This document shows, in pieces, positions 1 to 64,000 of a DNA stretch of 64,000 nt. The notes beneath the pieces were generated by a model. It searched no databases. It had not been told where the DNA came from and saw only the letters and a list, made by a program, of their open reading frames with translations. Origin of the DNA: Treponema sp. (GTDB taxonomy: Bacteria; Spirochaetota; Spirochaetia; Treponematales; Breznakiellaceae); contig JAIRPD010000041.1 of assembly GCA_031257195.1 (NCBI GenBank), positions 1-64,000 on the forward strand, written 5' to 3'. Positions within the stretch are counted from its first letter, which is position 1, and each line of letters starts with the position of its first letter. Made by a program: the position numbers and the translations under genes.

Positions 1-31
1 AACCTAAACGGGTTTCAATGCGCCGCCTTTT

Positions 32-778
32 TTACGCGACAGTCAACTCCGGTTCCGCTTTAATAGCGCGGGGTTCCTTGAGCAGCGTACTACTGTGCGA
101 ATGTTGCGTTACAATTTCCAGCGTGTATTTCCCGGCGCTTAAGGAGGGCGCAAGCGCGACCACTTCGACAGGGCGGTTAACCGCAAGGTTTTCGGCTACT
201 TTGGTCCGCGCCCCGTCCGCCGCGCTCACAAACCACACGCCGCAGGCGGCGTCCGTTCCCTCGACCTTGATTTTATGCCCTGTGATATGAACCATTCCTC
301 CGGGGGTAACAGCGCTGTTGAGCGCCCCGCTGTGCGCGTCCGCCACCTCGTCTATAAACGCCCCGTCTCCCGCCGGCCCTTCGTTTTCCACCTGTATCTG
401 CGAGAGCAGGGTTTTAAGACGGGAAAGTTCGCGGAAGGACACGGCGATTTTGTCCGCGCCGATAACATCCCGCTCGCTGTTGTACGTCCCGCCGATGCGG
501 GTGTGGAGCGAAAAATATCCGCCCACCTGTACGGAAAAGCCGTCCAGCAGTTGGTAGACCATCTCGTTGATAAAGACATGGGTATGCTCTACCAGGTCTT
601 CGTACTGCCCGGTAAATCCGCCCCGGTTCTTGGCGGACGCGCATACGTCCTCGATAGAGAGCGGCGCTTCCGCCTTGCTGCGGGCGACATACGCGCCTTC
701 GCCTTTGCCCAGATAGTTGGGGTAGAGCTTCGCCTCGATTTTGTGCAGGACTTCGGTAACTTCATTCATTACTGCCAT
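32..778 (-). CDS. HU-like DNA-binding protein with C-terminal DUF4469-like domain
   Basis: The N-terminal ~115 residues resemble the IHF/HU-like fold used by the DUF4469 family (LYPNYLGKGEGAYVAR, then a helical part rich in HTHVFINEMVYQLL). The C-terminal part (residues ~160-245) looks like the beta-rich DUF4469 domain (GGMVHITGHKIKVEG). It probably binds DNA; its specific role is unknown. I chose ATG 778 because GGAG sits 7-9 nt upstream; in-frame ATGs at 802 and 814 lack a good ribosome site. The stop is TAA at 34-32. Base use is less GC-extreme than the following genes. Transcription probably starts near 1207, giving a roughly 430-nt leader packed with repeats and hairpins. Confidence 0.75.
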   Translation of the reverse strand: MAVMNEVTEVLHKIEAKLYPNYLGKGEGAYVARSKAEAPLSIEDVCASAKNRGGFTGQYEDLVEHTHVFINEMVYQLLDGFSVQVGGYFSLHTRIGGTYNSERDVIGADKIAVSFRELSRLKTLLSQIQVENEGPAGDGAFIDEVADAHSGALNSAVTPGGMVHITGHKIKVEGTDAACGVWFVSAADGARTKVAENLAVNRPVEVVALAPSLSAGKYTLEIVTQHSHSSTLLKEPRAIKAEPELTVA

Positions 779-918
779 TTTGGTCTCCTTTTGGTTTGTC
801 ATAGCGGGGTTCACACCCGTAAGCGGTGTATGTTTTGAGGGAGCGGGGTTCGGGGCCCGTCCGTCTCGCGGGATTGCATAGAGGCTGATAAAAAAGGGGA
901 AATAGCGCTGTTAGGGGG

Positions 919-946
919 TTGACAAAGTGAAAAGCGGCCCCATAAT
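919..946 (+). promoter_or_regulatory. Sigma-70-like promoter facing into the heptamer array
   Basis: TTGACA (919-924), 16-nt spacer, CATAAT (941-946). It points toward the 7-bp repeats and away from the HU-like gene, so a transcript starting near 953 would be antisense to that gene's leader. No coding gene follows on this strand. Confidence 0.5.
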
Positions 947-947
947 T

Positions 948-1037
948 GCCTGTCGCCTGTCGCCTGTCGCCTGTCGCCTGTCGCCTGTCGCCTGTCGCCT
1001 GTCGCCTGTCGCCTGTCGCCTGTCGCCTGTCGCCTGT
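948..1037. repeat. Perfect heptanucleotide tandem array, 12.9 copies of GCCTGTC
   Basis: Twelve full units and six bases of a thirteenth, with no mismatch. Such a short perfect unit is prone to slipped-strand copy-number change. It lies in the probable 5' leader of the HU-like gene (read as ACAGGCG on the minus strand). Three units make 21 bp, so in any frame it reads as a seven-residue peptide repeat, but I see no real gene across it. Confidence 0.95.
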
Positions 1038-1040
1038 TGG

Positions 1041-1159
1041 GGCAATTCGCTTCGCGAATTGCCTCGGAGTTTGCCGCGGGCAAACTCCACGCGGGCGCTT
1101 GCTGGTGGAGTTTCGGGCTTGCCCGAAACTCCGAGGCAATCCGCCGTAGGCGGATTGCC
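1041..1159. repeat. Block of four perfect hairpins in mirror order
   Basis: Hairpins at 1041-1063 (10-bp arms, GGCAATTCGC), 1066-1088 (10-bp arms, GGAGTTTGCC), 1107-1132 (12-bp arms, GGAGTTTCGGGC) and 1135-1159 (11-bp arms, GGCAATCCGCC). The outer two share GGCAAT ends and the inner two share GGAGTTT ends; the joining dinucleotides TC and GA are also complementary. GCCTCGGAGTTT (1061-1072) pairs with AAACTCCGAGGC (1127-1138), so the whole block can also fold as one large stem. Confidence 0.9.
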
Positions 1160-1213
1160 CTGCCTGTTGGGAGAGGTCCGCTCCAACGCCGGGGCCCTAT
1201 TCATAGCAACGTC

Positions 1214-1243
1214 ATTGTAGCCGATAGCGGGATAATATGTCAA
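1214..1243 (-). promoter_or_regulatory. Probable promoter of the HU-like gene
   Basis: On the minus strand: TTGACA (1243-1238), 18-nt spacer, TACAAT (1219-1214). Predicted start near 1207, downstream of the uvrB stop and about 430 nt before the HU-like ATG at 778. The leader would include the hairpin block and heptamer array. Confidence 0.55.
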
Positions 1244-1248
1244 GGGCT

Positions 1249-1270
1249 GAAAACGGCGGTATACCGCTCG
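1249..1270 (-). terminator. Possible uvrB terminator
   Basis: Just after the uvrB stop, the palindrome GCGGTATACCGC (1255-1266) is followed on the minus strand by CGTTTTC. The U-tract is short, so termination may be weak. Confidence 0.4.
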
Positions 1271-1280
1271 CCGCGCAGGC

Positions 1281-3293
1281 CTAACCCGCGCCGCCCTGGT
1301 TCCGCAGCTTTTCCAGCTCGTCCCGGATGGCGGCGGCCTTCTCGAATTCCAGGAGCTTGGCGTACTCCAGCATCTCCGCCTCCAGGGCTTTCACCAGCTG
1401 TTTCCGCTGGGCGGGGATGAGGGTGTTGTAGGATTTCTTCAGGGCCTCTATGGAAAGGCCCACCGCCCCGGCGGCCTCCTCGGCCCGGCGTTCCAGGATG
1501 CTGGCCACCTCTTTCTTGATCGTGGCGGGGGTGATGCCCCACTCCCGGTTGTAGGCGATCTGAATCTCCCGGCGGCGGCGGGTTTCCGCGATGGCCGCCT
1601 CCATGGCGTCGCTCATCCGGTCGGCGTACATGATCACCTTTCCCGCGGCGTTCCGGGCCGCCCGCCCGATGATCTGCACCAGGCTGGTCAGGGACCGGAG
1701 GAAGCCTATCTTGTCCGCGTCCAGGATGGCGATAAAGGACACCTCCGGCAGGTCTATTCCCTCCCGCAGCAGGTTGATCCCCACCAGCACGTCAAACTCC
1801 CCGGCCCGCAGGGCGGTGAGGATCTCCACCCGCTCGATGGTTTCCACCTCGCTGTGGATGTACCGTACCTTGAGGCCCAGGCCGGACAGGTAGTCGGTGA
1901 GGTCCTCCGCCATTTTTTTGGTCAGGGTGAGGATCAGGGACCGCTCCCCGGCTTTGATCCGTTTCTGGACTTCGGCGTAGATGTCCTCCATCTGGCCCTC
2001 GCTGGGGCGGACTTCTATTTCCGGGTCCGGGAGGCCCGTGGGGCGGATAAGCTGCTGTACCACCCGGACGGATTTGTCCGTTTCCGTTTTGCCGGGGGTG
2101 GCGGAGACGAAAACCACGGGACCCAGCCGGGCCTCGAACTCGTCGTACCGCAGGGGGCGGTTGTCCAGGGCGCAGGGCAGGCGGAAACCGTAGTCCACCA
2201 GGTTCTCTTTGCGGCTGCGGTCCCCGGCGTACATGGCCCCTACCTGGGACAGGGTAACGTGGCTTTCGTCGATAAAGGTGAGGTGGCCCGGTGCGCCGCC
2301 GGGGGTTTTGGGGAGGTAGTCGATGAGGGTGTCCGGGGGGTCCCCGGGTTTCCGTCCCGCCAGGGGGGCGGAGTAGTTCTCGATGCCGGTGCAGTACCCC
2401 ATCTCGTTCAGCATCTCCAGGTCGTACTCTACCCTGGTTTTAAGCCGTTCCGCCTCCATGGTTTTTCCCGCGCCGGTGAGGTACGCGTACCGTTCCGCCA
2501 GCTCTTCTTTTATGGACGAGAGGGCGGAGCGGACCATGTCTTCGGGCATGACGAACTGTTTGGCGGGGTAGATGACCGCCCGGTCCAGGTCTTCCAGGAA
2601 GGCCCCGGAGACGGGGTCGAACCGGCGGATCCGCTCCACCCTGTCCCAGTCCAGGTCTACCCGGTAGGCTTCCTCCAGGTAGGCGGGGTAGATTTCCAGG
2701 GTGTCCCCCCGGCGGCGGAAGCGGCCTCGTTCCAGGACGGCGTCGTTCCGCTCGTACTGGAGTTCCACAAAGCGGCGGAGCAGCGCTTCCGGGTCTACCC
2801 GTTCCCCCACGCCGAACTGGGCGGTCATCTTCCGGTATACCTCCGGGGTGGCCAGGCCGTAGATGCAGGACACGGTGGCCACGATGATCACGTCCTCCCG
2901 CTCCATGAGGCTTCTGGTGGCGGAAAGGCGCATCCGCTCGATTTCCTCGTTGATGGAGGCGTCCTTTTCGATGTACAGGTCCCGGCTGGCCACGTAGGCT
3001 TCGGGCTGGTAGTAATCGTAGTAAGAGACGAAGTACTCCACGGCGTTGTGGGGGAAGAAGCCCTTGAATTCCCGGAAGAGCTGGGCCGCCAGGGTTTTGT
3101 TGTGGCTGATGATCAGGGTGGGCCGCTGGACCGCCTCGATGATCTTGGCCATGGTGAAGGTCTTCCCCGAGCCGGTAACCCCCTGGAGGGTTTGGAAGCG
3201 GTCCCCGGCGCTGATTCCCCTGGCCAGGGTGGAAATTGCCTGCTCCTGATCCCCCGCGGGGCTAAAGGGCGAAACCACTTCAAAGGGGCGCAT
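1281..3293 (-). CDS. uvrB: UvrABC excision nuclease subunit B
   Basis: DNA-damage recognition and strand-opening subunit of nucleotide excision repair. At 670 residues it has normal UvrB length. The P-loop GVTGSGKT is at residues 38-45, the damage-gripping beta-hairpin YYDYYQPEAYV at 91-101, a DESH helicase motif near residue 340, and the C-terminal UVR motif that contacts UvrC (LLEFEKAAAIRDELEKL) at about 645-661. Start ATG 3293 matches the family N terminus (FEVVSPFSPAGDQ). The antitoxin/toxin genes lie upstream on the same strand about 130 bp away, so it probably has its own promoter, which I could not pick out with confidence. Confidence 0.97.
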   Translation of the reverse strand: MRPFEVVSPFSPAGDQEQAISTLARGISAGDRFQTLQGVTGSGKTFTMAKIIEAVQRPTLIISHNKTLAAQLFREFKGFFPHNAVEYFVSYYDYYQPEAYVASRDLYIEKDASINEEIERMRLSATRSLMEREDVIIVATVSCIYGLATPEVYRKMTAQFGVGERVDPEALLRRFVELQYERNDAVLERGRFRRRGDTLEIYPAYLEEAYRVDLDWDRVERIRRFDPVSGAFLEDLDRAVIYPAKQFVMPEDMVRSALSSIKEELAERYAYLTGAGKTMEAERLKTRVEYDLEMLNEMGYCTGIENYSAPLAGRKPGDPPDTLIDYLPKTPGGAPGHLTFIDESHVTLSQVGAMYAGDRSRKENLVDYGFRLPCALDNRPLRYDEFEARLGPVVFVSATPGKTETDKSVRVVQQLIRPTGLPDPEIEVRPSEGQMEDIYAEVQKRIKAGERSLILTLTKKMAEDLTDYLSGLGLKVRYIHSEVETIERVEILTALRAGEFDVLVGINLLREGIDLPEVSFIAILDADKIGFLRSLTSLVQIIGRAARNAAGKVIMYADRMSDAMEAAIAETRRRREIQIAYNREWGITPATIKKEVASILERRAEEAAGAVGLSIEALKKSYNTLIPAQRKQLVKALEAEMLEYAKLLEFEKAAAIRDELEKLRNQGGAG

Positions 3294-3423
3294 GATACGT
3301 CTCCGCCTCTACGATCCCCTGAACCGCGAACATCCGTTACTCTCCCGCTTTGATAGTAAGGCCCCAAAAGAATGTCCGCAAGCCCTCCGGCGGCCCCCCG
3401 GGGGATGGCCGCCCGGCCCGGCG

Positions 3424-3684
3424 TTATTTGTAATGGCCTTTACAGGAAATAATACGCAGGTTATGTTCTTCATCGGCTGAATAGACAAGGCGGTTCGCGT
3501 CATCTATACGGCGGCTGTAGGCTTTCAGGTATTTTAACGGCTCCGGTTTTCCTATGCCCTTCGTTAATCCGTTGCGCTGGATATCCTTGATAAGGTCATT
3601 TATCTTTTTGAGCGTCTTTCGGTCTTCGGTCTGCCATTCCATATAATCGTTCATGGCGATAGGAGAAAAACTAATATCATTCAC
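3424..3684 (-). CDS. yoeB: Type II toxin, Txe/YoeB family mRNA interferase
   Basis: A small basic protein of 86 residues matching YoeB end to end: DYMEWQTEDRKTLKKIN, GKPEPLK, RRIDDANRLVYS and the terminal HY pair. The family catalytic Glu, Arg and His (E46, R65, H83 in E. coli YoeB) all have counterparts (KPEP, NRLVY, GHYK). The family cleaves mRNA at the ribosome. The start is GTG at 3684, overlapping the antitoxin stop in GTGAATGA, which implies translational coupling. Toxin lies downstream of antitoxin, the usual order. Confidence 0.9.
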   Translation of the reverse strand: MNDISFSPIAMNDYMEWQTEDRKTLKKINDLIKDIQRNGLTKGIGKPEPLKYLKAYSRRIDDANRLVYSADEEHNLRIISCKGHYK

Positions 3685-3916
3685 TCGCCAGGGCCTCAAG
3701 CTCCGCCATGGTCTTGACGATACCCTTGCCTTCCTCAAGTTCCCTGATACTGTCCCGCAATTTCCCGGTAAAGGCCGCGTTATGCCGGGCCCTTTCCATC
3801 TCATCATATTCGTCTTTGGGCAGCACGACGATTTCCCGCTGGTGGAAGGCGTTTTTCAGCGCCTGGATAACATCGGCGTTAAGTTCGTCCGCGTTCAGGT
3901 GGTAGGTGGCGTACAT
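3677..3916 (-). CDS. Type II antitoxin paired with YoeB
   Basis: A 79-residue acidic protein ending in a charged helical tail (RDSIRELEEGKGIVKTMAELEALASE is the extended toxin-binding type; only its character is used here). The N terminus (YHLNADELNADVIQALKNAF) differs from classical YefM, so the antitoxin subfamily is uncertain; identity rests mainly on the overlapping toxin gene. It should neutralise YoeB and repress the operon. A GAGG-like site precedes the ATG. Confidence 0.75.
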   Translation of the reverse strand: MYATYHLNADELNADVIQALKNAFHQREIVVLPKDEYDEMERARHNAAFTGKLRDSIRELEEGKGIVKTMAELEALASE

Positions 3917-3992
3917 ACAGGTTCCTCTTATGGTAACTATACCCTCCTCCCCGCCCCCACCGCAAGCCCTCCCGCCGCGGCCCCCCGGGGGG

Positions 3993-4385
3993 CTACACCC
4001 GGTCTTTGCCCCCGCGGCAGCCGCCGGGGGAAGGGGGATCCCCGCGACCCGGCCGCCAGGGGGGAGACACGGTGAGGGTTTCCTGAATCGTTTCCAGGAC
4101 CGCCTGTTTTATGTCGGTGATACCCCGCTGTAACAGGCGTTCAAAAGCTTCGTGGGGCTCCTCGGGGACGCTAAAAAGCTGGTGGGTCTCAATATCCAGG
4201 GTCTTGGCCAGGCGTTCCAGCATATCGGCGGTGGGAAAAGCCTTGCAGGTCTCGATCATGGCGATATAGTGGGTGGAAACGCCGGCCTGTTCCGCGAACT
4301 GCTCCTGGGTTATCCCCCGCTTCCGGCGGCTTTCTTTTAGGTTGGCCGCCAATATGTCCCTGATCGTGTCCCCGCGCTTCAACAA
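3993..4385 (-). CDS. XRE-family helix-turn-helix transcriptional regulator
   Basis: Residues ~8-65 form a Cro/C1-type HTH (LKESRRKRGITQEQFAEQ, GVSTHYIAMIE, FPTADMLERLAKTL). The rest is a short acidic helix and a Pro/Gly-rich tail of about 25 residues that may simply be read-through into GC-rich spacer. The start is uncertain: adjacent TTG codons at 4385 and 4382 follow AAAGG; no ATG precedes the HTH. It lies 76 bp upstream of the toxin-antitoxin pair on the same strand and could regulate it, though antitoxins normally do that themselves. Confidence 0.8.
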   Translation of the reverse strand: MLKRGDTIRDILAANLKESRRKRGITQEQFAEQAGVSTHYIAMIETCKAFPTADMLERLAKTLDIETHQLFSVPEEPHEAFERLLQRGITDIKQAVLETIQETLTVSPPWRPGRGDPPSPGGCRGGKDRV

Positions 4386-4808
4386 AAGTACCTTTTAAGT
4401 AATCCTAGCTTCTTTTTACCTATTGACTAATGACTGTACATAACATTATAATTGACCGCATATTGCATTTCCTGCGGCATCATGCCGCCAGGGGGGAGGC
4501 CGGGCTTTGGTACAACGGCGCCTCCCCGGGGGCTCGGCTGGGCGTAACGCAAGGGGGGCCGTTGGCCCGCTATCTTAAAACAGGGGCAGGGAAGCCCTAC
4601 CCCGCCGTTCGCGCCGGGCGGAACCCGGAGGCGGAGGGCTAAGGAGAAAAACATTGAGAAGAATCATTTGTAAACAAACACCCCCGCGCGGGGGGAGCGC
4701 GCCGTCCCGGTCAGGCGGCGGCGGAGCGGGTCCGGCCAGGATGCCGGGCCTGGGGTATCACGCGGGGATCGTACCGGTTCCCGTTCATAGTGTATAAAGG
4801 AGTTTTAC
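4386..4808. other. Intergenic stretch, no gene supported
   Basis: The first ~80 bases are AT-rich and probably hold the promoter of the XRE gene. The remainder is GC-rich with short palindromes (for example CCCCCGCGCGGGGG near 4682-4696). A TTG-started reading frame at 4654-4797 behind AAGGAG gives a low-complexity Gly/Pro/Arg peptide and is not accepted. The last ~25 bases hold the ribosome site (AAAGGAG) of the next gene. Confidence 0.5.
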
Positions 4809-5384
4809 ATGAAAAAGATGATAATGCTGGGCATAGTCCTGGCGGCGGTTTCCCTGCCGGTATTCGCGCAGGGACTGTATATTGACGCCGGCCTTGGCTT
4901 TGGCAAAGCGTGGACAAAAGTTGAGGGAAATAAACTGGACGACATCCCTGACATACACCAGTTCACCATGGACCTGAGCGCGAAAGCCGGCTGGGGACCC
5001 TTTGGCGACCTGCCGCTGTACGCCGTGCTGGAACTGGCCGGGACGGTCCAGATGCTTTGGCGACTGGACGACAGTTATTTCTACAACTCGTACATCGTCG
5101 GCCCCGGGGTGCTGTTTTACCCCATCCCCCTGGTCCAACTGGGATTGACCGCGGGGTATTCCTGGACCCGCAACAACACGGAAGTAGCAAACTATGATAT
5201 GTACAACAGCGCCGCGGGATTCGCCTGGAACACCACGGCGGCGGTGGACCTGGGAGGCAAAAACCACGCGTTTTTGGCCGGCATAAAGTTCTCCATGGGC
5301 ATCTACCCCGACGAAACCACGTCGATGCTGGGGGTATTCATCAAGTACGCCTTCAGGAAAAAAGCGCCCCCCCTGTTTAAATAA
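4809..5384 (+). CDS. Small outer-membrane beta-barrel protein
   Basis: 191 residues with a clear signal peptide (MKKMIMLGIVLAAVSLPVFAQ, cleavage after residue ~20). The mature part alternates polar and aromatic residues with many Gly/Tyr/Trp and ends in a strand-like segment (MLGVFIKYAFRK), typical of 8-strand barrels in treponemes. No enzymatic motif is visible. AAAGGAG lies 8 nt before the ATG. A strong terminator follows at 5407-5438, so it is transcribed alone or as the last gene. Confidence 0.75.
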   Translation: MKKMIMLGIVLAAVSLPVFAQGLYIDAGLGFGKAWTKVEGNKLDDIPDIHQFTMDLSAKAGWGPFGDLPLYAVLELAGTVQMLWRLDDSYFYNSYIVGPGVLFYPIPLVQLGLTAGYSWTRNNTEVANYDMYNSAAGFAWNTTAAVDLGGKNHAFLAGIKFSMGIYPDETTSMLGVFIKYAFRKKAPPLFK

Positions 5385-5406
5385 CCACAGCCGCGGCGCG
5401 CGCAAG

Positions 5407-5438
5407 GCCCCCCCACCGGTGTGGGGGGGCTTCTTTTT
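5407..5438 (+). terminator. Rho-independent terminator after the barrel gene
   Basis: Perfect 10-bp arms GCCCCCCCAC (5407-5416) and GTGGGGGGGC (5421-5430) with loop CGGT, followed by TTCTTTTT. Confidence 0.9.
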
Positions 5439-5447
5439 GCCCCGGGA

Positions 5448-5594
5448 GAGGCTCCCTTCGGTGTGGGAGAAGCTCCCTTCGGTGCGGGAGGGTCTCCCTT
5501 CGGTGCGGGAGGTTCTCCCTTCGGTGCGGGAGGGTCTCCCATCGGTGTGGGAGAGGCTCCCTTCGGTGTGGGAGAGACCCCCATCGCGGTATGA
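5448..5594. repeat. 21-bp tandem array A, six good copies plus decayed ones
   Basis: Consensus gaggctcccttcggtgyggga. Units start at 5448, 5469, 5490, 5511, 5532 and 5553; the copy at 5574 is degenerate and traces continue to about 5640. Each junction contains CTCCC and GGGAG around a TTCGGTG core, so every unit can form a small hairpin. It fills the 327-bp gap between the barrel terminator and the CDF gene. Confidence 0.9.
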
Positions 5595-5711
5595 GGGACA
5601 CCGCCGCGCTGTGAATAGTCCCGAAGGAACCGCTGGGCCGTTCTAAACAGTCCTGAAGGGACCCCGGAGGGACCCTTGTATGGGGGTTGGGGGTTGGGGT
5701 AAGCTGGAACG

Positions 5712-6674
5712 GTGGCTTTTCAAACCGGGGGGGCGGCCAGCAAAGCCGCCCTCATACGAACCGCCTCGATCATCGCCCTCGCGGGCAACACCGTCCTGGC
5801 GCTCTCCAAAATCATCACCGGCCTCCTGGCCAACAGCCTCGCCGTCCTGGGAGACGGCATCGACTCCTCCATGGACGTACTCATCGCCATAATGACCCTC
5901 TTCGTAGCCACCGTCATCGCCAAACCCGCGGACAAAGACCACCCCTGGGGCCACGGCCGGGCGGAAACCATAGCCACCGCCCTCTTGTCGATGATCCTCT
6001 TTTTCGCCGGCGGCCAGCTCATCCTCAACGCCGCGGCCAGCCTCATCCAGGGAAAAAGCGGGGAAGCCCCCGGCCCCGCCGCGCTGGCGGTAACCTGCGT
6101 CTCCATAGGAGGAAAAGCCCTCCTCTCCTGGAGCCAGCACTACTTCGGCAGGAAAGCCGGCTCCGCCATGCTGCGGGCCAACGCCAAAAACATGCTCGGC
6201 GATGTCATCACCTCCCTGGGCGTCCTCGCCGGCCTGGGATTCTCGATCTTCCTCAACATCGGAGCCATCGACCTGGTAACGGCAATCCTCGTAGGAATCT
6301 GGGTAATCAAAAACGCCCTCCGAATCTTCCTGGAAGCCAACGCGGAACTCATGGACGGCGCGGTGGATGACGAACCCTACCGGCACCTCTTTGAGGCCGT
6401 CCGCTCCGTCCCCGGGGCGGGAAACCCCCACCGGACCCGGATGCGGCGCATCGCGGGGTTTTGGGACATAGACATCGACATAGAAGTGGAACCCACCCTC
6501 ACCATAGCCCAGGCCCACGACATAGCCAACAAGGTAGAAACCGCCGTCAAAGCCCGGATAGACGGCATCTTCGACATCATGATCCACGTAGAGCCCGCGG
6601 GAAACGATCAGACCGAAGGCTACGGTCTGCGGGAAGATCAGGTTTACGGGCCCCCCCCGGCGGCGGAAGAATAA
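5712..6674 (+). CDS. Cation diffusion facilitator (CDF) metal efflux transporter
   Basis: 320 residues with about six membrane segments in the first ~210 and a cytosolic C-terminal domain after that (IDIDIEVEPTLTIAQAHDIANKVE). Metal-site signatures of CDF exporters are present: LGDGIDSSMD in TM2 and DHPWGHGRAE after TM3. It would export Zn2+, Mn2+ or Fe2+ by proton antiport; the metal cannot be told from sequence. The start is GTG 5712 with a weak GGA upstream, directly after array A. The following FGGY kinase has its own promoter, so the two are not clearly an operon. Confidence 0.9.
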   Translation: MAFQTGGAASKAALIRTASIIALAGNTVLALSKIITGLLANSLAVLGDGIDSSMDVLIAIMTLFVATVIAKPADKDHPWGHGRAETIATALLSMILFFAGGQLILNAAASLIQGKSGEAPGPAALAVTCVSIGGKALLSWSQHYFGRKAGSAMLRANAKNMLGDVITSLGVLAGLGFSIFLNIGAIDLVTAILVGIWVIKNALRIFLEANAELMDGAVDDEPYRHLFEAVRSVPGAGNPHRTRMRRIAGFWDIDIDIEVEPTLTIAQAHDIANKVETAVKARIDGIFDIMIHVEPAGNDQTEGYGLREDQVYGPPPAAEE

Positions 6675-6682
6675 AAAAAACC

Positions 6683-6710
6683 TTGACAACCCGCCTCCGG
6701 GGTATATACT
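6683..6710 (+). promoter_or_regulatory. Promoter of the FGGY kinase gene
   Basis: Consensus TTGACA (6683-6688), 16-nt spacer, TATACT (6705-6710). Predicted leader of about 27 nt carries AAGGAG before ATG 6744. Confidence 0.8.
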
Positions 6711-6743
6711 GGCTTCAACAAGATCACCCTGTAAGGAGTATGT

Positions 6744-8294
6744 ATGGGAACGTATGTGATGGGCATAGACGTGGGAACCACCGGAACCAAGGCCATGGTT
6801 TTTGATGTAACGGGCGCCCTCATCGGCAAAGGCTACCGGGAGTACACCCTGAGCGAGCCCCGGCCGAACTGGGTAGAGATAGGCGCGGCCTTCCTGGAGC
6901 GAATCACCTTTGAGGCGGTGAAGGACGCGGTGGCCGATTCCGGGGTGGACCCCGGGGAAATAGCGGCCATCGGCTTTTCCGTGCAGCGTTCCACCTTTAC
7001 CCTGGTGGACGAAAACCTCACGGCCATCGACGACAAATTCTACGTCTGGCTTGATTCCCGGGCGGAAAGCGTCATGGAGGAGCTGAACGCGAAGATTTCC
7101 CCCGAGCGGCGGAGCGAGATCACCGGCCTGCCGGGGGCGAACATCTACGCCATCGACAAACTGTACTGGATTATGAAGAACGAACCCCAGACCTACGCCA
7201 AAACCAGGTACCTGGCCACCGTGGAATGCTACATGCAGCGCGCCTTTGGGGCGGACACCTTTGCCGTGGAAATCTCCAACGGCACGGTAACGGGGCTCTT
7301 TGACGTGCGGACCCTGGACTGGAACAAGGAAGTGGCGGAAAAGCTGGGGTTTGACATGGCCAAGTTCCCGCCCCTGGTTAAGCCCGGGGAGGTGGTGGGA
7401 ACCGTTACCGCCGAGGTGGCGCGGAAAACCGGCCTGGCCGCGGGGACAAAGATCGTGGCCGGTTCCGGGGACCAGCAGTGCGGCGCCATGGGGGCGGGGG
7501 TAATCCGGGACGGCGCCATGTCCCTGACCATCGGCACCTACGGCCAGCTTACCATAGGGCTTGCCAAGCCGGACTTCCCCGCCCTGTACGGGCTGATGAT
7601 GCCCACCACCCCGGCGCTGGGGGTGTTCCAGATGGAGGGGGCCCAGGTATCCGGGGCGGTGTGTTACCGCTGGCTCCGGGACACCCTGTGCGCGGAGGAG
7701 ATCGCCGAAGGGGAGGCCCGGGGGGTGGACCCGTACATCCTGATGACGGAAAAGTACATCCGTAAAAGCCCGCCGGGGAGCAACGGGGTGCTGTTTTACT
7801 CGGCCCTTTTTGGCAGCGGCTACCCCACCTGGGACACCAACGCCACCGGCATGTTCCTGGGCCTCCGCAGCACCCACACCAAGGCGGACATGGTCCGGGC
7901 CGTGATGGAAGGCGTAACCCTGGAAGCCCGGAACATCCTTGAGTCCGCCCTGGCCACCGGGGTCAAGGCGGAAAAGGTGATCACCGTTACCGGCGGGGCC
8001 TCCAAGAGCGCGGAGTGGTGCCAGATTATCGCCGACGTACTGAACCTGAAGGTCCGCACCCTCAACGTGCCCGACGCCACGGTGCTGGCCGCCGCCGGCC
8101 TGGCCGCCATGGGGGCGGGGATATACCGGAGCCTGGACGAGATTGTGGAAAAGATGGTCCACTTCGGCGAGACCTACGACCCCATCCCAGCCAACGCGGC
8201 GGTGTACACCAGGAGCTTCGCCGTTTACAAAGCCGCCTACGAGGGCCTTAAGGGCGCCGGGGTGTTCGCCAAGCTGGCCGAACTGCGGGCGTAA
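6744..8294 (+). CDS. xylB: FGGY-family sugar kinase, xylulokinase-like
   Basis: 516 residues with both FGGY domains. N-terminal ATP/sugar motif MGIDVGTTGTKAMVFD; central GSGDQQCGAMGAG; C-terminal VTGGASKSAEWCQIIADVL. The architecture and the GDQQ catalytic aspartate fit xylulokinase (D-xylulose to xylulose 5-phosphate), but FGGY substrate choice is hard to read and L-ribulose or another ketose is possible. A good promoter and AAGGAG precede the ATG. No isomerase or transporter is adjacent; the flanks are two 21-bp arrays and hexokinase. Confidence 0.85.
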   Translation: MGTYVMGIDVGTTGTKAMVFDVTGALIGKGYREYTLSEPRPNWVEIGAAFLERITFEAVKDAVADSGVDPGEIAAIGFSVQRSTFTLVDENLTAIDDKFYVWLDSRAESVMEELNAKISPERRSEITGLPGANIYAIDKLYWIMKNEPQTYAKTRYLATVECYMQRAFGADTFAVEISNGTVTGLFDVRTLDWNKEVAEKLGFDMAKFPPLVKPGEVVGTVTAEVARKTGLAAGTKIVAGSGDQQCGAMGAGVIRDGAMSLTIGTYGQLTIGLAKPDFPALYGLMMPTTPALGVFQMEGAQVSGAVCYRWLRDTLCAEEIAEGEARGVDPYILMTEKYIRKSPPGSNGVLFYSALFGSGYPTWDTNATGMFLGLRSTHTKADMVRAVMEGVTLEARNILESALATGVKAEKVITVTGGASKSAEWCQIIADVLNLKVRTLNVPDATVLAAAGLAAMGAGIYRSLDEIVEKMVHFGETYDPIPANAAVYTRSFAVYKAAYEGLKGAGVFAKLAELRA

Positions 8295-8383
8295 CGGCGC
8301 GCGCCCCTTCCCCGGGGAACCCCTCCCCGGAGGCGGGGGCCCGTTCCGCCCCCGGGGGAAGGCCCGGGAAACACCCCGCAAGT
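8295..8383. other. GC-rich spacer before array B
   Basis: Between the FGGY kinase stop and array B the spacer holds near-palindromic CCCCGGGG-rich runs (about 8306-8370) that could act as a transcription stop without a T-tract. No gene is seen here or in 8774-8929, where only GC-rich low-complexity sequence precedes the hexokinase promoter. Confidence 0.4.
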
Positions 8384-8773
8384 GATTCCCCGGTTGTAGT
8401 GAGTGACTCCCCGGTTTTTGCGAGCGATTCCCCGGTTGTAGTGAGCGGCTCCCCGGTTGTAGTGAGCGGCTCCCCGGTCGTAGTGAGCCGCTCCCCGGTC
8501 GTAGTGAGTGGCTCCCCGGTTGTAGTGAGCCGCTCCCCGGTTGTAGTGAGTGACTCCCCGGTTTTTGCGAGCGATTCCCCGGTTGTAGCGAGCGGCTCCC
8601 CGGTTGTAGTGAGTGATTCCCCGGTTGTAGTGAGCCACTCCCCGGTTTTTGCGAGTGATTCCCCGGTCGTAGTGAGCCACTCCCCGGTTGTAGTGAGTGG
8701 TTCCCCGGTTTTTGCGAGCCGCTCCCCGGTCGTAGTGAGTGATTCCCCGGTTGTAGCGAGCGGCTCCCCGGCC
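8384..8773. repeat. 21-bp tandem array B, about 18.5 copies
   Basis: Consensus g-ctccccggttgtagtgag-, starting at 8384. Copies differ in a small set of cassettes: GGTTGTAGTGAG, GGTCGTAGTGAG, GGTTGTAGCGAG and, in units 2, 9, 13 and 16, GGTTTTTGCGAG. It has the same period as array A but a different sequence. It lies in the 671-bp gap before hexokinase. Reading frames stay open on both strands because 21 is a multiple of three; I do not regard them as genes. Confidence 0.95.
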
Positions 8774-8929
8774 GCCGGGCGCGGCGGAGGTGGACGCGTT
8801 ACGGACGCTTGCGGGGTTGTGAGCCGCCGGTAATCGCCGGGGGGCTTTGATCGGGCCGTCCCGGCCCTGGGGCGGGGGGGCAACGGCGGGCGCCGGGCGG
8901 GGGGGAGGCCGGCCGGACCCGGGGGAGAC

Positions 8930-8959
8930 TTGATCCCGCTTCCCCGGAGGTTTTATACT
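8930..8959 (+). promoter_or_regulatory. Hexokinase promoter, predicted leaderless
   Basis: TTGATC (8930-8935), 18-nt spacer, TATACT (8954-8959). The start predicted seven bases after the -10 is 8966, the A of the ATG. Confidence 0.6.
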
Positions 8960-8965
8960 AAGGCC

Positions 8966-10327
8966 ATGGCTTCTTCCTTTAACCCCGCGCTGGCCGCGGA
9001 TTTTGCCCGGTCTTATGGTTTTCACTATGACATTTGCGATCCGGTAACGCTGGTTCGGGATGTGCTGTTCGAAATGGAGCGGGGCCTTAAGGGCCAGTCT
9101 TCGCCTTTGCTGATGATCCCCTCCTACCTGCGGCCCGGGTCCCAGGTTCCCCTGGGTAAGACGGTGATTGCCCTGGACGCCGGGGGAACGAACCTCCGGG
9201 CCGCCCGGGTGCGCTTTAGGGAAGCGGGAAAACCCGAGGCGGAGGGGACCCGGAAGGCCCCCATGCCGGGAACCAAGGGAAGGGTGGGCGCCGCCGAATT
9301 CTTTGACCAAATCGCCGCTTTGGCGGGACCTCTGATCCAGGAAGCGGAGAAGGATATTGAGGGAATCGGTTTTTGCTTTTCCTATCCCATGAAAATGAAA
9401 GAAGACGGGGACGGCCTGCCTACGGGGTTCAGCAAGGAAGTGGACGCCCCCGAGGTGCTGGGCAGGTCCATGGGGCAGGGGCTGCGGGAGGCCCTGGCGC
9501 GCCGGGGGATCAAGGCCCCGGAGCGGATTGTCCTTTTAAACGATACGGTGGCCACCCTCCTTTCCGGGCTGGAAGAGATCCCCCCCGATGGGGGGCGGAA
9601 CAAAGGGCCGGACCGGTACGGCGTGGGCGGGGGGGCCGTGGTGGGCTTTATCCTGGGAACGGGGTTTAATACCGCGTACCCGGAAAAGGATATTCCCAAA
9701 ATCGGTTTCCATTCGGAGGAAGCGCCGCAGATCGTGGTCTGCGAGACGGGAAACAGCCTGCCCCGCTACCTGGGAACGCTGGATAAGGAATTCGACGCGG
9801 GCACAAAACACCCCGGCTGTTACCTGCTGGAAAAGGCCGCCGCCGGGGCCTATCTGGGGCCGCTGACCTTCCACATCCTTAAACAGGCCATCGCCGACGG
9901 GGTCCTGGTCTTTGGCCGCTCCGCGGAATTCGCCGCCTGGCCGGTTCTGGAAACCCGGACCCTCAACGAGTTCTCGCACGCCCCCCTGTCCCGGGAGGGT
10001 CCCATCGGGGAACTCTTTGCCGGGGACGAGCTGGACGCGATTCGGACCTTCGCCTACCTGACCAGTATTGTTACCCGCCGGGGGGCGCTGTTCTCCGCGG
10101 CGGTGATCGCCGCCGCGGTGGAACGGATGAAGGCGGGGCACGATCCCTTTGTCCCGGTCCGCATTGCCGTGGAGGGCACCACCTACATGATCTACCGGGG
10201 GATGCGGGAAGCCCTGGAATCGTCGCTTAACGTGATGCTGAACCGGGAAAGCCCCCGGTCCTATGTTATCGCCCCGGTGGAACAGGCTTCGCTCTTTGGC
10301 GCCGCCGTGGCCGCCCTGTCCCGGTAA
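8966..10327 (+). CDS. Hexokinase, eukaryotic-type family
   Basis: ATP-dependent phosphorylation of glucose/hexoses, first step of glycolysis. The phosphate-binding motif ALDAGGTNLRAARV begins around residue 68; GFCFSYPMK and LLNDTVATLL follow in hexokinase-family order, with the catalytic Asp in LNDT; C-terminal IAVEGTTYMIYRGM is the adenosine-side motif. At 453 residues it matches the treponemal member of this family. ATG 8966 is preferred over an in-frame TTG at 8930 because a -10 box sits exactly upstream and the TTG lies within the -35 element. Confidence 0.9.
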   Translation: MASSFNPALAADFARSYGFHYDICDPVTLVRDVLFEMERGLKGQSSPLLMIPSYLRPGSQVPLGKTVIALDAGGTNLRAARVRFREAGKPEAEGTRKAPMPGTKGRVGAAEFFDQIAALAGPLIQEAEKDIEGIGFCFSYPMKMKEDGDGLPTGFSKEVDAPEVLGRSMGQGLREALARRGIKAPERIVLLNDTVATLLSGLEEIPPDGGRNKGPDRYGVGGGAVVGFILGTGFNTAYPEKDIPKIGFHSEEAPQIVVCETGNSLPRYLGTLDKEFDAGTKHPGCYLLEKAAAGAYLGPLTFHILKQAIADGVLVFGRSAEFAAWPVLETRTLNEFSHAPLSREGPIGELFAGDELDAIRTFAYLTSIVTRRGALFSAAVIAAAVERMKAGHDPFVPVRIAVEGTTYMIYRGMREALESSLNVMLNRESPRSYVIAPVEQASLFGAAVAALSR

Positions 10328-10405
10328 GATGCGGGGTTTGTCCGCGGGGCCCTTGCCGGTTTGGGCGGCGGGGGCCGCCATTCCCGCTTTTCCCGGCGGC
10401 TTTGT

Positions 10406-11980
10406 TTACCGCCGGGCGCTTTCCAGCCGTTTGAGCCGGGCCTGATCCAGCGTGATGGTTACATTCTTTTCCTGGGTGGGGATCACCAACCCCGGGGGGC
10501 CGTTTTTCGCCCGGCGCAGGTATTTGACCTGGGTGTAGTACAGGTCGCCCTTGCCGTTGTTCCTGCCCTTGGAGTAGAACAGGGCCAGGTTCCCCGCGTC
10601 CAGGAGGATCTCCAGGGGTACGGATTTACCGGGCCGCTGCTTGATGAACACGTACGACCCCGCCCAGTCCCGGACGTGAAGCCAGAGGTCGCCGCCCTTT
10701 ACGTGCCGGCGGAGGAGTTCATCGTTTTCCCGCGCGTCCCGGCCCACCAGGATGAGCCAGTCCCCGTTCTGGAAGGACAGACCGGGTACGGGGCGGCCTG
10801 CCGGTGAACCGCCGCCGGGTTTTTTCCCCTTCCCGGGCGGGCTTTCACCAGTCTCCGGCGGAAGGCCCCGCCGGACCTTTTTAAGAAGCCGCTCCAGGAT
10901 TAGGGGGTTGGTTTCGGCCAGAAGCCGGGCCTCGGTTTCGTTCAGCCGTTCCAGTTCCCGCTCGCCCGCGGCGATCTCTTCCCGGACTTCGCCCAGGCCG
11001 TTCTTCGCTTTGCGGTATTTTTCGTAATAGGCTTCGGCGTTTCCGCTAAAGTTTTTCCCGGGGTCCAGCTCAATGCGCAGCGTCTGCCCGTCCTGGGCGG
11101 CGGATGTTTCCAGGGCCGAAGCCCGCCCGGCGGGCTCCGCGGCCCCCTTTGAGGGGGCCGCCGCGCAAACCGCCGCGTCAAGCCAGGAGGAGCCTTCCGG
11201 CGGGGCGAGGGTCAGGATCAGGTCCCCGCATTCTCTGTATCGTCCGGCGCCGGCGTAATCCGCCTCCTTTTCCCGGAGCCGTTCCAGCGCCGCCCCCAGG
11301 CGGTTTTTGTTCCTCCCCATGATTCGCCGCCCTTCCTCCCGGAGCTGGTCCAGGGAAAGGCGGCCTCCGCGTTCAGCGTACCAGTCGTCTACCCGCCGGT
11401 TAAAGGAACCCTCGCCGGGCAGTTCCCGGACCTCGTAGACCTTGACGTCCCGGTCCCCCCCGGGAGCCGCCGGTCCGGTGTTTCCCGCCGGGGCGTCTTC
11501 GGGCCGGTAAAAGCCCCCCGTTACTTCTCCCCGCCGGGGAAGCCGCCGCATGGCGTCCAGGATCGTCCCATCCTCCCCGGTGAGGATCACATTGGCGGCG
11601 TTGGACCAGAGCCGGATGTAGAGGCGGTAAAGGTTTTCTCCCCGGCGCAGTCCCAGCCAGACTATGCGGTTATCTCCCAACTGAACCGCACTGGTAATCC
11701 GGCTGTTTAAAATCCGGGATTTAAGGAGTTCGGCGAAGCGCAGGGGTTTTTCGCTCTTGGGAACCGGGCGGAACGTCTCGTGGAGCCGGCACGCCAGAGG
11801 GCTCAGAGAAATCAGGATGAGCCGCTGCCGAAGGGGAGCGCCCGCCCCCCCGGAATCATTTCCCCCGTAAACCTGGAGGGCCAGCGCGTCATAGGCGCTC
11901 TGGTAGACCTTCTGAATCTGACCGCCCTCCAGACGAAGTTCCTCCAGGATAAGGTTTATCTCTTTCCAGTTCAGGGACAC
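10406..11980 (-). CDS. NFACT-family protein (RqcH / fibronectin-binding A-like)
   Basis: NFACT-N domain from VSLNWKEINLILEEL through about residue 200, a coiled-coil middle (REKEADYAGAGRYRECG ... AAGERELERLNETEARLL), then NFACT-R (GRDARENDELLRRH, DLWLHVRDWAGSYVFI, KYLRRAKNGPPGLV). Family members act in ribosome quality control by recruiting Ala-tRNA to stalled 50S subunits; earlier annotations call them fibronectin-binding. I chose GTG 11980 because it matches the family N terminus and sits 7 nt after TGGTACACT; the in-frame ATG at 12028 would overlap the divergent gene. Length is 524 residues. Confidence 0.88.
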   Translation of the reverse strand: MSLNWKEINLILEELRLEGGQIQKVYQSAYDALALQVYGGNDSGGAGAPLRQRLILISLSPLACRLHETFRPVPKSEKPLRFAELLKSRILNSRITSAVQLGDNRIVWLGLRRGENLYRLYIRLWSNAANVILTGEDGTILDAMRRLPRRGEVTGGFYRPEDAPAGNTGPAAPGGDRDVKVYEVRELPGEGSFNRRVDDWYAERGGRLSLDQLREEGRRIMGRNKNRLGAALERLREKEADYAGAGRYRECGDLILTLAPPEGSSWLDAAVCAAAPSKGAAEPAGRASALETSAAQDGQTLRIELDPGKNFSGNAEAYYEKYRKAKNGLGEVREEIAAGERELERLNETEARLLAETNPLILERLLKKVRRGLPPETGESPPGKGKKPGGGSPAGRPVPGLSFQNGDWLILVGRDARENDELLRRHVKGGDLWLHVRDWAGSYVFIKQRPGKSVPLEILLDAGNLALFYSKGRNNGKGDLYYTQVKYLRRAKNGPPGLVIPTQEKNVTITLDQARLKRLESARR

Positions 11981-11987
11981 AAAATTC

Positions 11988-12020
11988 AGTGTACCATATA
12001 TTTTCCGCTTATGGTACAAT
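11988..12020. promoter_or_regulatory. Mirrored divergent extended -10 promoters
   Basis: Plus strand TGG-TACAAT (-10 at 12015-12020) predicts a start at 12027, the A of the GH3 ATG. Minus strand TGG-TACACT (-10 at 11993-11988) predicts a start at 11981, one base before the NFACT GTG. GTACCAT (11991-11997) and ATGGTAC (12011-12017) form an inverted repeat, so the two -10 regions are mirror images. Confidence 0.6.
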
Positions 12021-12026
12021 CGGTCC

Positions 12027-13295
12027 ATGATCCGCCGCTTACGCCGGGCCAATGACCGGGCCGCTCGGAATCCGCCTTGCCGCGGGATTTTGCCCCGTAA
12101 AGTCCCGCCGATACTTCTGAGTGTTCTGATGATAGGAGTCATCCCCTCCTGCGAGGCCGCTCCCGCCGCGGAAAAGGCCGGCCCGGCGGCCGCTCCGTCT
12201 CCGGCGGCTAAAAACAGCGAGGACCCCCGCGTTCGCCAGCGGGCCGCGGAGCTGGCCGCCTCCCTGGACAGGAAAAAACTCGCCGCCCAGGTGATCCTTA
12301 CCGCCGTGGAGGGCCGGGGTTCGGTTCCCCCGCGGACCCGGGAGCTGCTTTCGGAAATTCCCGCGGGGGGGATCATGCTCTTTTCCCGCAATGTTTCCCA
12401 GGACCCGGAGAATTCCCGGACCTTTATTGGCGCGCTGGTCCAATGCGTAGCGTCCCTTTCGGTCCCTCCCTTTATCGCGTCGGATCAGGAGGGGGGAAGG
12501 GTCCAGCGTTTTCGGGACAAGGCTGCCCTGCCGCCGCCCCTTTCCTACTGGGAGAATTTTCAAAAGGCCGCGACGGAAGCCGGGGGAGCGGGGAAGAACA
12601 GCGTTGAAAGGCGGGCGACGATCCTCGCCGTGGAAAACAACGCCGCCCTGGCGGGAAGGGAGCTGCGCCGCCTGGGGGTAAACCTCAACCTGGCGCCCCT
12701 GGCGGAACCGCTTACGGCGGAAAACAGTCCCTTTATCCAGGACCGTTCCTACGGCCCCTCCCAGGAATTCACCCGGGAAGCCGCCGCCGCCTTTGTCCGG
12801 GGAATGGAACGGGTGGGAGTCGCCTGTACCCTTAAGCACTTTCCGGGAAATTCCGGGGCGGACCCTCACCGGAAAAAGGCCGAGCTTGCCCTTTCCGGGA
12901 CGGAGCTTAACGCCCTGGTGGCCCCCTTCGCCTACGTGATCCGGGAAGAGTCCCCCGCGGTGGTGATGCTGTCCCATGTGATCGTCCCCTCCTGGGACAC
13001 CAGGCCCTCCAGTCTTTCCCCCGGGGCGGTACGGCGGCTCCGGGCCCTGGGCTTTAACGGGATCATCCTGGCCGACGACTTTATCATGGCCGCCGCGGGG
13101 GATCTGGTGGAGGTTTGCGCCGTAAAGGCCCTTAAAGCCGGGGTGGACATGATCATGGCCTGGCCGGCGGATCTGAGAAAAATCCACCAGGCTCTCCTGG
13201 CCGCCCTGGACGGGGGGGACCTTACGGAGGAACGGCTCCGGGAAGCGGCGGAGCGGATCCTCTACCAAAAAATTCGCTACGGGCTTATCCAGTGA
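12027..13295 (+). CDS. Glycoside hydrolase family 3 lipoprotein (NagZ-like)
   Basis: 422 residues. N-terminal basic stretch, hydrophobic segment (ILLSVLMIGVI) and lipobox-like PSC suggest an exported lipoprotein. GH3 signatures: GGIMLFSRN, IASDQEGGRVQRF, NLNLAPLAEP, LKHFPGNSGADPH and ILADDF carrying the likely nucleophile Asp. This is the beta-N-acetylhexosaminidase branch, suggesting peptidoglycan-derived or chitin-oligosaccharide substrates. NagZ is normally cytoplasmic; an exported version points to the periplasm. The mRNA is predicted leaderless. The stop overlaps the next gene's GTG. Confidence 0.87.
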   Translation: MIRRLRRANDRAARNPPCRGILPRKVPPILLSVLMIGVIPSCEAAPAAEKAGPAAAPSPAAKNSEDPRVRQRAAELAASLDRKKLAAQVILTAVEGRGSVPPRTRELLSEIPAGGIMLFSRNVSQDPENSRTFIGALVQCVASLSVPPFIASDQEGGRVQRFRDKAALPPPLSYWENFQKAATEAGGAGKNSVERRATILAVENNAALAGRELRRLGVNLNLAPLAEPLTAENSPFIQDRSYGPSQEFTREAAAAFVRGMERVGVACTLKHFPGNSGADPHRKKAELALSGTELNALVAPFAYVIREESPAVVMLSHVIVPSWDTRPSSLSPGAVRRLRALGFNGIILADDFIMAAAGDLVEVCAVKALKAGVDMIMAWPADLRKIHQALLAALDGGDLTEERLREAAERILYQKIRYGLIQ

Positions 13296-14113
13296 GCGGT
13301 TCCCCCGGGAAGGACCGGTTCCGGGAGGAGGTTTCCCCGCCTCCCCTAAGCGGGCGGATCCTCCTGGTGAACGAGGCCCTTATCGCGGTCAACAAACTGC
13401 CCGGCGAGGCCATGGAGGGGGCGGGAAAAGGGATGGCCGATCTTCCCCGGCTTTTGGCTGGCCTTTTTCCGGCTGGGGCCGCCTCCGCCGGGCGGGACCG
13501 GGGAAGGGGGACTTTCCTCGCGGCGGTTCACCGTTTGGACGTTCCCGTTTCGGGCTGCGCCCTCTTTGCCCGGACCCCTCGGACGGCGGCCTTTTTAGGC
13601 GGGGTTTTTGCCCCCGGCACGGGGGAGGAGGGCGGCGCGGTCTCCGGGGTGGAAAAGATCTATTGGGCGGCGGTGGAACTTTCCCCGGCCTTCGAGGCGC
13701 TCCCCGAAAGGGGTGAGCTGCGCCACCAGATTGAGGTGAACGGGAAAATCAACAAAGCCTCCGCCCGCGCCTTTTCCGGGCCCGCCGCCCGGAACGGGGA
13801 AGCGGTCCTTCACTACCGCGTCTTGGGCCGGGGAAGCCATTATGGGTTCCTGGAGATAACCCTTATCACCGGCCGGCGCCACCAGATCCGGGCCCAGCTT
13901 GCCGCCTTGGGTCTCCACATCAAGGGGGATTTGAAGTACGGCGCCAAACGAAGCGAAAAAGGCGGCGGCCTCCGGCTTCACGCCCGGTCGCTCCACTTTC
14001 CGGACCCCTCCGCGCCGGAACGCCTTATCCGGGTAAGCGCCAATCCCCCGGTAATGGACCGCCTGTGGGAAGGGTTTCTGGCGGCGGCGGACCGGGGGGA
14101 ATCGGAGGACTAG
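13292..14113 (+). CDS. RluA-family pseudouridine synthase
   Basis: RNA uridine to pseudouridine isomerase. The catalytic aspartate lies in AAVHRLDVPVSGCALFA, and the family motifs LITGRRHQIRAQLAALG and GDLKYGAK follow in order. At 273 residues there is no clear S4 domain at the N terminus, as in RluA/RluC-short forms; target rRNA or tRNA is unknown. GTG start at 13292 overlaps the GH3 stop (GTGA), so the two are translationally coupled despite unrelated roles. Confidence 0.88.
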   Translation: MSGSPGKDRFREEVSPPPLSGRILLVNEALIAVNKLPGEAMEGAGKGMADLPRLLAGLFPAGAASAGRDRGRGTFLAAVHRLDVPVSGCALFARTPRTAAFLGGVFAPGTGEEGGAVSGVEKIYWAAVELSPAFEALPERGELRHQIEVNGKINKASARAFSGPAARNGEAVLHYRVLGRGSHYGFLEITLITGRRHQIRAQLAALGLHIKGDLKYGAKRSEKGGGLRLHARSLHFPDPSAPERLIRVSANPPVMDRLWEGFLAAADRGESED

Positions 14114-14115
14114 GC

Positions 14116-14904
14116 TTACACGGTTATCAATTCAATGCCTTTTTCTTTTATTATCTCTGTCCATTCCCCGGAAATCCCCGTATCGGTTATTATCATGTCC
14201 AGAACATCCATTGGCGCGAAAAAATTGCTCTTTAATTCGCCAAATTTACTGGAATCGGTCACCAGGATTTTGGTTAAAGCGGATTCGACGATAGTCTTTT
14301 TTACCATGATCTCAAAGTTATTGACACAGGTCATCCCCAGGGTGGGATGAACGCCGGAAATAGCGAGAAACAGCTTATGGGCCCGGATGTTCTTTAAAAA
14401 CTGGGCGCCCTCCGGGGATTCAAAAACCTGAACTCCGGGATGGTAGTGGCCCCCGGCGAGCAGGATCTTAATTTTTTCGTTCTTTGGCAGCTTGGTAACG
14501 ATGTTAAGCGTGTAACAGACAACCGTAAGGGCCATTTCACCAGGGATATAGTCCAGTATTTTTTCCGTCGTTGACCCCCCGTCCAATATGATAATGTCAT
14601 CGGGTTTGATCAACGACGCCGCGTGCCGGGCAATGCGTTTTTTCTCCTCGTTCATCTTAGCGCTTTCAAACGAAAGATTATAAAAAGCCTCCTCGGCTCC
14701 ATAATCCCCGGTTAATTGGCTGGTTTGAAGCGCGGCTTTTCCATGAAGATGATCAACAAATTTATTTTTTTGAAGCTCATTCAGGTCTCTTCGTATGGTC
14801 ATTTCCGACACGCCTAATTGCCTGGCGATATCCGATACCCGCATAATACCCTGAACGCGGAGCATGGATACAAGGCTGGCTAAGCGCTGAGACTTCTTCT
14901 TCAT
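14116..14904 (-). CDS. DeoR-family regulator, GlpR-like
   Basis: 262 residues. Residues ~6-60 are a winged helix (SLVSMLRVQGIMRVSDIARQ, SEMTIRRDLNEL), followed by a DeoR sensor domain (IILDGGSTTEKI, LLAGGHYH, ILVTDSSKFGE). DeoR-type sensors bind phosphorylated sugars; given the divergent glycerol kinase operon the likely ligand is glycerol 3-phosphate. Base use is clearly more AT-rich than the 5-14 kb genes. TATACT (14920-14915) predicts a 4-nt leader, and TATATTCGAT...AAGCGAAAGA-like half sites overlap it, suggesting autoregulation. Confidence 0.88.
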   Translation of the reverse strand: MKKKSQRLASLVSMLRVQGIMRVSDIARQLGVSEMTIRRDLNELQKNKFVDHLHGKAALQTSQLTGDYGAEEAFYNLSFESAKMNEEKKRIARHAASLIKPDDIIILDGGSTTEKILDYIPGEMALTVVCYTLNIVTKLPKNEKIKILLAGGHYHPGVQVFESPEGAQFLKNIRAHKLFLAISGVHPTLGMTCVNNFEIMVKKTIVESALTKILVTDSSKFGELKSNFFAPMDVLDMIITDTGISGEWTEIIKEKGIELITV

Positions 14905-15225
14905 CTTACCAGCGAGTATATTCGATTTTTAAGCGAAAGATAACCGCCCGGCTGTTTTTGGAAACGGCCGGATCACAAACAAATAAACGAACAATTTAAT
15001 CATAAATTTCAAACATATATTGTTTGTTTTGTAGTATTTCTTCGTATTTTGATTGAAAAATCATATAATAATTCCCATACCATTTAAAAATGTCTGAAAT
15101 AATGATCGAAAAACAAAAAAATCGATAAAAATTCTGTTTTTTTCCTTGACAACTGGGAAATCTCTGGTAGACTATTCTAGTGCGGCTCGTAGGGGCCTGT
15201 ATATTACGTTGGAGGAGAAGGTATT
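14905..15225. promoter_or_regulatory. Divergent DeoR/glpK control region
   Basis: AT-rich, in contrast to most of the window. glpK promoter: TTGACA (15146-15151), 16-nt spacer, TAGACT (15168-15173), then GGAGGAG before ATG 15226. Candidate operators resemble the E. coli GlpR half-site: AAACGAACAAT (around 14984-14994), and TTCGAT/AAGCGAA over the regulator's own -10 (14915-14940). An imperfect inverted repeat ACAAACAA ... TTGTTTGT spans about 14975-15030. Operator function is inferred. Confidence 0.55.
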
Positions 15226-16722
15226 ATGGGTGAGTATATTATGACGATTGACGCCGGCACGGCCAGCGTCCGGGCGGTTATTTATAACAGAAAAGGGGAA
15301 TGTGTAAGCATTGCCGCACAAGAGTTTGAGCAGCACTACCCCCAAAATGGCTGGATCGAACACGACGCCAATGATATTTGGGCGGCGGCCTGCGCGGTTA
15401 TTAAACGCTCCCTTCAGCAAAAGGGCCTCAACGATTCCGAAATCAAGGCTATAGGCGTGACCAACCAGCGTGAAACCGTGGTTGTTTGGGATAAAAACGA
15501 TGGTAAACCCATATACCACGCCATTGTTTGGGGGGATCGGCGGACCGCTGACTACTGCGAGGAGCTTCGACGGGCTGGTCACGAAAACATGATAAAACAA
15601 AAAACGGGTCTTGTTCTGGACGCGTATTTTTCGGGCACGAAGATCAAGTGGATTTTGGATAACGTGGATGGAGCGAGATCCAGGGCCGAAAAAGGTGACC
15701 TCCTTTTTTCTAATATTGACGGCTGGATCATCTGGAATTTGACAAAAGGCTCAGCCCATGTCACGGATTACAGCAACGCCTCCCGTACCCTGATTTACAA
15801 TATCTCCGAGTTGAAATGGGATAAGGACCTGCTGAAGTTGTTCACCATTCCCGAAAGTATGCTGCCCCAAGTCCTTCCCAGCAGCGGTCATTTCGCGAAT
15901 ACCTCTTCCACGGTGTTTTCCACGCCAATACCTATCGAGGGCTGTATAGGCGATCAGCAGAGCGCCACATTCGGTCAATGCTGTTTCCAGGAGGGATTCA
16001 GCAAATTTACCTATGGCACGGCCGGTACGATGACCGTCAATACCGGCGGCGCCCCAATCGTTTCCAAAAACGGTATGCTCACCACCATAGGCTGGGGATA
16101 CGGAGGTAAAGTGCAATATCTCCTGGAGGGCACCGTGTACAATGCCGGATCGACAATACAGTGGCTTAGGGACGAGATGAAATTCGTGGAGGAATCCCGG
16201 GATTCGGAATATTTCGCTCTTAAGGCGAAGACGGTAGGCCAGGTATACCTTATTCCGGCGTTCAGCGGTTTTGGGGCCCCCTATTGGGATTCCTATGCCA
16301 GGGCCGCTATCTTGGGCCTTTCCCGGGGAAGCGAGAAAAACGATGTTATCCGGGCCGCCCTTGATTCGCTCGCCTACCAAACCCGGGATATGCTTGACGC
16401 CATGAACGAGGACCTGCCGAAACCCATTCATCTGCTTAGGGTTGACGGCGGCGCCTGCAAAAATACCCTCATGGTACAGTTTATCGCCGATGTAACCGGT
16501 ATTGATGTAGAGCGCCCCAGCGACGTGGAGACCACCGCCGCAGGAGCGGCGTATCTCGCCGGCCTTTCTATCGGATTCTGGAAGGATTTGGATGAAATCA
16601 CCGGCCTGCGGAAAGTTGACAAGGTTTTTGTACCTGAAATTTCCGCCGATCGCCGCGCGGAATTGTATGGGGGCTGGAAACGCGCCGTGAACTCCATACT
16701 TTCCTGGAGCAAAAACAAATAG
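15226..16722 (+). CDS. glpK: Glycerol kinase
   Basis: ATP + glycerol to glycerol 3-phosphate. 498 residues of FGGY type. The glycerol-contacting residues of E. coli GlpK are kept: Arg/Glu in TNQRET (R82, E83), Tyr in DAYFSGTKIKW (Y134), and Asp/Gln in GDQQSATFGQ (D243, Q244). LEGTVYNAGSTIQWLRDEMKF and GAPYWDSYARA are glycerol-kinase hallmarks, so this is not just any sugar kinase. It heads the plus-strand operon that continues, after a 237-nt hairpin-rich spacer, into glpA. Confidence 0.95.
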   Translation: MGEYIMTIDAGTASVRAVIYNRKGECVSIAAQEFEQHYPQNGWIEHDANDIWAAACAVIKRSLQQKGLNDSEIKAIGVTNQRETVVVWDKNDGKPIYHAIVWGDRRTADYCEELRRAGHENMIKQKTGLVLDAYFSGTKIKWILDNVDGARSRAEKGDLLFSNIDGWIIWNLTKGSAHVTDYSNASRTLIYNISELKWDKDLLKLFTIPESMLPQVLPSSGHFANTSSTVFSTPIPIEGCIGDQQSATFGQCCFQEGFSKFTYGTAGTMTVNTGGAPIVSKNGMLTTIGWGYGGKVQYLLEGTVYNAGSTIQWLRDEMKFVEESRDSEYFALKAKTVGQVYLIPAFSGFGAPYWDSYARAAILGLSRGSEKNDVIRAALDSLAYQTRDMLDAMNEDLPKPIHLLRVDGGACKNTLMVQFIADVTGIDVERPSDVETTAAGAAYLAGLSIGFWKDLDEITGLRKVDKVFVPEISADRRAELYGGWKRAVNSILSWSKNK

Positions 16723-16959
16723 AATATCGCGGGCGTTTTCCGGGTACGTTGGATCTGTTCGGCGGTTCAAACCCACCGTCCGCCGGACAGGTCAGCCATC
16801 AAGGCGGCCGGTGAACGCCCCATTTTGTTGATTTCAGTGGAGGTTATCTGGAAACTGAGGATTCCAGATAACCCATGGCGGCTGGTAAGGGAGGCCGAAA
16901 CGGTGAAAACGCGTCCAGGCGTTTTCTTTAATCCAGCGGGGAGGTATAGGTAAATACTA
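16723..16959 (+). promoter_or_regulatory. glpK-glpA spacer with internal hairpins
   Basis: Two perfect stems: GGTTATCTGGAA / TTCCAGATAACC (16842-16853 with 16862-16873, 12 bp, 8-nt loop) and GAAAACGC / GCGTTTTC (16905-16912 with 16919-16926, 6-nt loop) followed by TTTAA. A third weaker pairing CGGCGG/CCGCCG lies near 16759-16783. The second is terminator-like; together they may attenuate or stabilise part of the transcript. GGGGAGG precedes the glpA ATG. Confidence 0.6.
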
Positions 16960-18459
16960 ATGAAGACCGACATCCTGATAATCGGCGCCGGCGTTACCGG
17001 CGCGGCCATCGCGTACCGTTTATGCCGGTATCGCCTGGACATAGTCTGGGTGGAAAAAGAAAATGACGTTTGTATGGGATCAAGTAAAGCGAATTCGTCC
17101 ATGGTCCACGATGGTTACAATGTTGACGGCCATAAACTTAAGGGCAAGCTGGTACTAAAATCTCACCCCCTGTACCGGCGGCTGTGCCAAGATTTGTTTG
17201 TTCCCCATAATGAAAACGCGGGTTCAATCGTTGTCGGTTTTAAAGACGAGGACATACGTACCATCAATGAACAGATGGCCATGGGCGTGGAAAACGGGAT
17301 CGGGGGACTGCGGATCGTAAACCGGGATCAGCTGCTGGAGTTAGAGCCCAATTTAAACCCCGAGGCGAAATTTGGGCTTTATAATCCAAACACCGGCGTT
17401 CTTGATCCGTTTCAGTTGACGGCGGCCATGGCGGAAAACGCCGTCATGAATGGGGTTAAATTTTTCCGCAATACGGAAGTTACCGCCATCAACGTTCAGG
17501 AGGGAAAAATTCAATCTGTGGAAACAACCAGGGGCGCTTTTCAGCCCAAGGTGGTAATCAACGCCGCGGGAATTTACTCGGATAAAATAGCGGCTATGGT
17601 GGAGGAAATAGACTGGACTATACGGCCAAGAAAAGGACAGTATTTTTTGTATGACCGGGAATGGAATGGACATGTCCGTCACTGCATCTACTCATCTCCC
17701 ACGAAGATATCCAAAGGAATGATCATTGTTCCTACCACGGAGGGCAACATCCTGGCCGGCTCAAACTCACTTTCCATGGAAGACAAAGAAGACAAATCGA
17801 CCACTTTGGAAGAAATGGAAGATATATACCGTGAATTGATTTACCGGCATTTTCCCAAACTGCCGCGCCGGGAAAGCGTGGTGACAGCCTTTACGGGACT
17901 TAGGGCTGTTTCCGATACCGAGGATTTTATCATTGCCCGCGCCAAAACCGTTCGGGGTTTTATCAATGTAGCTGGCATCCAGTCACCCGGGCTTTCTTCC
18001 AGTCCGGCCATCGCGGAAATGGTGGAGGAACTGACGAGGGATTCGGGAGAGGCGCTTGATTTTACGGAGAGGGAAGATCATCGGGAGGGGAGGCCAAAAC
18101 CCGTGTTTTTTCGGGATATGACAAACGAGGACCGAAACAAACTTATACAACAGGATTCCGACTTCGGTACCGTTATCTGCCGCTGCGAGACTGTAACCAG
18201 GGGGGAAATTCTGAACGCGCTGCGGGGGCCGGTTCCAGCCATGGATATGGACGGGGTGAAACGCAGGGTCCGGGCCGGAATGGGACGCTGTCAAGGCGGA
18301 TTCTGCGGACCCCGGGTAATGGCGTTATTGCGGCGGGAACTGGGCGTTTCGGCGCTGGAACTGACCAAGAAGGGAAAGGAATCGCGTGTTTTGACGGGAC
18401 AGACAAAGGACCCGTCCTTGTTGACAGGAGAATACCGGGGTGAAAAAGTTAAGCTATGA
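16960..18459 (+). CDS. glpA: FAD-dependent glycerol-3-phosphate dehydrogenase-like protein with BFD iron-sulfur domain
   Basis: 499 residues. N-terminal FAD fold (DILIIGAGVTGAAIAYRL), DAO oxidase body with ANSSMVHDGYN and VINAAGIYSD, and a C-terminal [2Fe-2S] BFD-type domain with Cys pairs in VICRCETVT and GRCQGGFCGP (about residues 405-450). This is the anaerobic GlpA layout: glycerol 3-phosphate to dihydroxyacetone phosphate, electrons passed on. The 3' end overlaps the next gene by 20 nt. In E. coli GlpA acts with GlpB and membrane GlpC; here a GlpB-like protein and DUF1667 replace them. Confidence 0.9.
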   Translation: MKTDILIIGAGVTGAAIAYRLCRYRLDIVWVEKENDVCMGSSKANSSMVHDGYNVDGHKLKGKLVLKSHPLYRRLCQDLFVPHNENAGSIVVGFKDEDIRTINEQMAMGVENGIGGLRIVNRDQLLELEPNLNPEAKFGLYNPNTGVLDPFQLTAAMAENAVMNGVKFFRNTEVTAINVQEGKIQSVETTRGAFQPKVVINAAGIYSDKIAAMVEEIDWTIRPRKGQYFLYDREWNGHVRHCIYSSPTKISKGMIIVPTTEGNILAGSNSLSMEDKEDKSTTLEEMEDIYRELIYRHFPKLPRRESVVTAFTGLRAVSDTEDFIIARAKTVRGFINVAGIQSPGLSSSPAIAEMVEELTRDSGEALDFTEREDHREGRPKPVFFRDMTNEDRNKLIQQDSDFGTVICRCETVTRGEILNALRGPVPAMDMDGVKRRVRAGMGRCQGGFCGPRVMALLRRELGVSALELTKKGKESRVLTGQTKDPSLLTGEYRGEKVKL

Positions 18460-19711
18460 CATTGCGGTTGTTGGGGGCGGCCCAGCGGGTATGGCGGCGG
18501 CTCTTGAGGCGCGGGAAAACGGGGCGGAAAAGGTTCTGATCTGTGAAAGGGGGTCAAGGCTAGGCGGCATACTGGAACAATGTATTCACAATGGTTTTGG
18601 CTTGTCCTATTTTAAAGAGGAACTGACCGGCCCGGAATACGCTCATCGTTTTATCCAGCGGTTAAGGGAGAGCGATATTGACGTAAAACTGGAAACCATG
18701 GTGATAGATATTTCGAAGAACAAGGAGATCGTCGCCGTGAATCAGACTGATGGTCTTTTCACGGTGGACGTGGGGGCCCTGATCCTGGCGATGGGATGCC
18801 GGGAACGGACAAGGGAAGCTATCACGATCCCTGGAGATCGTCCCTCTGGAATAATGACGGCGGGAACAGCCCAGCGCTATACGAACATCGAGGGGTACAT
18901 GCCGGGGCGGGAAATAGTGATCCTTGGTTCAGGGGACATTGGGCTGATTATGGCCCGCCGGCTAAGCCTGGAAGGCGCCAATGTCAAGTGCGCGCTTGAA
19001 ATCATGCCCTATTCGACGGGACTTATCCGCAACAAAGTACAATGCCTGGACGATTTTGGTATTCCTCTGTACCTCAACCATACCGTGACCCGGGCGGTGG
19101 GAAAACAGCGGCTGGAGGGAGTGTTCGTCTCTGGGGTCGACATACAGTCCAAGGCCCCTGTCCCCGGAACAGAAAAATATATACCCTGCGACACTTTGCT
19201 GCTTTCCGTTGGGCTGATTCCAGAAAACGAGCTTTCCAAAAAAGCCGGGGTAACGCTGGATCCCGTGACTAAGGGTCCCGTGGTGGATGAGAAGCGAAGA
19301 ACCAGCGTTGACTGGATATTCGCCTGCGGGAACGTGCTGCACGTTCATGATTTGGTGGACAATGTCTCCGAAGAAGCGGAATTAGCCGGACGTTCGGCCG
19401 CGGGGTATGTTACCGGAAAGTATCAGGTGAAACCGGTTTCCATCGGTGTTATCGCCGGTGAAAATATCGGCTATGTCGTTCCCCAGTCCCTGGGATCCGA
19501 AAATACTGACGGGAAGACCATACGATTTCATATGAGGGTAAAAAACCCTGATGAAAACGTTAAACTCACCATAAAAAACAGCGGCGGGAAAATTCTCGCG
19601 CGATTTCCAAGGGACATTGTGGAACCAGGGGCAATGCAGTCAATTTCACTGCCGGCTCAATGTATCGCGGATCATCCAAGATCCTTGACAATCTCATCCG
19701 AAAGGGGGTAA
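18440..19711 (+). CDS. NAD(P)/FAD-dependent oxidoreductase, GlpB-like partner
   Basis: 423 residues starting at GTG 18440 inside the end of glpA. Two dinucleotide folds: YDIAVVGGGPAGMAAALEA at the N terminus for FAD and REIVILGSGDIGLIMARRL near residue 155 for NAD(P). ALILAMGCRER and IFACGNVLHVHDLVD fit the pyridine-nucleotide-disulfide reductase class, without a redox CxxxxC. In many Firmicutes the same trio GlpA / this protein / DUF1667 follows glpK, which suggests it links GlpA flavin to NAD(P). Confidence 0.88.
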   Translation: MKKLSYDIAVVGGGPAGMAAALEARENGAEKVLICERGSRLGGILEQCIHNGFGLSYFKEELTGPEYAHRFIQRLRESDIDVKLETMVIDISKNKEIVAVNQTDGLFTVDVGALILAMGCRERTREAITIPGDRPSGIMTAGTAQRYTNIEGYMPGREIVILGSGDIGLIMARRLSLEGANVKCALEIMPYSTGLIRNKVQCLDDFGIPLYLNHTVTRAVGKQRLEGVFVSGVDIQSKAPVPGTEKYIPCDTLLLSVGLIPENELSKKAGVTLDPVTKGPVVDEKRRTSVDWIFACGNVLHVHDLVDNVSEEAELAGRSAAGYVTGKYQVKPVSIGVIAGENIGYVVPQSLGSENTDGKTIRFHMRVKNPDENVKLTIKNSGGKILARFPRDIVEPGAMQSISLPAQCIADHPRSLTISSERG

Positions 19712-19712
19712 C

Positions 19713-20072
19713 ATGGCGGAAACGAGGATAATCTGTACCAACTGTCCAAGGGGCTGCAACATAATAGTGCGGCATGGCGGCGGCCTTATCGAGGGCATGA
19801 GCGGAAACGCGTGCGAGAAGGGGATAACCTACGCAAAGAATGAGTTTGAGTCGCCCGTACGGATACTAACGTCCACGATAAAAATTTCCGGCGGGGATCT
19901 TCCTCTGCTGCCGGTAAAAACAAAAGAGCCTATTCCAAAAAATAAAATGTTTGACTGTATCATGGAACTCTGTTCTGTCCGGGCGGCTGCGCCGGTAAAA
20001 CTGGGGGACGTGGTACTTGATAATGTGTGTGAGACGGGCGTGGCCGTTGTTGCCACGAGAGATATAGCGTAG
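19713..20072 (+). CDS. DUF1667 cysteine-rich protein
   Basis: 119 residues with an N-terminal CTNCPRGC motif and a further Cys in GNACEKG, a likely iron-sulfur or zinc site, then a domain ending CETGVAVVATRDI. DUF1667 proteins travel with GlpA-like and NAD(P)/FAD oxidoreductases and are presumed redox subunits; no activity is established to my knowledge. It starts one base after the preceding stop, with AAGGGGG ahead of it, so the three form a tight unit. Confidence 0.87.
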   Translation: MAETRIICTNCPRGCNIIVRHGGGLIEGMSGNACEKGITYAKNEFESPVRILTSTIKISGGDLPLLPVKTKEPIPKNKMFDCIMELCSVRAAAPVKLGDVVLDNVCETGVAVVATRDIA

Positions 20073-20092
20073 AACAATGGAGGAAAAGCAAG

Positions 20093-21427
20093 ATGAATCG
20101 ATTTTATGATCCCATGTTGAATCCCCTTTATGAGGGTGTTGAGCTTGACGATCTGTGCGTTGGAACCTATTTGGTGGCCGCCGAAAAAAACGAAAACCCG
20201 ATCATAAAAGCCGCGAGTATCGGGGTGGAACAGACCACGGGTTCCTGGGCGGATGTGCCCGAGGAGACGGACGAGGTGCGGGTGAAGTACGCCGCGAAGA
20301 TACTCGGGGTTTACGAGGTACCTGACTACGAACTGCAAACGCCCATGGGCCACGAGGTCAAGGACGGCGCGCTCAGGTACTACATTATGCGCATTGGGTA
20401 TCCGGTGGTGAATATTGAGGATAACATACCTCTCCTTTTGTCCACCATCGCGGGGAATATCACGGCCATGCCTTACTTGAGGCTGCTTGACATTGATTTT
20501 GGAAAAAATTTCATCAAGCGGTTTAAAGGTCCCAAGTTTGGCCTTAAGGGCATCAGGGATATACTGGGCGTGTACGACAGGCCGCTTCTGAACAACATGA
20601 TTAAACCCTGCACGGGGTATACGCCGGATGTGGGAGCCAAGCTGTTTTACGACGCGGCGGTGGGGGGCGTTGACCTTATCAAGGACGACGAGCTTATCGG
20701 CGGCGACCGGGCCTTTAACAAACTTGAGGACCGGGTCAAACTGAACATGGAAATGGCGGCGAAGGCGGAGAAGGTCAAGAAAGAAAAGACGATCTACACC
20801 GTGAATATCACGGACGAGGTTTACCGGCTGAAGGACAACGCGTTAAGGGCTATTAAGGCCGGCGTCAACGGCATCATGGTAAACGTGTTCGCCGTTGGGC
20901 TTTCGGCCCTGCGGGACTTGGCCGAGGACCCCGCGATCACGGTTCCGATTCTGGCCCACTGGTGTTACGGCGGGGCTCAGAGCGTATCACCGTTTCAGGG
21001 CGTAAGCTCCCTGGCCCTTAACAAACTGATCCGTCTCTGCGGCGCCGACACGGTGTTGATCGTTCCACCTTATGCTAAATTCGACAGTACCTTCTCAAAG
21101 TACATAAGAAACATCACCGCCTGTACCAGCAAGATGGGAAACCTCAAGACGATGCTGCCCTTTATCGGCGGCGGCGTCATAGCCGGGCTTGTGCCGACCC
21201 TGCTTGAGGACGGCGGGAACGACATTCTCCTGGGCGTTGGGGCGGGTATTCACGGACATCCAATGGGTCCCACGGCGGGAGCCGTCGCGTTCCGGCAGGC
21301 TATTGACACCACTTTGAAAGGACTGTCCCTTCGTGAAGCCGCCAAATCCCACGAGGAACTGCGGGTTGCGCTTGAGAAGTGGGGACTCTACGGAGAAGAG
21401 GACCTCAAGAAAAATTATGCCATCTAA
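20093..21427 (+). CDS. RuBisCO-like protein (form IV-type large-subunit homologue)
   Basis: 444 residues, RuBisCO large-subunit fold. Counterparts of spinach active-site residues: E46 (E60), S51 (T65), N122 (N123), K171 in IKP (K175), carbamate lysine K197 with metal ligands D199 and E200 in GGVDLIKDDE (K201, D203, E204), H289 (H294) and loop-6 K329 (K334). K177 is replaced by C173, T173 by Met and S379 by Gly. The enolisation machinery remains but not the carboxylase set, so it is probably an isomerase, enolase or decarboxylase of a phosphorylated compound. GGAGG precedes the ATG; 20 bp from DUF1667, same operon. Confidence 0.9.
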   Translation: MNRFYDPMLNPLYEGVELDDLCVGTYLVAAEKNENPIIKAASIGVEQTTGSWADVPEETDEVRVKYAAKILGVYEVPDYELQTPMGHEVKDGALRYYIMRIGYPVVNIEDNIPLLLSTIAGNITAMPYLRLLDIDFGKNFIKRFKGPKFGLKGIRDILGVYDRPLLNNMIKPCTGYTPDVGAKLFYDAAVGGVDLIKDDELIGGDRAFNKLEDRVKLNMEMAAKAEKVKKEKTIYTVNITDEVYRLKDNALRAIKAGVNGIMVNVFAVGLSALRDLAEDPAITVPILAHWCYGGAQSVSPFQGVSSLALNKLIRLCGADTVLIVPPYAKFDSTFSKYIRNITACTSKMGNLKTMLPFIGGGVIAGLVPTLLEDGGNDILLGVGAGIHGHPMGPTAGAVAFRQAIDTTLKGLSLREAAKSHEELRVALEKWGLYGEEDLKKNYAI

Positions 21428-21463
21428 TGTAACGCCGGCCGTTTGCCGTCGTTGAACCCTGGG

Positions 21464-21502
21464 GCGCCGCCGCGGCTTTAGCTTGGCGGCGCTCTTTTTT
21501 TA
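21464..21502 (+). terminator. Terminator of the glp/RLP operon
   Basis: GCGCCGCC (21464-21471) pairs with GGCGGCGC (21485-21492), loop with a possible inner GCT/AGC pair, followed by a T-rich tail to 21502. Confidence 0.85.
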
Positions 21503-21631
21503 GAAAACGGATCTTGCGCGGATCATCGCCGAAACCCATACCATAACCCCGGGATGGGTTCAGTACCCCGCGGAAAAACGGCGAGGGGCGGTATCCCGGA
21601 AATCCCGGCTGAGGATAGGTAAGGCACCGGC

Positions 21632-21660
21632 TGGACTTCCAAACCCGCTCTCTGTATAAT
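21632..21660 (+). promoter_or_regulatory. Promoter of the metallo-hydrolase gene
   Basis: TGGACT (21632-21637), 17-nt spacer, perfect TATAAT (21655-21660). The predicted start at 21667 leaves a leader of only 10 nt containing GAGGAA before ATG 21677. Confidence 0.7.
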
Positions 21661-21676
21661 GCTGGGGGAGGAAGCC

Positions 21677-22522
21677 ATGAAAAAGAATCTGTGGATACTC
21701 GCCTGCTTTGCCTTAAGCGCCCGCGGTTTTTCCGGGGAGGAAACGGTGTACCTTTATAAAGCGGGCGCCTTTGAGGTTTATACCCTGGTGGAAAACAGGG
21801 GGCCCGGCCGGTCCCAGATCCTTGTTGGCGCCAGTGACGCCTTAAAAAAGCGTTACCTTCCCGCGGATTTTCAGTCCGAAGTTAACGCCTTTCTTATAAA
21901 AGGAAGGGGTAAGATCGTTCTGGTGGATACAGGTTTTGGCGGGGCGGTTTTTGAAAACATGAGGAAACTGGGGGTGGAGCCCAAGGACGTGGACGCTGTG
22001 CTCCTGACCCATCTGCACGGGGACCATATCGGAGGCCTGGCCAGGGATGGAAAGCCCCTGTTTCCCAGGGCCCTTGTGTATGTGGCGGCCCTGGAGCGGG
22101 ACTACTGGACCAGGATCAACATCAACGCCGCGGCGGACGCGGCCTTAAAACCCTACGGAAACCGCCTTCGCGTTTTTACCCCCGGTGAACTGGGTTCCAC
22201 CCTGACGGAACTACTTCCGGGTATCAGCGCTATCGCCGCCTACGGCCACACGCCGGGCCACACGGTCTTCCTTGTTTCCGGGGAAGGCGGCGACCTCCTT
22301 ATTTGGGGGGATTTAACGCACGTCCAGGATATCCAGTTTCCCCGGCCCGATATTTCCGTCACCTACGACGTCGATCCCGTCATGGCCGCCGAAACCAGAA
22401 AGAAGATACTGGAGTACGCGGTGAAAAACCGTATTCCCATCGCGGGGATGCATCTGGTTTATCCCGCCATTGGGACAGTCACCGCGGCAGGACAGGGCTA
22501 CACCTGGAATCCCGCGAAATAG
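21677..22522 (+). CDS. Exported metallo-beta-lactamase-fold hydrolase
   Basis: 281 residues. Short signal-like N terminus (MKKNLWILACFALSARGFS). The metal motif LTHLHGDHIGG is complete, with further ligands in GHTPGHTVF and the Asp of LIWGDLTH; VDTGFGG precedes it. This resembles the AHL-lactonase/YcbL-like branch, but substrate is unknown. ATG 21677 was chosen over 21659, which lies inside the -10 box. The sirtuin gene begins 10 bp later. Confidence 0.85.
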   Translation: MKKNLWILACFALSARGFSGEETVYLYKAGAFEVYTLVENRGPGRSQILVGASDALKKRYLPADFQSEVNAFLIKGRGKIVLVDTGFGGAVFENMRKLGVEPKDVDAVLLTHLHGDHIGGLARDGKPLFPRALVYVAALERDYWTRININAAADAALKPYGNRLRVFTPGELGSTLTELLPGISAIAAYGHTPGHTVFLVSGEGGDLLIWGDLTHVQDIQFPRPDISVTYDVDPVMAAETRKKILEYAVKNRIPIAGMHLVYPAIGTVTAAGQGYTWNPAK

Positions 22523-22532
22523 GGCGGCCGCC

Positions 22533-23345
22533 ATGGATGTGAAAAAACCGGATAAAAAAACCGCGGAATTGTTCGCCCTTATTACCGGGGCGAAGCGCTG
22601 CGCCGCCTTGACCGGCGCGGGGGTAAGTACCCTGTCGGGGATCCGGGATTTCCGGGGTAAAAACGGCCTTTACCAGGAAATGGACGCGGAAAAGATCTTT
22701 GACGTAAATTACTTTTTTCAGGATCCCTCGTTTTACTATTCCCAGGCCAAACATTTTATCTACGACCTGGAAGAAAAGCGGCCCTCGGTGGTTCACACGG
22801 TCCTGGGGGATATGGAAAAGCGGGGCCTCCTCAAAGCCCTGATCACCCAGAATATCGACCTGCTCCACACCAGGGGGGGAAGCGAAAGGGTGATCGAGAT
22901 CCACGGCTCCCCCCAGGCCCACTACTGCCCCACATGCCAGCGTTCCGCCGCGGCGGAAGAGGCGATCCTCGCGGGGGAGGTGCGGAAACGGGGATTTATG
23001 GAATTCGGTGAGGCCGCCGAAATTGTACAAAGGGGAGAACTTCCCCGCTGCGGTAAATGCGGCGGCGTCCTTAAACCGGCGATCACCTTTTTTGGCGAAA
23101 GCCTCCCCGCCCACGCCCTGGCCGCCGCGGAAAAAGAGGCGGAGCGGGCGGATCTGATGCTGGTACTGGGAACAAGCCTAACGGTGTTTCCCGCGGCGGG
23201 CCTGCCTCAGCTTACCCTGCGTAACGGGGGGCGGATCGTGATCGTCAACGATATGGAAACCCCCATGGATCATTACGCGGTTTCGCGCTTCAATGATCTG
23301 GAAACGGTATTTGAGGGGCTTAAAACCCTGGTATCATCGTATTAA
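22533..23345 (+). CDS. Sir2-family NAD-dependent protein deacylase
   Basis: 270 residues. Sirtuin motifs in order: LTGAGVSTLSGIRDFRG, TQNIDLLH, the catalytic His in EIHGSP, zinc Cys pairs CPTC and CGKC, FFGESLP, and VLGTSLTVFPAAGLP. It would remove acetyl (or another acyl) group from lysines using NAD+. Start ATG 22533 gives the normal family N terminus; the reading frame extends further upstream but overlaps the hydrolase. Cotranscription with the hydrolase and the following barrel gene is likely. Confidence 0.95.
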   Translation: MDVKKPDKKTAELFALITGAKRCAALTGAGVSTLSGIRDFRGKNGLYQEMDAEKIFDVNYFFQDPSFYYSQAKHFIYDLEEKRPSVVHTVLGDMEKRGLLKALITQNIDLLHTRGGSERVIEIHGSPQAHYCPTCQRSAAAEEAILAGEVRKRGFMEFGEAAEIVQRGELPRCGKCGGVLKPAITFFGESLPAHALAAAEKEAERADLMLVLGTSLTVFPAAGLPQLTLRNGGRIVIVNDMETPMDHYAVSRFNDLETVFEGLKTLVSSY

Positions 23346-23354
23346 GGAGCGATT

Positions 23355-24191
23355 ATGAAAAAGGCGGGTATTCTCGCGCTGTTTGGACTTGTGGTTTTCG
23401 CGCTTCCCCTGGCGGCCCAGGACGAGGGGGGAACCAAGCCGCTTAACGCCATGGGCTTTAACGGGACCACGGGGCTTTACGTGGTTCCCACCGCCCGGGT
23501 TGGTTTTTCCGACGCGGCCTTTGGCTTTAACGGCGGGTACCACACCAATATCTTCAAACCCACCGGCGGCGGGGCGGAGTTGAACCATCTGATAAAAGCT
23601 AATTTTAGCCTGTTACGGACGGTGGAATTGTTCGCCGCCCTCGATTTTCAACCCGATACCGTGAGGGGAAAGGATCCCCACGATTTTCTTACGGGGCTTA
23701 AGATTCAAATTCCCCTGGCGGTGCCCATAGCCCTGGGGGGCAATTTCCAGTGGCGCGACATGGGGCGGAGTAATGTGGATCACTGGGCTTTTCAGGTCTA
23801 CCTGGCGGTAACCTACGGGGCGAAGTTTTTCAGCTGGCCCGCGTCCACCACTCTGATGGTGGGGCATACCTTTGTGGAAAATCACAACGAAGGCAATGTT
23901 GACTTTGGCATGGGCTTTGATCTGGTTCTTCTTCCCAAATATCTGGGCGATTTTCTTCACCTTGTCATTGATTTTGCCAACTTCAGCTACAGCGCCGATC
24001 CCTGGGGAGCGGACGCATGGACGCGGGGCGTCCTAAACGCCGGAATCAGGGTGGATTTAAGCCAGATCCCCGCCCTGGGTAAGTTTACCTTTGCCATTGA
24101 TTTCCTGGTGGCCGACGCCTTTGACGACAAGAACTATACAGGCCAGGGCCGTTCCATAGGCATGGGAGGCACTTTTGGGATACGGCTGTAA
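23355..24191 (+). CDS. Outer-membrane beta-barrel protein
   Basis: 278 residues, signal peptide MKKAGILALFGLVVFALPLAAQ. The rest shows amphipathic strands with Gly/Phe/Asn turns (GLYVVPTARVGFSDAAFGF, VDFGMGFDLVLLPKYL) and ends on a barrel-like strand (SIGMGGTFGIRL). AAGGAG precedes the ATG, 9 bp after the sirtuin stop. A GC-rich palindrome at about 24232-24256 follows but lacks a T-tract. Exact function unknown. Confidence 0.75.
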   Translation: MKKAGILALFGLVVFALPLAAQDEGGTKPLNAMGFNGTTGLYVVPTARVGFSDAAFGFNGGYHTNIFKPTGGGAELNHLIKANFSLLRTVELFAALDFQPDTVRGKDPHDFLTGLKIQIPLAVPIALGGNFQWRDMGRSNVDHWAFQVYLAVTYGAKFFSWPASTTLMVGHTFVENHNEGNVDFGMGFDLVLLPKYLGDFLHLVIDFANFSYSADPWGADAWTRGVLNAGIRVDLSQIPALGKFTFAIDFLVADAFDDKNYTGQGRSIGMGGTFGIRL

Positions 24192-24300
24192 AGGCGGCTT
24201 TGGGACCCATTCTTAAGGGTTCCCAATGAGCCCCCGCGGCAGTATACCGCGGGGCTTGCCCTGCGGAGGCTCGTTCGTCGCGGGGTTAAACGCCCGCCCC

Positions 24301-24329
24301 TTGCCGCCGCCGCCGTTGCGCGCTATACT
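24301..24329 (+). promoter_or_regulatory. prfB promoter, predicted leaderless
   Basis: TTGCCG (24301-24306), 17-nt spacer, TATACT (24324-24329); predicted start 24336 is the A of the ATG. Confidence 0.65.
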
Positions 24330-24335
24330 TACTCC

Positions 24336-25464
24336 ATGCTGTTAGTTGAACTGGGAAGCCCCGTGGCGGAGATTTCCGCCAAGATCCTCGACGCCTGGAG
24401 GCGTCTTTGAGGAGCCCCAAAAGGGAATAGGGGGGAAAACCCTAAAGGAACGGATCCGGGAACTGGAAGAGGAAAGCGGCGGGGCCTCGTTCTGGGGTGA
24501 TCCTTCCCGGGCGGAAAAAGTTCTGGGGGAACTCAAGGCCCTAAAAAACCGCTATGAACCCTGGCAGGCCCTTAGGGCCGCCGTGAATGATCTGGCGGCC
24601 CTGCTGGAGCTGGCCAACGAGGCGGGGGACGAATCCCAGAGCGCCGAAATAGAAGAGAACCTTAAAAAAATCACCGGGGATTACGAAAAACAAAACCTCC
24701 TGGAGCTGATGTCCGGGGAAGTGGACAGAAACGGCTGTTTCCTCATCATCCATTCCGGGGCGGGGGGAACCGAGGCCTGTGACTGGTCCCAGATGCTTTA
24801 CCGTATGTACCTTCGCTGGGCGGAACGCCGGGGTTTCGCGATTGAGGAGGTGGATATGCTGGAGGCCGAGGGGGGGATCAAGTCCGCCACCTGCAAGATC
24901 GAGGGGCCCTACGCCTATGGCTACCTTAAGGGGGAAAGCGGGGTACACCGGCTGGTGCGGATCAGCCCCTTTGACGCCAACGCCCGGCGGCATACCTCGT
25001 TCGCCTCGGTTTACGCCTTTCCCCTTTTGGACGATTCCATTGAGGTGGAGGTCAGGCCCGAAGATATTCGGGTAGACACCTACCGTTCCGGGGGCGCGGG
25101 GGGGCAGCATGTGAATAAGACCGACAGCGCGGTGCGCTTTACCCACCTGCCCACGGGGATCGTGGTGGCCTGCCAGAATGAACGGAGCCAAACCATGAAC
25201 CGGGCCACAGCGATGAGTATGCTCAAGGCCCGTCTCTATGAGTACTACAAGCGGGAAAAGGAAAAGGAAAACGAGCGTTTTGCCCAGGAAAAAAAAGACA
25301 TCTCCTGGGGGAACCAGATCCGGTCCTATGTTTTCCAGCCCTATACCCTGGTTAAGGACTACCGGACCAAGGCGGAGGCGGGAAATATCCAGGCGGTGAT
25401 GGACGGGGATATTGATATGTTCATAGAAGAGTATTTAAAATTTTCTATAAGAAACGGTACATAA
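24336..25464 (+). CDS. prfB: Peptide chain release factor 2, with programmed +1 frameshift
   Basis: Terminates translation at UGA and UAA. Frame 0 runs from ATG 24336 for 24 codons to CTT TGA (TGA 24408-24410). GGAGG (24397-24401) lies 3 nt before CTT, the same geometry as the known RF2 autoregulatory site; after slipping +1 the frame continues EEPQKGIGG to 25464. The body has the RF2 GGQ region GGAGGQHVNKTDSAVR, and the tripeptide region lies in HTSFASVY to VRPEDIR. Total length near 374 residues is normal. An uninterrupted frame opening at 24346 is only an artefact of the +1 frame. Confidence 0.95.
24397..24410 (+). promoter_or_regulatory. prfB recoding site
   Basis: Internal Shine-Dalgarno GGAGG, 3-nt spacer, slippery CTT, in-frame TGA followed by G. 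It allows RF2 to lower its own synthesis when abundant. Confidence 0.92.
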
Positions 25465-25484
25465 AGTAAATAGGGGGAAGACGG

Positions 25485-27098
25485 TTGAAAGCAGGGCGAT
25501 TCTTCGCGGCACTCTTTCTTTGTATCCTGGCTTTGCCCCTAAACGCCAGGGGCGCGCGGGAGCGGGAAAAGGTGGAGCCCCAGAACGCCGAGTATGTCCT
25601 TTTGATCACCGCCCTGGATGTATCTTCCCTGTCCGCAAGCCAGCGGGTCCTGGGTCCCATCCTCCAGCGGGAACTGGTCCGCGACCTGGCCCGGATACAC
25701 CATCGCCTGCGAAGCGGGGAGGAAATATCCCGCTACGAAGAAATGGCCTGGATCGCGGCGGTCCGCGACACGGCGGCAAAACTGGCGGCCAAGCGGGAGG
25801 AACGGGACACCCTTTTATACCAGTCCCTGCCCCGCTGGAAATACCGAAAGGAACTCCGGCGGATCGATAAGGAAATTCCCGCCCTGGAAGAAGCCTGCAA
25901 TAAGGCCGAGGTGGAGCGGCCCTTTATTGAGGGAAGGCCCCTTTTTAAGATAAGCCCGGTGAATATCGCCGGCGACGGTTCCAGCGGGCAAAAGGGGGAG
26001 GTGAGTTTTCCCCCGCCGCCGGAGCCGGGAGGGGAAGAGGCTTTTTTGCGATCCCAGGATGTGGACGCCTTCCTCATGGGAAAAGTCCGTTTCCTCTATG
26101 GCCGGGTCTACACCGAATTCCGCGTTGTTACCCGGGGGGCTTCTTTTTGGTACGAGGATTCCACGATCTTTTCCCAGGAAGACCTGAACGCCGCGGCGGA
26201 TGAAATAAAAAGCCGTTTTATGGCCGCCCTGGCCGGTTCGGAACCCGCCCGGCTGGTTCTGCGCGCCGAGCCGGAAAAGGCCCAGATCCGGGTAAACGGG
26301 AGGATGGTAGAAAACGGCGGGGAAGTTGAGGTTCCCCCGGGGCCGGTGAACATTACCGTCAGCGCCGATGAATACCGGGAGGAGACCATAGAGGCGGAAC
26401 TGGAGGGGGGCGATAAAGAAGAGTACTCCATCGCCCTTAGGCCCCTGACTATGGAAAAGGTGGGCGTTAACCTGCCGGGACCCAACTCCTCCGTATACAT
26501 GGGCGCCCGGTATGCGGGGGGAAACAGGCCGCCGCCAAGAGAACCTTTGACGAACGGGACAACCGCTCCGAAGGGGACGGCGGCGGTCGCCGTGGGGGCC
26601 GCGGTTATGATGGATACCGCCGCCAAAACCCTGAAAACCCGGGAATCCCCCGAAAAACAGGGACCCTTTGAGGTAAGGATCCCCGCGGGGGAGTACCGCT
26701 ACGTGCGGCTCGAAACGGAAGACGGTCTTACCGGGGAAGTGATTATCCGGGGTGCGGCCCGGGACGGGGGGGAGCCCCGGATCGTGACGATGAAGCCCCG
26801 GAAGCTGCCCGGCAAGGACGATAAACCGGTGGAGGTGAAACGGCGAAAATTTTACGGCGCCTACGGCCGGTTTTGGATAGCCCTGCCCGCGGCTTTTTTG
26901 CTCAACGGCATCGCCATGTCCTATATCAACACCTATAATACCACCGGTTCGCCGGGTATATTAGAAACCGCCCAGACGCTCTCTTATGTTTCCCAGGGAG
27001 CTTGGGTGGTAACCGGGGTTTTCCTCGCCGAATCCCTGTTGCGGATGGGTATTTATATTCATACCGCAAGTAAGGAATCGGTTCCCCTGTGGAAATAG
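25485..27098 (+). CDS. Exported membrane protein with PEGA-like domain
   Basis: 537 residues, start TTG 25485 after AGGGGGA. Signal peptide MKAGRFFAALFLCILALPLNA. Residues ~30-260 are charged and helical (repeated REER/KRE stretches); about 265-330 is a PEGA-like carbohydrate/cell-wall-binding domain (LRAEPEKAQIRVNG, GPVNITVSADEYREETI). Two hydrophobic segments near the C terminus (FWIALPAAFLLNGIAM, GAWVVTGVFLAESLL) suggest a membrane anchor. No enzyme motif. It lies 20 bp after prfB and just before ftsY. Confidence 0.7.
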   Translation: MKAGRFFAALFLCILALPLNARGAREREKVEPQNAEYVLLITALDVSSLSASQRVLGPILQRELVRDLARIHHRLRSGEEISRYEEMAWIAAVRDTAAKLAAKREERDTLLYQSLPRWKYRKELRRIDKEIPALEEACNKAEVERPFIEGRPLFKISPVNIAGDGSSGQKGEVSFPPPPEPGGEEAFLRSQDVDAFLMGKVRFLYGRVYTEFRVVTRGASFWYEDSTIFSQEDLNAAADEIKSRFMAALAGSEPARLVLRAEPEKAQIRVNGRMVENGGEVEVPPGPVNITVSADEYREETIEAELEGGDKEEYSIALRPLTMEKVGVNLPGPNSSVYMGARYAGGNRPPPREPLTNGTTAPKGTAAVAVGAAVMMDTAAKTLKTRESPEKQGPFEVRIPAGEYRYVRLETEDGLTGEVIIRGAARDGGEPRIVTMKPRKLPGKDDKPVEVKRRKFYGAYGRFWIALPAAFLLNGIAMSYINTYNTTGSPGILETAQTLSYVSQGAWVVTGVFLAESLLRMGIYIHTASKESVPLWK

Positions 27099-27103
27099 GA
27101 GGG

Positions 27104-27985
27104 ATGGTGAATTTCGCGGGTACGTTAAAGCGGTTTTTTGGCCCCGGTCGTTCCGTTTCGGAGGAATTTTTTGAGGGCCTGGAGGATCTGCTGATTGAGG
27201 GGGATTTTGGGGCCGTTCCCGCGTTAAAACTAGTGGACGCCCTAAGGGCTTTTTCCAAAAAGGAGCGGATAACCGAACCGGCCCCGCTGAGGGAACGGTT
27301 CATCGCCCTGCTTCGGGAGGGGCTGCTTTCCGCGGATCCCGACGGGGCGGTGGGGGGAGAGGCGTTTGCGGTGATTCTCCTTTTGGGGGTAAATGGCGCG
27401 GGCAAGACTACCACCGCGGCAAAACTCGCTTCCCGTTACCGCTCCCTGGGAAAAAAGCCAATCCTCGCCGCCGCGGATACCTTCCGGGCTGGGGCGGTTA
27501 ACCAGCTTAAAATCCACGGGGAAAAGCTGGGGATCCGGGTGGTGGCCCACCAGCAGGGGGGGGATCCCGCGGCGGTGGTCTACGACGCCGCGGAGGCGGC
27601 CCTGGCGGGGGGCGGGGATCTGATCATCGCCGATACCGCCGGGCGGATGCACACCAAAACGGCGCTGGTGGAGGAGCTGAAAAAAATAGACCGGGTGCTG
27701 GAAACAAAGCTGGCGGGAAAAACACCCCGGCGTTTCCGCTGGCTTGTGCTGGACGCCACCACGGGCCGCAACGCTCTGACCCAGGCGGAAACCTTTCACC
27801 AGGCGGTGGCCCTGGACGGCTGCGTCCTGACCAAGTACGATTCCAGCGCCAGGGGGGGGATCATTTTTTCCCTGGCCTCAGAACTAAAGCTCCCGGCGCT
27901 TTTTATTTGTGACGGCGAGGGTTACAATCATATCCGGCCTTTTGATTCCGGCGCTTTCGCGGAAGATTTTGCGGGACTCGGCTAG
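27104..27985 (+). CDS. ftsY: Signal recognition particle receptor FtsY
   Basis: SRP-receptor GTPase delivering ribosome-nascent chains to the translocon. Short N helix then the NG domain: GVNGAGKTTTAAKLA (P-loop), AADTFRAGAVNQL, IADTAGRMHTK, and TKYDSSARGG. About 293 residues and no acidic A domain, as in many spirochaetes and Gram-positives. AGGAGG stands directly before ATG 27104; GTG 27107 has better spacing and may be the true start. The next gene overlaps its 3' end. Confidence 0.95.
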   Translation: MVNFAGTLKRFFGPGRSVSEEFFEGLEDLLIEGDFGAVPALKLVDALRAFSKKERITEPAPLRERFIALLREGLLSADPDGAVGGEAFAVILLLGVNGAGKTTTAAKLASRYRSLGKKPILAAADTFRAGAVNQLKIHGEKLGIRVVAHQQGGDPAAVVYDAAEAALAGGGDLIIADTAGRMHTKTALVEELKKIDRVLETKLAGKTPRRFRWLVLDATTGRNALTQAETFHQAVALDGCVLTKYDSSARGGIIFSLASELKLPALFICDGEGYNHIRPFDSGAFAEDFAGLG

Positions 27986-29084
27986 GCGGGAACTTTTCCC
28001 CGCGGCGCTGGTTCCGGTCCTGTTTCTCGCGGTCCTGGGAAGGGGGGCGGCCCAGGAATGGTACCGGTCCAACCCCGCGGGGATGGCCCTGGAGCGGATC
28101 GCCTCCCAGACCGTGGCCCTTCATCAGGAATGGGCCCTGTTGGTGGATCGTTCCCCCCGGATCGCCCCGCCGGAGCTTATAAAGCCCTACTATAACTCCG
28201 GCTATTCCCGGGAACTGCGGACCCTCTATGAGCGGGGTAAAGTTAAGCGGATGCAATGGATTTTCCGGGACAAAGCGGGAACCACCAGGATCAACGCTTC
28301 CCTGCCGGAGAATCTTGAGCCGCCGAAAAAAGAGCCGGCGGCGGAAGATGGGGAAATACCCCCCTTTGTGGAAGTTTTTTCTTCCGCCCGGTCCCTAATG
28401 GAGATCCACCAGCATCTGGCCGCGGGGGTCTATACTACCAAGTTTTTCTATAGGGAGGATCTTTTGATCAGGGCGGAAACTTCTTTGGACAAAAAACCCC
28501 TCTGGACCGATCATTACCGTTATACCCGGTCCTATATACTCCGGGGGGTGGAACGGGATTATCACGCCTCCGAAACCGTCCTGGCCGCCATTCAGGGGCA
28601 CGGCTCCACCCCTCCGGCGGTACAGGATGTCGCCTCCTCCCTGGATTTGCGGACACCCCAGCCCATAGCGGGTTTTGTCAGCTCCAAATCACCCTATGAT
28701 TACAGTACCATGTCGGATGTCCTGAACGAGGTTTACGCCGTTCCCGCCGCCAAGGTACTCTACGGGACGGACGACAAGGGCAAAGTGATAAGCGAAACCC
28801 GGCAGGACGCGGAGGGGAATATCCTGGCGGAGATCGCCAATGAATGGGCCGGGGACCGGCTCAAGACCATCCGCTGGTCCGCGGGCGGGGAGTCGGGCCG
28901 GATCGAGTTTAGTTACTCCTCCGGGGACCGTGTATTGGAAGAGGACTACCGGGACGGAGTCCTGGAACGGAAGGTAAGAAAACAGGGGGATGAGGAAATT
29001 GAGGAAATTTACCGGGAAGGAAAGCCCATACTCCGGGCGGTGTGGAAAGAGGGAAGAAAAATTTCCGAGGAGCGCCTAAGGTGA
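27969..29084 (+). CDS. Exported protein of unknown function
   Basis: About 371 residues if it starts at TTG 27969 (weak GGAAG upstream), overlapping the end of ftsY; this places a hydrophobic signal (LFPAALVPVLFLAVLG) at the N terminus ending GAAQ. The C-terminal third has repeated short acidic beta-turns (DAEGNILAEI, REGKPILRAVWKEGRK) like toxin-linked MORN/YwqK-type repeats. No catalytic motif. It ends in GTGA shared with lolC, so it is translationally coupled to the Lol operon and may be an accessory factor. Confidence 0.65.
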   Translation: MRDSARRELFPAALVPVLFLAVLGRGAAQEWYRSNPAGMALERIASQTVALHQEWALLVDRSPRIAPPELIKPYYNSGYSRELRTLYERGKVKRMQWIFRDKAGTTRINASLPENLEPPKKEPAAEDGEIPPFVEVFSSARSLMEIHQHLAAGVYTTKFFYREDLLIRAETSLDKKPLWTDHYRYTRSYILRGVERDYHASETVLAAIQGHGSTPPAVQDVASSLDLRTPQPIAGFVSSKSPYDYSTMSDVLNEVYAVPAAKVLYGTDDKGKVISETRQDAEGNILAEIANEWAGDRLKTIRWSAGGESGRIEFSYSSGDRVLEEDYRDGVLERKVRKQGDEEIEEIYREGKPILRAVWKEGRKISEERLR

Positions 29085-30367
29085 GCGGTTGGGTTGGTTT
29101 TGCCGCCGCCCGGCTGACGGCGAACAAGCGGGGCGCTCCGCCGCCGGCGCTTTCCATTTTAAGCATCGCCGCGGGGGTTTTAGCCCTGATGGTGATCATC
29201 GCCGTGATGAACGGGTTTCAACTGGGTTTTATTGAAAGCATCCTGGAAATTTCCTCCTACTATGTCCGGGTCGATTCCCCGCCGTCCGGGGAAGAAGGAC
29301 GAGCCTTGCTGGAAAAAATCAGGGCCCTCCCCGGGGTAAAGGCGGTGGTTCCCTTTAGGGAAATCCAGGCCTTGATCCGGGGAAAAGAGGGCCAGCAGGG
29401 GGCGGTAATCCGGGGCCTTCCCCCGGAGGCGCTGAGGGAAGACCCGGGGATGGCGGAAAAGCTTGTCTTTGAGGAGGGCTCCTTCGATTTTGCCGGGGAA
29501 GATTCGATCCTCCTTGGCGCGGAACTGGCCGGGCGGCTTCAGGCCGGGCTGGGGGACACGGTACAGCTTGTCTCCATCAGCGGCGGGACCGCCCTCATGG
29601 CCGGCGGCGCGGAGGGAGGCGGCTTTTCCCAATCCTCCTTTACCGTCCGGGGGATTTTTCGCTGCGGTTTTTATGAGTACGATCTGGGCTGGGGGTTTAT
29701 CAGCCTGGAAAAAGCGGGGGAACTTGCGGGGGAGGATTATACCCTGGGGATTAAACTTCAGGACCGCTGGCAGGACAGAAAAGCCGCGGCGGCCATCGCC
29801 GAACTGGCCGGAAAGACCGGCGGGGAGGAGGAGCCGCGGATACGGACCTGGCGGGATTTTAACCGGGCCTTTTTTGGGGCCCTGCGGACGGAAAAGCTTT
29901 TTATGTTTATGCTGGTGGGGCTTATTTTTATCGTGGTGGGCCTGAACATTTATCAGGCTCAGCGCCGGATCGTCCTGGAAAGGCGGGAAGAGATAGGCCT
30001 GCTCCGGGCCGTGGGGGCCAGGGACCTGTCCGTTAGGTTGATCTTTGTCTGGGACGGGTTTATCACCGGTTTTATTGGGGCCGGGACGGGGATGATCCTG
30101 GGGCTCCTGGTCAGTTTTAACATCGCGGCGTTTTTTACCTTCCTGGAAAAGGCCGTTAACGGCCTGCTCTCTCTTTTTAACCGGGGAGAGGGTTTCGCGA
30201 TTTTTTCCCCCGCGGTGTTCTACATTAAAGAAATAGAAGGGCGGGTGATTCCCCGCGAAGCCCTGGCGATCTTTCTCTTTGGCCTGGGTTCCGCGCTGGG
30301 GGCGGCGTGGTTCGCCTCCGGCAAGGTTTCCCGAATCCGGCCCGCGGAGGTGCTGCGTTATGAGTGA
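29081..30367 (+). CDS. lolC: Lipoprotein-releasing ABC transporter permease (LolC/E type)
   Basis: 428 residues with the MacB/FtsX layout: one N-terminal membrane segment (ILSIAAGVLALMVIIAVMNGF), a large periplasmic domain of ~230 residues, then three C-terminal segments (LFMFMLVGLIFIVVGLNI; FITGFIGAGTGMILGLLVSF; ALAIFLFGLGSALGAAWFA). RREEIGLLRAVGA is the ATPase-coupling loop. GTG 29081 overlaps the upstream stop. It would extract lipoproteins from the inner membrane with LolD and LolE. Confidence 0.88.
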   Translation: MSGWVGFAAARLTANKRGAPPPALSILSIAAGVLALMVIIAVMNGFQLGFIESILEISSYYVRVDSPPSGEEGRALLEKIRALPGVKAVVPFREIQALIRGKEGQQGAVIRGLPPEALREDPGMAEKLVFEEGSFDFAGEDSILLGAELAGRLQAGLGDTVQLVSISGGTALMAGGAEGGGFSQSSFTVRGIFRCGFYEYDLGWGFISLEKAGELAGEDYTLGIKLQDRWQDRKAAAAIAELAGKTGGEEEPRIRTWRDFNRAFFGALRTEKLFMFMLVGLIFIVVGLNIYQAQRRIVLERREEIGLLRAVGARDLSVRLIFVWDGFITGFIGAGTGMILGLLVSFNIAAFFTFLEKAVNGLLSLFNRGEGFAIFSPAVFYIKEIEGRVIPREALAIFLFGLGSALGAAWFASGKVSRIRPAEVLRYE

Positions 30368-31046
30368 GTCGGAGGTGGACGCTATTATTAGGGTAGAAAA
30401 CCTGGTTAAAACGTACCAGTCCGGGACGGAGACCCTTGAGATCCTCCGGGGTTTAAGTTTTACCATGCCCCGGGGAACCACCGCGGCGGTACGGGGAAAG
30501 AGCGGCTGTGGAAAGAGTACCCTCCTTAATATCCTGGGGGGGCTGGACCGTTCCGATTCGGGGCTGGTGGAAGTGGGGGGCCTTGCTATTTCCGGCCTTC
30601 CAGAGAAGGACCTGACCGAATACCGGGGAAAGAAGCTGGGCTTTGTCTTTCAGTTTCATTACCTTCTGCGGGATTTTACCGCCCAGGAAAATGTGATGAT
30701 CCCCGCCTATATTGGCGGGATGAAAAAAAAGATCGCCCTGGAAAAGGCCGCCGCCCTCCTGGCCGATCTGGGACTCGCTGACCGGGCCGGCCACTACCCT
30801 TCCCAGCTTTCCGGCGGGGAACGGCAGCGGGTAGCGGTGGCCCGGGCCATGGTAAACGATCCGGAGCTGATCCTGGCGGATGAGCCCACGGGAAACCTGG
30901 ATCCCCAGAACAGCGCCGCCGTGGTGGAACTGCTCTACCGGACCGTCGAGGACCGGCGGATGAGCCTGGTGGTGGTAACCCATGACGAAAAGATAGCTGA
31001 ACAGGCAAAGCTCCGTTTTGAGCTGGCGGGCGGGACCCTGGTATGA
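30360..31046 (+). CDS. lolD: Lipoprotein-releasing ABC transporter ATPase
   Basis: 228 residues. Walker [11 protein letters not shown]-loop [12 protein letters not shown], signature [15 protein letters not shown], Walker [13 protein letters not shown], and switch His in VVVTHDEKI. Sequence is of the MacB/LolD group. ATG 30360 overlaps the lolC stop by 8 nt, and its stop overlaps the lolE ATG (ATGA), so the three subunits are made together. Confidence 0.95.
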
Positions 31047-32311
31047 TCCGGGGCGGCCCAGCGTTTTACATCGCCCTCCGCTACCTTTGGGGCCGGGCCA
31101 AGGAAGGGGGCCGTTACCTCCGGGGCGCCGCCGCGGGCATAGCTCTTAGCCTGGTGCCGATTATCGTTACCCTCATTGTGGCGGACGGCATGATCCGAGG
31201 GATCACCGGCCGCTATCTGGAACTGGGGACAGGGCATCTACAGGTTTACGATTTTATCGAGAATGGGGAATTTTCCGGCGGCGAAGAAGAGGAACTCCGC
31301 TCCACCACGGGGGTTCGGGGGATCTGGCGGGAACGTCAGGGCCTGGGGATTATCCTAAACGGGGAAGGCCGGGTGGGGGCCACGGTCCGGGCGGTGGAAA
31401 GCGGCTTCTGGGAAGATCCGGGAAGCGCCGCCTTTTTGGAGCTTGTTTCCGGCGGCCTTAAGCTTGAGTCGGACCGGGAATTGCTTTTGGGCCGGGGGCT
31501 GGCGGAAACCCTGGGGGCTTCGCCGGGATCCAAGGTCCGGCTGATGACGGTCCGGGTAAACGAGGAAGGAAACCAGCTTCCCCGGGTAACGGTTTTTACC
31601 GTCAAGGGAATTATCTCCTCGGGCTACCGGGAGCTGGACGCCCTGTGGTGCGTCGTAACCTACCAGGCGGGGCTGGAACTTCTTTCCCCGGAATTGTACC
31701 GGTCCTTCCTGGTGGTCAAGGTCGATGACCCCTATGGTCAGGTGGACAAGGCGGCCCTGGAGGCGAATATCCGTCTGGGACCCGCCTATGGGGTATTTAC
31801 CTGGAAGGAACTCCAGCGTCCCCTGTACCGTTCCTTCGCCTCCACCCGGCAAATGCTCCTCTTTATCATGGCCCTGCTGGTACTGGTGGCGGCGGTGAAT
31901 GTTTCCTCCGCCACCTCCATGCTGGTCATAGAACGGCGGCGGGACATCGCGGTCCTTAAAACCAGCGGGACGGGTCCTCCCTTGATCCAAGGCATCTTTC
32001 TTTGGGGTTCTTTCCTTACCGGTCTGGCGGGAACCCTTGGGGGACTGGTTTTGGGACTGGTGATTGGCTGCCAGATTAATCCCCTTATCCGGGGGCTGGA
32101 AAAGATCCTTTCCTTTTTTTCTTCCCCCTGGGGAAAAGATGTACGGATCCTCGATCCCGATTATTACCTGCAGGAAATTCCGGTGATCATCAACTGGAAG
32201 ATGGTTTTTCTTATCGGCCTTTTTACCCTGATCTGTTCCTGCCTGGCTTCCTGGCTGCCCGCCCGGCGGGCGGGAAGACTCAAGCCCCTGGACATCCTGC
32301 GCCGGGTGTAG
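31043..32311 (+). CDS. lolE: Lipoprotein-releasing ABC transporter permease (LolE/C type)
   Basis: 422 residues with the same one-plus-three membrane pattern as lolC: IALSLVPIIVTLIVADGM near the N terminus, periplasmic domain, then LLFIMALLVLVAAVNVSSA, GSFLTGLAGTLGGLVLGLVIG and MVFLIGLFTLICSCLASW. RRRDIAVLKTSG is the coupling loop. The protein is diverged from its neighbour, so a heterodimeric LolCDE rather than LolF is likely. Last tightly coupled gene of the set; a PEGA protein gene follows 12 bp later. Confidence 0.88.
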   Translation: MIRGGPAFYIALRYLWGRAKEGGRYLRGAAAGIALSLVPIIVTLIVADGMIRGITGRYLELGTGHLQVYDFIENGEFSGGEEEELRSTTGVRGIWRERQGLGIILNGEGRVGATVRAVESGFWEDPGSAAFLELVSGGLKLESDRELLLGRGLAETLGASPGSKVRLMTVRVNEEGNQLPRVTVFTVKGIISSGYRELDALWCVVTYQAGLELLSPELYRSFLVVKVDDPYGQVDKAALEANIRLGPAYGVFTWKELQRPLYRSFASTRQMLLFIMALLVLVAAVNVSSATSMLVIERRRDIAVLKTSGTGPPLIQGIFLWGSFLTGLAGTLGGLVLGLVIGCQINPLIRGLEKILSFFSSPWGKDVRILDPDYYLQEIPVIINWKMVFLIGLFTLICSCLASWLPARRAGRLKPLDILRRV

Positions 32312-32323
32312 GACAGTTAGGGT

Positions 32324-33979
32324 ATGGTTTCCGGCATCCGCTTTTTCGCGGCGGCGCTTTTTCTCGCCCTGGTTTTTCCCTCCCCGGCCTTTCCCGATCG
32401 CTACGATGAAACGGAGGGGTCGGGGCTGTTTGTCGGCAGCGAACCCGGCGGGGCCAGGGTGTTTATTGACGGGATAGAGCGGGGAAACACCCCTTTAAGC
32501 CTTCCTTCCATACGGAACGGTGAATACGCCGTCCGGCTTGTTAAGGAGGGCTATGTGGAACGCCGTTTCCGGGTGGTAATCCGGGGGAATAGCCGGGTTG
32601 AGCTGATCCTGGATTTGGAGGAAGCCCGGGGTCAAGTGCTGGTGGAGATAGGGCGGGACCCCTCCGCCCCTCCCGCCCTGGCCTTCTCGCCGGAACTATA
32701 CGCCGATGGAAAACGGGTCTATGAAAGAACCCTGAGCCTTCCCGCAGGGTGGCGGACCATTACGGTAGAGGCCTTTGGCTGGGAAAAAGCCGCCGCCAGC
32801 GTTTATGTGGGGGAAGGATCGGCCCAAAAGCTGGAACTGATCCTTAAGCCCGCGGCTTTTACCCTCAGCGGCGGGGTCCTGCGAAGAAGGCGCTTTAACC
32901 CGGAAAGTCCCGGTCCCCTGGGAAGCGCCGGGCTGGACTTTGAGGTTTCCGGGCCGGGCCAGGGGGATCTGGAGGTGCTGGATGGACTGGGGAGGCTGAT
33001 CCATGCCCAGCCCCTGGGCCCCTTTACCGCCCGGCGTCAGCGGGTTTCCTGGAATGGACGGCGGGACAGCGGGGAAATGGCGGAGGACGGCGGCTACACG
33101 ATGAGGGTCCGGGCCTGGGCCGAAAGGGAAGGGGAGGCCCAAACCCTGGAACTGCCGGTGTGGATCAATTCTTCCCTGGAGACAAAACCCTTGAGCCTCG
33201 CCTCTTCCTCCCCGGGGCTGCTTTTTGTCTCCTCCCCGGCGGCGCTGCCGGCTCTTTCCTTTCAAATTGAGGGAGCCCTGATGGGGGGCAGGCCCCCCGC
33301 CCAGGGGTCCTGGGAGAGCCTTCCCTTTGCCGCGGGCTTCCGGCTTTCCCTTCTGGACAACCTGGAAGCCGCCGCGGCCTTTAACGCCGCCCCCCGGTTT
33401 TCCAGCGATTCCCCGGCGGACGGTTCCGCCCTTTGGGGCGCCGGGGCCTCTCTTAAGTGGATCTTCGCGAAAGTCCCCCGCCGGTCCGGCGGGGTCCTGG
33501 ACGCCCTGGGGGCGGCGGTGGAAATTTCCTGGGCCTGGGCGGATGCCGGGCCCTACACGGCCTTCGGCATGGGAACCGGACCGGGGGTCCGCCTGCCCCT
33601 CTTGTACCGGATCATCCCCGGCGGCGGGGGGGACGGCGCTCAGGCCCGCGGGGCCGGCGGCCTGTCCCTGGATCTGCTCCTCTGCCCCTTCGTTCTCTGG
33701 GCCGGGACGGAGGGCCGCCCGGAAGGTCCCATTCCCCGGGTGGGAGCCGGCGCCGGGGCCCTGCTCAGTTACCGGAATATCGCCGGGGGATTTTCTTTCC
33801 GCTGGGACTACGCCCCGCCGGGAACGGAAGCCCCCGGCCCCGGCCCGGCGCTGGCGGCGGCGGAGTTCAGGTGTTCCCTCTCCAACGCGGTGTTTTCCCT
33901 CTTTGGGGGGGCCTGGCGCGGGGACGGTCTTTCTCCCTGGGGGGCTTTTTTTGGGGCAAGCCTTGGGGTGCTTTATTAA
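32324..33979 (+). CDS. Exported PEGA-domain protein with C-terminal barrel-like region
   Basis: 551 residues. Signal peptide (IRFFAAALFLALVFPSPAF), PEGA domain at about 35-110 (GGARVFIDGIERGNTPLSLP, YAVRLVKEGYVERRF), a second PEGA-like unit to ~185, a FlgD-type Ig-like segment near 235-280 (RRQRVSWNGRRDSGEMAEDGGYTMRV), then about 230 residues of Gly/Ala-rich amphipathic strands ending SLGVLY. It may bind peptidoglycan and sit in the outer membrane. Spacing suggests cotranscription with lolCDE. Confidence 0.75.
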   Translation: MVSGIRFFAAALFLALVFPSPAFPDRYDETEGSGLFVGSEPGGARVFIDGIERGNTPLSLPSIRNGEYAVRLVKEGYVERRFRVVIRGNSRVELILDLEEARGQVLVEIGRDPSAPPALAFSPELYADGKRVYERTLSLPAGWRTITVEAFGWEKAAASVYVGEGSAQKLELILKPAAFTLSGGVLRRRRFNPESPGPLGSAGLDFEVSGPGQGDLEVLDGLGRLIHAQPLGPFTARRQRVSWNGRRDSGEMAEDGGYTMRVRAWAEREGEAQTLELPVWINSSLETKPLSLASSSPGLLFVSSPAALPALSFQIEGALMGGRPPAQGSWESLPFAAGFRLSLLDNLEAAAAFNAAPRFSSDSPADGSALWGAGASLKWIFAKVPRRSGGVLDALGAAVEISWAWADAGPYTAFGMGTGPGVRLPLLYRIIPGGGGDGAQARGAGGLSLDLLLCPFVLWAGTEGRPEGPIPRVGAGAGALLSYRNIAGGFSFRWDYAPPGTEAPGPGPALAAAEFRCSLSNAVFSLFGGAWRGDGLSPWGAFFGASLGVLY

Positions 33980-34038
33980 AGGACGGCCCCAGGGACTTCC
34001 CGCGGGGGGAATTTTTTACACTCCGCCAAACGGTTTTC

Positions 34039-34067
34039 TTGATTTACCGGTACCATTCACCAATAAT
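34039..34067 (+). promoter_or_regulatory. Promoter of the 34.1-kb outer-membrane protein gene
   Basis: TTGATT (34039-34044), 17-nt spacer, AATAAT (34062-34067); predicted leader about 46 nt. Confidence 0.5.
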
Positions 34068-34119
34068 TAAAGGGGTATTTACGCTTATAAATCGTGAATG
34101 AATCATAGGTAAAAATTAC

Positions 34120-35310
34120 ATGAGGCAACAGGCGCTTTGTTCAGGGCTTTTGTTCTTTTTCCTTTGCGGCTTGCCCTTAGTTTATTCACAAAACACCGAG
34201 TCCGGGGCGGCCAAAAGCCCAACCCCGGTGGCCGCTGTCCCCTTTAAAGGGAGCGGGACCGGGGACGATGATATCATTAACCAGTTCGGGCAGGTGATGC
34301 GGCAGGCCCTGCCCAAGGTGGGTCCCTACACCGCCGTCCCGGTGGACATGAACAATCTGCCCCCGGATGTCCCCGAGGGAGGGTTCCCTCCCTATGTTTG
34401 TCCCAGCCCTTCCATGGCTCAAGCCCCCTATGCCCTAACGGGGGAGCTTAACCATAATGATGACGACGGGATGTATCACCTAAGGCTCTACCTTTGGGAA
34501 ATGGCCACGAACCGGCTCCTCTGTTCCGATGAACTGGCCGCCGTGGACCGCGCGGGCTGCGAAGTGGTTATGCCCTCCCTGCTGGGATGGCTCTTTTCCT
34601 GGCTTAAACCCCCCGACCCTCCCCAAAAAGAGGCGGAGGTCCCGCCGCAAAAAGAGGAGCCGCGGCAAGAGGAACCGCGAAAAAATGAACCGGAAAAATG
34701 GCTCTATGTGGGCCTGCGGGCCGGACCCTCCCTCCGTTTTTATAGCCGGAAAGACCGGGACCCCTTTATAGAAGACCGGCGGATGCACATTTACAACCTG
34801 AACATCGCCGTCCAGGCCGCTGTTCATACCCTTCCTTTTCTGGATATCCAGGGGGAAATTATCTGGAATACCGAATACGCTCCCTTTGCCATACTATCGG
34901 GGACCACGGTAAAAACCGCCCCCTTCACCTCCATGTCCATGATGTTCCCCCTGGTGGTTAAGTACACTATCCGCAAAGACATTTTTCACGCCTCGGTCCT
35001 GGGAGGGGGGTACTTTATCCTTCCCCTGGGGAACATGAAAAACGACGCCCATGGGGGAAGCTTCGCCTACAGTCTAAATCTGCCCCTGGGCTATACCCTG
35101 GGTTTCAGCATGGGCATAAAGGCGGGTCCGGGTTCCATCTTTTTTGATATGCGCTGGGCCGCGGATTTGTCGGAGATGAGGAGAAGGGACACGGGGGAGG
35201 TCCTCTACAAGCGGAGTATGATCGTGTTCACCATCGGTTACGAGATGGGCTTCTTTGAAAAGAAGAAACTTCCCGCCGAACCATCCCCCGCCCCGGAGAA
35301 AGACCAGTGA
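34120..35310 (+). CDS. Exported outer-membrane protein with two-part structure
   Basis: 396 residues. Signal peptide with AXA-like end (LFFFLCGLPLVYSQ). Residues ~35-160 form an alpha/beta region like treponemal lipoprotein-assembly or TolB-N-like domains (VAAVPFKGSGTGDDDIINQFGQVMRQAL), then a Pro/Glu/Lys linker (PPQKEAEVPPQKEEPRQEE) and a barrel domain (LYVGLRAGPSLRF to VFTIGYEMGFF). The linker looks like a wall-spanning spacer. Function unknown; the family is recurrent in treponemes. Confidence 0.72.
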   Translation: MRQQALCSGLLFFFLCGLPLVYSQNTESGAAKSPTPVAAVPFKGSGTGDDDIINQFGQVMRQALPKVGPYTAVPVDMNNLPPDVPEGGFPPYVCPSPSMAQAPYALTGELNHNDDDGMYHLRLYLWEMATNRLLCSDELAAVDRAGCEVVMPSLLGWLFSWLKPPDPPQKEAEVPPQKEEPRQEEPRKNEPEKWLYVGLRAGPSLRFYSRKDRDPFIEDRRMHIYNLNIAVQAAVHTLPFLDIQGEIIWNTEYAPFAILSGTTVKTAPFTSMSMMFPLVVKYTIRKDIFHASVLGGGYFILPLGNMKNDAHGGSFAYSLNLPLGYTLGFSMGIKAGPGSIFFDMRWAADLSEMRRRDTGEVLYKRSMIVFTIGYEMGFFEKKKLPAEPSPAPEKDQ

Positions 35311-35368
35311 ACCGCGCCGGCTTTAGCGGCCGGGTGAGGCTGTTCGGCAAGTCCACCCGCTCCGGGAC

Positions 35369-36634
35369 TTACTGGTTCAACGTTTCTTCCCGGTCCGCCA
35401 GGGTGATCGTGAGCTTTACCGGTTTCCCCGCCCGGATAACCTCCACCTCCACCGGATCTCCGGGTTTGTTATCCTCCAGGGCGGAGTAGAGATCCGCCAG
35501 GGCGGCTACCTTCATGCCGTCAACCATGGTAATAATATCCCCGCCCAGGTAGATCACGCTGGAGCTGTAGCGTACCGGCTCGGCGCCCTGGCGGAGTCCC
35601 GCCCTTTCGGCGAGCCCCCCCCGCTTGGTTCGGGAAACCAAAAGGCCCTCGGAAACGGGGAGTTTGGCGTACTGCACCAGGGCGGGAAAAAGCTGTACCA
35701 CCGACGCGTCGATCCAGCCCCGGCGTACCTTGCCCCGCTTGATCAGTTCCGCCACCACCCGTTTGGCGGTATTTACCGGCACGGCGAATCCTATGCCCAC
35801 CGAACCCCCCGACGGGGAGTAGAGCATCGTGTTGATCCCGATCATCCTGCCCCGGGAATCCAGCAGGGGGCCGCCGGAATTGCCGGGGTTAATCGAGGCG
35901 TCGGTTTGGATCATGTCCCGGACAATGTTCTGCCGGGAAATCTGGATAGGCCGTCCCAGGCCGGAAACAATCCCCACCGTTAATGTCCGCTCCAGGGCAA
36001 AGGGGTTCCCGATGGCCAGTACTTTTTGACCCACCTTGAGGGTGGAAGAATCGCCATAGGAAATAGTTTTAAGGTTTACCCCCCGGGGCGGGGTGAATTT
36101 AACCACCGCGAGATCGTTTTCCGGGTCGGTGCCCGTAACGGTACCCTCAAGCTGGGAACCGTCAAAGAGGTTGATGAATACCTTGTAAGCCTTCTCGATT
36201 ACATGGTAGTTGGTCAGCACATAACCCTGGGTATCGATGATAGAACCGGAGCCGGAGCCGCCGTTTTGGGGAACGGGCTCAAGGAACCAGTTGATTCCCA
36301 CCACCTCGGTGGTTATGTTTACCACCGCCTCGTTATATTGTTCGTAAACGGAAATATTTTCCCGCTCGTCGGCGCTGTAGGGCTGGAGTTCCGCGGCGGT
36401 ATAGCCCTGGGAGTTCGCCGTCCGGCTTTTGATGTCCCGTTCCGCCGGGTCAGAAGTCCCGGCGGACGGATCCTGGGAAAGGGCCTCCCCCGAAGCGCTG
36501 GAGCCCGCGGAGCCCGGCGCGGCTTCCAGGCCTCCGGCCTTTACCCAATAACCTGCCCCCAGGACGATCATGATCACGATGAGGGCGCTAAAAACGGAAA
36601 AAAGAAAAACCTGGCCGCGGCTGTATAGTTTCAT
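35369..36634 (-). CDS. HtrA/DegQ-type periplasmic serine protease
   Basis: 421 residues. One N-terminal membrane anchor (VFLFSVFSALIVIMIVLGAGYWV), protease domain with the triad His in VLTNYHVIEKA, Asp in DPENDLAVVKF and Ser in NPGNSGGPLL, and a single C-terminal PDZ domain (YLGGDIITMVDGMKVAALADLYSAL). It would handle misfolded envelope proteins. GGAGG begins the predicted 11-nt leader. Convergent with the preceding outer-membrane protein gene. Confidence 0.93.
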   Translation of the reverse strand: MKLYSRGQVFLFSVFSALIVIMIVLGAGYWVKAGGLEAAPGSAGSSASGEALSQDPSAGTSDPAERDIKSRTANSQGYTAAELQPYSADERENISVYEQYNEAVVNITTEVVGINWFLEPVPQNGGSGSGSIIDTQGYVLTNYHVIEKAYKVFINLFDGSQLEGTVTGTDPENDLAVVKFTPPRGVNLKTISYGDSSTLKVGQKVLAIGNPFALERTLTVGIVSGLGRPIQISRQNIVRDMIQTDASINPGNSGGPLLDSRGRMIGINTMLYSPSGGSVGIGFAVPVNTAKRVVAELIKRGKVRRGWIDASVVQLFPALVQYAKLPVSEGLLVSRTKRGGLAERAGLRQGAEPVRYSSSVIYLGGDIITMVDGMKVAALADLYSALEDNKPGDPVEVEVIRAGKPVKLTITLADREETLNQ

Positions 36635-36651
36635 CCCTCGCCTCCGTTCTT

Positions 36652-36660
36652 ATTGTACCA
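36652..36660 (-). promoter_or_regulatory. Extended -10 of the HtrA gene
   Basis: TGG-TACAAT on the minus strand (-10 at 36657-36652), the same 9-mer as at the GH3 gene. Predicted start 36645, leader 11 nt starting GGAGG. No good -35. Confidence 0.55.
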
Positions 36661-36763
36661 TAACATCTCCCCTTAACTCCATAGCCGCGCCCCGCCTCAA
36701 CGGAAAAGCAGCCGGAAGGCGGGCGGGAAGATAAACCTCCCCATCCTGGAGGTTCCGCGGGCT

Positions 36764-36793
36764 TTGACGGTTTGCCTTTTGGCGTGGTAGTAT
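36764..36793 (+). promoter_or_regulatory. HPt gene promoter, predicted leaderless
   Basis: TTGACG (36764-36769), 18-nt spacer, TAGTAT (36788-36793); predicted start 36799-36800, at ATG 36799. Confidence 0.6.
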
Positions 36794-36798
36794 GTTGC

Positions 36799-37419
36799 AT
36801 GGATTTGGCCAAACTCTACAACCAGCTCATTCGTATTGACGGCCTTGATGTTTGGGAGGGGCTTTCCCATGTAGGTCTTAACCGGCGGGTATACGCCGAC
36901 GCCCTAAGGCTCTTTTGCGGGGAGCTGGAGCAAAAGACGCGGGCGGTGTCCGCCGCCCTGGAAACGGAGAACTGGAAGGAATACGCCCAGGCCCTCCACG
37001 CCGTTAAGGGCGCCCTGGCGGGGGTGGGGGCCTGGGAGCTGGCCCAGAGGACCCAGGAAATAGAAGCCGCCTTTAGGAAAGGGGACTATGCCCGAAGCCG
37101 CGCGGAAATGGGTGTGTGTGTGGAGGCCCTTCGGAAGTTTTCCAGCGCTTTGCGTTCCACGCTTCTCTTTACCCGGGAGGTGGAAAAGCCCCGGGAAGAA
37201 GCCTCCATTCCCTACCTTAAGGAAAAACTGGAACAGCTTAAAACGGCTTGTTCCACCGGCAACAGTGTTGACGCCGACGCCCTGGGGAAAGAGCTGGCGG
37301 CCAAAACCTTTCTTGATGAGGAAACCGATAAATTTGTGGAACGGATCCGGGCCTACATCGAAAATTTCGATTACGATCTGGTTCTTGAGGCGATTGCCGG
37401 CAGTCCGTTTCTGTGCTAA
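36799..37419 (+). CDS. Histidine phosphotransfer (HPt) domain protein
   Basis: 206 residues. The first ~115 form an HPt four-helix bundle with the phospho-accepting His67 in YAQALHAVKGALAGVGAWEL. The C-terminal ~90 residues form a second helical region (PYLKEKLEQLKTACSTGNSVDADALGKELA) without such a His, probably a degenerate HPt-like bundle. It would relay phosphate between a hybrid kinase and a response regulator, neither encoded nearby. The start at 36799 rests on the promoter position; there is no ribosome site. Confidence 0.85.
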   Translation: MDLAKLYNQLIRIDGLDVWEGLSHVGLNRRVYADALRLFCGELEQKTRAVSAALETENWKEYAQALHAVKGALAGVGAWELAQRTQEIEAAFRKGDYARSRAEMGVCVEALRKFSSALRSTLLFTREVEKPREEASIPYLKEKLEQLKTACSTGNSVDADALGKELAAKTFLDEETDKFVERIRAYIENFDYDLVLEAIAGSPFLC

Positions 37420-37422
37420 ACT
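37394..37422 (+). promoter_or_regulatory. Promoter of the beta-helix lipoprotein inside the HPt gene end
   Basis: TTGCCG (37394-37399), 17-nt spacer, TGC-TAAACT extended -10 (37417-37422). Predicted start 37429 gives a 4-nt leader before ATG 37433. Confidence 0.55.
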
Positions 37423-37432
37423 GAGCCGGTTT

Positions 37433-38680
37433 ATGAAAATCCCCGTACTTGTACCGTTTCTGGCGGCGGCGGTCTTGTTTTCCGGCTGCGCCGCCGTTCC
37501 AAAAGCGCCCCCATCGGATACCTATTATGTCATGGCCGGCGGCAGCGACCGCAATGACGGTCTTTCGGAACAAACCCCCTTCAGGTCCCTTTTTAAGGCC
37601 GTGGTAATGGCGGCCAACAGCCCCGTCAAAATCATTACGGTCATTGGAACCCTGGACGCTTCCAGTGAACAGTCTTCCCACCCCGAACGGGTCTTCCTGA
37701 TCCAGGGCGGCGGGGCGGAGCAGATCCTGATCCGGGGCGCAAACCCCGCGGGGCGGACCGGGGTTTCCACCGGGGGGGCGGTGTTGTCCGCCGCGGGGAG
37801 CGGACGGCGGACGGTGCTGGTAAGGGGTCCGGTAAAGGTCCGTTTTGAGGGAATCGAAATTTCCGGGGGCAGGGCCTCTGGCGAGGGGGGAGGGATAGGG
37901 ATCGGCCCCGGCTCTTCCGTAACCTTGGGTCCCGGCTCGGTACTCAGGGACAACAACTCCGATAACCTGGGGGGAGGCGCCGTGGTTGCCCCCGGGGGAA
38001 CCCTCTACCTTGAGGGGGGCCTTGTTTCCGGCAACCGTTCTTCCCTGGTGGGCGGAGGCATCGCCGTGGCGGGAACTTCCGGCAGCCTGGTAATCAGGAA
38101 CGGGGAGATCAGCGGCAACCATTCCCAGGGCGGCGGCGGTGTGGCGGTTTATGAAGGCGGCCAGTGTACCCTTTCCGGGGGCGTGGTCCAAAACAACACG
38201 GCGGACATGGCCGGCGGCGGGGTCATGGTAAACCGGGGCGCCGCTTTTACCATGGAGGGGGGCTTTATCCGGGGGAACCGCTCCTCCGGCGTGGGGGGCG
38301 GCCTGGTCCTCCTGGAAAACGGGAATTTTGCCCTTAAGGGAGGCGAAATCACCGGTAATCAGGCGGCGGAACACGGCGGGGGTATCGCCGCGGATAACAC
38401 CTGTTCCCTCACCATCCAGGGCGGGTTTATCGCCGCCAATCGGGCCGCGGAACGGGGCGGGGGCGTCTTTACCGCCGGCTCCCTTGTCAAAACCGGGGGC
38501 AAGATCTACGGCGGCGACGTTCCCGGGGACCAGGCCAACGCCGCTTCTTCCGGCGCGGCGATTTTTGTGTTCCGGGGGGAGGGGAAAAATAAAATCCGGG
38601 AAACAAGCGCCAGCGAAGCCCTGATACTGGACTCCTCCTCAGACATGGGCTGGGTTCTTGAGGACTCCGGGGAGTCCTAA
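37433..38680 (+). CDS. Lipoprotein with polymorphic right-handed beta-helix repeats
   Basis: 415 residues. Signal and lipobox-like LFSGC (Cys near 20). Then DTYYVMAGGSDRNDGLSEQTPFRSL, the opening typical of DUF1565-type parallel beta-helix proteins, and at least eight imperfect turns carrying GGG(V/I) with N-x-(A/S) asparagine ladders (GGVVQNNTADMAGGGVMV; GGEITGNQAAEHGGGIAA). Similar to Chlamydia Pmp-style repeats. Probably surface or periplasmic binding/adhesion. Not cotranslated with HPt, from which it is 13 bp away. Confidence 0.8.
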   Translation: MKIPVLVPFLAAAVLFSGCAAVPKAPPSDTYYVMAGGSDRNDGLSEQTPFRSLFKAVVMAANSPVKIITVIGTLDASSEQSSHPERVFLIQGGGAEQILIRGANPAGRTGVSTGGAVLSAAGSGRRTVLVRGPVKVRFEGIEISGGRASGEGGGIGIGPGSSVTLGPGSVLRDNNSDNLGGGAVVAPGGTLYLEGGLVSGNRSSLVGGGIAVAGTSGSLVIRNGEISGNHSQGGGGVAVYEGGQCTLSGGVVQNNTADMAGGGVMVNRGAAFTMEGGFIRGNRSSGVGGGLVLLENGNFALKGGEITGNQAAEHGGGIAADNTCSLTIQGGFIAANRAAERGGGVFTAGSLVKTGGKIYGGDVPGDQANAASSGAAIFVFRGEGKNKIRETSASEALILDSSSDMGWVLEDSGES

Positions 38681-38811
38681 GAAAAAGGTTTCCCGCGCGT
38701 ACCGCCCCCCGATTGCGGCCCATGATCCCCGCCGCGTCTTCCCTGAAGTTGAGAACCGGACCAGCCGCCCCGCCGGGTTTTCTTTGCGGGTTTTCCCGGG
38801 GCCGCCATTTC

Positions 38812-39288
38812 CTATGGCTTCTTTACCGCCTCGAGGGCCACGGACAGGTTAAACGAGTCATGGTCAAAAATATCAAAGGGGATGCGCATGATCCGGGCCT
38901 GGGAATTGGGCCACCTAATGGCATGTTCCCCGCCTTCCACAATGGCGGGCAGACTGATCACCAGCCGGAAGCTTTCCTCCAGCCCCTTCTTCGCGTTCCC
39001 CGCGATGATGTTAAGGACCTCGCCGATGGCGTCCACCACATCATCGTCCAGGCTGGCGTGTTCCGTTCCGGTGAGGATGTTGGTTATCCTTAAGGCCAGG
39101 TTCTTTTTCATGGACATAACCACCGCCCCCCGGGCATCCCCGGTAAGGCCGATCACGGCGGATAAGTCCCATTCGTTGACAGCGCTGGTTTCGCTGAAAT
39201 AGGGCCGGCCCACCTTAAGGTCCGCCCCCAGGAATTCCTTGAACACGTTAAGGCACGCGCCGATAAAGGGTTTGATATGCTGTTCCAC
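38812..39288 (-). CDS. cheX: CheX-type chemotaxis phosphatase family protein
   Basis: 158 residues. CheC/CheX fold with the catalytic E-x2-N motif in VVDAIGEVLNIIAGNAKKGLEES, and FLGADLKVGRPYF at the N terminus. CheX in spirochaetes dephosphorylates CheY-P. This is a lone gene with no other che gene in the window, so it may be a paralogue serving another response regulator. GGAGG lies ahead of ATG 39288, with TTACAAT further upstream as likely -10. Confidence 0.82.
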   Translation of the reverse strand: MEQHIKPFIGACLNVFKEFLGADLKVGRPYFSETSAVNEWDLSAVIGLTGDARGAVVMSMKKNLALRITNILTGTEHASLDDDVVDAIGEVLNIIAGNAKKGLEESFRLVISLPAIVEGGEHAIRWPNSQARIMRIPFDIFDHDSFNLSVALEAVKKP

Positions 39289-39571
39289 AGCCGCCTCCTC
39301 TTATATATTTATTGTAAGGCTATTTTAACGAATTTCCCGATAAACATCTTCCCATTCAAGGACCGGGCGGGAGATTTTCAGTTTCGGGAAGGTGTTTTCG
39401 CGATACTTCCCCTGGCGCGGGAATGAAGAACCCGGGGGTAAGCGCGAACCGCGGACCAAAGGTCTGACGGTTCGGCGGGGTATGGACCCCCGCCTTCCAA
39501 TCATCCGGGGCTAAAACTGTTTTCACGGGTACTTGTCTCTCTGGTTTCTTTGCCGATATTGTATAGTAGAG

Positions 39572-40921
39572 ATGAATTCCGTCCGCCATATATACAGTAT
39601 GCGTAAAATGCTCGTTTTGGGAATGATTCTTTTCGCCGCCCCGGCTTTTTTTACCCCCCCCCTGTCTGGTGCCCAGTCCCTAAAAGCGGACGCGCCCACC
39701 GCCTCCATCCAGGACGACTCGATTCTCCGGCAGTCCATAAAAGACCGCTGGTTGACGGCGAGTCCCGCCCAGGTCCTAAAAAACAAACCGTTTATCTATA
39801 ACCTCCCCGGCGGGGTCCCCGTCCAGGTCCGGTCCGGGGGCCGGGGGGATGAATTTATGGTGATTTTGGCCCGGGAACGGAACGGGACCTATACCGGCAC
39901 CGCCCAAGGCTCCTGGATCTATACCCGGAAAGTGACCACCGGCGAGGCGGAACGGATCCGGGTTTTTTTGCGGAGCGATCCCTTGGCCTATGTGCAGTTC
40001 CGGCCCCTGGGGCGGGACAGGAGCCTGATGGACGTGGTTCTCCACGAGGCCTACGTGATCCGGGGCCTGGCCCTGGGGGTCCCCTTTGACCGGCTCCTCG
40101 TTATTCCCCTGGAAGAGGCCCTGGCCTTCGCGGGGGAACGCTTTCCCCGGCGCTACTTTGACCCCGATCCCCGGCAGTACCGGAACATCCGCGCCTTTGT
40201 CTCCCGGATCCGGGCCGGCCTGCCGGGGCTTGCTTTCCAGGATGATGGGGCCCTGGACGAAAATGGCCGCTATGTGTTTATCGAAAACCTCCGGCCCCAG
40301 GGGGAGGACCCAGGGCTTAACTGTTCCGGTTTCGCCAAGTGGGTGGTGGACGGCATGCTGCGGCCCGTAACCGGACAACGGCTTGCCATTGCCCCCCTTA
40401 AAGCGCCCGTAACCCCCAGGACTTCCTCTTTGGCGGCGAACTTTGAAAACCGGGATTCTCTCTTTGGCCTGGACTGGACCAGAAACTTGGCCCTGGAGGC
40501 GGCCAGGGTCCTGCGATCCTCCAGTTTTGCCAGGGTGGAAAACGTGGAAGTCCGGCGGGAAAGCTTCGCCTCCCTGATCGACCGGAGCCGGGGAAGCGCG
40601 GCGATCAAGAACTATCCGGGCTTTCTCCTTAACGCGGGGTTCAGTCTGGAAGGGATCCGGCCCCTGCTCTATACCCTGGCTATCGACGAACCGGGCTGCC
40701 TCTACCTGGCCTCGGTAAACAACGAGCGCCCCACGGTCCCGCCCCAGCGCCAGCACTACCATGTGGCGGTGCTGGTTCCCTATTTTAGCGAGACCGGGGT
40801 TTTCCAGGTGGCGGTTTTTGAGAGCGCCGCGGAAACCGGCCTTACCGGCTTTATAGGCCGCCACCCCAACGCCATGGTAAACCTGGTCCGGATTCCTGTG
40901 GAGGGCTCCTTTGAACCCTGA
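39572..40921 (+). CDS. Exported protein, possible NlpC/P60-like papain-fold peptidase
   Basis: About 449 residues (440 if ATG 39599 is used, which starts directly at MRKMLVLGMILFAAPAFF). Signal region then an SH3b-like part (PFIYNLPGGVPVQVRSG). A Cys in DPGLNCSGFAKWVVDG near residue 255 resembles the NlpC/P60 CSGF motif, and a His in QRQHYHVAVLVPYF near 400 could be its partner; the ~150-residue insertion is unusual, so this is tentative. TATAGT (39562-39567) stands 4 nt before ATG 39572. The 3' end overlaps the next gene. Confidence 0.6.
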   Translation: MNSVRHIYSMRKMLVLGMILFAAPAFFTPPLSGAQSLKADAPTASIQDDSILRQSIKDRWLTASPAQVLKNKPFIYNLPGGVPVQVRSGGRGDEFMVILARERNGTYTGTAQGSWIYTRKVTTGEAERIRVFLRSDPLAYVQFRPLGRDRSLMDVVLHEAYVIRGLALGVPFDRLLVIPLEEALAFAGERFPRRYFDPDPRQYRNIRAFVSRIRAGLPGLAFQDDGALDENGRYVFIENLRPQGEDPGLNCSGFAKWVVDGMLRPVTGQRLAIAPLKAPVTPRTSSLAANFENRDSLFGLDWTRNLALEAARVLRSSSFARVENVEVRRESFASLIDRSRGSAAIKNYPGFLLNAGFSLEGIRPLLYTLAIDEPGCLYLASVNNERPTVPPQRQHYHVAVLVPYFSETGVFQVAVFESAAETGLTGFIGRHPNAMVNLVRIPVEGSFEP

Positions 40922-41654
40922 AAAAACGCGAAAACCCCTGGAAACCGGCCCCTCCCCGGCCTCCTTTACGTACCTGGGCGCGGTTACCGCCTTTTTTTCG
41001 GTGATCCTGGTAACCAGTAACGTGGCTTCCTCGGCGAAGATCGTAAACCTGGGCTTTTCCATCCTGGGGGTTCCCCTGGCCTTTGACGGGGGCACCCTCC
41101 TCTTTCCCCTGTCCTACGTGTTCGGCGACATCCTGACCGAGGTCTATGGCTTCCGGGCCTCCCGCCGGGTGATCTGGACGGGCTTTGCCGCCCTGGCCCT
41201 TTCGGCGGCGATCTTCTTTGTGCTGCGGATCCTTCCCCCGGACCCGGTGTGGGAATCCTACGCCGGGTCCGCCGCCTACCAGGCGATCCTGGGGGGAATG
41301 AGTTCCGGCGGCATCGTCCTCGCGAGTCTGGCGGGCTACCTGGCGGGGGAATTTTCCAACTCCGTTGTCCTTTCCCGGGTAAAGGTTCTGATGAAGGGCC
41401 GCCTGCTCTGGGCCAGGACCATAGGCAGCACCCTGGTGGGGGAACTCCTGGACAGCCTTGTTTTTGTGTTGATCGCCAGCCTCACCGGGGTCTTTGGCTG
41501 GGAACTCTTCCTGACCCTCGTGTTGACCAACTACCTTTTTAAGTGCGCCCTGGAGGTGATCCTGACCCCGGCGACCTACTTGGCGGTGAACGCCCTGAAA
41601 AAGGCCGAGGGGGTGGACGTATACGACGAGGGAGTGCGGTACAGACCCTGGTAA
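40911..41654 (+). CDS. Queuosine precursor transporter, YhhQ family
   Basis: 247 residues with about six membrane segments (AVTAFFSVILVTSNVASSAKIV, LLFPLSYVFGDILTEVYGFR, IGSTLVGELLDSLVFVLIASL, TNYLFKCALEVILTPATYL). LTEVYGFRASRRVIW and the GSTLVGELLDS segment are hallmarks of the YhhQ/QPTR family that imports 7-cyano-7-deazaguanine or queuine. Start TTG 40911 overlaps the upstream stop. No queuosine genes are visible nearby. Confidence 0.9.
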   Translation: MNPEKTRKPLETGPSPASFTYLGAVTAFFSVILVTSNVASSAKIVNLGFSILGVPLAFDGGTLLFPLSYVFGDILTEVYGFRASRRVIWTGFAALALSAAIFFVLRILPPDPVWESYAGSAAYQAILGGMSSGGIVLASLAGYLAGEFSNSVVLSRVKVLMKGRLLWARTIGSTLVGELLDSLVFVLIASLTGVFGWELFLTLVLTNYLFKCALEVILTPATYLAVNALKKAEGVDVYDEGVRYRPW

Positions 41655-41660
41655 GGGACC

Positions 41661-41689
41661 TTGACCCTGGGTTCTTCTTCCGGTACGCT
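41661..41689 (+). promoter_or_regulatory. ilvE promoter
   Basis: TTGACC (41661-41666), 17-nt spacer, TACGCT (41684-41689). Predicted leader of 10 nt before ATG 41706. Confidence 0.5.
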
Positions 41690-41705
41690 AACCGGGGAGA
41701 ATGAT

Positions 41706-42788
41706 ATGGCCTTTAACCTAAACAGCTATCCGGTCGCGTACCGGGCAAAGTACACGGAAAACGGGGAGTGGAGAGAAGAATTCCTGGAAAAACCCCACAA
41801 AACCCCCGGGGAGGAGGCGCGGCTCCCCCCCGCCGAAGCCGTCCTGCTCGCGGAATCCCGTAACTTCTATGCGGATATGCCCCTGGTCAACTACACTACC
41901 CAGTACGGCCTGGGCTGTTTTGAGGGGGTCAAAGCCCTGCCCCAGAAAAACGGGGGACTGGCCATATTCAGGCCGGACCAAAACGCCCGGCGTTTTTATA
42001 ACTCCATGGAGGGGCTTTTTATGCCCCCCTTCCCCCGGGAAACCTTTGTCAACGCCCTGGTGGAAACGGTCAGGCGCAACACCCTTTTGGGTTTCAGCCC
42101 CCCCTACCGGGCGGAATGGGAAAAAGATTCCTTTATGAGCGCCGATTCGGTATACATCCGGCCCTTTACCTATACCGAGGGGGGAATAGGGGTGAACATC
42201 TCCCGGCAGCCCTGGGTGGTGGTGATTTGCACCCCGGTAAGCGCCTACTTTACCGAGGGCCGCTCCGACGCGGTGGTAACCGAGCGAATCCGGGCCACCC
42301 CCAAGGGCACGGGCTGGATCAAGGCGGACTCCAACTACGTTATCGCCGCCCTGGCCAAGCACGAGGCCCACGAGCGGGGCTACATGGAGTGCGTATTCCT
42401 TGACGCGGTAAGCCGCCGGTACATTGAGGAAGGCTCCTCGTGTAACATCTTTTTCTACCTGAAATCCGGGGAATTGGTTACCCCCGATCTGGGGGACACG
42501 ATCCTCCCCGGCATTACCCGCCTAAGCCTGATTGAGCTGGCCCGGGACCGGGGGATACGGGTAACGGAGCGGAAAATCACCATAGAGGAGGCGATGTCGG
42601 AAACCAGCGAATGCTTTGTCAGCGGTACCGCCGCCGGGGCCACCCCCCTGTCCTCCCTGACGTACAACGAAAAAAAAGCGGCCTTTACCTGCCCCGGGGA
42701 GCTGACCCTGGAACTTCAAAAAACCCTCAAAGGTATACAGTACGGCCTCCTGCCCGACCCCAAGGGGTGGATGACGCCGGTCATCTAA
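41706..42788 (+). CDS. ilvE: Branched-chain amino acid aminotransferase
   Basis: 360 residues, fold-type IV PLP transaminase of the long (eukaryote-like) branch. YGLGCFEGVKAL, the PLP lysine in GTGWIKADSNYVIAAL, EEGSSCNIFFYL, and ILPGITRLSLIELA are all present. It interconverts Leu/Ile/Val and their 2-oxo acids. ATG 41706 is preferred, with GGGGAGA upstream; an in-frame TTG at 41661 lies in the -35 element. No other branched-chain gene is nearby. Confidence 0.93.
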   Translation: MAFNLNSYPVAYRAKYTENGEWREEFLEKPHKTPGEEARLPPAEAVLLAESRNFYADMPLVNYTTQYGLGCFEGVKALPQKNGGLAIFRPDQNARRFYNSMEGLFMPPFPRETFVNALVETVRRNTLLGFSPPYRAEWEKDSFMSADSVYIRPFTYTEGGIGVNISRQPWVVVICTPVSAYFTEGRSDAVVTERIRATPKGTGWIKADSNYVIAALAKHEAHERGYMECVFLDAVSRRYIEEGSSCNIFFYLKSGELVTPDLGDTILPGITRLSLIELARDRGIRVTERKITIEEAMSETSECFVSGTAAGATPLSSLTYNEKKAAFTCPGELTLELQKTLKGIQYGLLPDPKGWMTPVI

Positions 42789-42795
42789 AGATGAC

Positions 42796-44085
42796 ATGAG
42801 CCGTCTTCCGCCCCCCCGGTCCTGCGGGTTTCCCGGAAAACTCCCGGGACCGGGGGTAACGTTTTTATTCCTGCTTTGCCTCTCCTTCCCGTTGCGCGCC
42901 CAGGCCCCGGACGCGCCGGGAAACGCCCCGCGGCCCATCGTTGACGTGGAGATAAGCGGCCTCCGGCGGACCAAGCCCCAGGCCGCCCGGTATCCCCTGG
43001 AAAAGTTTATCGGCCAGGACGCCGGAACCCTGGACCCCAACGAGGTGCAGGCGGCGGTAAAAGATACGGGGGTCTTGGAATGCCTGGCGGTGGAAGTGGC
43101 CGAAACGGCGGCGGGCCCGGTGCTGCGGGTTACCGTAGCGGAGAAGTGGTCCTTCTTCCCCGTCCCCCTGATACTGGCCGGTTCCGGGGGGACAAGCTTC
43201 GGCCTCTTCCTGGCGGACACCAACGCCTTTGGCCTGCGGGACCAGGCCGTCCTGGGGGGCATGTACGGTTCCGGGGGCTGGACGGCCCTGGCGCTCTACA
43301 ACCACACCCCCCACCGCCGGGGGCCGCCGGGGTGGAACGCCCTGTTCATGTACAACCGTCAGGAACGGAAAGACCAGAACCGGGACGAGGAAACCCTGCG
43401 CCGCTATACCGCCGATTCCCTGCATGTTTCCGCGGGTTTACAGTATTCTCTAACCGAACTGCTTTCCGCCGCCGCGGCTCTTTCTTTTACCCGAGTTACC
43501 CTGGCGGAAAACGACTCCCCCCTCAACGCCCCCGCCGGCGGGGCCGCGCATCTGGGGTTTTCCCCGGGCCTTTCCCTTCGGGCCAGCGGCTGGGACGGCT
43601 ACCTCTTTTCCCAGCGGAGCCTTTCCCTCCGGTACACCTGCTACCTGGCCCTGGAGGGCTCCTCCTATCACAAGGCGGAATTCCGGGGGATCTTTGAACA
43701 GTCCCTGATCCCCGGTTTCCGACTGAACCTGCGGAGCGGGGCGGTGTGGAATTCCAGCGCGGACAGCCTTTTTGAGTCCGGCCCCCAGGAAGCCCTGGTA
43801 GACATCCTGCCCCGGGGCTTTTCCGCCCTCCACTATACCGGCTTTTCCGGGGGCTTCGAGAAGTACCTGGTCAAAACCCGGCAGGGAACGCTCTCCGCCC
43901 TGTTCACCTGGCAGGCGGTGTTTTCCCGGGGCCCCCTGGGGGGAGACGAGGTTGACCACGGCCCCTCCGGGGGAATCCGCTTTTACCTAAGCCGCTTGGC
44001 CATCCCCGCCCTGGGATTGAACCTGGCCTACAACATGAACTCCGGCCGGCCCCAGTTTGCCTTTAGCCTGGGCATGGGGTTCTAG
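42796..44085 (+). CDS. Outer-membrane protein with POTRA-like and barrel domains
   Basis: 429 residues. Hydrophobic signal (VTFLFLLCLSFPLRAQA), one POTRA-like unit (IVDVEISGLRRTKPQAARYPLEKFIG ... VLECLAVEVAETAAGPVLRVTVAEKW, about residues 48-120), then ~300 residues of barrel strands ending QFAFSLGMGF with terminal Phe, as in Omp85 members. It is a short BamA/TamA-type relative and may insert or export outer-membrane or surface proteins. It starts 7 bp after ilvE with only a weak ribosome site. Confidence 0.78.
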   Translation: MSRLPPPRSCGFPGKLPGPGVTFLFLLCLSFPLRAQAPDAPGNAPRPIVDVEISGLRRTKPQAARYPLEKFIGQDAGTLDPNEVQAAVKDTGVLECLAVEVAETAAGPVLRVTVAEKWSFFPVPLILAGSGGTSFGLFLADTNAFGLRDQAVLGGMYGSGGWTALALYNHTPHRRGPPGWNALFMYNRQERKDQNRDEETLRRYTADSLHVSAGLQYSLTELLSAAAALSFTRVTLAENDSPLNAPAGGAAHLGFSPGLSLRASGWDGYLFSQRSLSLRYTCYLALEGSSYHKAEFRGIFEQSLIPGFRLNLRSGAVWNSSADSLFESGPQEALVDILPRGFSALHYTGFSGGFEKYLVKTRQGTLSALFTWQAVFSRGPLGGDEVDHGPSGGIRFYLSRLAIPALGLNLAYNMNSGRPQFAFSLGMGF

Positions 44086-44163
44086 GCCCCCCGCTGGCCT
44101 GCGGGAAACGCCCATTGTCAATACAGAATGGCCCGTTGTCTGTTCGGCGGGGTCCCGGGGAAA

Positions 44164-46242
44164 CTAGAGCATAAGCGAGGCGATGTAGTCCTCCGCCGCT
44201 TTTTGGGCGTCCCGGACCTGGACGCCCGCGGCGTCGATCTCCCCGTTCAGGGTTTCAATCTCCCCGTCCAGGGCGGTCATCCGCCGCAGGTACTCCCGGC
44301 CCGCGTCGCTGGAACTTCCCGCGGCGCTCAGGTTGTTCCGGATCCGTTCCTGATCGGCGTACAGCCTGGTCCGCCGGCTTTCCAGGTCCGCGAGGACCCG
44401 CTTCGCCGTTTCCGTCTTTTGCCGCAATTCCGCCGCCCGGGCCAGGGCGGCCCTCACCGGGGGGGGAATCTCCTGGTTTGCGCCGTAGGCCGCCACGCTG
44501 TCCAGCCTAAGCTGGGCCAGGACGATCCGTTCCTCCAGGGGGGTCTCTTCCCGGACCTGGAGGCTCAGTTCCCCCCCCGCGGGAAGGTTCTGGGCAAAGC
44601 GGTACAGGGAGGCGGTTTTTTCCAGGTAGTGCTTTGGCTCCGTTAAGTTCGCGCCCCCCAGGATGGGGTGTTCTATGATGATCCGCTTGGCCTCGGCGGC
44701 GGCGTTTTTTACCGTGTATGTCCGCTCCTGGACCTGCCGCCGGCGGATCGTCATCACCCCGGCGCTGATCGTTACCGCGCTGATCTCCCGGCTGAGCGCC
44801 AGGGCCGCCTGGGCGGTAACGGAAAGGTCCTCCCCGTAACTGATCAGGCGCTTGTCGTTTTCGCCAAAAAACTCGATCAGCGCGTCCCCGGCGTAGCCGC
44901 CGCCATCAAAAACCGTGATGGGCCCCGCGGGAAGTTTCATCCCCGTGGTGTTGGTCAGCTCCGCGGCCAGCTCCGGGTGTATGGACGTTCCCAGGGCCCT
45001 GGCCCCGGGCAGGATGAGGGTTTTGACCGCCCCCATGGTTCCTCCCCCCAGGGGGATCATGGCGCTTTGCCGCCGGGGCAGGGTAACGGGATTTTTTACC
45101 GTATAGGCGAACTGGTCCCCCGCGGCGCTTCCCGCCGCCGCCGCCGGAACCCCGGTAAGGCTGCTCCGGGGAGGGGCCGGCCTGGGTTCCGCCGGAGCGG
45201 CCATGGCCTTTGCCGCGCGGGCGTTGTACTCCGGCGCCTCCGCGTCCATCAGGTACGCCTCCTCCCGGAGCGCCGGGGATCGTTCGTCCCGGGCGTAGCC
45301 CGGATCGTGGCCCCGGGCCTGGGCCGCCCCCGCGATGGCCAGGGGCAGGGCGGGCCGGTCGAGGTAGTAGGGGGGGTAGAGGCGCTGGATAAACGAGACG
45401 GGCCGGCCCGAAACCAGGGAAAGTTCCACGTTGTTCCAGTCCGCGTCGCTGTCGTTGTCGATGATCGCCCAGCCCTGGAAGAGGGGCTTTGCCTGCCCCA
45501 GGTCCAGCCGGTAGGAGACCTTCCAGACCGGCGCGGCGATAACATAGCTGAGGGAGACGTTCCGGTTCCCGCCGCCGGGGAGGCTGATCCGGAGCCGCCG
45601 GGTTTTGGAACCCCGGTGGGCGGCGATCAGGTCCAGGGCCCGGCTGATGCCGGCGTTCAGGGCCGGATCGGTAAAACGAAAGGAAACGATGTCCTTGACG
45701 GCGATGATCCGGATTCCCCCGCCGGTGTAGAGGGACAGGAAGGCCTCGCCCGCCGGGGGCCGTTCCCAGTCTTCCGGGGCCGCCCGCCGGTACTCCACCC
45801 CCAGGATCCGCCCGCTGATGGGGTTGGGGGCGGAAACCTCCAGGTCCGCCCCCCGCTGGGCGGCGAGGATCGCCGCCGCGCCGGGGCTGCCGGAAAGGTC
45901 AACCCCCAGGCTTTTGAGGGTTTGTTCCAGGGTTTCCTCCGAGGGGTAGCTTACCGAGGGGGAAGCCCCGCCCCCGGGGGGGAACACCGTTCCCGGGGCG
46001 GGATCGTTGATGGTAAGGGACTTGAGGGCGTCGTCCACCGCCTCGAGGTCAAAGGAAAGGAACAGCTCTGCGTTTCCCGAAACCGCGCCGGCATGCTCAA
46101 AGTAGCCCACCCCGGAAGAAAAAAGGGCGATCCGTTTTACCGGCAGGCCGGGAGCGTCCCCGCCCTCCCCGTGTGCCGCCCCCCGGGCCCCCGGGGAAAG
46201 GACGGCCAGGAGGACCAGCGCGGGGTACAGGAGGTTTTTCAC
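44164..46242 (-). CDS. Exported DUF4139-like protein
   Basis: 692 residues, GTG start at 46242 overlapping the pfp stop (GTGA). Signal peptide [21 protein letters not shown]4139-type beta-rich body ([80 protein letters not shown]), with a C-terminal coiled coil ([23 protein letters not shown]). The family includes the mucoidy-inhibitor A type; function is not known. Coupling to a glycolytic enzyme is unexpected. Confidence 0.8.
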
Positions 46243-47894
46243 AACCGTTCCAGTTGTATGGTCTTGGTGGTTTGATCGCACAGTTCCGGAGGGCCGTAGT
46301 ACTGGATGCCCCCGGGGAAGTGGTACAGGGTTTCTACCGCCCACTCCTCCCGCCGGGAGGCGAAGGCCCTGAAGGGCGCGCCCTCCAGTTCTACCAGGGC
46401 CTTTTTGATCACCGGCTTGGAGGAACCCTGGCGGCGTTCCATGTTCATCATCATCGTCAGGGGCACCCCGCCGGGGATCCATTGATCCGCCGGGGCCGTC
46501 AGGTTCCGGACGCTGGAAACATAACCCGTCAGCCCCGAGGCGATCAGCACAAAGGCGGTAAAGCCCAGGGAGTAGCAGTAGTCCGCGTCAAAGTTGCTGG
46601 GGAAGGCGCAGCGGCCCTCGTAGCCAAAGAAGTGGGCCAGGGCGCTGAATTTGCCCAGGTAGGCCCCGGTTTTTTTCTGTTCCGCCAGCTTTTTTTCCAC
46701 CATGCCGATGAGGAGCCGCTCGGTTTCTATCCGGGAAACCTGGACATTGCCGTGGGGGTCCCGGTCCGCCAGAAGCTGCCGGGCGATTTCCGGGGGCAGG
46801 GTTTTAAAGATGTCCGCGGACTGGGTGGAAAGACGCCGGTCAAGCCAGTGGACCTGGTCGGCAAAGCCGGGGATCTCCGCGAGTTCCCTTTCGTGATCCG
46901 CCATAAGATCGTTCAGTTCCTTGATCAGCTGTTTTATTTCCGGTACAAACTCGATAAGCCCTTCGGGGATAAGCACCACCCCAAAGTTGTTTTTTTCCGC
47001 CGCCCGTTTAACGATGGAAGCGCAGATCTCCCCCACGATGTCGTTCAGGGAAAGCTGTTTCGCCTCCACCTCCTCGGAGATGAGGCACACGTTGGGCTGG
47101 GTTTGGAGGGCGCATTCCAGGGCGATGTGGCTTGCCGAGCGGCCCATGAGCTTGATAAAGTGCCAGTATTTCCGGGCGCTGGCCGCGTCCCGTTCTATGT
47201 TGCCGATAAGCTCGCTGTAGGTTTTGCAGGCTGTGTCAAAACCAAAAGAGGCCTCGATAAACTCGTTTTTCAGGTCCCCGTCTATGGTTTTGGGGCAGCC
47301 AATCACCTTGGTAAAGGAACCCTGGGCGATAAAGTATTCCGCCAGGAGGGCGGCGTTGGTGTTGGAATCGTCCCCGCCGATGATCACCAGCGCGTCCAGG
47401 TTCCGCCGCCGGGCCGTTTCCAGGACCGCGGCGAACTGCACCGGGGTTTCTATCTTGGTCCGCCCGGAACCGATAATGTCGAACCCCCCGGTGTTCCGGT
47501 AGGCGTCGATCTGTTCGGCGGTAAACGCTATGGCCCTGTCCTCGATGAGGCCGCTGGGACCCCCCAGAAAACCCAGCAGGGTGGAGGCGGGGTTTCCCCG
47601 TTTCATGCCGTCGTAGAGTCCGGCGATTACGTTGTGCCCCCCCGGCGCCTGTCCCCCGGAGAGGATCACCCCCACGGTGAGGGAGCCGGTGATCTTTTCG
47701 TTTTTTCCCCTGACAAAGCGGGCGATGGGTTTGCCGTAGGTCATCTGGAAAAGCTCTTCCAGGGCCTCGGCGTCGTCCAAAGAGGAGGTGGGCTCCCCCA
47801 GCTCAAGGGCTATTTCCTCTATCGGCCCGGTGAGGATGGCGGGCAGCTTTGGTTTGTAGGCGTAACGAAACCTTTGAAGTACTGAGGTTTCCAT
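46239..47894 (-). CDS. pfp: Pyrophosphate-dependent 6-phosphofructokinase, long (beta-like) form
   Basis: Fructose 6-phosphate + PPi to fructose 1,6-bisphosphate. 551 residues. [15 protein letters not shown] at the N terminus; [15 protein letters not shown], where the second Asp marks PPi rather than ATP use; catalytic PKTIDGDL; and [15 protein letters not shown]. Long insertions are typical of the spirochaete/plant class. Start ATG 47894 has AAGGAG 5 nt ahead (GTG 47900 is the less likely alternative). Fits a PPi-based glycolysis with the hexokinase at 9 kb. Confidence 0.95.
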
Positions 47895-47973
47895 GGGCAC
47901 TCCTTATGCGAGATTAGAGTTGTTTGGCGGTAACCGCCGGGGGGCCGCCAAACCTCCGCGCGACTATGGGACC
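47895..47973 (-). promoter_or_regulatory. pfp 5' leader with alternative hairpins
   Basis: The ~73-nt leader contains TTTGGCGG paired with CCGCCAAA around 47926-47953, and a competing GGCGGTTACCGCC stem within it. Possible RNA stability or attenuation element; no known riboswitch recognised. Confidence 0.4.
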
Positions 47974-48002
47974 AGTATACCGGAAAGGGGGATATTCCTC
48001 AA
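47974..48002 (-). promoter_or_regulatory. pfp promoter
   Basis: Minus strand TTGAGG (48002-47997), 17-nt spacer, TATACT (47979-47974). Confidence 0.7.
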
Positions 48003-48085
48003 GGGGACTCCGGACCGGGCCGCCGGGAACGAAAAACAAAAAAAGCAAAAAAGCTTGTGGAACCGGCTAATGGGGTGTAGAGAAT

Positions 48086-48229
48086 ATGCGTATGGGCGAT
48101 ACCTCAGGATCGATCACCGCCATGCTTCGCGTCCCTGGAGTCCGCGCCAAGCGCAAACTTCCAAGCAAGACCTTCACAGGGATGCGCCGCCATACGATGG
48201 GGCGACGCTATAAGGCAAGCATAACATAA
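48086..48229 (+). CDS. Possible 47-residue basic peptide
   Basis: ATG to TAA frame in the 450-bp gap between pfp and pyrH. The peptide is strongly basic with a GVRAKRKLPSKTF core and a GMRRHTMGRRYK tail and no low complexity. Codon choice (CGC, CTT, CCT, TCA, AGC) differs from the CGG/CCG/GGG style around it, which could mean foreign origin, a gene fragment, or simply chance in a decayed element. No clear ribosome site or promoter. Confidence 0.25.
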   Translation: MRMGDTSGSITAMLRVPGVRAKRKLPSKTFTGMRRHTMGRRYKASIT

Positions 48230-48344
48230 AAACAGGAAAGTCAGAGTACGAGACTTCCATGGACGGCGATGCTAGCGGCGCGGGCCGCCCGCGTCCGCGC
48301 GGATAGTTCGCGCCGCGTCAAACGCCGCCGGCTCCCCAAAACGC

Positions 48345-49031
48345 CTAGCCCCCGATGATCGTGCCCAGAAAGGGCTTCCCCTCCAGGATAAGGGCCAGGT
48401 TGGGCAGATCCCGGCCCGCGGCGCAGATCACCTTAAGGCCCAATTTAGCAGCGTGACGGCTTGCCACGGGATCAAAGGGGACGTTCCTGCCCGGGGTCCA
48501 CTCGTCCCCCACCATGGCCCGGAAATCTTCCCAGGAAATGGCGTCTATGGGCCGGGCCTGGGGATTTTTCCGGGGATCATCGGTATAAACCCGCTGGATG
48601 TTGGAAAGGTTGATCACCGATTCGGCCTGAAAGCGTTCCGCCAAAAGCACTGCGTCGTAATCGGAGGAAAAACCCGGTTTCCACCCCGCCGCCACAAGGA
48701 TCCGGTTCACAAAGGGATCGACCTTGGAGGGATCGGTGATCACCTCCTGGGAACACCAGTCGCCCATAATCCCCTTAACAAGCTGGGCGTTAAGGCGGGT
48801 GGCCATGATCCCTATCCAGTCCGCTTCCTCGTCCTTTACCGCGGCGGCCGTTTCCCGGTAGGCGCTCTGCCAGGCCCGGGCGGGACCGCCACCCCCCACC
48901 ACAAGGATAAAGCGCCGCTTTTCGTCCCTTTCCAGGAATTGACCGATCAGCGCCCGGAAGCTCCGCAAAAAGCCGGTATCTACCCCTTCGGGGGCGACGA
49001 TTGAGCCGCCCAGGGAAATGACGGTAACCAT
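48345..49031 (-). CDS. pyrH: UMP kinase, amino-acid-kinase fold
   Basis: UMP + ATP to UDP + ADP. 228 residues: VISLGGSIVAPEG, VVGGGGPARAWQ, ADWIGIMATRLNAQLV, DYDAVLLAERFQAESVINLSNIQRVYTDDPR, and GRNVPFDPVASRHAAKLGL. The sequence is nearer the archaeal branch than E. coli PyrH. ATG 49031 overlaps the preceding stop (TGATG) and GGAGA is upstream, so it is coupled to the ECF sigma operon. Confidence 0.9.
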   Translation of the reverse strand: MVTVISLGGSIVAPEGVDTGFLRSFRALIGQFLERDEKRRFILVVGGGGPARAWQSAYRETAAAVKDEEADWIGIMATRLNAQLVKGIMGDWCSQEVITDPSKVDPFVNRILVAAGWKPGFSSDYDAVLLAERFQAESVINLSNIQRVYTDDPRKNPQARPIDAISWEDFRAMVGDEWTPGRNVPFDPVASRHAAKLGLKVICAAGRDLPNLALILEGKPFLGTIIGG

Positions 49032-49696
49032 CACCGGGTCTCCGGCTTGGCCCGGACTTCCGGGGGCGCTTTAACGGCGGTTCCCGCTTCCCCCGGGGCC
49101 TTAATCGCCGCGGGGGCTTTTGCCGGAGGTTTGGCTTCGGCGGGAGCCCCCGGGGCGGGGGCGGGGGCGCTCTCTGGAGAGGGGTCCGTTGGCGCCGTCT
49201 GTTGTTCCGGCTCTTCCCCGTAGCGGTACAGGGTAAGGCGCAGTTCTATCCGGGGATTGTCCGCCGGGGCGTTTGAGCCCAGGGGGAAGTAGTAGATCTC
49301 CTCCCCAAAATCCATAGGCATGGAGTGCATGGTAGTTTTATAGCTCATCCCCTTGTCGGGCAGGTAAACCCATATTTGGCCCTGGGCGACCAGCACGTTC
49401 TGGCCCTGTCCTCCCCGGGTATAGGGGGTGAACTGGATAGCCACCACCAGGTTATCCCCCACCAGTTTAATGCTTACGGGCCGTCCGGGAATGGTTATTT
49501 TGGAATTATAGGCGTTCCACACTTCCTGGCTGTTTTCCTCAATCCGGGTGGTGATTCGCAGGACCATGGCCTTGTCCTTCAGGGCGGGGAGTTCCTCCAG
49601 AGACAGGTCCTGGGCCCGGAGTTCCACCCCGGGAACGGCGCAGAGCAGGACAAGAACCAGCGTTAAGGATCCCCGGATCCGCCCGCCGCGCCTCAT
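49031..49696 (-). CDS. Exported protein of unknown function with Ala/Pro-rich tail
   Basis: 221 residues. Signal peptide (SLTLVLVLLCAVPGVELRAQ). Residues ~28-150 form a beta-sandwich-like domain (DKAMVLRITTRIEENSQEVWNAYNSKITIPG; VLVAQGQIWVYLPDKGMSY). The last ~60 residues are low-complexity Ala/Pro/Lys (APAPGAPAEAKPPAKAPAA). Overlaps both neighbours (ATGA with the anti-sigma gene, TGATG with pyrH). It may be the envelope sensor or effector of the sigma system; that is inference from position. Confidence 0.65.
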   Translation of the reverse strand: MRRGGRIRGSLTLVLVLLCAVPGVELRAQDLSLEELPALKDKAMVLRITTRIEENSQEVWNAYNSKITIPGRPVSIKLVGDNLVVAIQFTPYTRGGQGQNVLVAQGQIWVYLPDKGMSYKTTMHSMPMDFGEEIYYFPLGSNAPADNPRIELRLTLYRYGEEPEQQTAPTDPSPESAPAPAPGAPAEAKPPAKAPAAIKAPGEAGTAVKAPPEVRAKPETR

Positions 49697-50289
49697 GGGG
49701 AATAACCGTCCCGGCCGCCGCCCGCGCCGGCCCTGGAATAGTCCGCGGCCCGGAGCATTTGGGGTTCTCCGGCGTTCTTAAAGGTTGTGCCGGGCAGGCG
49801 GATGATGACCATATCCGAGGAATCCCCGGTCCCCAGGTACTGAAGGACGCTCGCCATGTCGCTTACCGGGGCCAGGTCCTGGACTTCCATCCCCGCCAAC
49901 TGGGGCTCCGCCGGGGCCCTTACCGGCTGACGGAGGATGATAAGCGCCGCCAAAGCCAGAATCATAACCAGCCCCGCGGCGGCGGCCACCGGTATGGGGA
50001 CGGCGATGTAGCCTGTCCAGAAATTCCCGCCCTCTCCCCGCCGGTACCGGGGGGCGCGGTTTTCCCCGGCCAAATAGGTCTTTTCCCAGACCCTGGCCAT
50101 GGCCCTTTCCATAGCGGCCCCGGCGGACAGATCCGTTCCCGCGGCAAGCCTTTGCCGGGTAACCCGGTAGCTTTCCAGCCGCCCGCGGCATGGGGAACAG
50201 TTTTGTAAGTGATTTTCAAGCTTTTCTTTCCAGGGAGAATTCAATTCCCCGTCAAAGTAAACCGACAGAATTTGACGATCAGGACACAT
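49693..50289 (-). CDS. Zinc-binding membrane anti-sigma factor
   Basis: 198 residues from ATG 50289 (AAGGA 8 nt ahead; ATG 50298 is possible). The N terminus has the anti-sigma ZAS pattern C2 ... H27-x3-C31-x2-C34 (HLQNCSPC). A single membrane segment lies at about 100-125 (VPIPVAAAAGLVMILALAALIIL), followed by a ~70-residue periplasmic part. It should hold the adjacent ECF sigma factor at the membrane until a signal arrives. Confidence 0.85.
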   Translation of the reverse strand: MCPDRQILSVYFDGELNSPWKEKLENHLQNCSPCRGRLESYRVTRQRLAAGTDLSAGAAMERAMARVWEKTYLAGENRAPRYRRGEGGNFWTGYIAVPIPVAAAAGLVMILALAALIILRQPVRAPAEPQLAGMEVQDLAPVSDMASVLQYLGTGDSSDMVIIRLPGTTFKNAGEPQMLRAADYSRAGAGGGRDGYSP

Positions 50290-50300
50290 AGTACCCATCC

Positions 50301-50864
50301 TTAACCCGCGCCGCCGGAACTTTCCCCGGCCTTTTCTAAAAGCAGGGCCGCCAATCGTTCCCTGGCCCTGAAAACCCGGACCTTTACGTTTCCCTCGCTG
50401 ATCCCCAAAGTCCGGCCTATTTCCTTATAGGTTAATTCCCCATATTCCTTTAATACTAACACCATACGCAGGTTTTCGGGAAGCGCCCTCAAGGCTTCCG
50501 ATACTTCCAGCCTTGTTTCTTTCTTAAGGAGTTCCTCCTCCCCTGTTTCTTCGGTTCTTTGGTTTTCCCTAAAGACCCGCTGATAGGCCCGCCGTTCCCG
50601 CTCCTTCCGTTTAGCATAATTCAAAGCCGAATTTTTTACTACCCTGATAAGCCAGAACTTCGCCTCTTCCCCGTTGGGAAAGACTATTTTTTTCTCGTGG
50701 TAGCGAAAAAAAGCCTCCTGGCACAGGTCTTCCGCCGCCTCCTCGCTTTCCGTTATACGGTACGCCACCCGAAAAAGAATGGGAAAAACCGCGGTATAGA
50801 GACGGCGGAACTCTTCCTCCTGGCTTTCCAGCGGAAACCCCGATCTTACATCTGTAAACAACAT
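50301..50864 (-). CDS. ECF sigma factor (RpoE-like)
   Basis: 187 residues. Region 2: LYTAVFPILFRVAYRITESEEAAEDLCQEAFF; region 4: LPENLRMVLVLKEYGELTYKEIGRTLGISEGNVKVRVFRARERL. There is no long region 3, as expected for ECF type. GGGAAGA precedes ATG 50864, with TAACAAT nearby as a possible -10. It heads the operon sigma / anti-sigma / exported protein / pyrH. Confidence 0.9.
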   Translation of the reverse strand: MLFTDVRSGFPLESQEEEFRRLYTAVFPILFRVAYRITESEEAAEDLCQEAFFRYHEKKIVFPNGEEAKFWLIRVVKNSALNYAKRKERERRAYQRVFRENQRTEETGEEELLKKETRLEVSEALRALPENLRMVLVLKEYGELTYKEIGRTLGISEGNVKVRVFRARERLAALLLEKAGESSGGAG

Positions 50865-50894
50865 TCTTCCCTAATTGTTACATGTTCCATAGCC

Positions 50895-52358
50895 TTAAGC
50901 CTTTACCCGCCGCCAGACCGTACCGTTTTTGCCATCTTCCAGGATAACGCCTTTTTCTTTCAATTTCCCGCGAATGGCGTCCGCCGCGGCGAAGTCTTTG
51001 GCCGCCTTGGCCGCCGCCCGCCGGGCGATACATTCTTCCACTTCGGCGGCGAATTCCGGGCTTTCCCCCGGGCCGTTTTTCGTCTCCAGGGCCGCCTGGA
51101 GGGCCTCCGCGAGTTTAAGGCCCAGGACCCTGTCCATTTGAAGGGCCGCCCAAAGGGCTTCCCCGGGGGCGATGGCGTCCCGAAGGAGGCCCCACAATTC
51201 CGCCAGGGCCCGGGGGGTGGAAAGATCATCGTCCAGGGCGCTGTGAAAGGCGGCGAGCCTGGCCTGGACGGCGCTGGAAACGCCGTTCGCGGAACCGGCG
51301 ATGGCCGCGGCGTTCACGCCGCCCCCGGCGGCGGCCAGCGTACACAGCCGGTCCGTCAGGGAGCGCCGGGAATTCCTCGCGCTGTCCAGGGCCTCCCAGG
51401 AAAACTGAAGCTGGCTGCGGTAATGCCCCCCCATAAGGAAATAGCGGTAATCCAAAGGGTCGTAACCGGCGTCCACCAGACTTTGCAGGGTCAGGAAGCC
51501 CCCGGCGCTTTTGGACATCTTTCCCTTGTCAAGGACCAGGAATTCATTGTGAACCCAGTAACGGACCCAAGGGCGCTTTCCCGTGGCGGCCTCGCTCTGG
51601 GCGATCTCGTTGGTGTGGTGGACCGGTACATGGTCGATTCCCCCGGCGTGAATATCAAACTGTTCCCCCAGATAGCGGATACTCATGGCGGAACACTCAA
51701 TATGCCAGCCCGGATAACCCCTGCCCCAGGGGCTGTCCCAGACCAGGGCCTGGTTCGCGAACTTGCTCCTGGTAAACCACAGGACAAAATCGCCGGCGCC
51801 GCGCTTGTTCTCGTCCACCCCCGTACGGGCCCCGGCTTTAAGGTCCTCCATCCTCAGGAGAGCGAGACCGCCATAGCCCTCAAAGCGGCCGATGTCGAAG
51901 TACAGATTTCCCCCCGCGGTATAAGTGTACCCCCCGGCCTCGATTCGCTTGATAAGATCGATCATGTCGGCTATGTGTTCCGTGGCTTTGCACACCGTGG
52001 CGGGGCGGATTATGTTCATCCGGTCCGTGTCGTTAAAAAAGGCCCGGGTATAAAAATCGGCGATCTCCAGGACGCTCTTTCCCCGTTCGGCGGCGCTTTT
52101 TATCATCTTGTCTTCCCCGGAATCGTCGTCCCCCGAAAGGTGGCCCACATCGGTGATATTCATCACATGGTTTACCCGGTAACCCCGCTCCCGAAGGACC
52201 CGGGTAAGGATGTCGTGGGTTACATAGGCCCGGAGGTTCCCGATATGGGCGTAATTGTACACCGTGGGGCCGCAGCCGTAAAAACCGGCTTCCCCTTCCC
52301 GAAGGGGCTTAAATTCCTCCACCCTCCGGCCCAGAGTATTAAACAAACGCAAAGCCAT
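50895..52358 (-). CDS. cysS: Cysteinyl-tRNA synthetase
   Basis: 487 residues, class Ia synthetase charging tRNA-Cys. HIGH-type PTVYNYAHIGNLRAY with zinc Cys in YGCGPT, further zinc ligands in WHIECSAMS and the HHTNE region, KMSKS loop in KGKMSKSAGGFLTL, and the C-terminal DALR/anticodon part (CIARRAAAKAAKDFAAADAIR). The ATG at 52358 follows GATACT (52369-52364) by 5 nt with no ribosome site, so the mRNA is probably leaderless. Divergent from murB with 14 bp between starts. Confidence 0.96.
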   Translation of the reverse strand: MALRLFNTLGRRVEEFKPLREGEAGFYGCGPTVYNYAHIGNLRAYVTHDILTRVLRERGYRVNHVMNITDVGHLSGDDDSGEDKMIKSAAERGKSVLEIADFYTRAFFNDTDRMNIIRPATVCKATEHIADMIDLIKRIEAGGYTYTAGGNLYFDIGRFEGYGGLALLRMEDLKAGARTGVDENKRGAGDFVLWFTRSKFANQALVWDSPWGRGYPGWHIECSAMSIRYLGEQFDIHAGGIDHVPVHHTNEIAQSEAATGKRPWVRYWVHNEFLVLDKGKMSKSAGGFLTLQSLVDAGYDPLDYRYFLMGGHYRSQLQFSWEALDSARNSRRSLTDRLCTLAAAGGGVNAAAIAGSANGVSSAVQARLAAFHSALDDDLSTPRALAELWGLLRDAIAPGEALWAALQMDRVLGLKLAEALQAALETKNGPGESPEFAAEVEECIARRAAAKAAKDFAAADAIRGKLKEKGVILEDGKNGTVWRRVKA

Positions 52359-52360
52359 GG

Positions 52361-52369
52361 TATAGTATC
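52361..52369. promoter_or_regulatory. Overlapping divergent -10 boxes of cysS and murB
   Basis: Plus strand TATAGT (52361-52366) predicts a start at 52373, the G of the murB GTG. Minus strand GATACT (52369-52364) predicts a start at about 52357-52358, the cysS ATG. The two hexamers share bases; -35 regions would lie inside the opposite gene and are weak. Confidence 0.55.
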
Positions 52370-52372
52370 CCT

Positions 52373-53449
52373 GTGCCCACTGTAGCGGAATTATGGAAAA
52401 ACATCAATTCCCGGCTGGAGGATGGCCGGGACGGCGAAACCGGACCCGCCGGCGCGCCCGGTCCCTTTAAGGGGGAATTCCGTTTTGATGAACCCCTGGC
52501 CGCCCACACCACCTTTCGGGTGGGGGGGCCGGCGGATCTTTGGGTCCGGCCCAGGGCGGAGGAATTCGCCGCCTTAGCGGCCCTGCTCCTGGAAGCCGCG
52601 GGGGAAGCGGAAATCCCCGTGTACGTTTTGGGGGCCGGGGCGAACCTGGTGGTGGCCGACCGGGGGATCCGGGGGGTAACGCTGGATACCACGGCCTTGA
52701 CCGGTCTAGTCCCCCCCCCGAACCAGGGGGCGGGCTCTGCCGAGGAAGGCCCGGCGGGAAACGACCCCGGCGGAAACGTTCTGCGGTTCCGGGCCGGGAC
52801 CGCCGCGGATGACGCCGCGGAGGAGGCCGCCCGGCGCGGACTTGGGGGGCTGGATTTTCTGGCGGGTATGCCCGGTACGCTGGGGGGCGCTTTGTGGATG
52901 AACGCCCGGTGCTACGGCGGGGAAATGGCCGACGCCGCGGTGGAGGCGGTATATCTGGAAAGGCCGCCAGGCCCGCGAACCCCGGAAAGTCCCGCCGCGG
53001 CGCGGCGTATCCTCAAGCTGAGGAAGGAAGATTTTGGCTATAAAACAAGCCCCTTCCAAGGCCGGGAGGGGATAATCCTTGAGGCGGCCTTTGCCCTGCG
53101 GAAAAGCGATCCCCCCCTGATCCGGGAAACCATGGCGGCCCATCGGAGGGACCGGGAAGAAAAAGGACAGTACCGCTTTCCCAGCGCCGGATCGGTCTTT
53201 AAAAATAACCGGGCCTTTGGAAAACCCGCGGGGAAGATCATCGACGAACTGGGACTCCGGGGCCTTTCCGCGGGAGACGCCCAAGTGGCGCCCTGGCACG
53301 GGAATATCATCATCAACCGGGGAAAGGCCCGGGCGGCGGACATCAAGGCCCTGACGGAAACCCTGGAGGAACGGGTCTTCGCCGCCCTGGGACTTAAGCT
53401 GGAGCGGGAGGTGCTTTTTGCCGGGGACTGGACAGGCCCGGGGGATTAA
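52373..53449 (+). CDS. murB: UDP-N-acetylenolpyruvoylglucosamine reductase
   Basis: Second step of the UDP-MurNAc pathway, NADPH/FAD dependent. 358 residues. FAD-binding PCMH region HTTFRVGGPADLWVRP and VLGAGANLVVADRGIRG; GLDFLAGMPGTLGGALWMNA; catalytic Ser in PSAGSVFKNN; and C-terminal APWHGNIIINRGKA. An extra loop of ~25 low-complexity residues near position 120 (PPPNQGAGSAEEGPAG) is unusual. The GTG start at 52373 is supported by the TATAGT exactly upstream. Confidence 0.95.
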   Translation: MPTVAELWKNINSRLEDGRDGETGPAGAPGPFKGEFRFDEPLAAHTTFRVGGPADLWVRPRAEEFAALAALLLEAAGEAEIPVYVLGAGANLVVADRGIRGVTLDTTALTGLVPPPNQGAGSAEEGPAGNDPGGNVLRFRAGTAADDAAEEAARRGLGGLDFLAGMPGTLGGALWMNARCYGGEMADAAVEAVYLERPPGPRTPESPAAARRILKLRKEDFGYKTSPFQGREGIILEAAFALRKSDPPLIRETMAAHRRDREEKGQYRFPSAGSVFKNNRAFGKPAGKIIDELGLRGLSAGDAQVAPWHGNIIINRGKARAADIKALTETLEERVFAALGLKLEREVLFAGDWTGPGD

Positions 53450-53478
53450 CACCCCGTTTCCCGCGTTGTATTCATCCT

Positions 53479-54648
53479 TTACCCATGCACCGATCGCAGC
53501 GCGTGCTCCAAATCCTCAATTATGTCATCAACCTGCTCAAGGCCGATATGCACCCGGATCAGAGACAACCGTTCCGGCGGAATATCGTCCCCTTCGTAAT
53601 ACTTTATGGCGTTGGGGAAAACAAGGCTTTCATAGCCCCCCCAGCTGACCGCGCGCTTGAATAAGGTGAGCGTGTCCGTAAAACGAACTACATCGGAAAA
53701 CTGTTTTGTTTTGAGACGAAAACTGAAAAGGCCCGATCCGCCCCGGAAAAGTTTTTTCGCCCGCTCGTATTGGGGATACGAGGGCAGCATCGGGTAAAGC
53801 ACGCTTTCTACCTTGGGATGTTTTTCAAGATACGAGGCGATGGAAAGCGCGTTCTCGTAGTGCGTTTTCATGCGTATATGGAGGGTCCGCAGGCCCCGCA
53901 GCATAAGCCATGCCATAAACGGATCGGGCACGGTCCCCAACTGCAAAAATTCCTGCCGCTGAATCAGGTCAATGTCCGCCTTGCCGCCGGCAACGACCCC
54001 CGCGATAATATCGCTTGAGCCGCCGAAATATTTGCTGCCGGAATAGACAACTATATCGATGCCGAGCTGTATCGGGTTACAGAAAACCGGCGTCGCCCAG
54101 GTGTTGTCTATGATTGTCTTTATGCCGCGTTTTTTCGCCTCCGCCGCGATAGCCGGCAGGTCCTGCAATGTAAAGGTAAGCGTTGTGGGGCTTTCAAGGT
54201 AAATCACCTTCGTTTCGGGCCGTACCGCACCGATCACTTCCTCCGCGTCAGTACCATCAACAAACGTATGGGTTACGCCGAAACGGGGGAGGTACTTTTC
54301 AAGCAGAACGCCGCACCAGCTGTAACAATCACGCACGCAGACAACGTGATCGCCGGATTTGACAAACGCCATAATCGCGTGGGAAATCGCCGCGACGCCG
54401 GAGGAAACAAGTTTCGCCCGTTCGGCGCCGTCCAGCGCGGCGAGTTTTTGTTCGACCAGCGTTACCGTTGGATTGTTGCCCCGGGTGTAAACCGAATGAT
54501 CAACTTCGTTCACCAGCGCTTCCCGGAATTCGGCGAAGGATTTAAAACAAAAAATCGACGTTTGATAAATCGGCGGGCTCACCGCGCCGAAAGGATTGTC
54601 ATCTTCCCCCAGGTGGTGCAGAACGCGGCTCAAGCTATCGTTGTCCAT
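53479..54648 (-). CDS. Cys/Met-metabolism PLP enzyme (cystathionine beta-lyase/gamma-synthase family)
   Basis: 389 residues. VYTRGNNPTVTLVEQKLAALDGAE, VIYLESPTTLTF, IIDNTWATPVFCNP and the PLP-lysine motif VYSGSKYFGG define the family; FLQLGTVPDPFMAWLMLRGL follows. Family members cleave cystathionine or methionine, or make cystathionine; which one cannot be decided. It begins 3 bp after the stop of a MalG-type permease gene, so it is in that ABC operon. Base use is less GC-rich than in murB. Confidence 0.88.
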   Translation of the reverse strand: MDNDSLSRVLHHLGEDDNPFGAVSPPIYQTSIFCFKSFAEFREALVNEVDHSVYTRGNNPTVTLVEQKLAALDGAERAKLVSSGVAAISHAIMAFVKSGDHVVCVRDCYSWCGVLLEKYLPRFGVTHTFVDGTDAEEVIGAVRPETKVIYLESPTTLTFTLQDLPAIAAEAKKRGIKTIIDNTWATPVFCNPIQLGIDIVVYSGSKYFGGSSDIIAGVVAGGKADIDLIQRQEFLQLGTVPDPFMAWLMLRGLRTLHIRMKTHYENALSIASYLEKHPKVESVLYPMLPSYPQYERAKKLFRGGSGLFSFRLKTKQFSDVVRFTDTLTLFKRAVSWGGYESLVFPNAIKYYEGDDIPPERLSLIRVHIGLEQVDDIIEDLEHALRSVHG

Positions 54649-54651
54649 GAA

Positions 54652-55500
54652 CTATCCTTTTACGCCGCCTTCGGTCAAACCGGCGACAATGTACTTCTGG
54701 CCAAACGCGAAAATCACCATCGTCGGCAGCAGCGCGATAACAATGCCCGCGCTCATAATGTCCCAGCTTATACCCGCCTTGGAAATAAAGGAATTCAGCG
54801 CCACGGGGACGGTCATCTTGGTATCCGTGGACATGAGCATCACCGCGAGGAACAGCTCATTCCAGATGTTGACAAAGGAAAAACTGAAAATCGCCACAAG
54901 CCCCGGAAGGCTGATGGGAAGGATCACCCGGAAAAGGGCGGTTACCGTGTCGCAGCCGTCGATAAGGGCCGCCTCCTCAATGGACGAGGGGATGTGATCG
55001 AAAAAACTTTTCGCCATGATGGCCCCAAAGGCCACGGTGGTGGCGGCGTACACGACAGCCAGAATGAGGCGGTTATTGGTCAGGTGGAAAGACGTAAGGG
55101 TAAAGTAAAGGGGCGCCATGAGGATAAAAGAGGGCACCATCTGGCTGAAATAAAGCGCCAAAAGGAAACCCCGGATGCTCTTTCTGGTTTTGAGCCTGGA
55201 CAGGCCAAAGCCGGCCATCACGCTGATCGCGAGCCCCCCGGCGGCGGCGAGGAGGGAAATCCAGATAGAATTGGCGAAGTAGGTTCCAAACCGGGCGAAA
55301 CCCAAAAGTTTCGCGTAAGCGGCGAAGCTGACCTTTGAGGGAAAATACCGGAGGGGGAAGGTAAAAATTTCCTGGCTGGGCTTGAGGGACGTGATGAGGA
55401 TCCAGAAAAAAGGCAGCACCGCGAAGGCCATAAAACAGGCCAGCGCCAGGACCCGGAAACAACCGCCCGCCGTTTTGCGGAAATACCGTCTCGCGTTCAC
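54652..55500 (-). CDS. Carbohydrate ABC transporter permease, MalG type
   Basis: 282 residues, six membrane segments (LACFMAFAVLPFFWILITSL at the N terminus; GLVAIFSFSFVNIWNELFLAVML near the end). The EAA loop is SIEEAALIDGCDTVTALFRVILPISLPG. GTG 55500 overlaps the stop of the partner permease (GTGA). Member of the CUT1 sugar-importer family; the ATPase is not encoded here and is probably a shared MsmK/MalK-type protein. Confidence 0.9.
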   Translation of the reverse strand: MNARRYFRKTAGGCFRVLALACFMAFAVLPFFWILITSLKPSQEIFTFPLRYFPSKVSFAAYAKLLGFARFGTYFANSIWISLLAAAGGLAISVMAGFGLSRLKTRKSIRGFLLALYFSQMVPSFILMAPLYFTLTSFHLTNNRLILAVVYAATTVAFGAIMAKSFFDHIPSSIEEAALIDGCDTVTALFRVILPISLPGLVAIFSFSFVNIWNELFLAVMLMSTDTKMTVPVALNSFISKAGISWDIMSAGIVIALLPTMVIFAFGQKYIVAGLTEGGVKG

Positions 55501-56402
55501 AACGTCAACTCCTTTCTCGCCACAGTCCTCAAGTAGAAAAAGGCGAACACAAAAAGTATGGTAATAATGATAAAGCCCACCGCCGAGCCCTGGCCGTAAT
55601 CGTAATTTTTCGTAATCTTGTTGATCATTTCCGTGGCCAGGATATTGGTGGCGTTGGCCGGGCCGCCGCCGGTCATGCCGTAGATGATGTCAGGAAAATT
55701 CATGATCCACATAAAACGGAGCAGCACCGTGGTGGTGATGGTGGAACGTATGTAGGGAAGGGTAACACAGAAAAGCTGACGGCCCTTTCCCGCGCCGTCG
55801 ATTTCGGCGGATTCGTACAGTTCCCGGGGCACCGATTGCAGGGCCGCGAGGAGCATGATGGCGAAAAAGGGAATGCCGTACCAGATATTGGCGATGATGA
55901 CCGAAGCCATGGCGTAGCGGGGATTGGAAAGAAAACCCACCGGCGCGCTGAGAAGTCCCACCCGCATGAAAATATCGTTTATAACACCGAACTGGCCGTT
56001 AAACAACCAGGACCAGATGAGCCCTATGGCAAATCCCGAAAGAGCCCAGGTGTAAAACACGCAGCCCGTATAAACGCCCCGGCCCTTAAAGGGCTTCCGC
56101 AAAAGCAGGGCCAGGGAAAAGCCCAGCAAAAACTGGCCCGCCAGGGAAAAAACAACCCAGGCGGCGGTATTCCAGAGGATCTTGACAAATTTGATGTTGG
56201 GATCCGAAAAAATAGCGATGAAATTCCCGAACCCGTTGAAGCGGGTCCGGGAAAGGTTCAGCATGGAATAGTGCATGAAAGCCGTAATGATCCCCCGGCC
56301 AATGGGGTAGTAGATAAAAACAAGCAGAAGCGCGATCAAGGGTATGAACATCAACCCATACCCGCGGCCGACGGATTTTTTGATTTTCCCCGGGCGATCC
56401 AT
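55497..56402 (-). CDS. Carbohydrate ABC transporter permease, MalF type
   Basis: 301 residues with six membrane segments (GLMFIPLIALLLVFIYYPIG; AAWVVFSLAGQFLLGFSLALLL; VGFIIITILFVFAFFYL). EAA loop: YESAEIDGAGKGRQLFCVTLPYIRSTI. GGAGGCGG precedes ATG 56402. Forms the heterodimeric channel with the MalG-type protein. Confidence 0.9.
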   Translation of the reverse strand: MDRPGKIKKSVGRGYGLMFIPLIALLLVFIYYPIGRGIITAFMHYSMLNLSRTRFNGFGNFIAIFSDPNIKFVKILWNTAAWVVFSLAGQFLLGFSLALLLRKPFKGRGVYTGCVFYTWALSGFAIGLIWSWLFNGQFGVINDIFMRVGLLSAPVGFLSNPRYAMASVIIANIWYGIPFFAIMLLAALQSVPRELYESAEIDGAGKGRQLFCVTLPYIRSTITTTVLLRFMWIMNFPDIIYGMTGGGPANATNILATEMINKITKNYDYGQGSAVGFIIITILFVFAFFYLRTVARKELTL

Positions 56403-56413
56403 GCACCGCCTCC

Positions 56414-57673
56414 TTATTTCCAGTAATCCGACCAGGCTTTAACGGCCTCTTCCGGGGTGGTCTGCCCCAGGAAGGTGGACTGCAGGTACTGCGCCTGGAC
56501 CTGGGACCATCCCGGGAATTTCTCGTTGGTGTAGGGATACCGCACCATCACATACTTTTCGGGCGAGGCGAGGACAGCCGCCCACGCCTGGTACACCCCG
56601 GAGGAGAAATAAGAATCCTCCTCGTAGGTGGAAGAATTGACCGGCAGGGCGCCGTAGGCCTTGCAGATAGCCGCGTTCCGTTCCGGGGCGGTCATAAAGG
56701 TGATAAAGTCCCAGGCCTGGTCCTTGTACTTGGAATAGGGCGGAATCCCCAGACCCGTGAAACCCGGCTCAAAGTAGAAGGCCCCGCTGCTTCCCAGGGG
56801 CATGGGGATAACCGTGTACTGATCCCGGGAAATATGCTCGTCAACCACGGCGACCGCGTCGGGATCCTGCATCAGGAAGGGGGTAATGCCCGAGGCGAAG
56901 GAAGTGATCTGCTCATTGAAACCCCAGTTTACCCCGTCGGAAGGAACGGCGTTCTTGAAGAGATCCACATAGGCCCGGAAGGCCGCCAGGAATTCGGGGC
57001 TGTCGAACACGCTGGTCCCGTCTTTGAGCTGGTAGAAACTCGCGGTATCCACGTTGTTCACATTGGAAAGGATCATCAGGTCCGACTGGCGGAAGGGGTT
57101 GCCCTTACCCCGGATGGAAAAGCCGTACTGGCTCTCGGAGGGCTTGGTGATCCGGGCGGCCATGGCGAAGAGCTCCTGTATGGTAGAGGGCATTTTGGTC
57201 TCGCCTAGTTTCGCCAGCACATCGGTACGGACAAAGAGGGCCGGCACGAAGATGAATTGGGGAATCATATAGGGTTTACCCCCCGCGGCGGCGGCCAGAT
57301 CCTTGACCGAAGCGAGCAGGCCGTTCCAGCCCGGCCATTTGTCGATATAGGGCGTCAGGTCCTCCACCCAACTGTTGGTTACATGGATACTGGCCGTAAA
57401 ATCCCGGACCTCGATGATGTCCAGGGGTTCCTTGGCGGAAAGGGCCTGGGCGGCGCGGTTATCCGACTGCTCGTAGGGCGGGGAAATCAGGTTGATCGTA
57501 ATGTCGGGATGAAGACCCTCGTACTCGGCGATGATTTTCTTGATCTCCGCCGTCCGCGACGGGGAGCCCATGACCTCCAGAAAATTAAGCTCGATCTTTC
57601 CCCCCGCTTTTTTGGCGCAGGACATTCCAACGCCCGCGAGGATTACCAAAAAGAATACCCACAGCTTTTTCAT
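56414..57673 (-). CDS. Sugar-binding lipoprotein of the ABC importer
   Basis: 419 residues. Lipoprotein signal KLWVFFLVILAGVGMSC (lipidated Cys near 19). SBP family 1 features: LNFLEVMGSPSRTAEIKKIIAEYEGLHPDITINL, YDQ-like TP(Y)ID(K) stretches, and a C-terminal WAAVLASPEKYVMVRYPY region. It would deliver an oligosaccharide or related solute to the MalFG-type channel; substrate unknown. AAGGAG precedes the ATG. First gene of a four-gene operon. Confidence 0.9.
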   Translation of the reverse strand: MKKLWVFFLVILAGVGMSCAKKAGGKIELNFLEVMGSPSRTAEIKKIIAEYEGLHPDITINLISPPYEQSDNRAAQALSAKEPLDIIEVRDFTASIHVTNSWVEDLTPYIDKWPGWNGLLASVKDLAAAAGGKPYMIPQFIFVPALFVRTDVLAKLGETKMPSTIQELFAMAARITKPSESQYGFSIRGKGNPFRQSDLMILSNVNNVDTASFYQLKDGTSVFDSPEFLAAFRAYVDLFKNAVPSDGVNWGFNEQITSFASGITPFLMQDPDAVAVVDEHISRDQYTVIPMPLGSSGAFYFEPGFTGLGIPPYSKYKDQAWDFITFMTAPERNAAICKAYGALPVNSSTYEEDSYFSSGVYQAWAAVLASPEKYVMVRYPYTNEKFPGWSQVQAQYLQSTFLGQTTPEEAVKAWSDYWK

Positions 57674-57750
57674 GCTTTCTCCTTACGTATTTTGCCTTGG
57701 TTCAACATATTTTACCACCGGCCGCGTCCGCCGCCGATCATAATAAGGTA

Positions 57751-57779
57751 ATCATAGCGCCGATTCCCTGGTTTGTCAA
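57751..57779 (-). promoter_or_regulatory. Promoter of the sugar ABC operon
   Basis: Minus strand consensus TTGACA (57779-57774), 17-nt spacer, TATGAT (57756-57751). Leader about 70 nt. Confidence 0.8.
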
Positions 57780-57887
57780 CAAAAATCCCATCAAATTGTT
57801 GAACCCCGGTAACGCCGTCCCCTTCGCCGGAACCGGCCCGGGGGGGATCCGCTCTTTACCATTCTCTATTACGGGTCGTAAGATGCC

Positions 57888-57893
57888 GATAAT
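57888..57893 (+). promoter_or_regulatory. -10 box predicting a leaderless mRNA
   Basis: GATAAT with exactly 6 nt to the A of ATG 57900. The -35 is not clear. Confidence 0.45.
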
Positions 57894-57899
57894 AGAACT

Positions 57900-58478
57900 A
57901 TGAAAAGGCCGCTTTTTTTTCTTGCCCTTTTTTCGTTCCCCCTGTGGGTTTTCTCCCAGGAGACGGAGATCATCCTCCCCACCCAGAAGGGGCCCTCCAT
58001 TGTCCCCGGCTCGGAACCCCTGTCTGGAACTTTCCGGCGGCTCCGCCTGGGGATGAGCCTGGAGGAGCTAAAGGAGGCCCTGGCCGCGGACGAACTTTTC
58101 GCCTTCCGGGGAGACCCGGACGTGTCCTTCCTCCCCGTCAAGGAAGAAAACCTGGTGGAAACCGCGGGACTTTCCTTTATCCGCCGGGCTTTTTTTCAGC
58201 TCCGGGAAGGCCGGGTCTTTATCATGGCCTTTCGCCTGGACCCCCAGCGGATGGATCACTACTCGGTCTTTACCAGCCTGGTCCGAAAGTACGGGGAACC
58301 CGCGAGCCTGAACCCCCAGGAAGCGGTGTGGGAAAACGGCGAAATCAGGGTTTCCCTGGAACGCCCCCTCACGGTAAAGTATCTGGATATGACGGTCTTT
58401 CGGGCGATCCTGGGGGAGGCCAGGGCGGAGGAATCCGCCGAGATCTTCCGGCGCCAGGGTTTCTTAAATGACTTCTAG
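57900..58478 (+). CDS. Exported protein of unknown function
   Basis: 192 residues. Signal peptide (LFFLALFSFPLWVFSQ). The mature part (FRRLRLGMSLEELKEALAAD; FFQLREGRVFIMAFRLDP; SVFTSLVRKYGEP) resembles small treponemal periplasmic proteins that read like a BamE/SmpA-type alpha-beta fold, an impression only. No ribosome site; leaderless mRNA predicted. Overlaps the next gene by 11 nt. Confidence 0.7.
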   Translation: MKRPLFFLALFSFPLWVFSQETEIILPTQKGPSIVPGSEPLSGTFRRLRLGMSLEELKEALAADELFAFRGDPDVSFLPVKEENLVETAGLSFIRRAFFQLREGRVFIMAFRLDPQRMDHYSVFTSLVRKYGEPASLNPQEAVWENGEIRVSLERPLTVKYLDMTVFRAILGEARAEESAEIFRRQGFLNDF

Positions 58479-59013
58479 CCCCCCCCTTCGTTGCCCCTCC
58501 CCCCGGAGCCGGGGTGGACAACGCCTTTTCATCCGGGCGGCGCTGACCCTTTGCCTGGGCGGCCTGTTAAGCTGCGCCGTCCGGGACTTTTCCGCCCGGA
58601 CCCCCCAAACCCCCGGTTCCGGCGCGCCCCAGACGGGGCTGGAAGCGCGGACCCTGGTGATCGAGAAAGCCGCGGGCGGCGCAGTGCAGGTGGAGGCGGA
58701 GGTCGCCCGTACCGAGGAGCAGCGTTCCACGGGGCTGATGTTCCGCAAGGAACTGGAGGACGGCCGGGGAATGCTCTTTGTGTTTGACCGGGACGAGGTG
58801 CTATCGTTCTGGATGAAGAACACCCTCATTCCCCTTTCCATCGCCTTCATCGCCTACGACGGCGTCATCATCGATCTGCGGGACATGCGGCCCGGGGACC
58901 TCCGCTCAATCAGCTCCAGCCGCTCCGTCCGCTACGCCCTGGAGGTTCCCCAGGGCTGGTTCCACCGGGCGGGGATAAAAACCGGAGACCGGGTAGATGT
59001 CGCGGGAAGGTAA
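58468..59013 (+). CDS. DUF192-family lipoprotein
   Basis: 181 residues. Basic N terminus, hydrophobic run and lipobox-like GGLLSC near residue 36. DUF192 core: VEAEVARTEEQRSTGLMFRKEL, GRGMLFVFDRDEVLSFWMKNTLIPLSIAFI, and ALEVPQGWFHRAGIKTGDRV. DUF192 proteins are small exported barrels of unknown role. The ATG lies inside the end of the preceding gene, so coupling is likely. Confidence 0.87.
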   Translation: MTSSPPLRCPSPRSRGGQRLFIRAALTLCLGGLLSCAVRDFSARTPQTPGSGAPQTGLEARTLVIEKAAGGAVQVEAEVARTEEQRSTGLMFRKELEDGRGMLFVFDRDEVLSFWMKNTLIPLSIAFIAYDGVIIDLRDMRPGDLRSISSSRSVRYALEVPQGWFHRAGIKTGDRVDVAGR

Positions 59014-59050
59014 CCGCCCCGCCCGGATGACGGCGGCCAGAGGGCCTGAC

Positions 59051-60136
59051 TCATCCCCCCTGGGGGAGGAGGGGATGGTGGCACCGTACTTCACGATCCG
59101 CCCCGGCTTTCCGGGGGGCCGGCTTTTCCGCGAAGCACCGCGCCTCCGCCTGAGGGCAGCGTTCGGCGAAGGCGCATCCCCGGGTTTCCGCCAGGGCGGC
59201 CGTTACTTCCCCTCTAAGGTCCGGCGCGGAACGTCCGCTTCCCCGGGGATGTTCCGCCGGGGACTTCCCGTCCGGCGCGAACCCCGCCCCCTCCACTTCG
59301 CGGACGGCCTGGTAAGGGCGCCGTCCCTGGCGCGGGTCCCCGGCTTCGCCGGAAACCCCCGAAGGCGCGAACAGCAGCCGGGTATAGGGGTGGGCCGCCG
59401 TTTTGTACAACTCCGCGCCGGGGGCCTCCTCCACCAGTTCCCCCCGGTACATAACGCCGATGCGGTCGCAAAACCAGGAAGCCACCTTCAGGTCGTGGGC
59501 GATAAAAAGGAACGACAGATTCCGGCGGCGGCGGATGTCCCGAAGAAGGTTGAGGATCTGGCTTTGAATGGAAACATCCAGGGCGGAAACCACCTCGTCG
59601 CAGATCAGCAGTTCCGGCTCCATGATCAGCCCCCGGGCGATGGAGATCCGCTGCCGCTGGCCGCCGGAAAATTCCGCTGGCCGCCGTTCCAGGTCCGCCG
59701 CGGAAAGGCCCACCTCCTCCAGAATCGCCGCCGCCGCCCGGCGGGCCTCCCTGGCCCCCCGCCACTGGGAGGACCAGCGCCGCCCCGACGTGAGGAGGTC
59801 CAGGACGTTCATCCGGGGGTTCAGCGACCGGGCGGGGTCCTGGAACACGTACTTTACCTTTTCCCGGTACAGGGCCAGGTCTTTCTTTTTTAGCGCCCCC
59901 AGGTCCCCGCCCCGGTAGAGGATAGTCCCACCGCCGCTTTCGTACATCCGCGTCAGGAGGCGGGCGGTGGTGGTTTTTCCGCACCCCGATTCGCCCACCA
60001 GGCCGTAGCTTTCGTTTTCCCCGATGTCAAAGGAAACGCCGTTAACGGCGTACACGTAACGGCCCAGGGGGGCGAAAAAACCCGCCTCCAGGTTAAAGCG
60101 CTTGCGCAGATCCCTGACGGCGATGAGGGGCGGCAT
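59051..60136 (-). CDS. oppF: Oligopeptide ABC transporter ATP-binding protein, OppF type
   Basis: 361 residues. Walker A GLVGESGCGKTTTARLL, Q-loop YVFQDPARSLNPRM, signature FSGGQRQRISIARGL, Walker B LLICDEVVSALD, His in FIAHDLKVA. The C-terminal oligo_HPY domain has CAFAERCPQAEARC, a likely iron-sulfur Cys cluster, with an unusual Arg/Glu-rich insertion before it. It starts 2 bp after the nhaC stop. Partner of the OppCD fusion. Confidence 0.92.
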   Translation of the reverse strand: MPPLIAVRDLRKRFNLEAGFFAPLGRYVYAVNGVSFDIGENESYGLVGESGCGKTTTARLLTRMYESGGGTILYRGGDLGALKKKDLALYREKVKYVFQDPARSLNPRMNVLDLLTSGRRWSSQWRGAREARRAAAAILEEVGLSAADLERRPAEFSGGQRQRISIARGLIMEPELLICDEVVSALDVSIQSQILNLLRDIRRRRNLSFLFIAHDLKVASWFCDRIGVMYRGELVEEAPGAELYKTAAHPYTRLLFAPSGVSGEAGDPRQGRRPYQAVREVEGAGFAPDGKSPAEHPRGSGRSAPDLRGEVTAALAETRGCAFAERCPQAEARCFAEKPAPRKAGADREVRCHHPLLPQGG

Positions 60137-60138
60137 CC

Positions 60139-61704
60139 CTAGGCCCCGGCCTTCCAGCGCTTTGGCAGAACCAGCAGCGCCGCGATCAGCAGAACCAGCG
60201 AGACCGGCAGGGTAATCGCGGCGCTGGCGGCGAATCCCAGGGGGGCCAGAAAGCCCGCCATGATATAGCCGATAAAACAGATCACCGCCACGGTTAACGC
60301 GTAGGGAATCTGGGTGGAAACGTGATCGATGTGGTTACACCGGGCCCCGGTGGAGGAAAGGATTGTCGTGTCCGAAATGGGGGAACAGTGGTCCCCAAAA
60401 ACCGACCCCGCCAGAACCGCGGAAAGGGAAACAATGGAAAGCTCCGGCGCCACAATGTCGCAGATATTGATCGTGATGGGAATAAGAATCCCAAAGGTGC
60501 CCCAGGCGGTGCCGGTGGAAAATGACAGGGCCGCGGCGATAAGAAACATGATCGCCGGAATCAGCGCCACGGGCATGGAGGAGGCCTCCACCAGGGCGGC
60601 CACATAGTGCCCGGTTTGAAGCAGGTCCCGGCAGATCCCGCTGATGGTCCACGCCAGGGTAAGGATGATGATCGCCGGGGTCATGGATTTGATCCCCGCC
60701 CCCAGGGCGGAAAAGAAGTCCGGGAAGCTGATAAGCCGGCGGGGCACAAACAGGAAGAACGCCGCGATCAGGGCGCCAAAGCCCCCCAAGGCCAGAGCGT
60801 ACCCGGCGGAGGTATCGCCAAAGGCGGCGAAAAGGCTTTTGCCGTCCTCGTCCCAGTAGCCGCCGTACCAGAGCATGGACAGGACGGAGAAGATCACCAG
60901 GAAAACCACGGGGATGATCAGGTCCAGGACCCTGCCCCGGGGGGAAACCTGCAGCCGCTCAAGCTCGTCGCCCCCCGCGCTGGAAACGGAGGGGCTTTCC
61001 GTTACCCCCGTTTCTTCCGCCCGGCGCTGGGCCGCCGCCATGGGGCCGTAGTCGCCGTTCTTGCGGACCGCCAGCCAGATCACCATAAAGATCGTCAGCA
61101 CGGCGTAGAGGTTCATGGGAATTGATCCGGCGAAGGCCCGCATCCCCGTTACCCCCGTCTCGGTGGGGTAGTAGGAAATCACCGAGGCGGCCCAGGAAGA
61201 AATGGGGGCGATCACGCAGATCGGCGCGGCGGTGGCGTCGATAAAGTAGGCCAGCTTTTCCCGGGAAATCCGGTGCCGGTCCGTGACGGGCCGCATCACC
61301 GTTCCCACGGTCAGGCAGTTAAAGTAATCGTCAATAAAGATCAGGACCCCCAAAAATGAGGTAAGCAGCCCCGCGCTTTGCCGGGACTTGATCTTCCCCG
61401 CCGCCCAGACCCCGTAGGCGTTGGAGCCCCCGGCCTTGGTAATCACCGCCACCAGGCCCCCCAGCAGGGCCAGGAAAATCACCATAGCGGCGTTGTCCCC
61501 GTCCGCCAGTTTACCGATCATCGTGTCGATGGTGACGGTAAAGACCCCCGCCGCCCCCAGGGAACCGAGGACGCTGAAAATCAGCGCCCCCGACATGATC
61601 CCCACCAGGAGGGAGAAGATCACCTCCCTGGTAATAAGCGACAGGGCGATGGCCACCAGGGGGGGGACCACCGACCAGATACCGGCGTTAATCTCGTTTT
61701 CCAT
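60139..61704 (-). CDS. nhaC: NhaC-family Na+/H+ antiporter
   Basis: 521 residues with about 11-12 membrane segments. NhaC hallmarks: FIDDYFNCLTVGTVMRPVTDRHRISREKLAYFIDATAAPICVIAPISSWAA and FSTGTAWGTFGILIPI, plus SVFGDHCSPISDTTILSSTGA. It would exchange Na+ (or malate/lactate in MleN-like members) for H+. GGAGGAG precedes ATG 61704. It sits between the OppCD fusion gene and oppF, with 26-bp and 2-bp gaps, so it belongs to the same operon. Confidence 0.93.
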   Translation of the reverse strand: MENEINAGIWSVVPPLVAIALSLITREVIFSLLVGIMSGALIFSVLGSLGAAGVFTVTIDTMIGKLADGDNAAMVIFLALLGGLVAVITKAGGSNAYGVWAAGKIKSRQSAGLLTSFLGVLIFIDDYFNCLTVGTVMRPVTDRHRISREKLAYFIDATAAPICVIAPISSWAASVISYYPTETGVTGMRAFAGSIPMNLYAVLTIFMVIWLAVRKNGDYGPMAAAQRRAEETGVTESPSVSSAGGDELERLQVSPRGRVLDLIIPVVFLVIFSVLSMLWYGGYWDEDGKSLFAAFGDTSAGYALALGGFGALIAAFFLFVPRRLISFPDFFSALGAGIKSMTPAIIILTLAWTISGICRDLLQTGHYVAALVEASSMPVALIPAIMFLIAAALSFSTGTAWGTFGILIPITINICDIVAPELSIVSLSAVLAGSVFGDHCSPISDTTILSSTGARCNHIDHVSTQIPYALTVAVICFIGYIMAGFLAPLGFAASAAITLPVSLVLLIAALLVLPKRWKAGA

Positions 61705-61730
61705 GCTAACTCCTCCTATTCCTAAACTTC

Positions 61731-63878
61731 CTAAACTAAAACGCAGCGTACTTCGCCGTTTTCTTCCAGCGGGCGGAGGGGCGGAATCCCCCCCGTACAT
61801 TCCGGCCCCCTCCGGGAACACCGGGGGGCAAAAGGGCACCCCGGCTCGGGGTGGGCCGGGTCCGTTACCCTCCCGGGGATGGACTGAAGCGGCCCCTCCA
61901 TATAGTGGCTCCCAAACCGGGGGGAAGAGGCCAGCAGCGCCTGGGTATAGGGGTGCAGGGGCCGTTCGATGATCCCCCCGGAAGACCGGGACTCCATCAC
62001 CAGCCCGCCGTACATCACCATCACCCGGTCCGCCATTTCCGCCACCAGATCTATATCGTGGCTGATAAAGATAATCGACAGGTTCCGGGACCTTCGCAGG
62101 GAGGTGAGCAGTTCCACGATCTGCCGCTGGATAGTTACGTCCAGGGCCGTGGTAGGCTCGTCGGCGATAAGCAGTTCGCAGTTCTGGGCCAGAGCCAGGG
62201 CGATGCCGATCCGCTGGAGCTGCCCCCCGGAAAACTGGTGGGGAAAATTCGACAACCGCTCCCGCCCCCCCTCAAGACCGGCCTCGGCCAGGAGCGCTTC
62301 CGCCTTTTTCGCCGCCGCTTCCCGGGTGATCCCCGGATCGGCGTTCCTAAAGGTTTCCAGAAACACCTTCCCCACGCTTTGCAGGGGGTCGTAGCTTCTT
62401 CCCGGTTCCTGGAAGATCATGCCGATCTTCCGCCGGAGGAGCGTCATCCGCCGGGCGTGGAGCGCCCTCCCCCGCCCCCGGGGTTCCCCCGCCGGGGGCC
62501 CCAGGATTTCCCCGCCCCCGTAGCGGACGGACCCCGTAACAAGGGCGTTCCGGGGCAGCAACCCCGGAACCGCCAGGGTACTCACGCTTTTTCCCGAGCC
62601 GCTTTCCCCCACTATCCCCAGCACCTCCCCGGGGCGTACCGTAAAGGACACCCCCCGGACGGCCTCCAGGGAAAGGACCTCCCGCCCCCGGAGAACGGAA
62701 AAACTCACCCGCAGGTCCCGGACCGCCAGCAAAGCGCCGTCCCCCGGCTCCCCCGGCGGCGGGGGGGTCTCTTCCCGGCCCTGGCCCCCGGCTTCCGGCC
62801 CCCCGGTTTTCCGCCGGCGGCGGGCCGGGCGGGAAAAAACCGCGTGGTAGGGATCGTAAAAGTCCCGCAGGCAATCCCCCAGGAAGTTAAAAGCCAGGGT
62901 GGCGGCCAAAAGAAACCACACCGGCCAGAGGATCCAGGGGTAGGACCGAAGGTTGCTGAGGGTACTGATGTCCCGGCGGATCAGGGAGCCCCAGCTTACC
63001 GCGGGGTCCACAATCCCCAGCCCCAGGTACGAAAGGGTGGTCTCGGTCATAATAAACCCCGGAATAGACAGGGCCACGCTGACAATAAGCAGGCTGGCGA
63101 TCTGGGGGATGATATGGGCCCCCACAATCACCGGGGCGGGGATCATCTCCAGTTGGGCGTTCTGGACAAATTCCTCCCGTTTGATGGCGTGGACCAGCCC
63201 CCGGATCGTCCGGGCCGAGCCGGGCCACCCCACCAGGGAAAGGATGATCGTGATCATCATGTAGGTCTGGCCCGAATCCATCCGGGCCGAAAAAAGGGAC
63301 CGGAGGAAGAGAATCAGGTAGAGCCCCGGGATGAGCATGAAGAATTCGGCGAACCGCATGATCCCCCAGTCCAGGGCCCCCCCGGAATAGCCGGAAAGGC
63401 CGCCAAAGACCACCGCCAGAAAGAGCGAAATCGCCGTGGCGATAAAACCGATGGTCAGGGAGATCCGGCTGCCGTAGACAATCCGGGAAAAGAGGTCCCG
63501 CCCCAGGTGGTCCGCCCCCATGAGGAAGACCGGGTAGTCCCCCTCCCCGGGGCCGGTGGTAAAGAGGTGGCGCTCCAGGGGGATAAGCCCCCAGAGCCGG
63601 TAGGGCTCTCCCCGGGCGAAGAACCGCAGGGGAGCGTAGAGGCCCCGGATTCGGACGTACTTCCAGGTAACCGTGTTGGTTACCCGGGCCTCCTGGGCCT
63701 TAAAGCCCCGGTCGAAGCGGAGATTCGGCGGGTGGCAGGTAAGGGAGGGAAAGGCCCTGGTGGGCGAGTAGGGGGCGATGAATTCCGCGAAGATCATCAT
63801 CGTGTACAAAAGAAGAATAACGATCAACGACGCCATGCCCAGGGGACGGGTCTTGAGGGAGACAACTAATTTCCACAT
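61731..63878 (-). CDS. oppCD: OppC permease fused to OppD ATPase
   Basis: 715 residues in one frame. Residues ~1-340 are an OppC-type permease (GMASLIVILLLYTMMIFAEFIAP; FLMGADHLGRDLFSRIVYGSRISL; coupling loop REEFVQNAQLEMIPAP). A basic/Pro-rich linker (RRRRKTGG ... EETPPPPGEPGDG) leads to an OppD-type ATPase: VGESGSGKSVSTLA, MIFQEPGRSYDPL, FSGGQLQRIGIALAL, LLIADEPTTALD, ISHDIDLV, and terminal CPFAPRCSRRGPEC. Opp subunits are normally separate. ATG 63878 follows AAGAGG; a promoter lies at 63946-63974. Confidence 0.92.
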   Translation of the reverse strand: MWKLVVSLKTRPLGMASLIVILLLYTMMIFAEFIAPYSPTRAFPSLTCHPPNLRFDRGFKAQEARVTNTVTWKYVRIRGLYAPLRFFARGEPYRLWGLIPLERHLFTTGPGEGDYPVFLMGADHLGRDLFSRIVYGSRISLTIGFIATAISLFLAVVFGGLSGYSGGALDWGIMRFAEFFMLIPGLYLILFLRSLFSARMDSGQTYMMITIILSLVGWPGSARTIRGLVHAIKREEFVQNAQLEMIPAPVIVGAHIIPQIASLLIVSVALSIPGFIMTETTLSYLGLGIVDPAVSWGSLIRRDISTLSNLRSYPWILWPVWFLLAATLAFNFLGDCLRDFYDPYHAVFSRPARRRRKTGGPEAGGQGREETPPPPGEPGDGALLAVRDLRVSFSVLRGREVLSLEAVRGVSFTVRPGEVLGIVGESGSGKSVSTLAVPGLLPRNALVTGSVRYGGGEILGPPAGEPRGRGRALHARRMTLLRRKIGMIFQEPGRSYDPLQSVGKVFLETFRNADPGITREAAAKKAEALLAEAGLEGGRERLSNFPHQFSGGQLQRIGIALALAQNCELLIADEPTTALDVTIQRQIVELLTSLRRSRNLSIIFISHDIDLVAEMADRVMVMYGGLVMESRSSGGIIERPLHPYTQALLASSPRFGSHYMEGPLQSIPGRVTDPAHPEPGCPFAPRCSRRGPECTGGIPPLRPLEENGEVRCVLV

Positions 63879-63945
63879 ACCTCTTGTACCCCCGCCCCGC
63901 GCCCCCCGCCGGCTTTGGCGGCCCCGAGCCGGGGCGGTGGAGAAA

Positions 63946-63974
63946 ACTATACACCGGAGGGGGGAATGAGGCAA
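63946..63974 (-). promoter_or_regulatory. Promoter of the oppCD-nhaC-oppF operon
   Basis: Minus strand TTGCCT (63974-63969), 17-nt spacer, TATAGT (63951-63946). Leader ~61 nt containing a GCCCCGGCTCGGGGC stem. It may be an internal promoter if oppA/oppB lie beyond the window edge. Confidence 0.6.
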
Positions 63975-64000
63975 GGGGGCTAGGCCGGACGCCGCCCGTC

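Follow-up and report, generated by a model that had tools for sequence, protein, structure and literature searches.

Organization of the leader region

The window (the whole stretch of 64,000 nucleotides that was analyzed) begins at a contig end, so that the block described here lies close to the assembly edge. The first gene, on the minus strand, encodes a protein of 248 aa (32-778; ATG at 778-776, with the SD sequence AGGAG upstream). An earlier note on this DNA had called the gene HU-like, which agrees with the HU-DNA_bdg domain found in this ORF; however, a DUF4469 domain is added and the protein is not a plain HU.

The 5' region of the HU-like gene carries two facing promoters, located where the earlier note had placed them. 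P1 (TTGACA-18-TACAAT; 1214-1243, minus strand) reads towards the HU-like gene, while Pm (TTGACA-16-CATAAT; 919-946, plus strand) is convergent to it, and both are presumed to fire. Each matches at 11 of 12 positions, and they were the only sigma70-like sites detected in 700-1400, where shuffles gave an expectation of 0.1. P1 is kept in the paralog C49 and has equivalents in relatives, in which counterparts of Pm are also kept. An A6 tract resembling an UP element (890-895, plus strand) is located 23 nt upstream of the Pm -35, and such a tract occurs in about half of the Pm sites. A third copy of the P1 region, 92% identical, was found at a contig end (L083:1-91), indicating that the assembly breaks in this repeat.

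Next to Pm lies the perfect heptamer array of 12.9 GCCTGTC units that had been reported before (948-1037, plus strand; 100% match), which reads GACAGGC on the leader strand. The Pm -10 ends 1 nt short of the array, so the predicted Pm transcript would begin within the repeats. On the minus strand, an upstream open reading frame (uORF) of 97 codons in its present state (911-1204) starts with an ATG 9 nt after the P1 -10, crosses hairpins and array, and stops just past the array ('OFF' frame). An alternative 'long' frame beyond the array (762-945, minus strand) ends with a TGA at bases 15-17 of the HU-like gene (+17); a different repeat number modulo 3 would be needed to enter it, and its openness is not significant when taken alone (190 of 500 shuffles). 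The array thus adjoins the Pm -10 and also sits in the uORF, a placement where its length can affect the promoter or the reading frame.

A dispersed palindromic element within the array

All four hairpins of the earlier note, with arms in the order GGCAAT, GGAGTTT, GGAGTTT and GGCAAT, were present. Hairpin 1 (GGCAATTCGC-TTC-GCGAATTGCC, GGCAAT; 1041-1063), hairpin 2 (GGAGTTTGCC-GCG-GGCAAACTCC, GGAGTTT; 1066-1088) and hairpin 4 (GGCAATCCGCC-GTA-GGCGGATTGCC, GGCAAT; 1135-1159) were obtained by hairpin search and folding, and hairpin 3 (GGAGTTTCGGGC-TT-GCCCGAAACTCC; 1107-1132) is a member of a dispersed GGAGTTT family. The number expected by chance in the window was 0 for the GGAGTTT pair and 0.12 for the GGCAAT pair, of which no shuffle had two. 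The predicted RNA fold of 1038-1165 had an energy of -77.7 kcal/mol (z = -7.8 against shuffles). The description of the block as a palindrome of palindromes applies to its feet and linkers, which are mirrored (the arms 1054-1072 and 1126-1144 are 95% complementary), but not to the inner stems of the mirrored hairpins, which differ. A 9-bp direct repeat, GCCTGTTGG, was read from the sequence on both sides of the block, at 1032-1040 on the array side and at 1162-1170 on the P1 side (both plus strand), and the same arrangement is seen in C49. The copy at 1162-1170 may be either a remnant heptamer unit or a target duplication.

The GGAGTTT palindromes numbered 67 in the window's own genome, compared with seven for a reversed control, and formed the largest long-stem class (25 of 127 in 500 kb, with 18 in total expected under a Markov null). 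Their inner stems are variable in sequence while pairing is kept. Those of the window are arranged as an inverted doublet that lies within the heptamer array and has GCCTGTTGG on either side. Palindromes were also found at the equivalent place in C93, C115, L331, L339, L341 and L342, and related composite hairpins in G046. Judged from these sequences, the hairpins are a separate dispersed palindromic element inserted into the heptamer array. No Rfam family matched the block above its gathering score (best 20.4 bits, gathering 39). Two further intergenic regions (L060:98-322 and L047:945-1826) contained 100-bp units in tandem as well as mosaics made up of many kinds of palindrome.

Dispersed extragenic palindromes arranged as inverted doublets, here around a spacer, are also characteristic of REPIN/BIME elements (PMC3116915). 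Unlike in those, the inner stems vary with complementarity kept, and searches with PF01797 and a related Y1 protein gave no match to a cognate Y1/RAYT transposase in the own genome, which is 91% complete. The palindromes were therefore not classified as REPINs. An origin through Y1/RAYT was rejected also because Y1-rich relatives were not palindrome-rich where both were counted; G013 had only six of these palindromes despite at least 78 Y1 copies. The Y1/IS200-like transposase was represented by at least 78 scored copies (235 candidates) in this relative (L359), by at least 78 in G042, 27 in G023 and 17 in G010.

The earlier note had also proposed a mobile palindromic element that landed in the promoter region. 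This holds for the hairpins, whereas array and promoters are a separate layer, present without hairpins at most loci. That the whole block of promoters, array and hairpins was inserted as a mobile element upstream of the HU-like gene would fit the dispersal of the palindromes, the 9-bp flanking repeats, the composite hairpins in G046 and the presence of cassettes before unrelated gene families. We regard it as highly improbable: hairpin-free cassettes are common, no Y1 transposase was found in the own genome, mobility fits the hairpins only, and paralogous cassettes are homologous well into the gene (1.6 kb in L187/L347, for example), which points to gene duplication.

Heptamer arrays in the genome and the family

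A tandem-repeat search covering about 1.63 of the 2.5 Mb of the own genome identified about ten loci with perfect 7-bp arrays. Their units differ, but nearly all read ACRGNNN on one strand: CAACAGG x5 in C49, CCACGGA x7 in C45, TGAGCCG x16 in C3, CAAGAGC in C40, TTCTCCG in C57, GGCCACA in C81 and CACGGCT in both C93 and C115, while the arrays of C4 and C96 both end in TCCGTTC/GAACGGA x17. Apart from ACRG the unit sequence appears unconstrained. The omega-type heptad operator of plasmid pSM19035 consists of contiguous WATCACW heptads; this candidate was rejected, the units here being ACRGNNN. Tandem repeats of 21 bp also abound here (93 TRF rows in the genome), including 5443-5576 and 8387-8771 of the window with six and 18 copies, respectively.

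Within the family, 65 of 120 genomes, from 41 of 57 genera, carried arrays of the ACRGNNN class, and several members had none. In a sample of the order, the class was commoner in the window's family (28 of 48 genomes) than in other families (about 13 of 101). It is not exclusive to the family, as shown by these 13 or so genomes and by a Synergistales contig with the coding layout described below. Arrays of 117-121 bp terminate contigs in several genomes, suggesting that longer arrays were probably cut by short-read assembly.

A recurrent leader cassette

The earlier note had held that a lack of related copies elsewhere would speak against its proposal; such copies clearly recur in related genomes. 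The usual order is P1, the ATG of a leaderless-type uORF, the heptamer array, the convergent Pm and an SD-led gene on the P1 strand. Pm is typically a near-perfect sigma70-type promoter (TTGACA/TATAAT) with its -10 adjoining the array, and its spacer is 19 nt in 18 of about 30 sites, which is poor for sigma70. A promoter of at least 11/12 adjoined the array edge in 13 of 31 family arrays, compared with one of 62 control arrays from a scan for ACRG heptamers, mainly in other phyla; at random positions of the own genome this was so in 5 of 20,000 cases. When AGGTACTTGACA-N14-20-TATAAT was searched with no array required, sites were found in 12 genera and control matches were zero. Heptamers (2.7 to more than 17 units) directly followed about 18 of 30 Pm sites, and some others had a single unit. 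In L353, TTTG tetramers replace the heptamers behind Pm, upstream of a lipoprotein gene.

Nearly all leaders with a recognizable P1 have exactly 6 nt between its -10 and the ATG; this gap is 9 nt in the window and 8 nt in C49. The uORF recurrently starts with MLLKPAGNKTAH, giving MFQVMARHK and similar peptides, and is open into the array. Transcription starting 6-7 nt past the P1 -10 would place the AUG at or near the 5' end of the mRNA. A gene start followed Pm at 78-649 bp in the P1 direction at 20 of 37 Pm sites, compared with five in the Pm direction; the sites without such a gene mostly had too little room or no detected start.

The genes behind the cassettes encode lipoproteins, orphan TDW proteins, HU-like proteins and, in one case, a PTS protein. 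TDW is a multi-copy orphan family of about 220-240 aa, found behind cassettes in L192, L348, L356, L357, L130 and L189, and a Pfam search of the TDW protein gave no match. The HU-like gene behind the C93 cassette (L140:10743-11100) appears frameshifted and is possibly a pseudogene. The suggestion that the leader serves a nucleoid protein specifically was thus not upheld. The companion idea of a copy-number-variable leader held in part, as the block makes up the 5' region of the HU-like gene and cassettes with other units and copy numbers stand before many genes of relatives. The feature in the window is genuine and belongs to a leader type that recurs and apparently lacks a published description; literature searches retrieved no paper on phase variation for these bacteria. 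Three aspects were beyond the reach of the earlier note: the uORF of leaderless type, the conservation of the cassette, and the consequences of a 7-bp unit for the reading frame.

Reading frames and array turnover

Of the three frames past the array, two usually end at Pm or close to it, and the remaining one is often open to the gene start. Relative to that start, the long frame stops at +17 in the window, L192, L356 and L357, at +8 in L130, at -1 in L194 and at -13 in L348. The long frame of L335 and L353 coincides with the frame of the gene itself. In L189, uORF and TDW protein form a single reading frame of 377 aa, in which TDW also has its own SD-led start.

Only two of 12 uORFs are currently in the long frame, a near-random proportion, so there is no general need for this frame to be translated. 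The idea that the leader ORF is conserved as coding sequence was rejected: its codon positions displayed no third-position excess and no sign of purifying selection, indicating that the amino-acid sequence is not conserved. Openness of the leader is aided by in-frame 21-bp repeats, which appear in heptamer leaders as 7-residue repeats, and the frame that is open is determined by homology in the Pm region. Taken together, these results suggest that the frame is possibly relevant and that the peptide is unlikely to matter.

The near-random frame status and the missing codon-position signal would also be expected if frame were irrelevant and the repeat number acted as a promoter-distance rheostat, tuning the interference between convergent promoters or the length of an antisense RNA, as hmw1A is tuned by 7-bp repeats. 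At most loci the Pm -10 adjoins or overlaps the first repeat, as in the P2 promoter of hmw1A in Haemophilus influenzae, where the -10 shares bases with the first repeat (PMC8262952). However, this would leave the fixed 6-nt gap between P1 and ATG and the recurrent uORF start to be explained otherwise, arrays of this class within coding sequences act through the frame, and L189 is fused in frame. We consider a pure rheostat rather unlikely.

Coding-embedded arrays of this class were found at the starts of genes for a carbamoyltransferase, an acyltransferase 3, lipoproteins and others. At the present copy number, five are in frame (ON; L196, L201, L211, L213 and L293) and three are OFF, with 35 aa instead of 483 in L184, 17 instead of 493 in L188 and 30 instead of 210 in L110. 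L293 (5325-5382) is the Synergistales contig, with (GCTCACA)8 at the start of a membrane protein resembling a sugar transferase; TTGACA/TATAAT lies at the array edge here too, and the layout is the same in this different phylum.

Comparison of paralogs revealed turnover of the arrays. L187 and L347, which come from the same genome, share 89% identity over 1608 bp but carry ACAGATC x14 and ACAGCTC x7, respectively. Next to the array, the identity between the window and C49 is 94%, but the array itself has GACAGGC x13 in the former and five CAACAGG-type units, including an imperfect one, in the latter. Unit number therefore differs between otherwise similar copies, as in simple sequence repeat (SSR) contingency loci, and presumably also varies within the population. 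The whole unit has been swapped with the flanks retained, as expected for slippage and homogenization. When orthologous arrays were sought for a comparison of copy number within a genus, no close ortholog was found in the genus of G042.

Slippage could also expand arrays in a neutral hotspot, with no regulatory role, where convergent transcription or an ancestral ACRG sequence destabilizes the DNA. Heptamers are over-represented in many bacteria for unexplained reasons (PMC4692102), several family members have no arrays, and the unit is free apart from ACRG. Such a hotspot seems improbable to us, since Pm, P1 and the orientation to lipoprotein, TDW and HU-like genes are conserved across genera, and the same units start carbamoyltransferase, acyltransferase and lipoprotein genes with ON and OFF states.

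Comparison with known repeat systems

In hmw1A and hmw2A of H. influenzae, 7-bp promoter repeats with the unit ATCTTTC lie between two tandem promoters (PMC8262952). The cassettes are similar in having 7-bp repeats between two promoters, a -10 at the first repeat (as for Pm in the window) and a surface gene. They differ in that the promoters converge instead of reading in the same direction, the units vary by locus and an ATG-initiated uORF crosses the array.

Features shared with translational SSR contingency loci are the array near a start codon, a unit length that is not divisible by 3, the occurrence of ON as well as OFF frames, and the acyltransferase, carbamoyltransferase and lipoprotein targets. 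In the window class, unlike in those loci, the repeat is in an upstream reading frame and not in the gene, and an antisense promoter is present. An AUG at or near the predicted 5' end, upstream of an SD-led start, resembles the 5'-uAUG mRNAs, which carry a 5'-terminal AUG upstream of a conventional SD-led gene (PMC4965119); unlike in those, the uORF here holds a repeat array that can change its frame, and its 5' ends are predicted ones. Dispersed intergenic heptameric SSRs that vary in length and sequence between relatives are known from Xanthomonas, Nostoc and Calothrix (PMC4692102). The arrays described here are likewise intergenic, dispersed and variable between relatives, but the former are G-rich, and the sampled arrays of other phyla were nearly all without the promoter edge.

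Proposed mechanism and significance

We favor, with moderate confidence, the reading of the region as an SSR contingency leader in which array length sets the frame of the uORF and the antisense promoter adds interference. It draws on the anatomy, its recurrence in many genera, the gene orientation, the array turnover between paralogs and the frame consequences, which are all properties of the sequences themselves. P1 would transcribe a leader beginning with or near a 5'-terminal AUG, and the uORF would be translated through the heptamer array. Two frames would stop at or shortly past the array; the third would continue to the downstream SD-led gene, overlapping its start codon or, in some relatives, fusing with it in frame. 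Translation of the downstream gene could thereby be coupled, blocked or extended depending on repeat number. Pm would initiate in the repeats and read back across uORF and P1, causing antisense interference dependent on repeat length. The hairpins would be a dispersed palindromic element that landed within the array. As a length of 7 bp is not divisible by 3, every slippage event would shift the uORF frame, and gain or loss of one repeat probably switches or tunes the next gene. For the HU-like gene, the direction of this effect is an inference, the uORF stopping early in its present state.

More tentatively, and with less than even confidence, the cassettes may constitute a family-wide class of switches, in which slipping heptamers pick the frame for a leaderless uORF, which in turn is coupled or fused to a lipoprotein, TDW or HU-like gene or blocks it, with the Pm antisense RNA starting inside the repeats. 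With the cassette, the combination of uORF frame switching and antisense transcription becomes open to test, as does, in the window, the invasion of a repeat array by a palindromic element. Because the cassette can be recognized from sequence alone, a catalog of phase-variable genes could be drawn up for a whole family in which most genomes are uncultured. If the family-wide switch is true, many copies per genome with private units would provide a large combinatorial repertoire of surface states for these uncultured bacteria.
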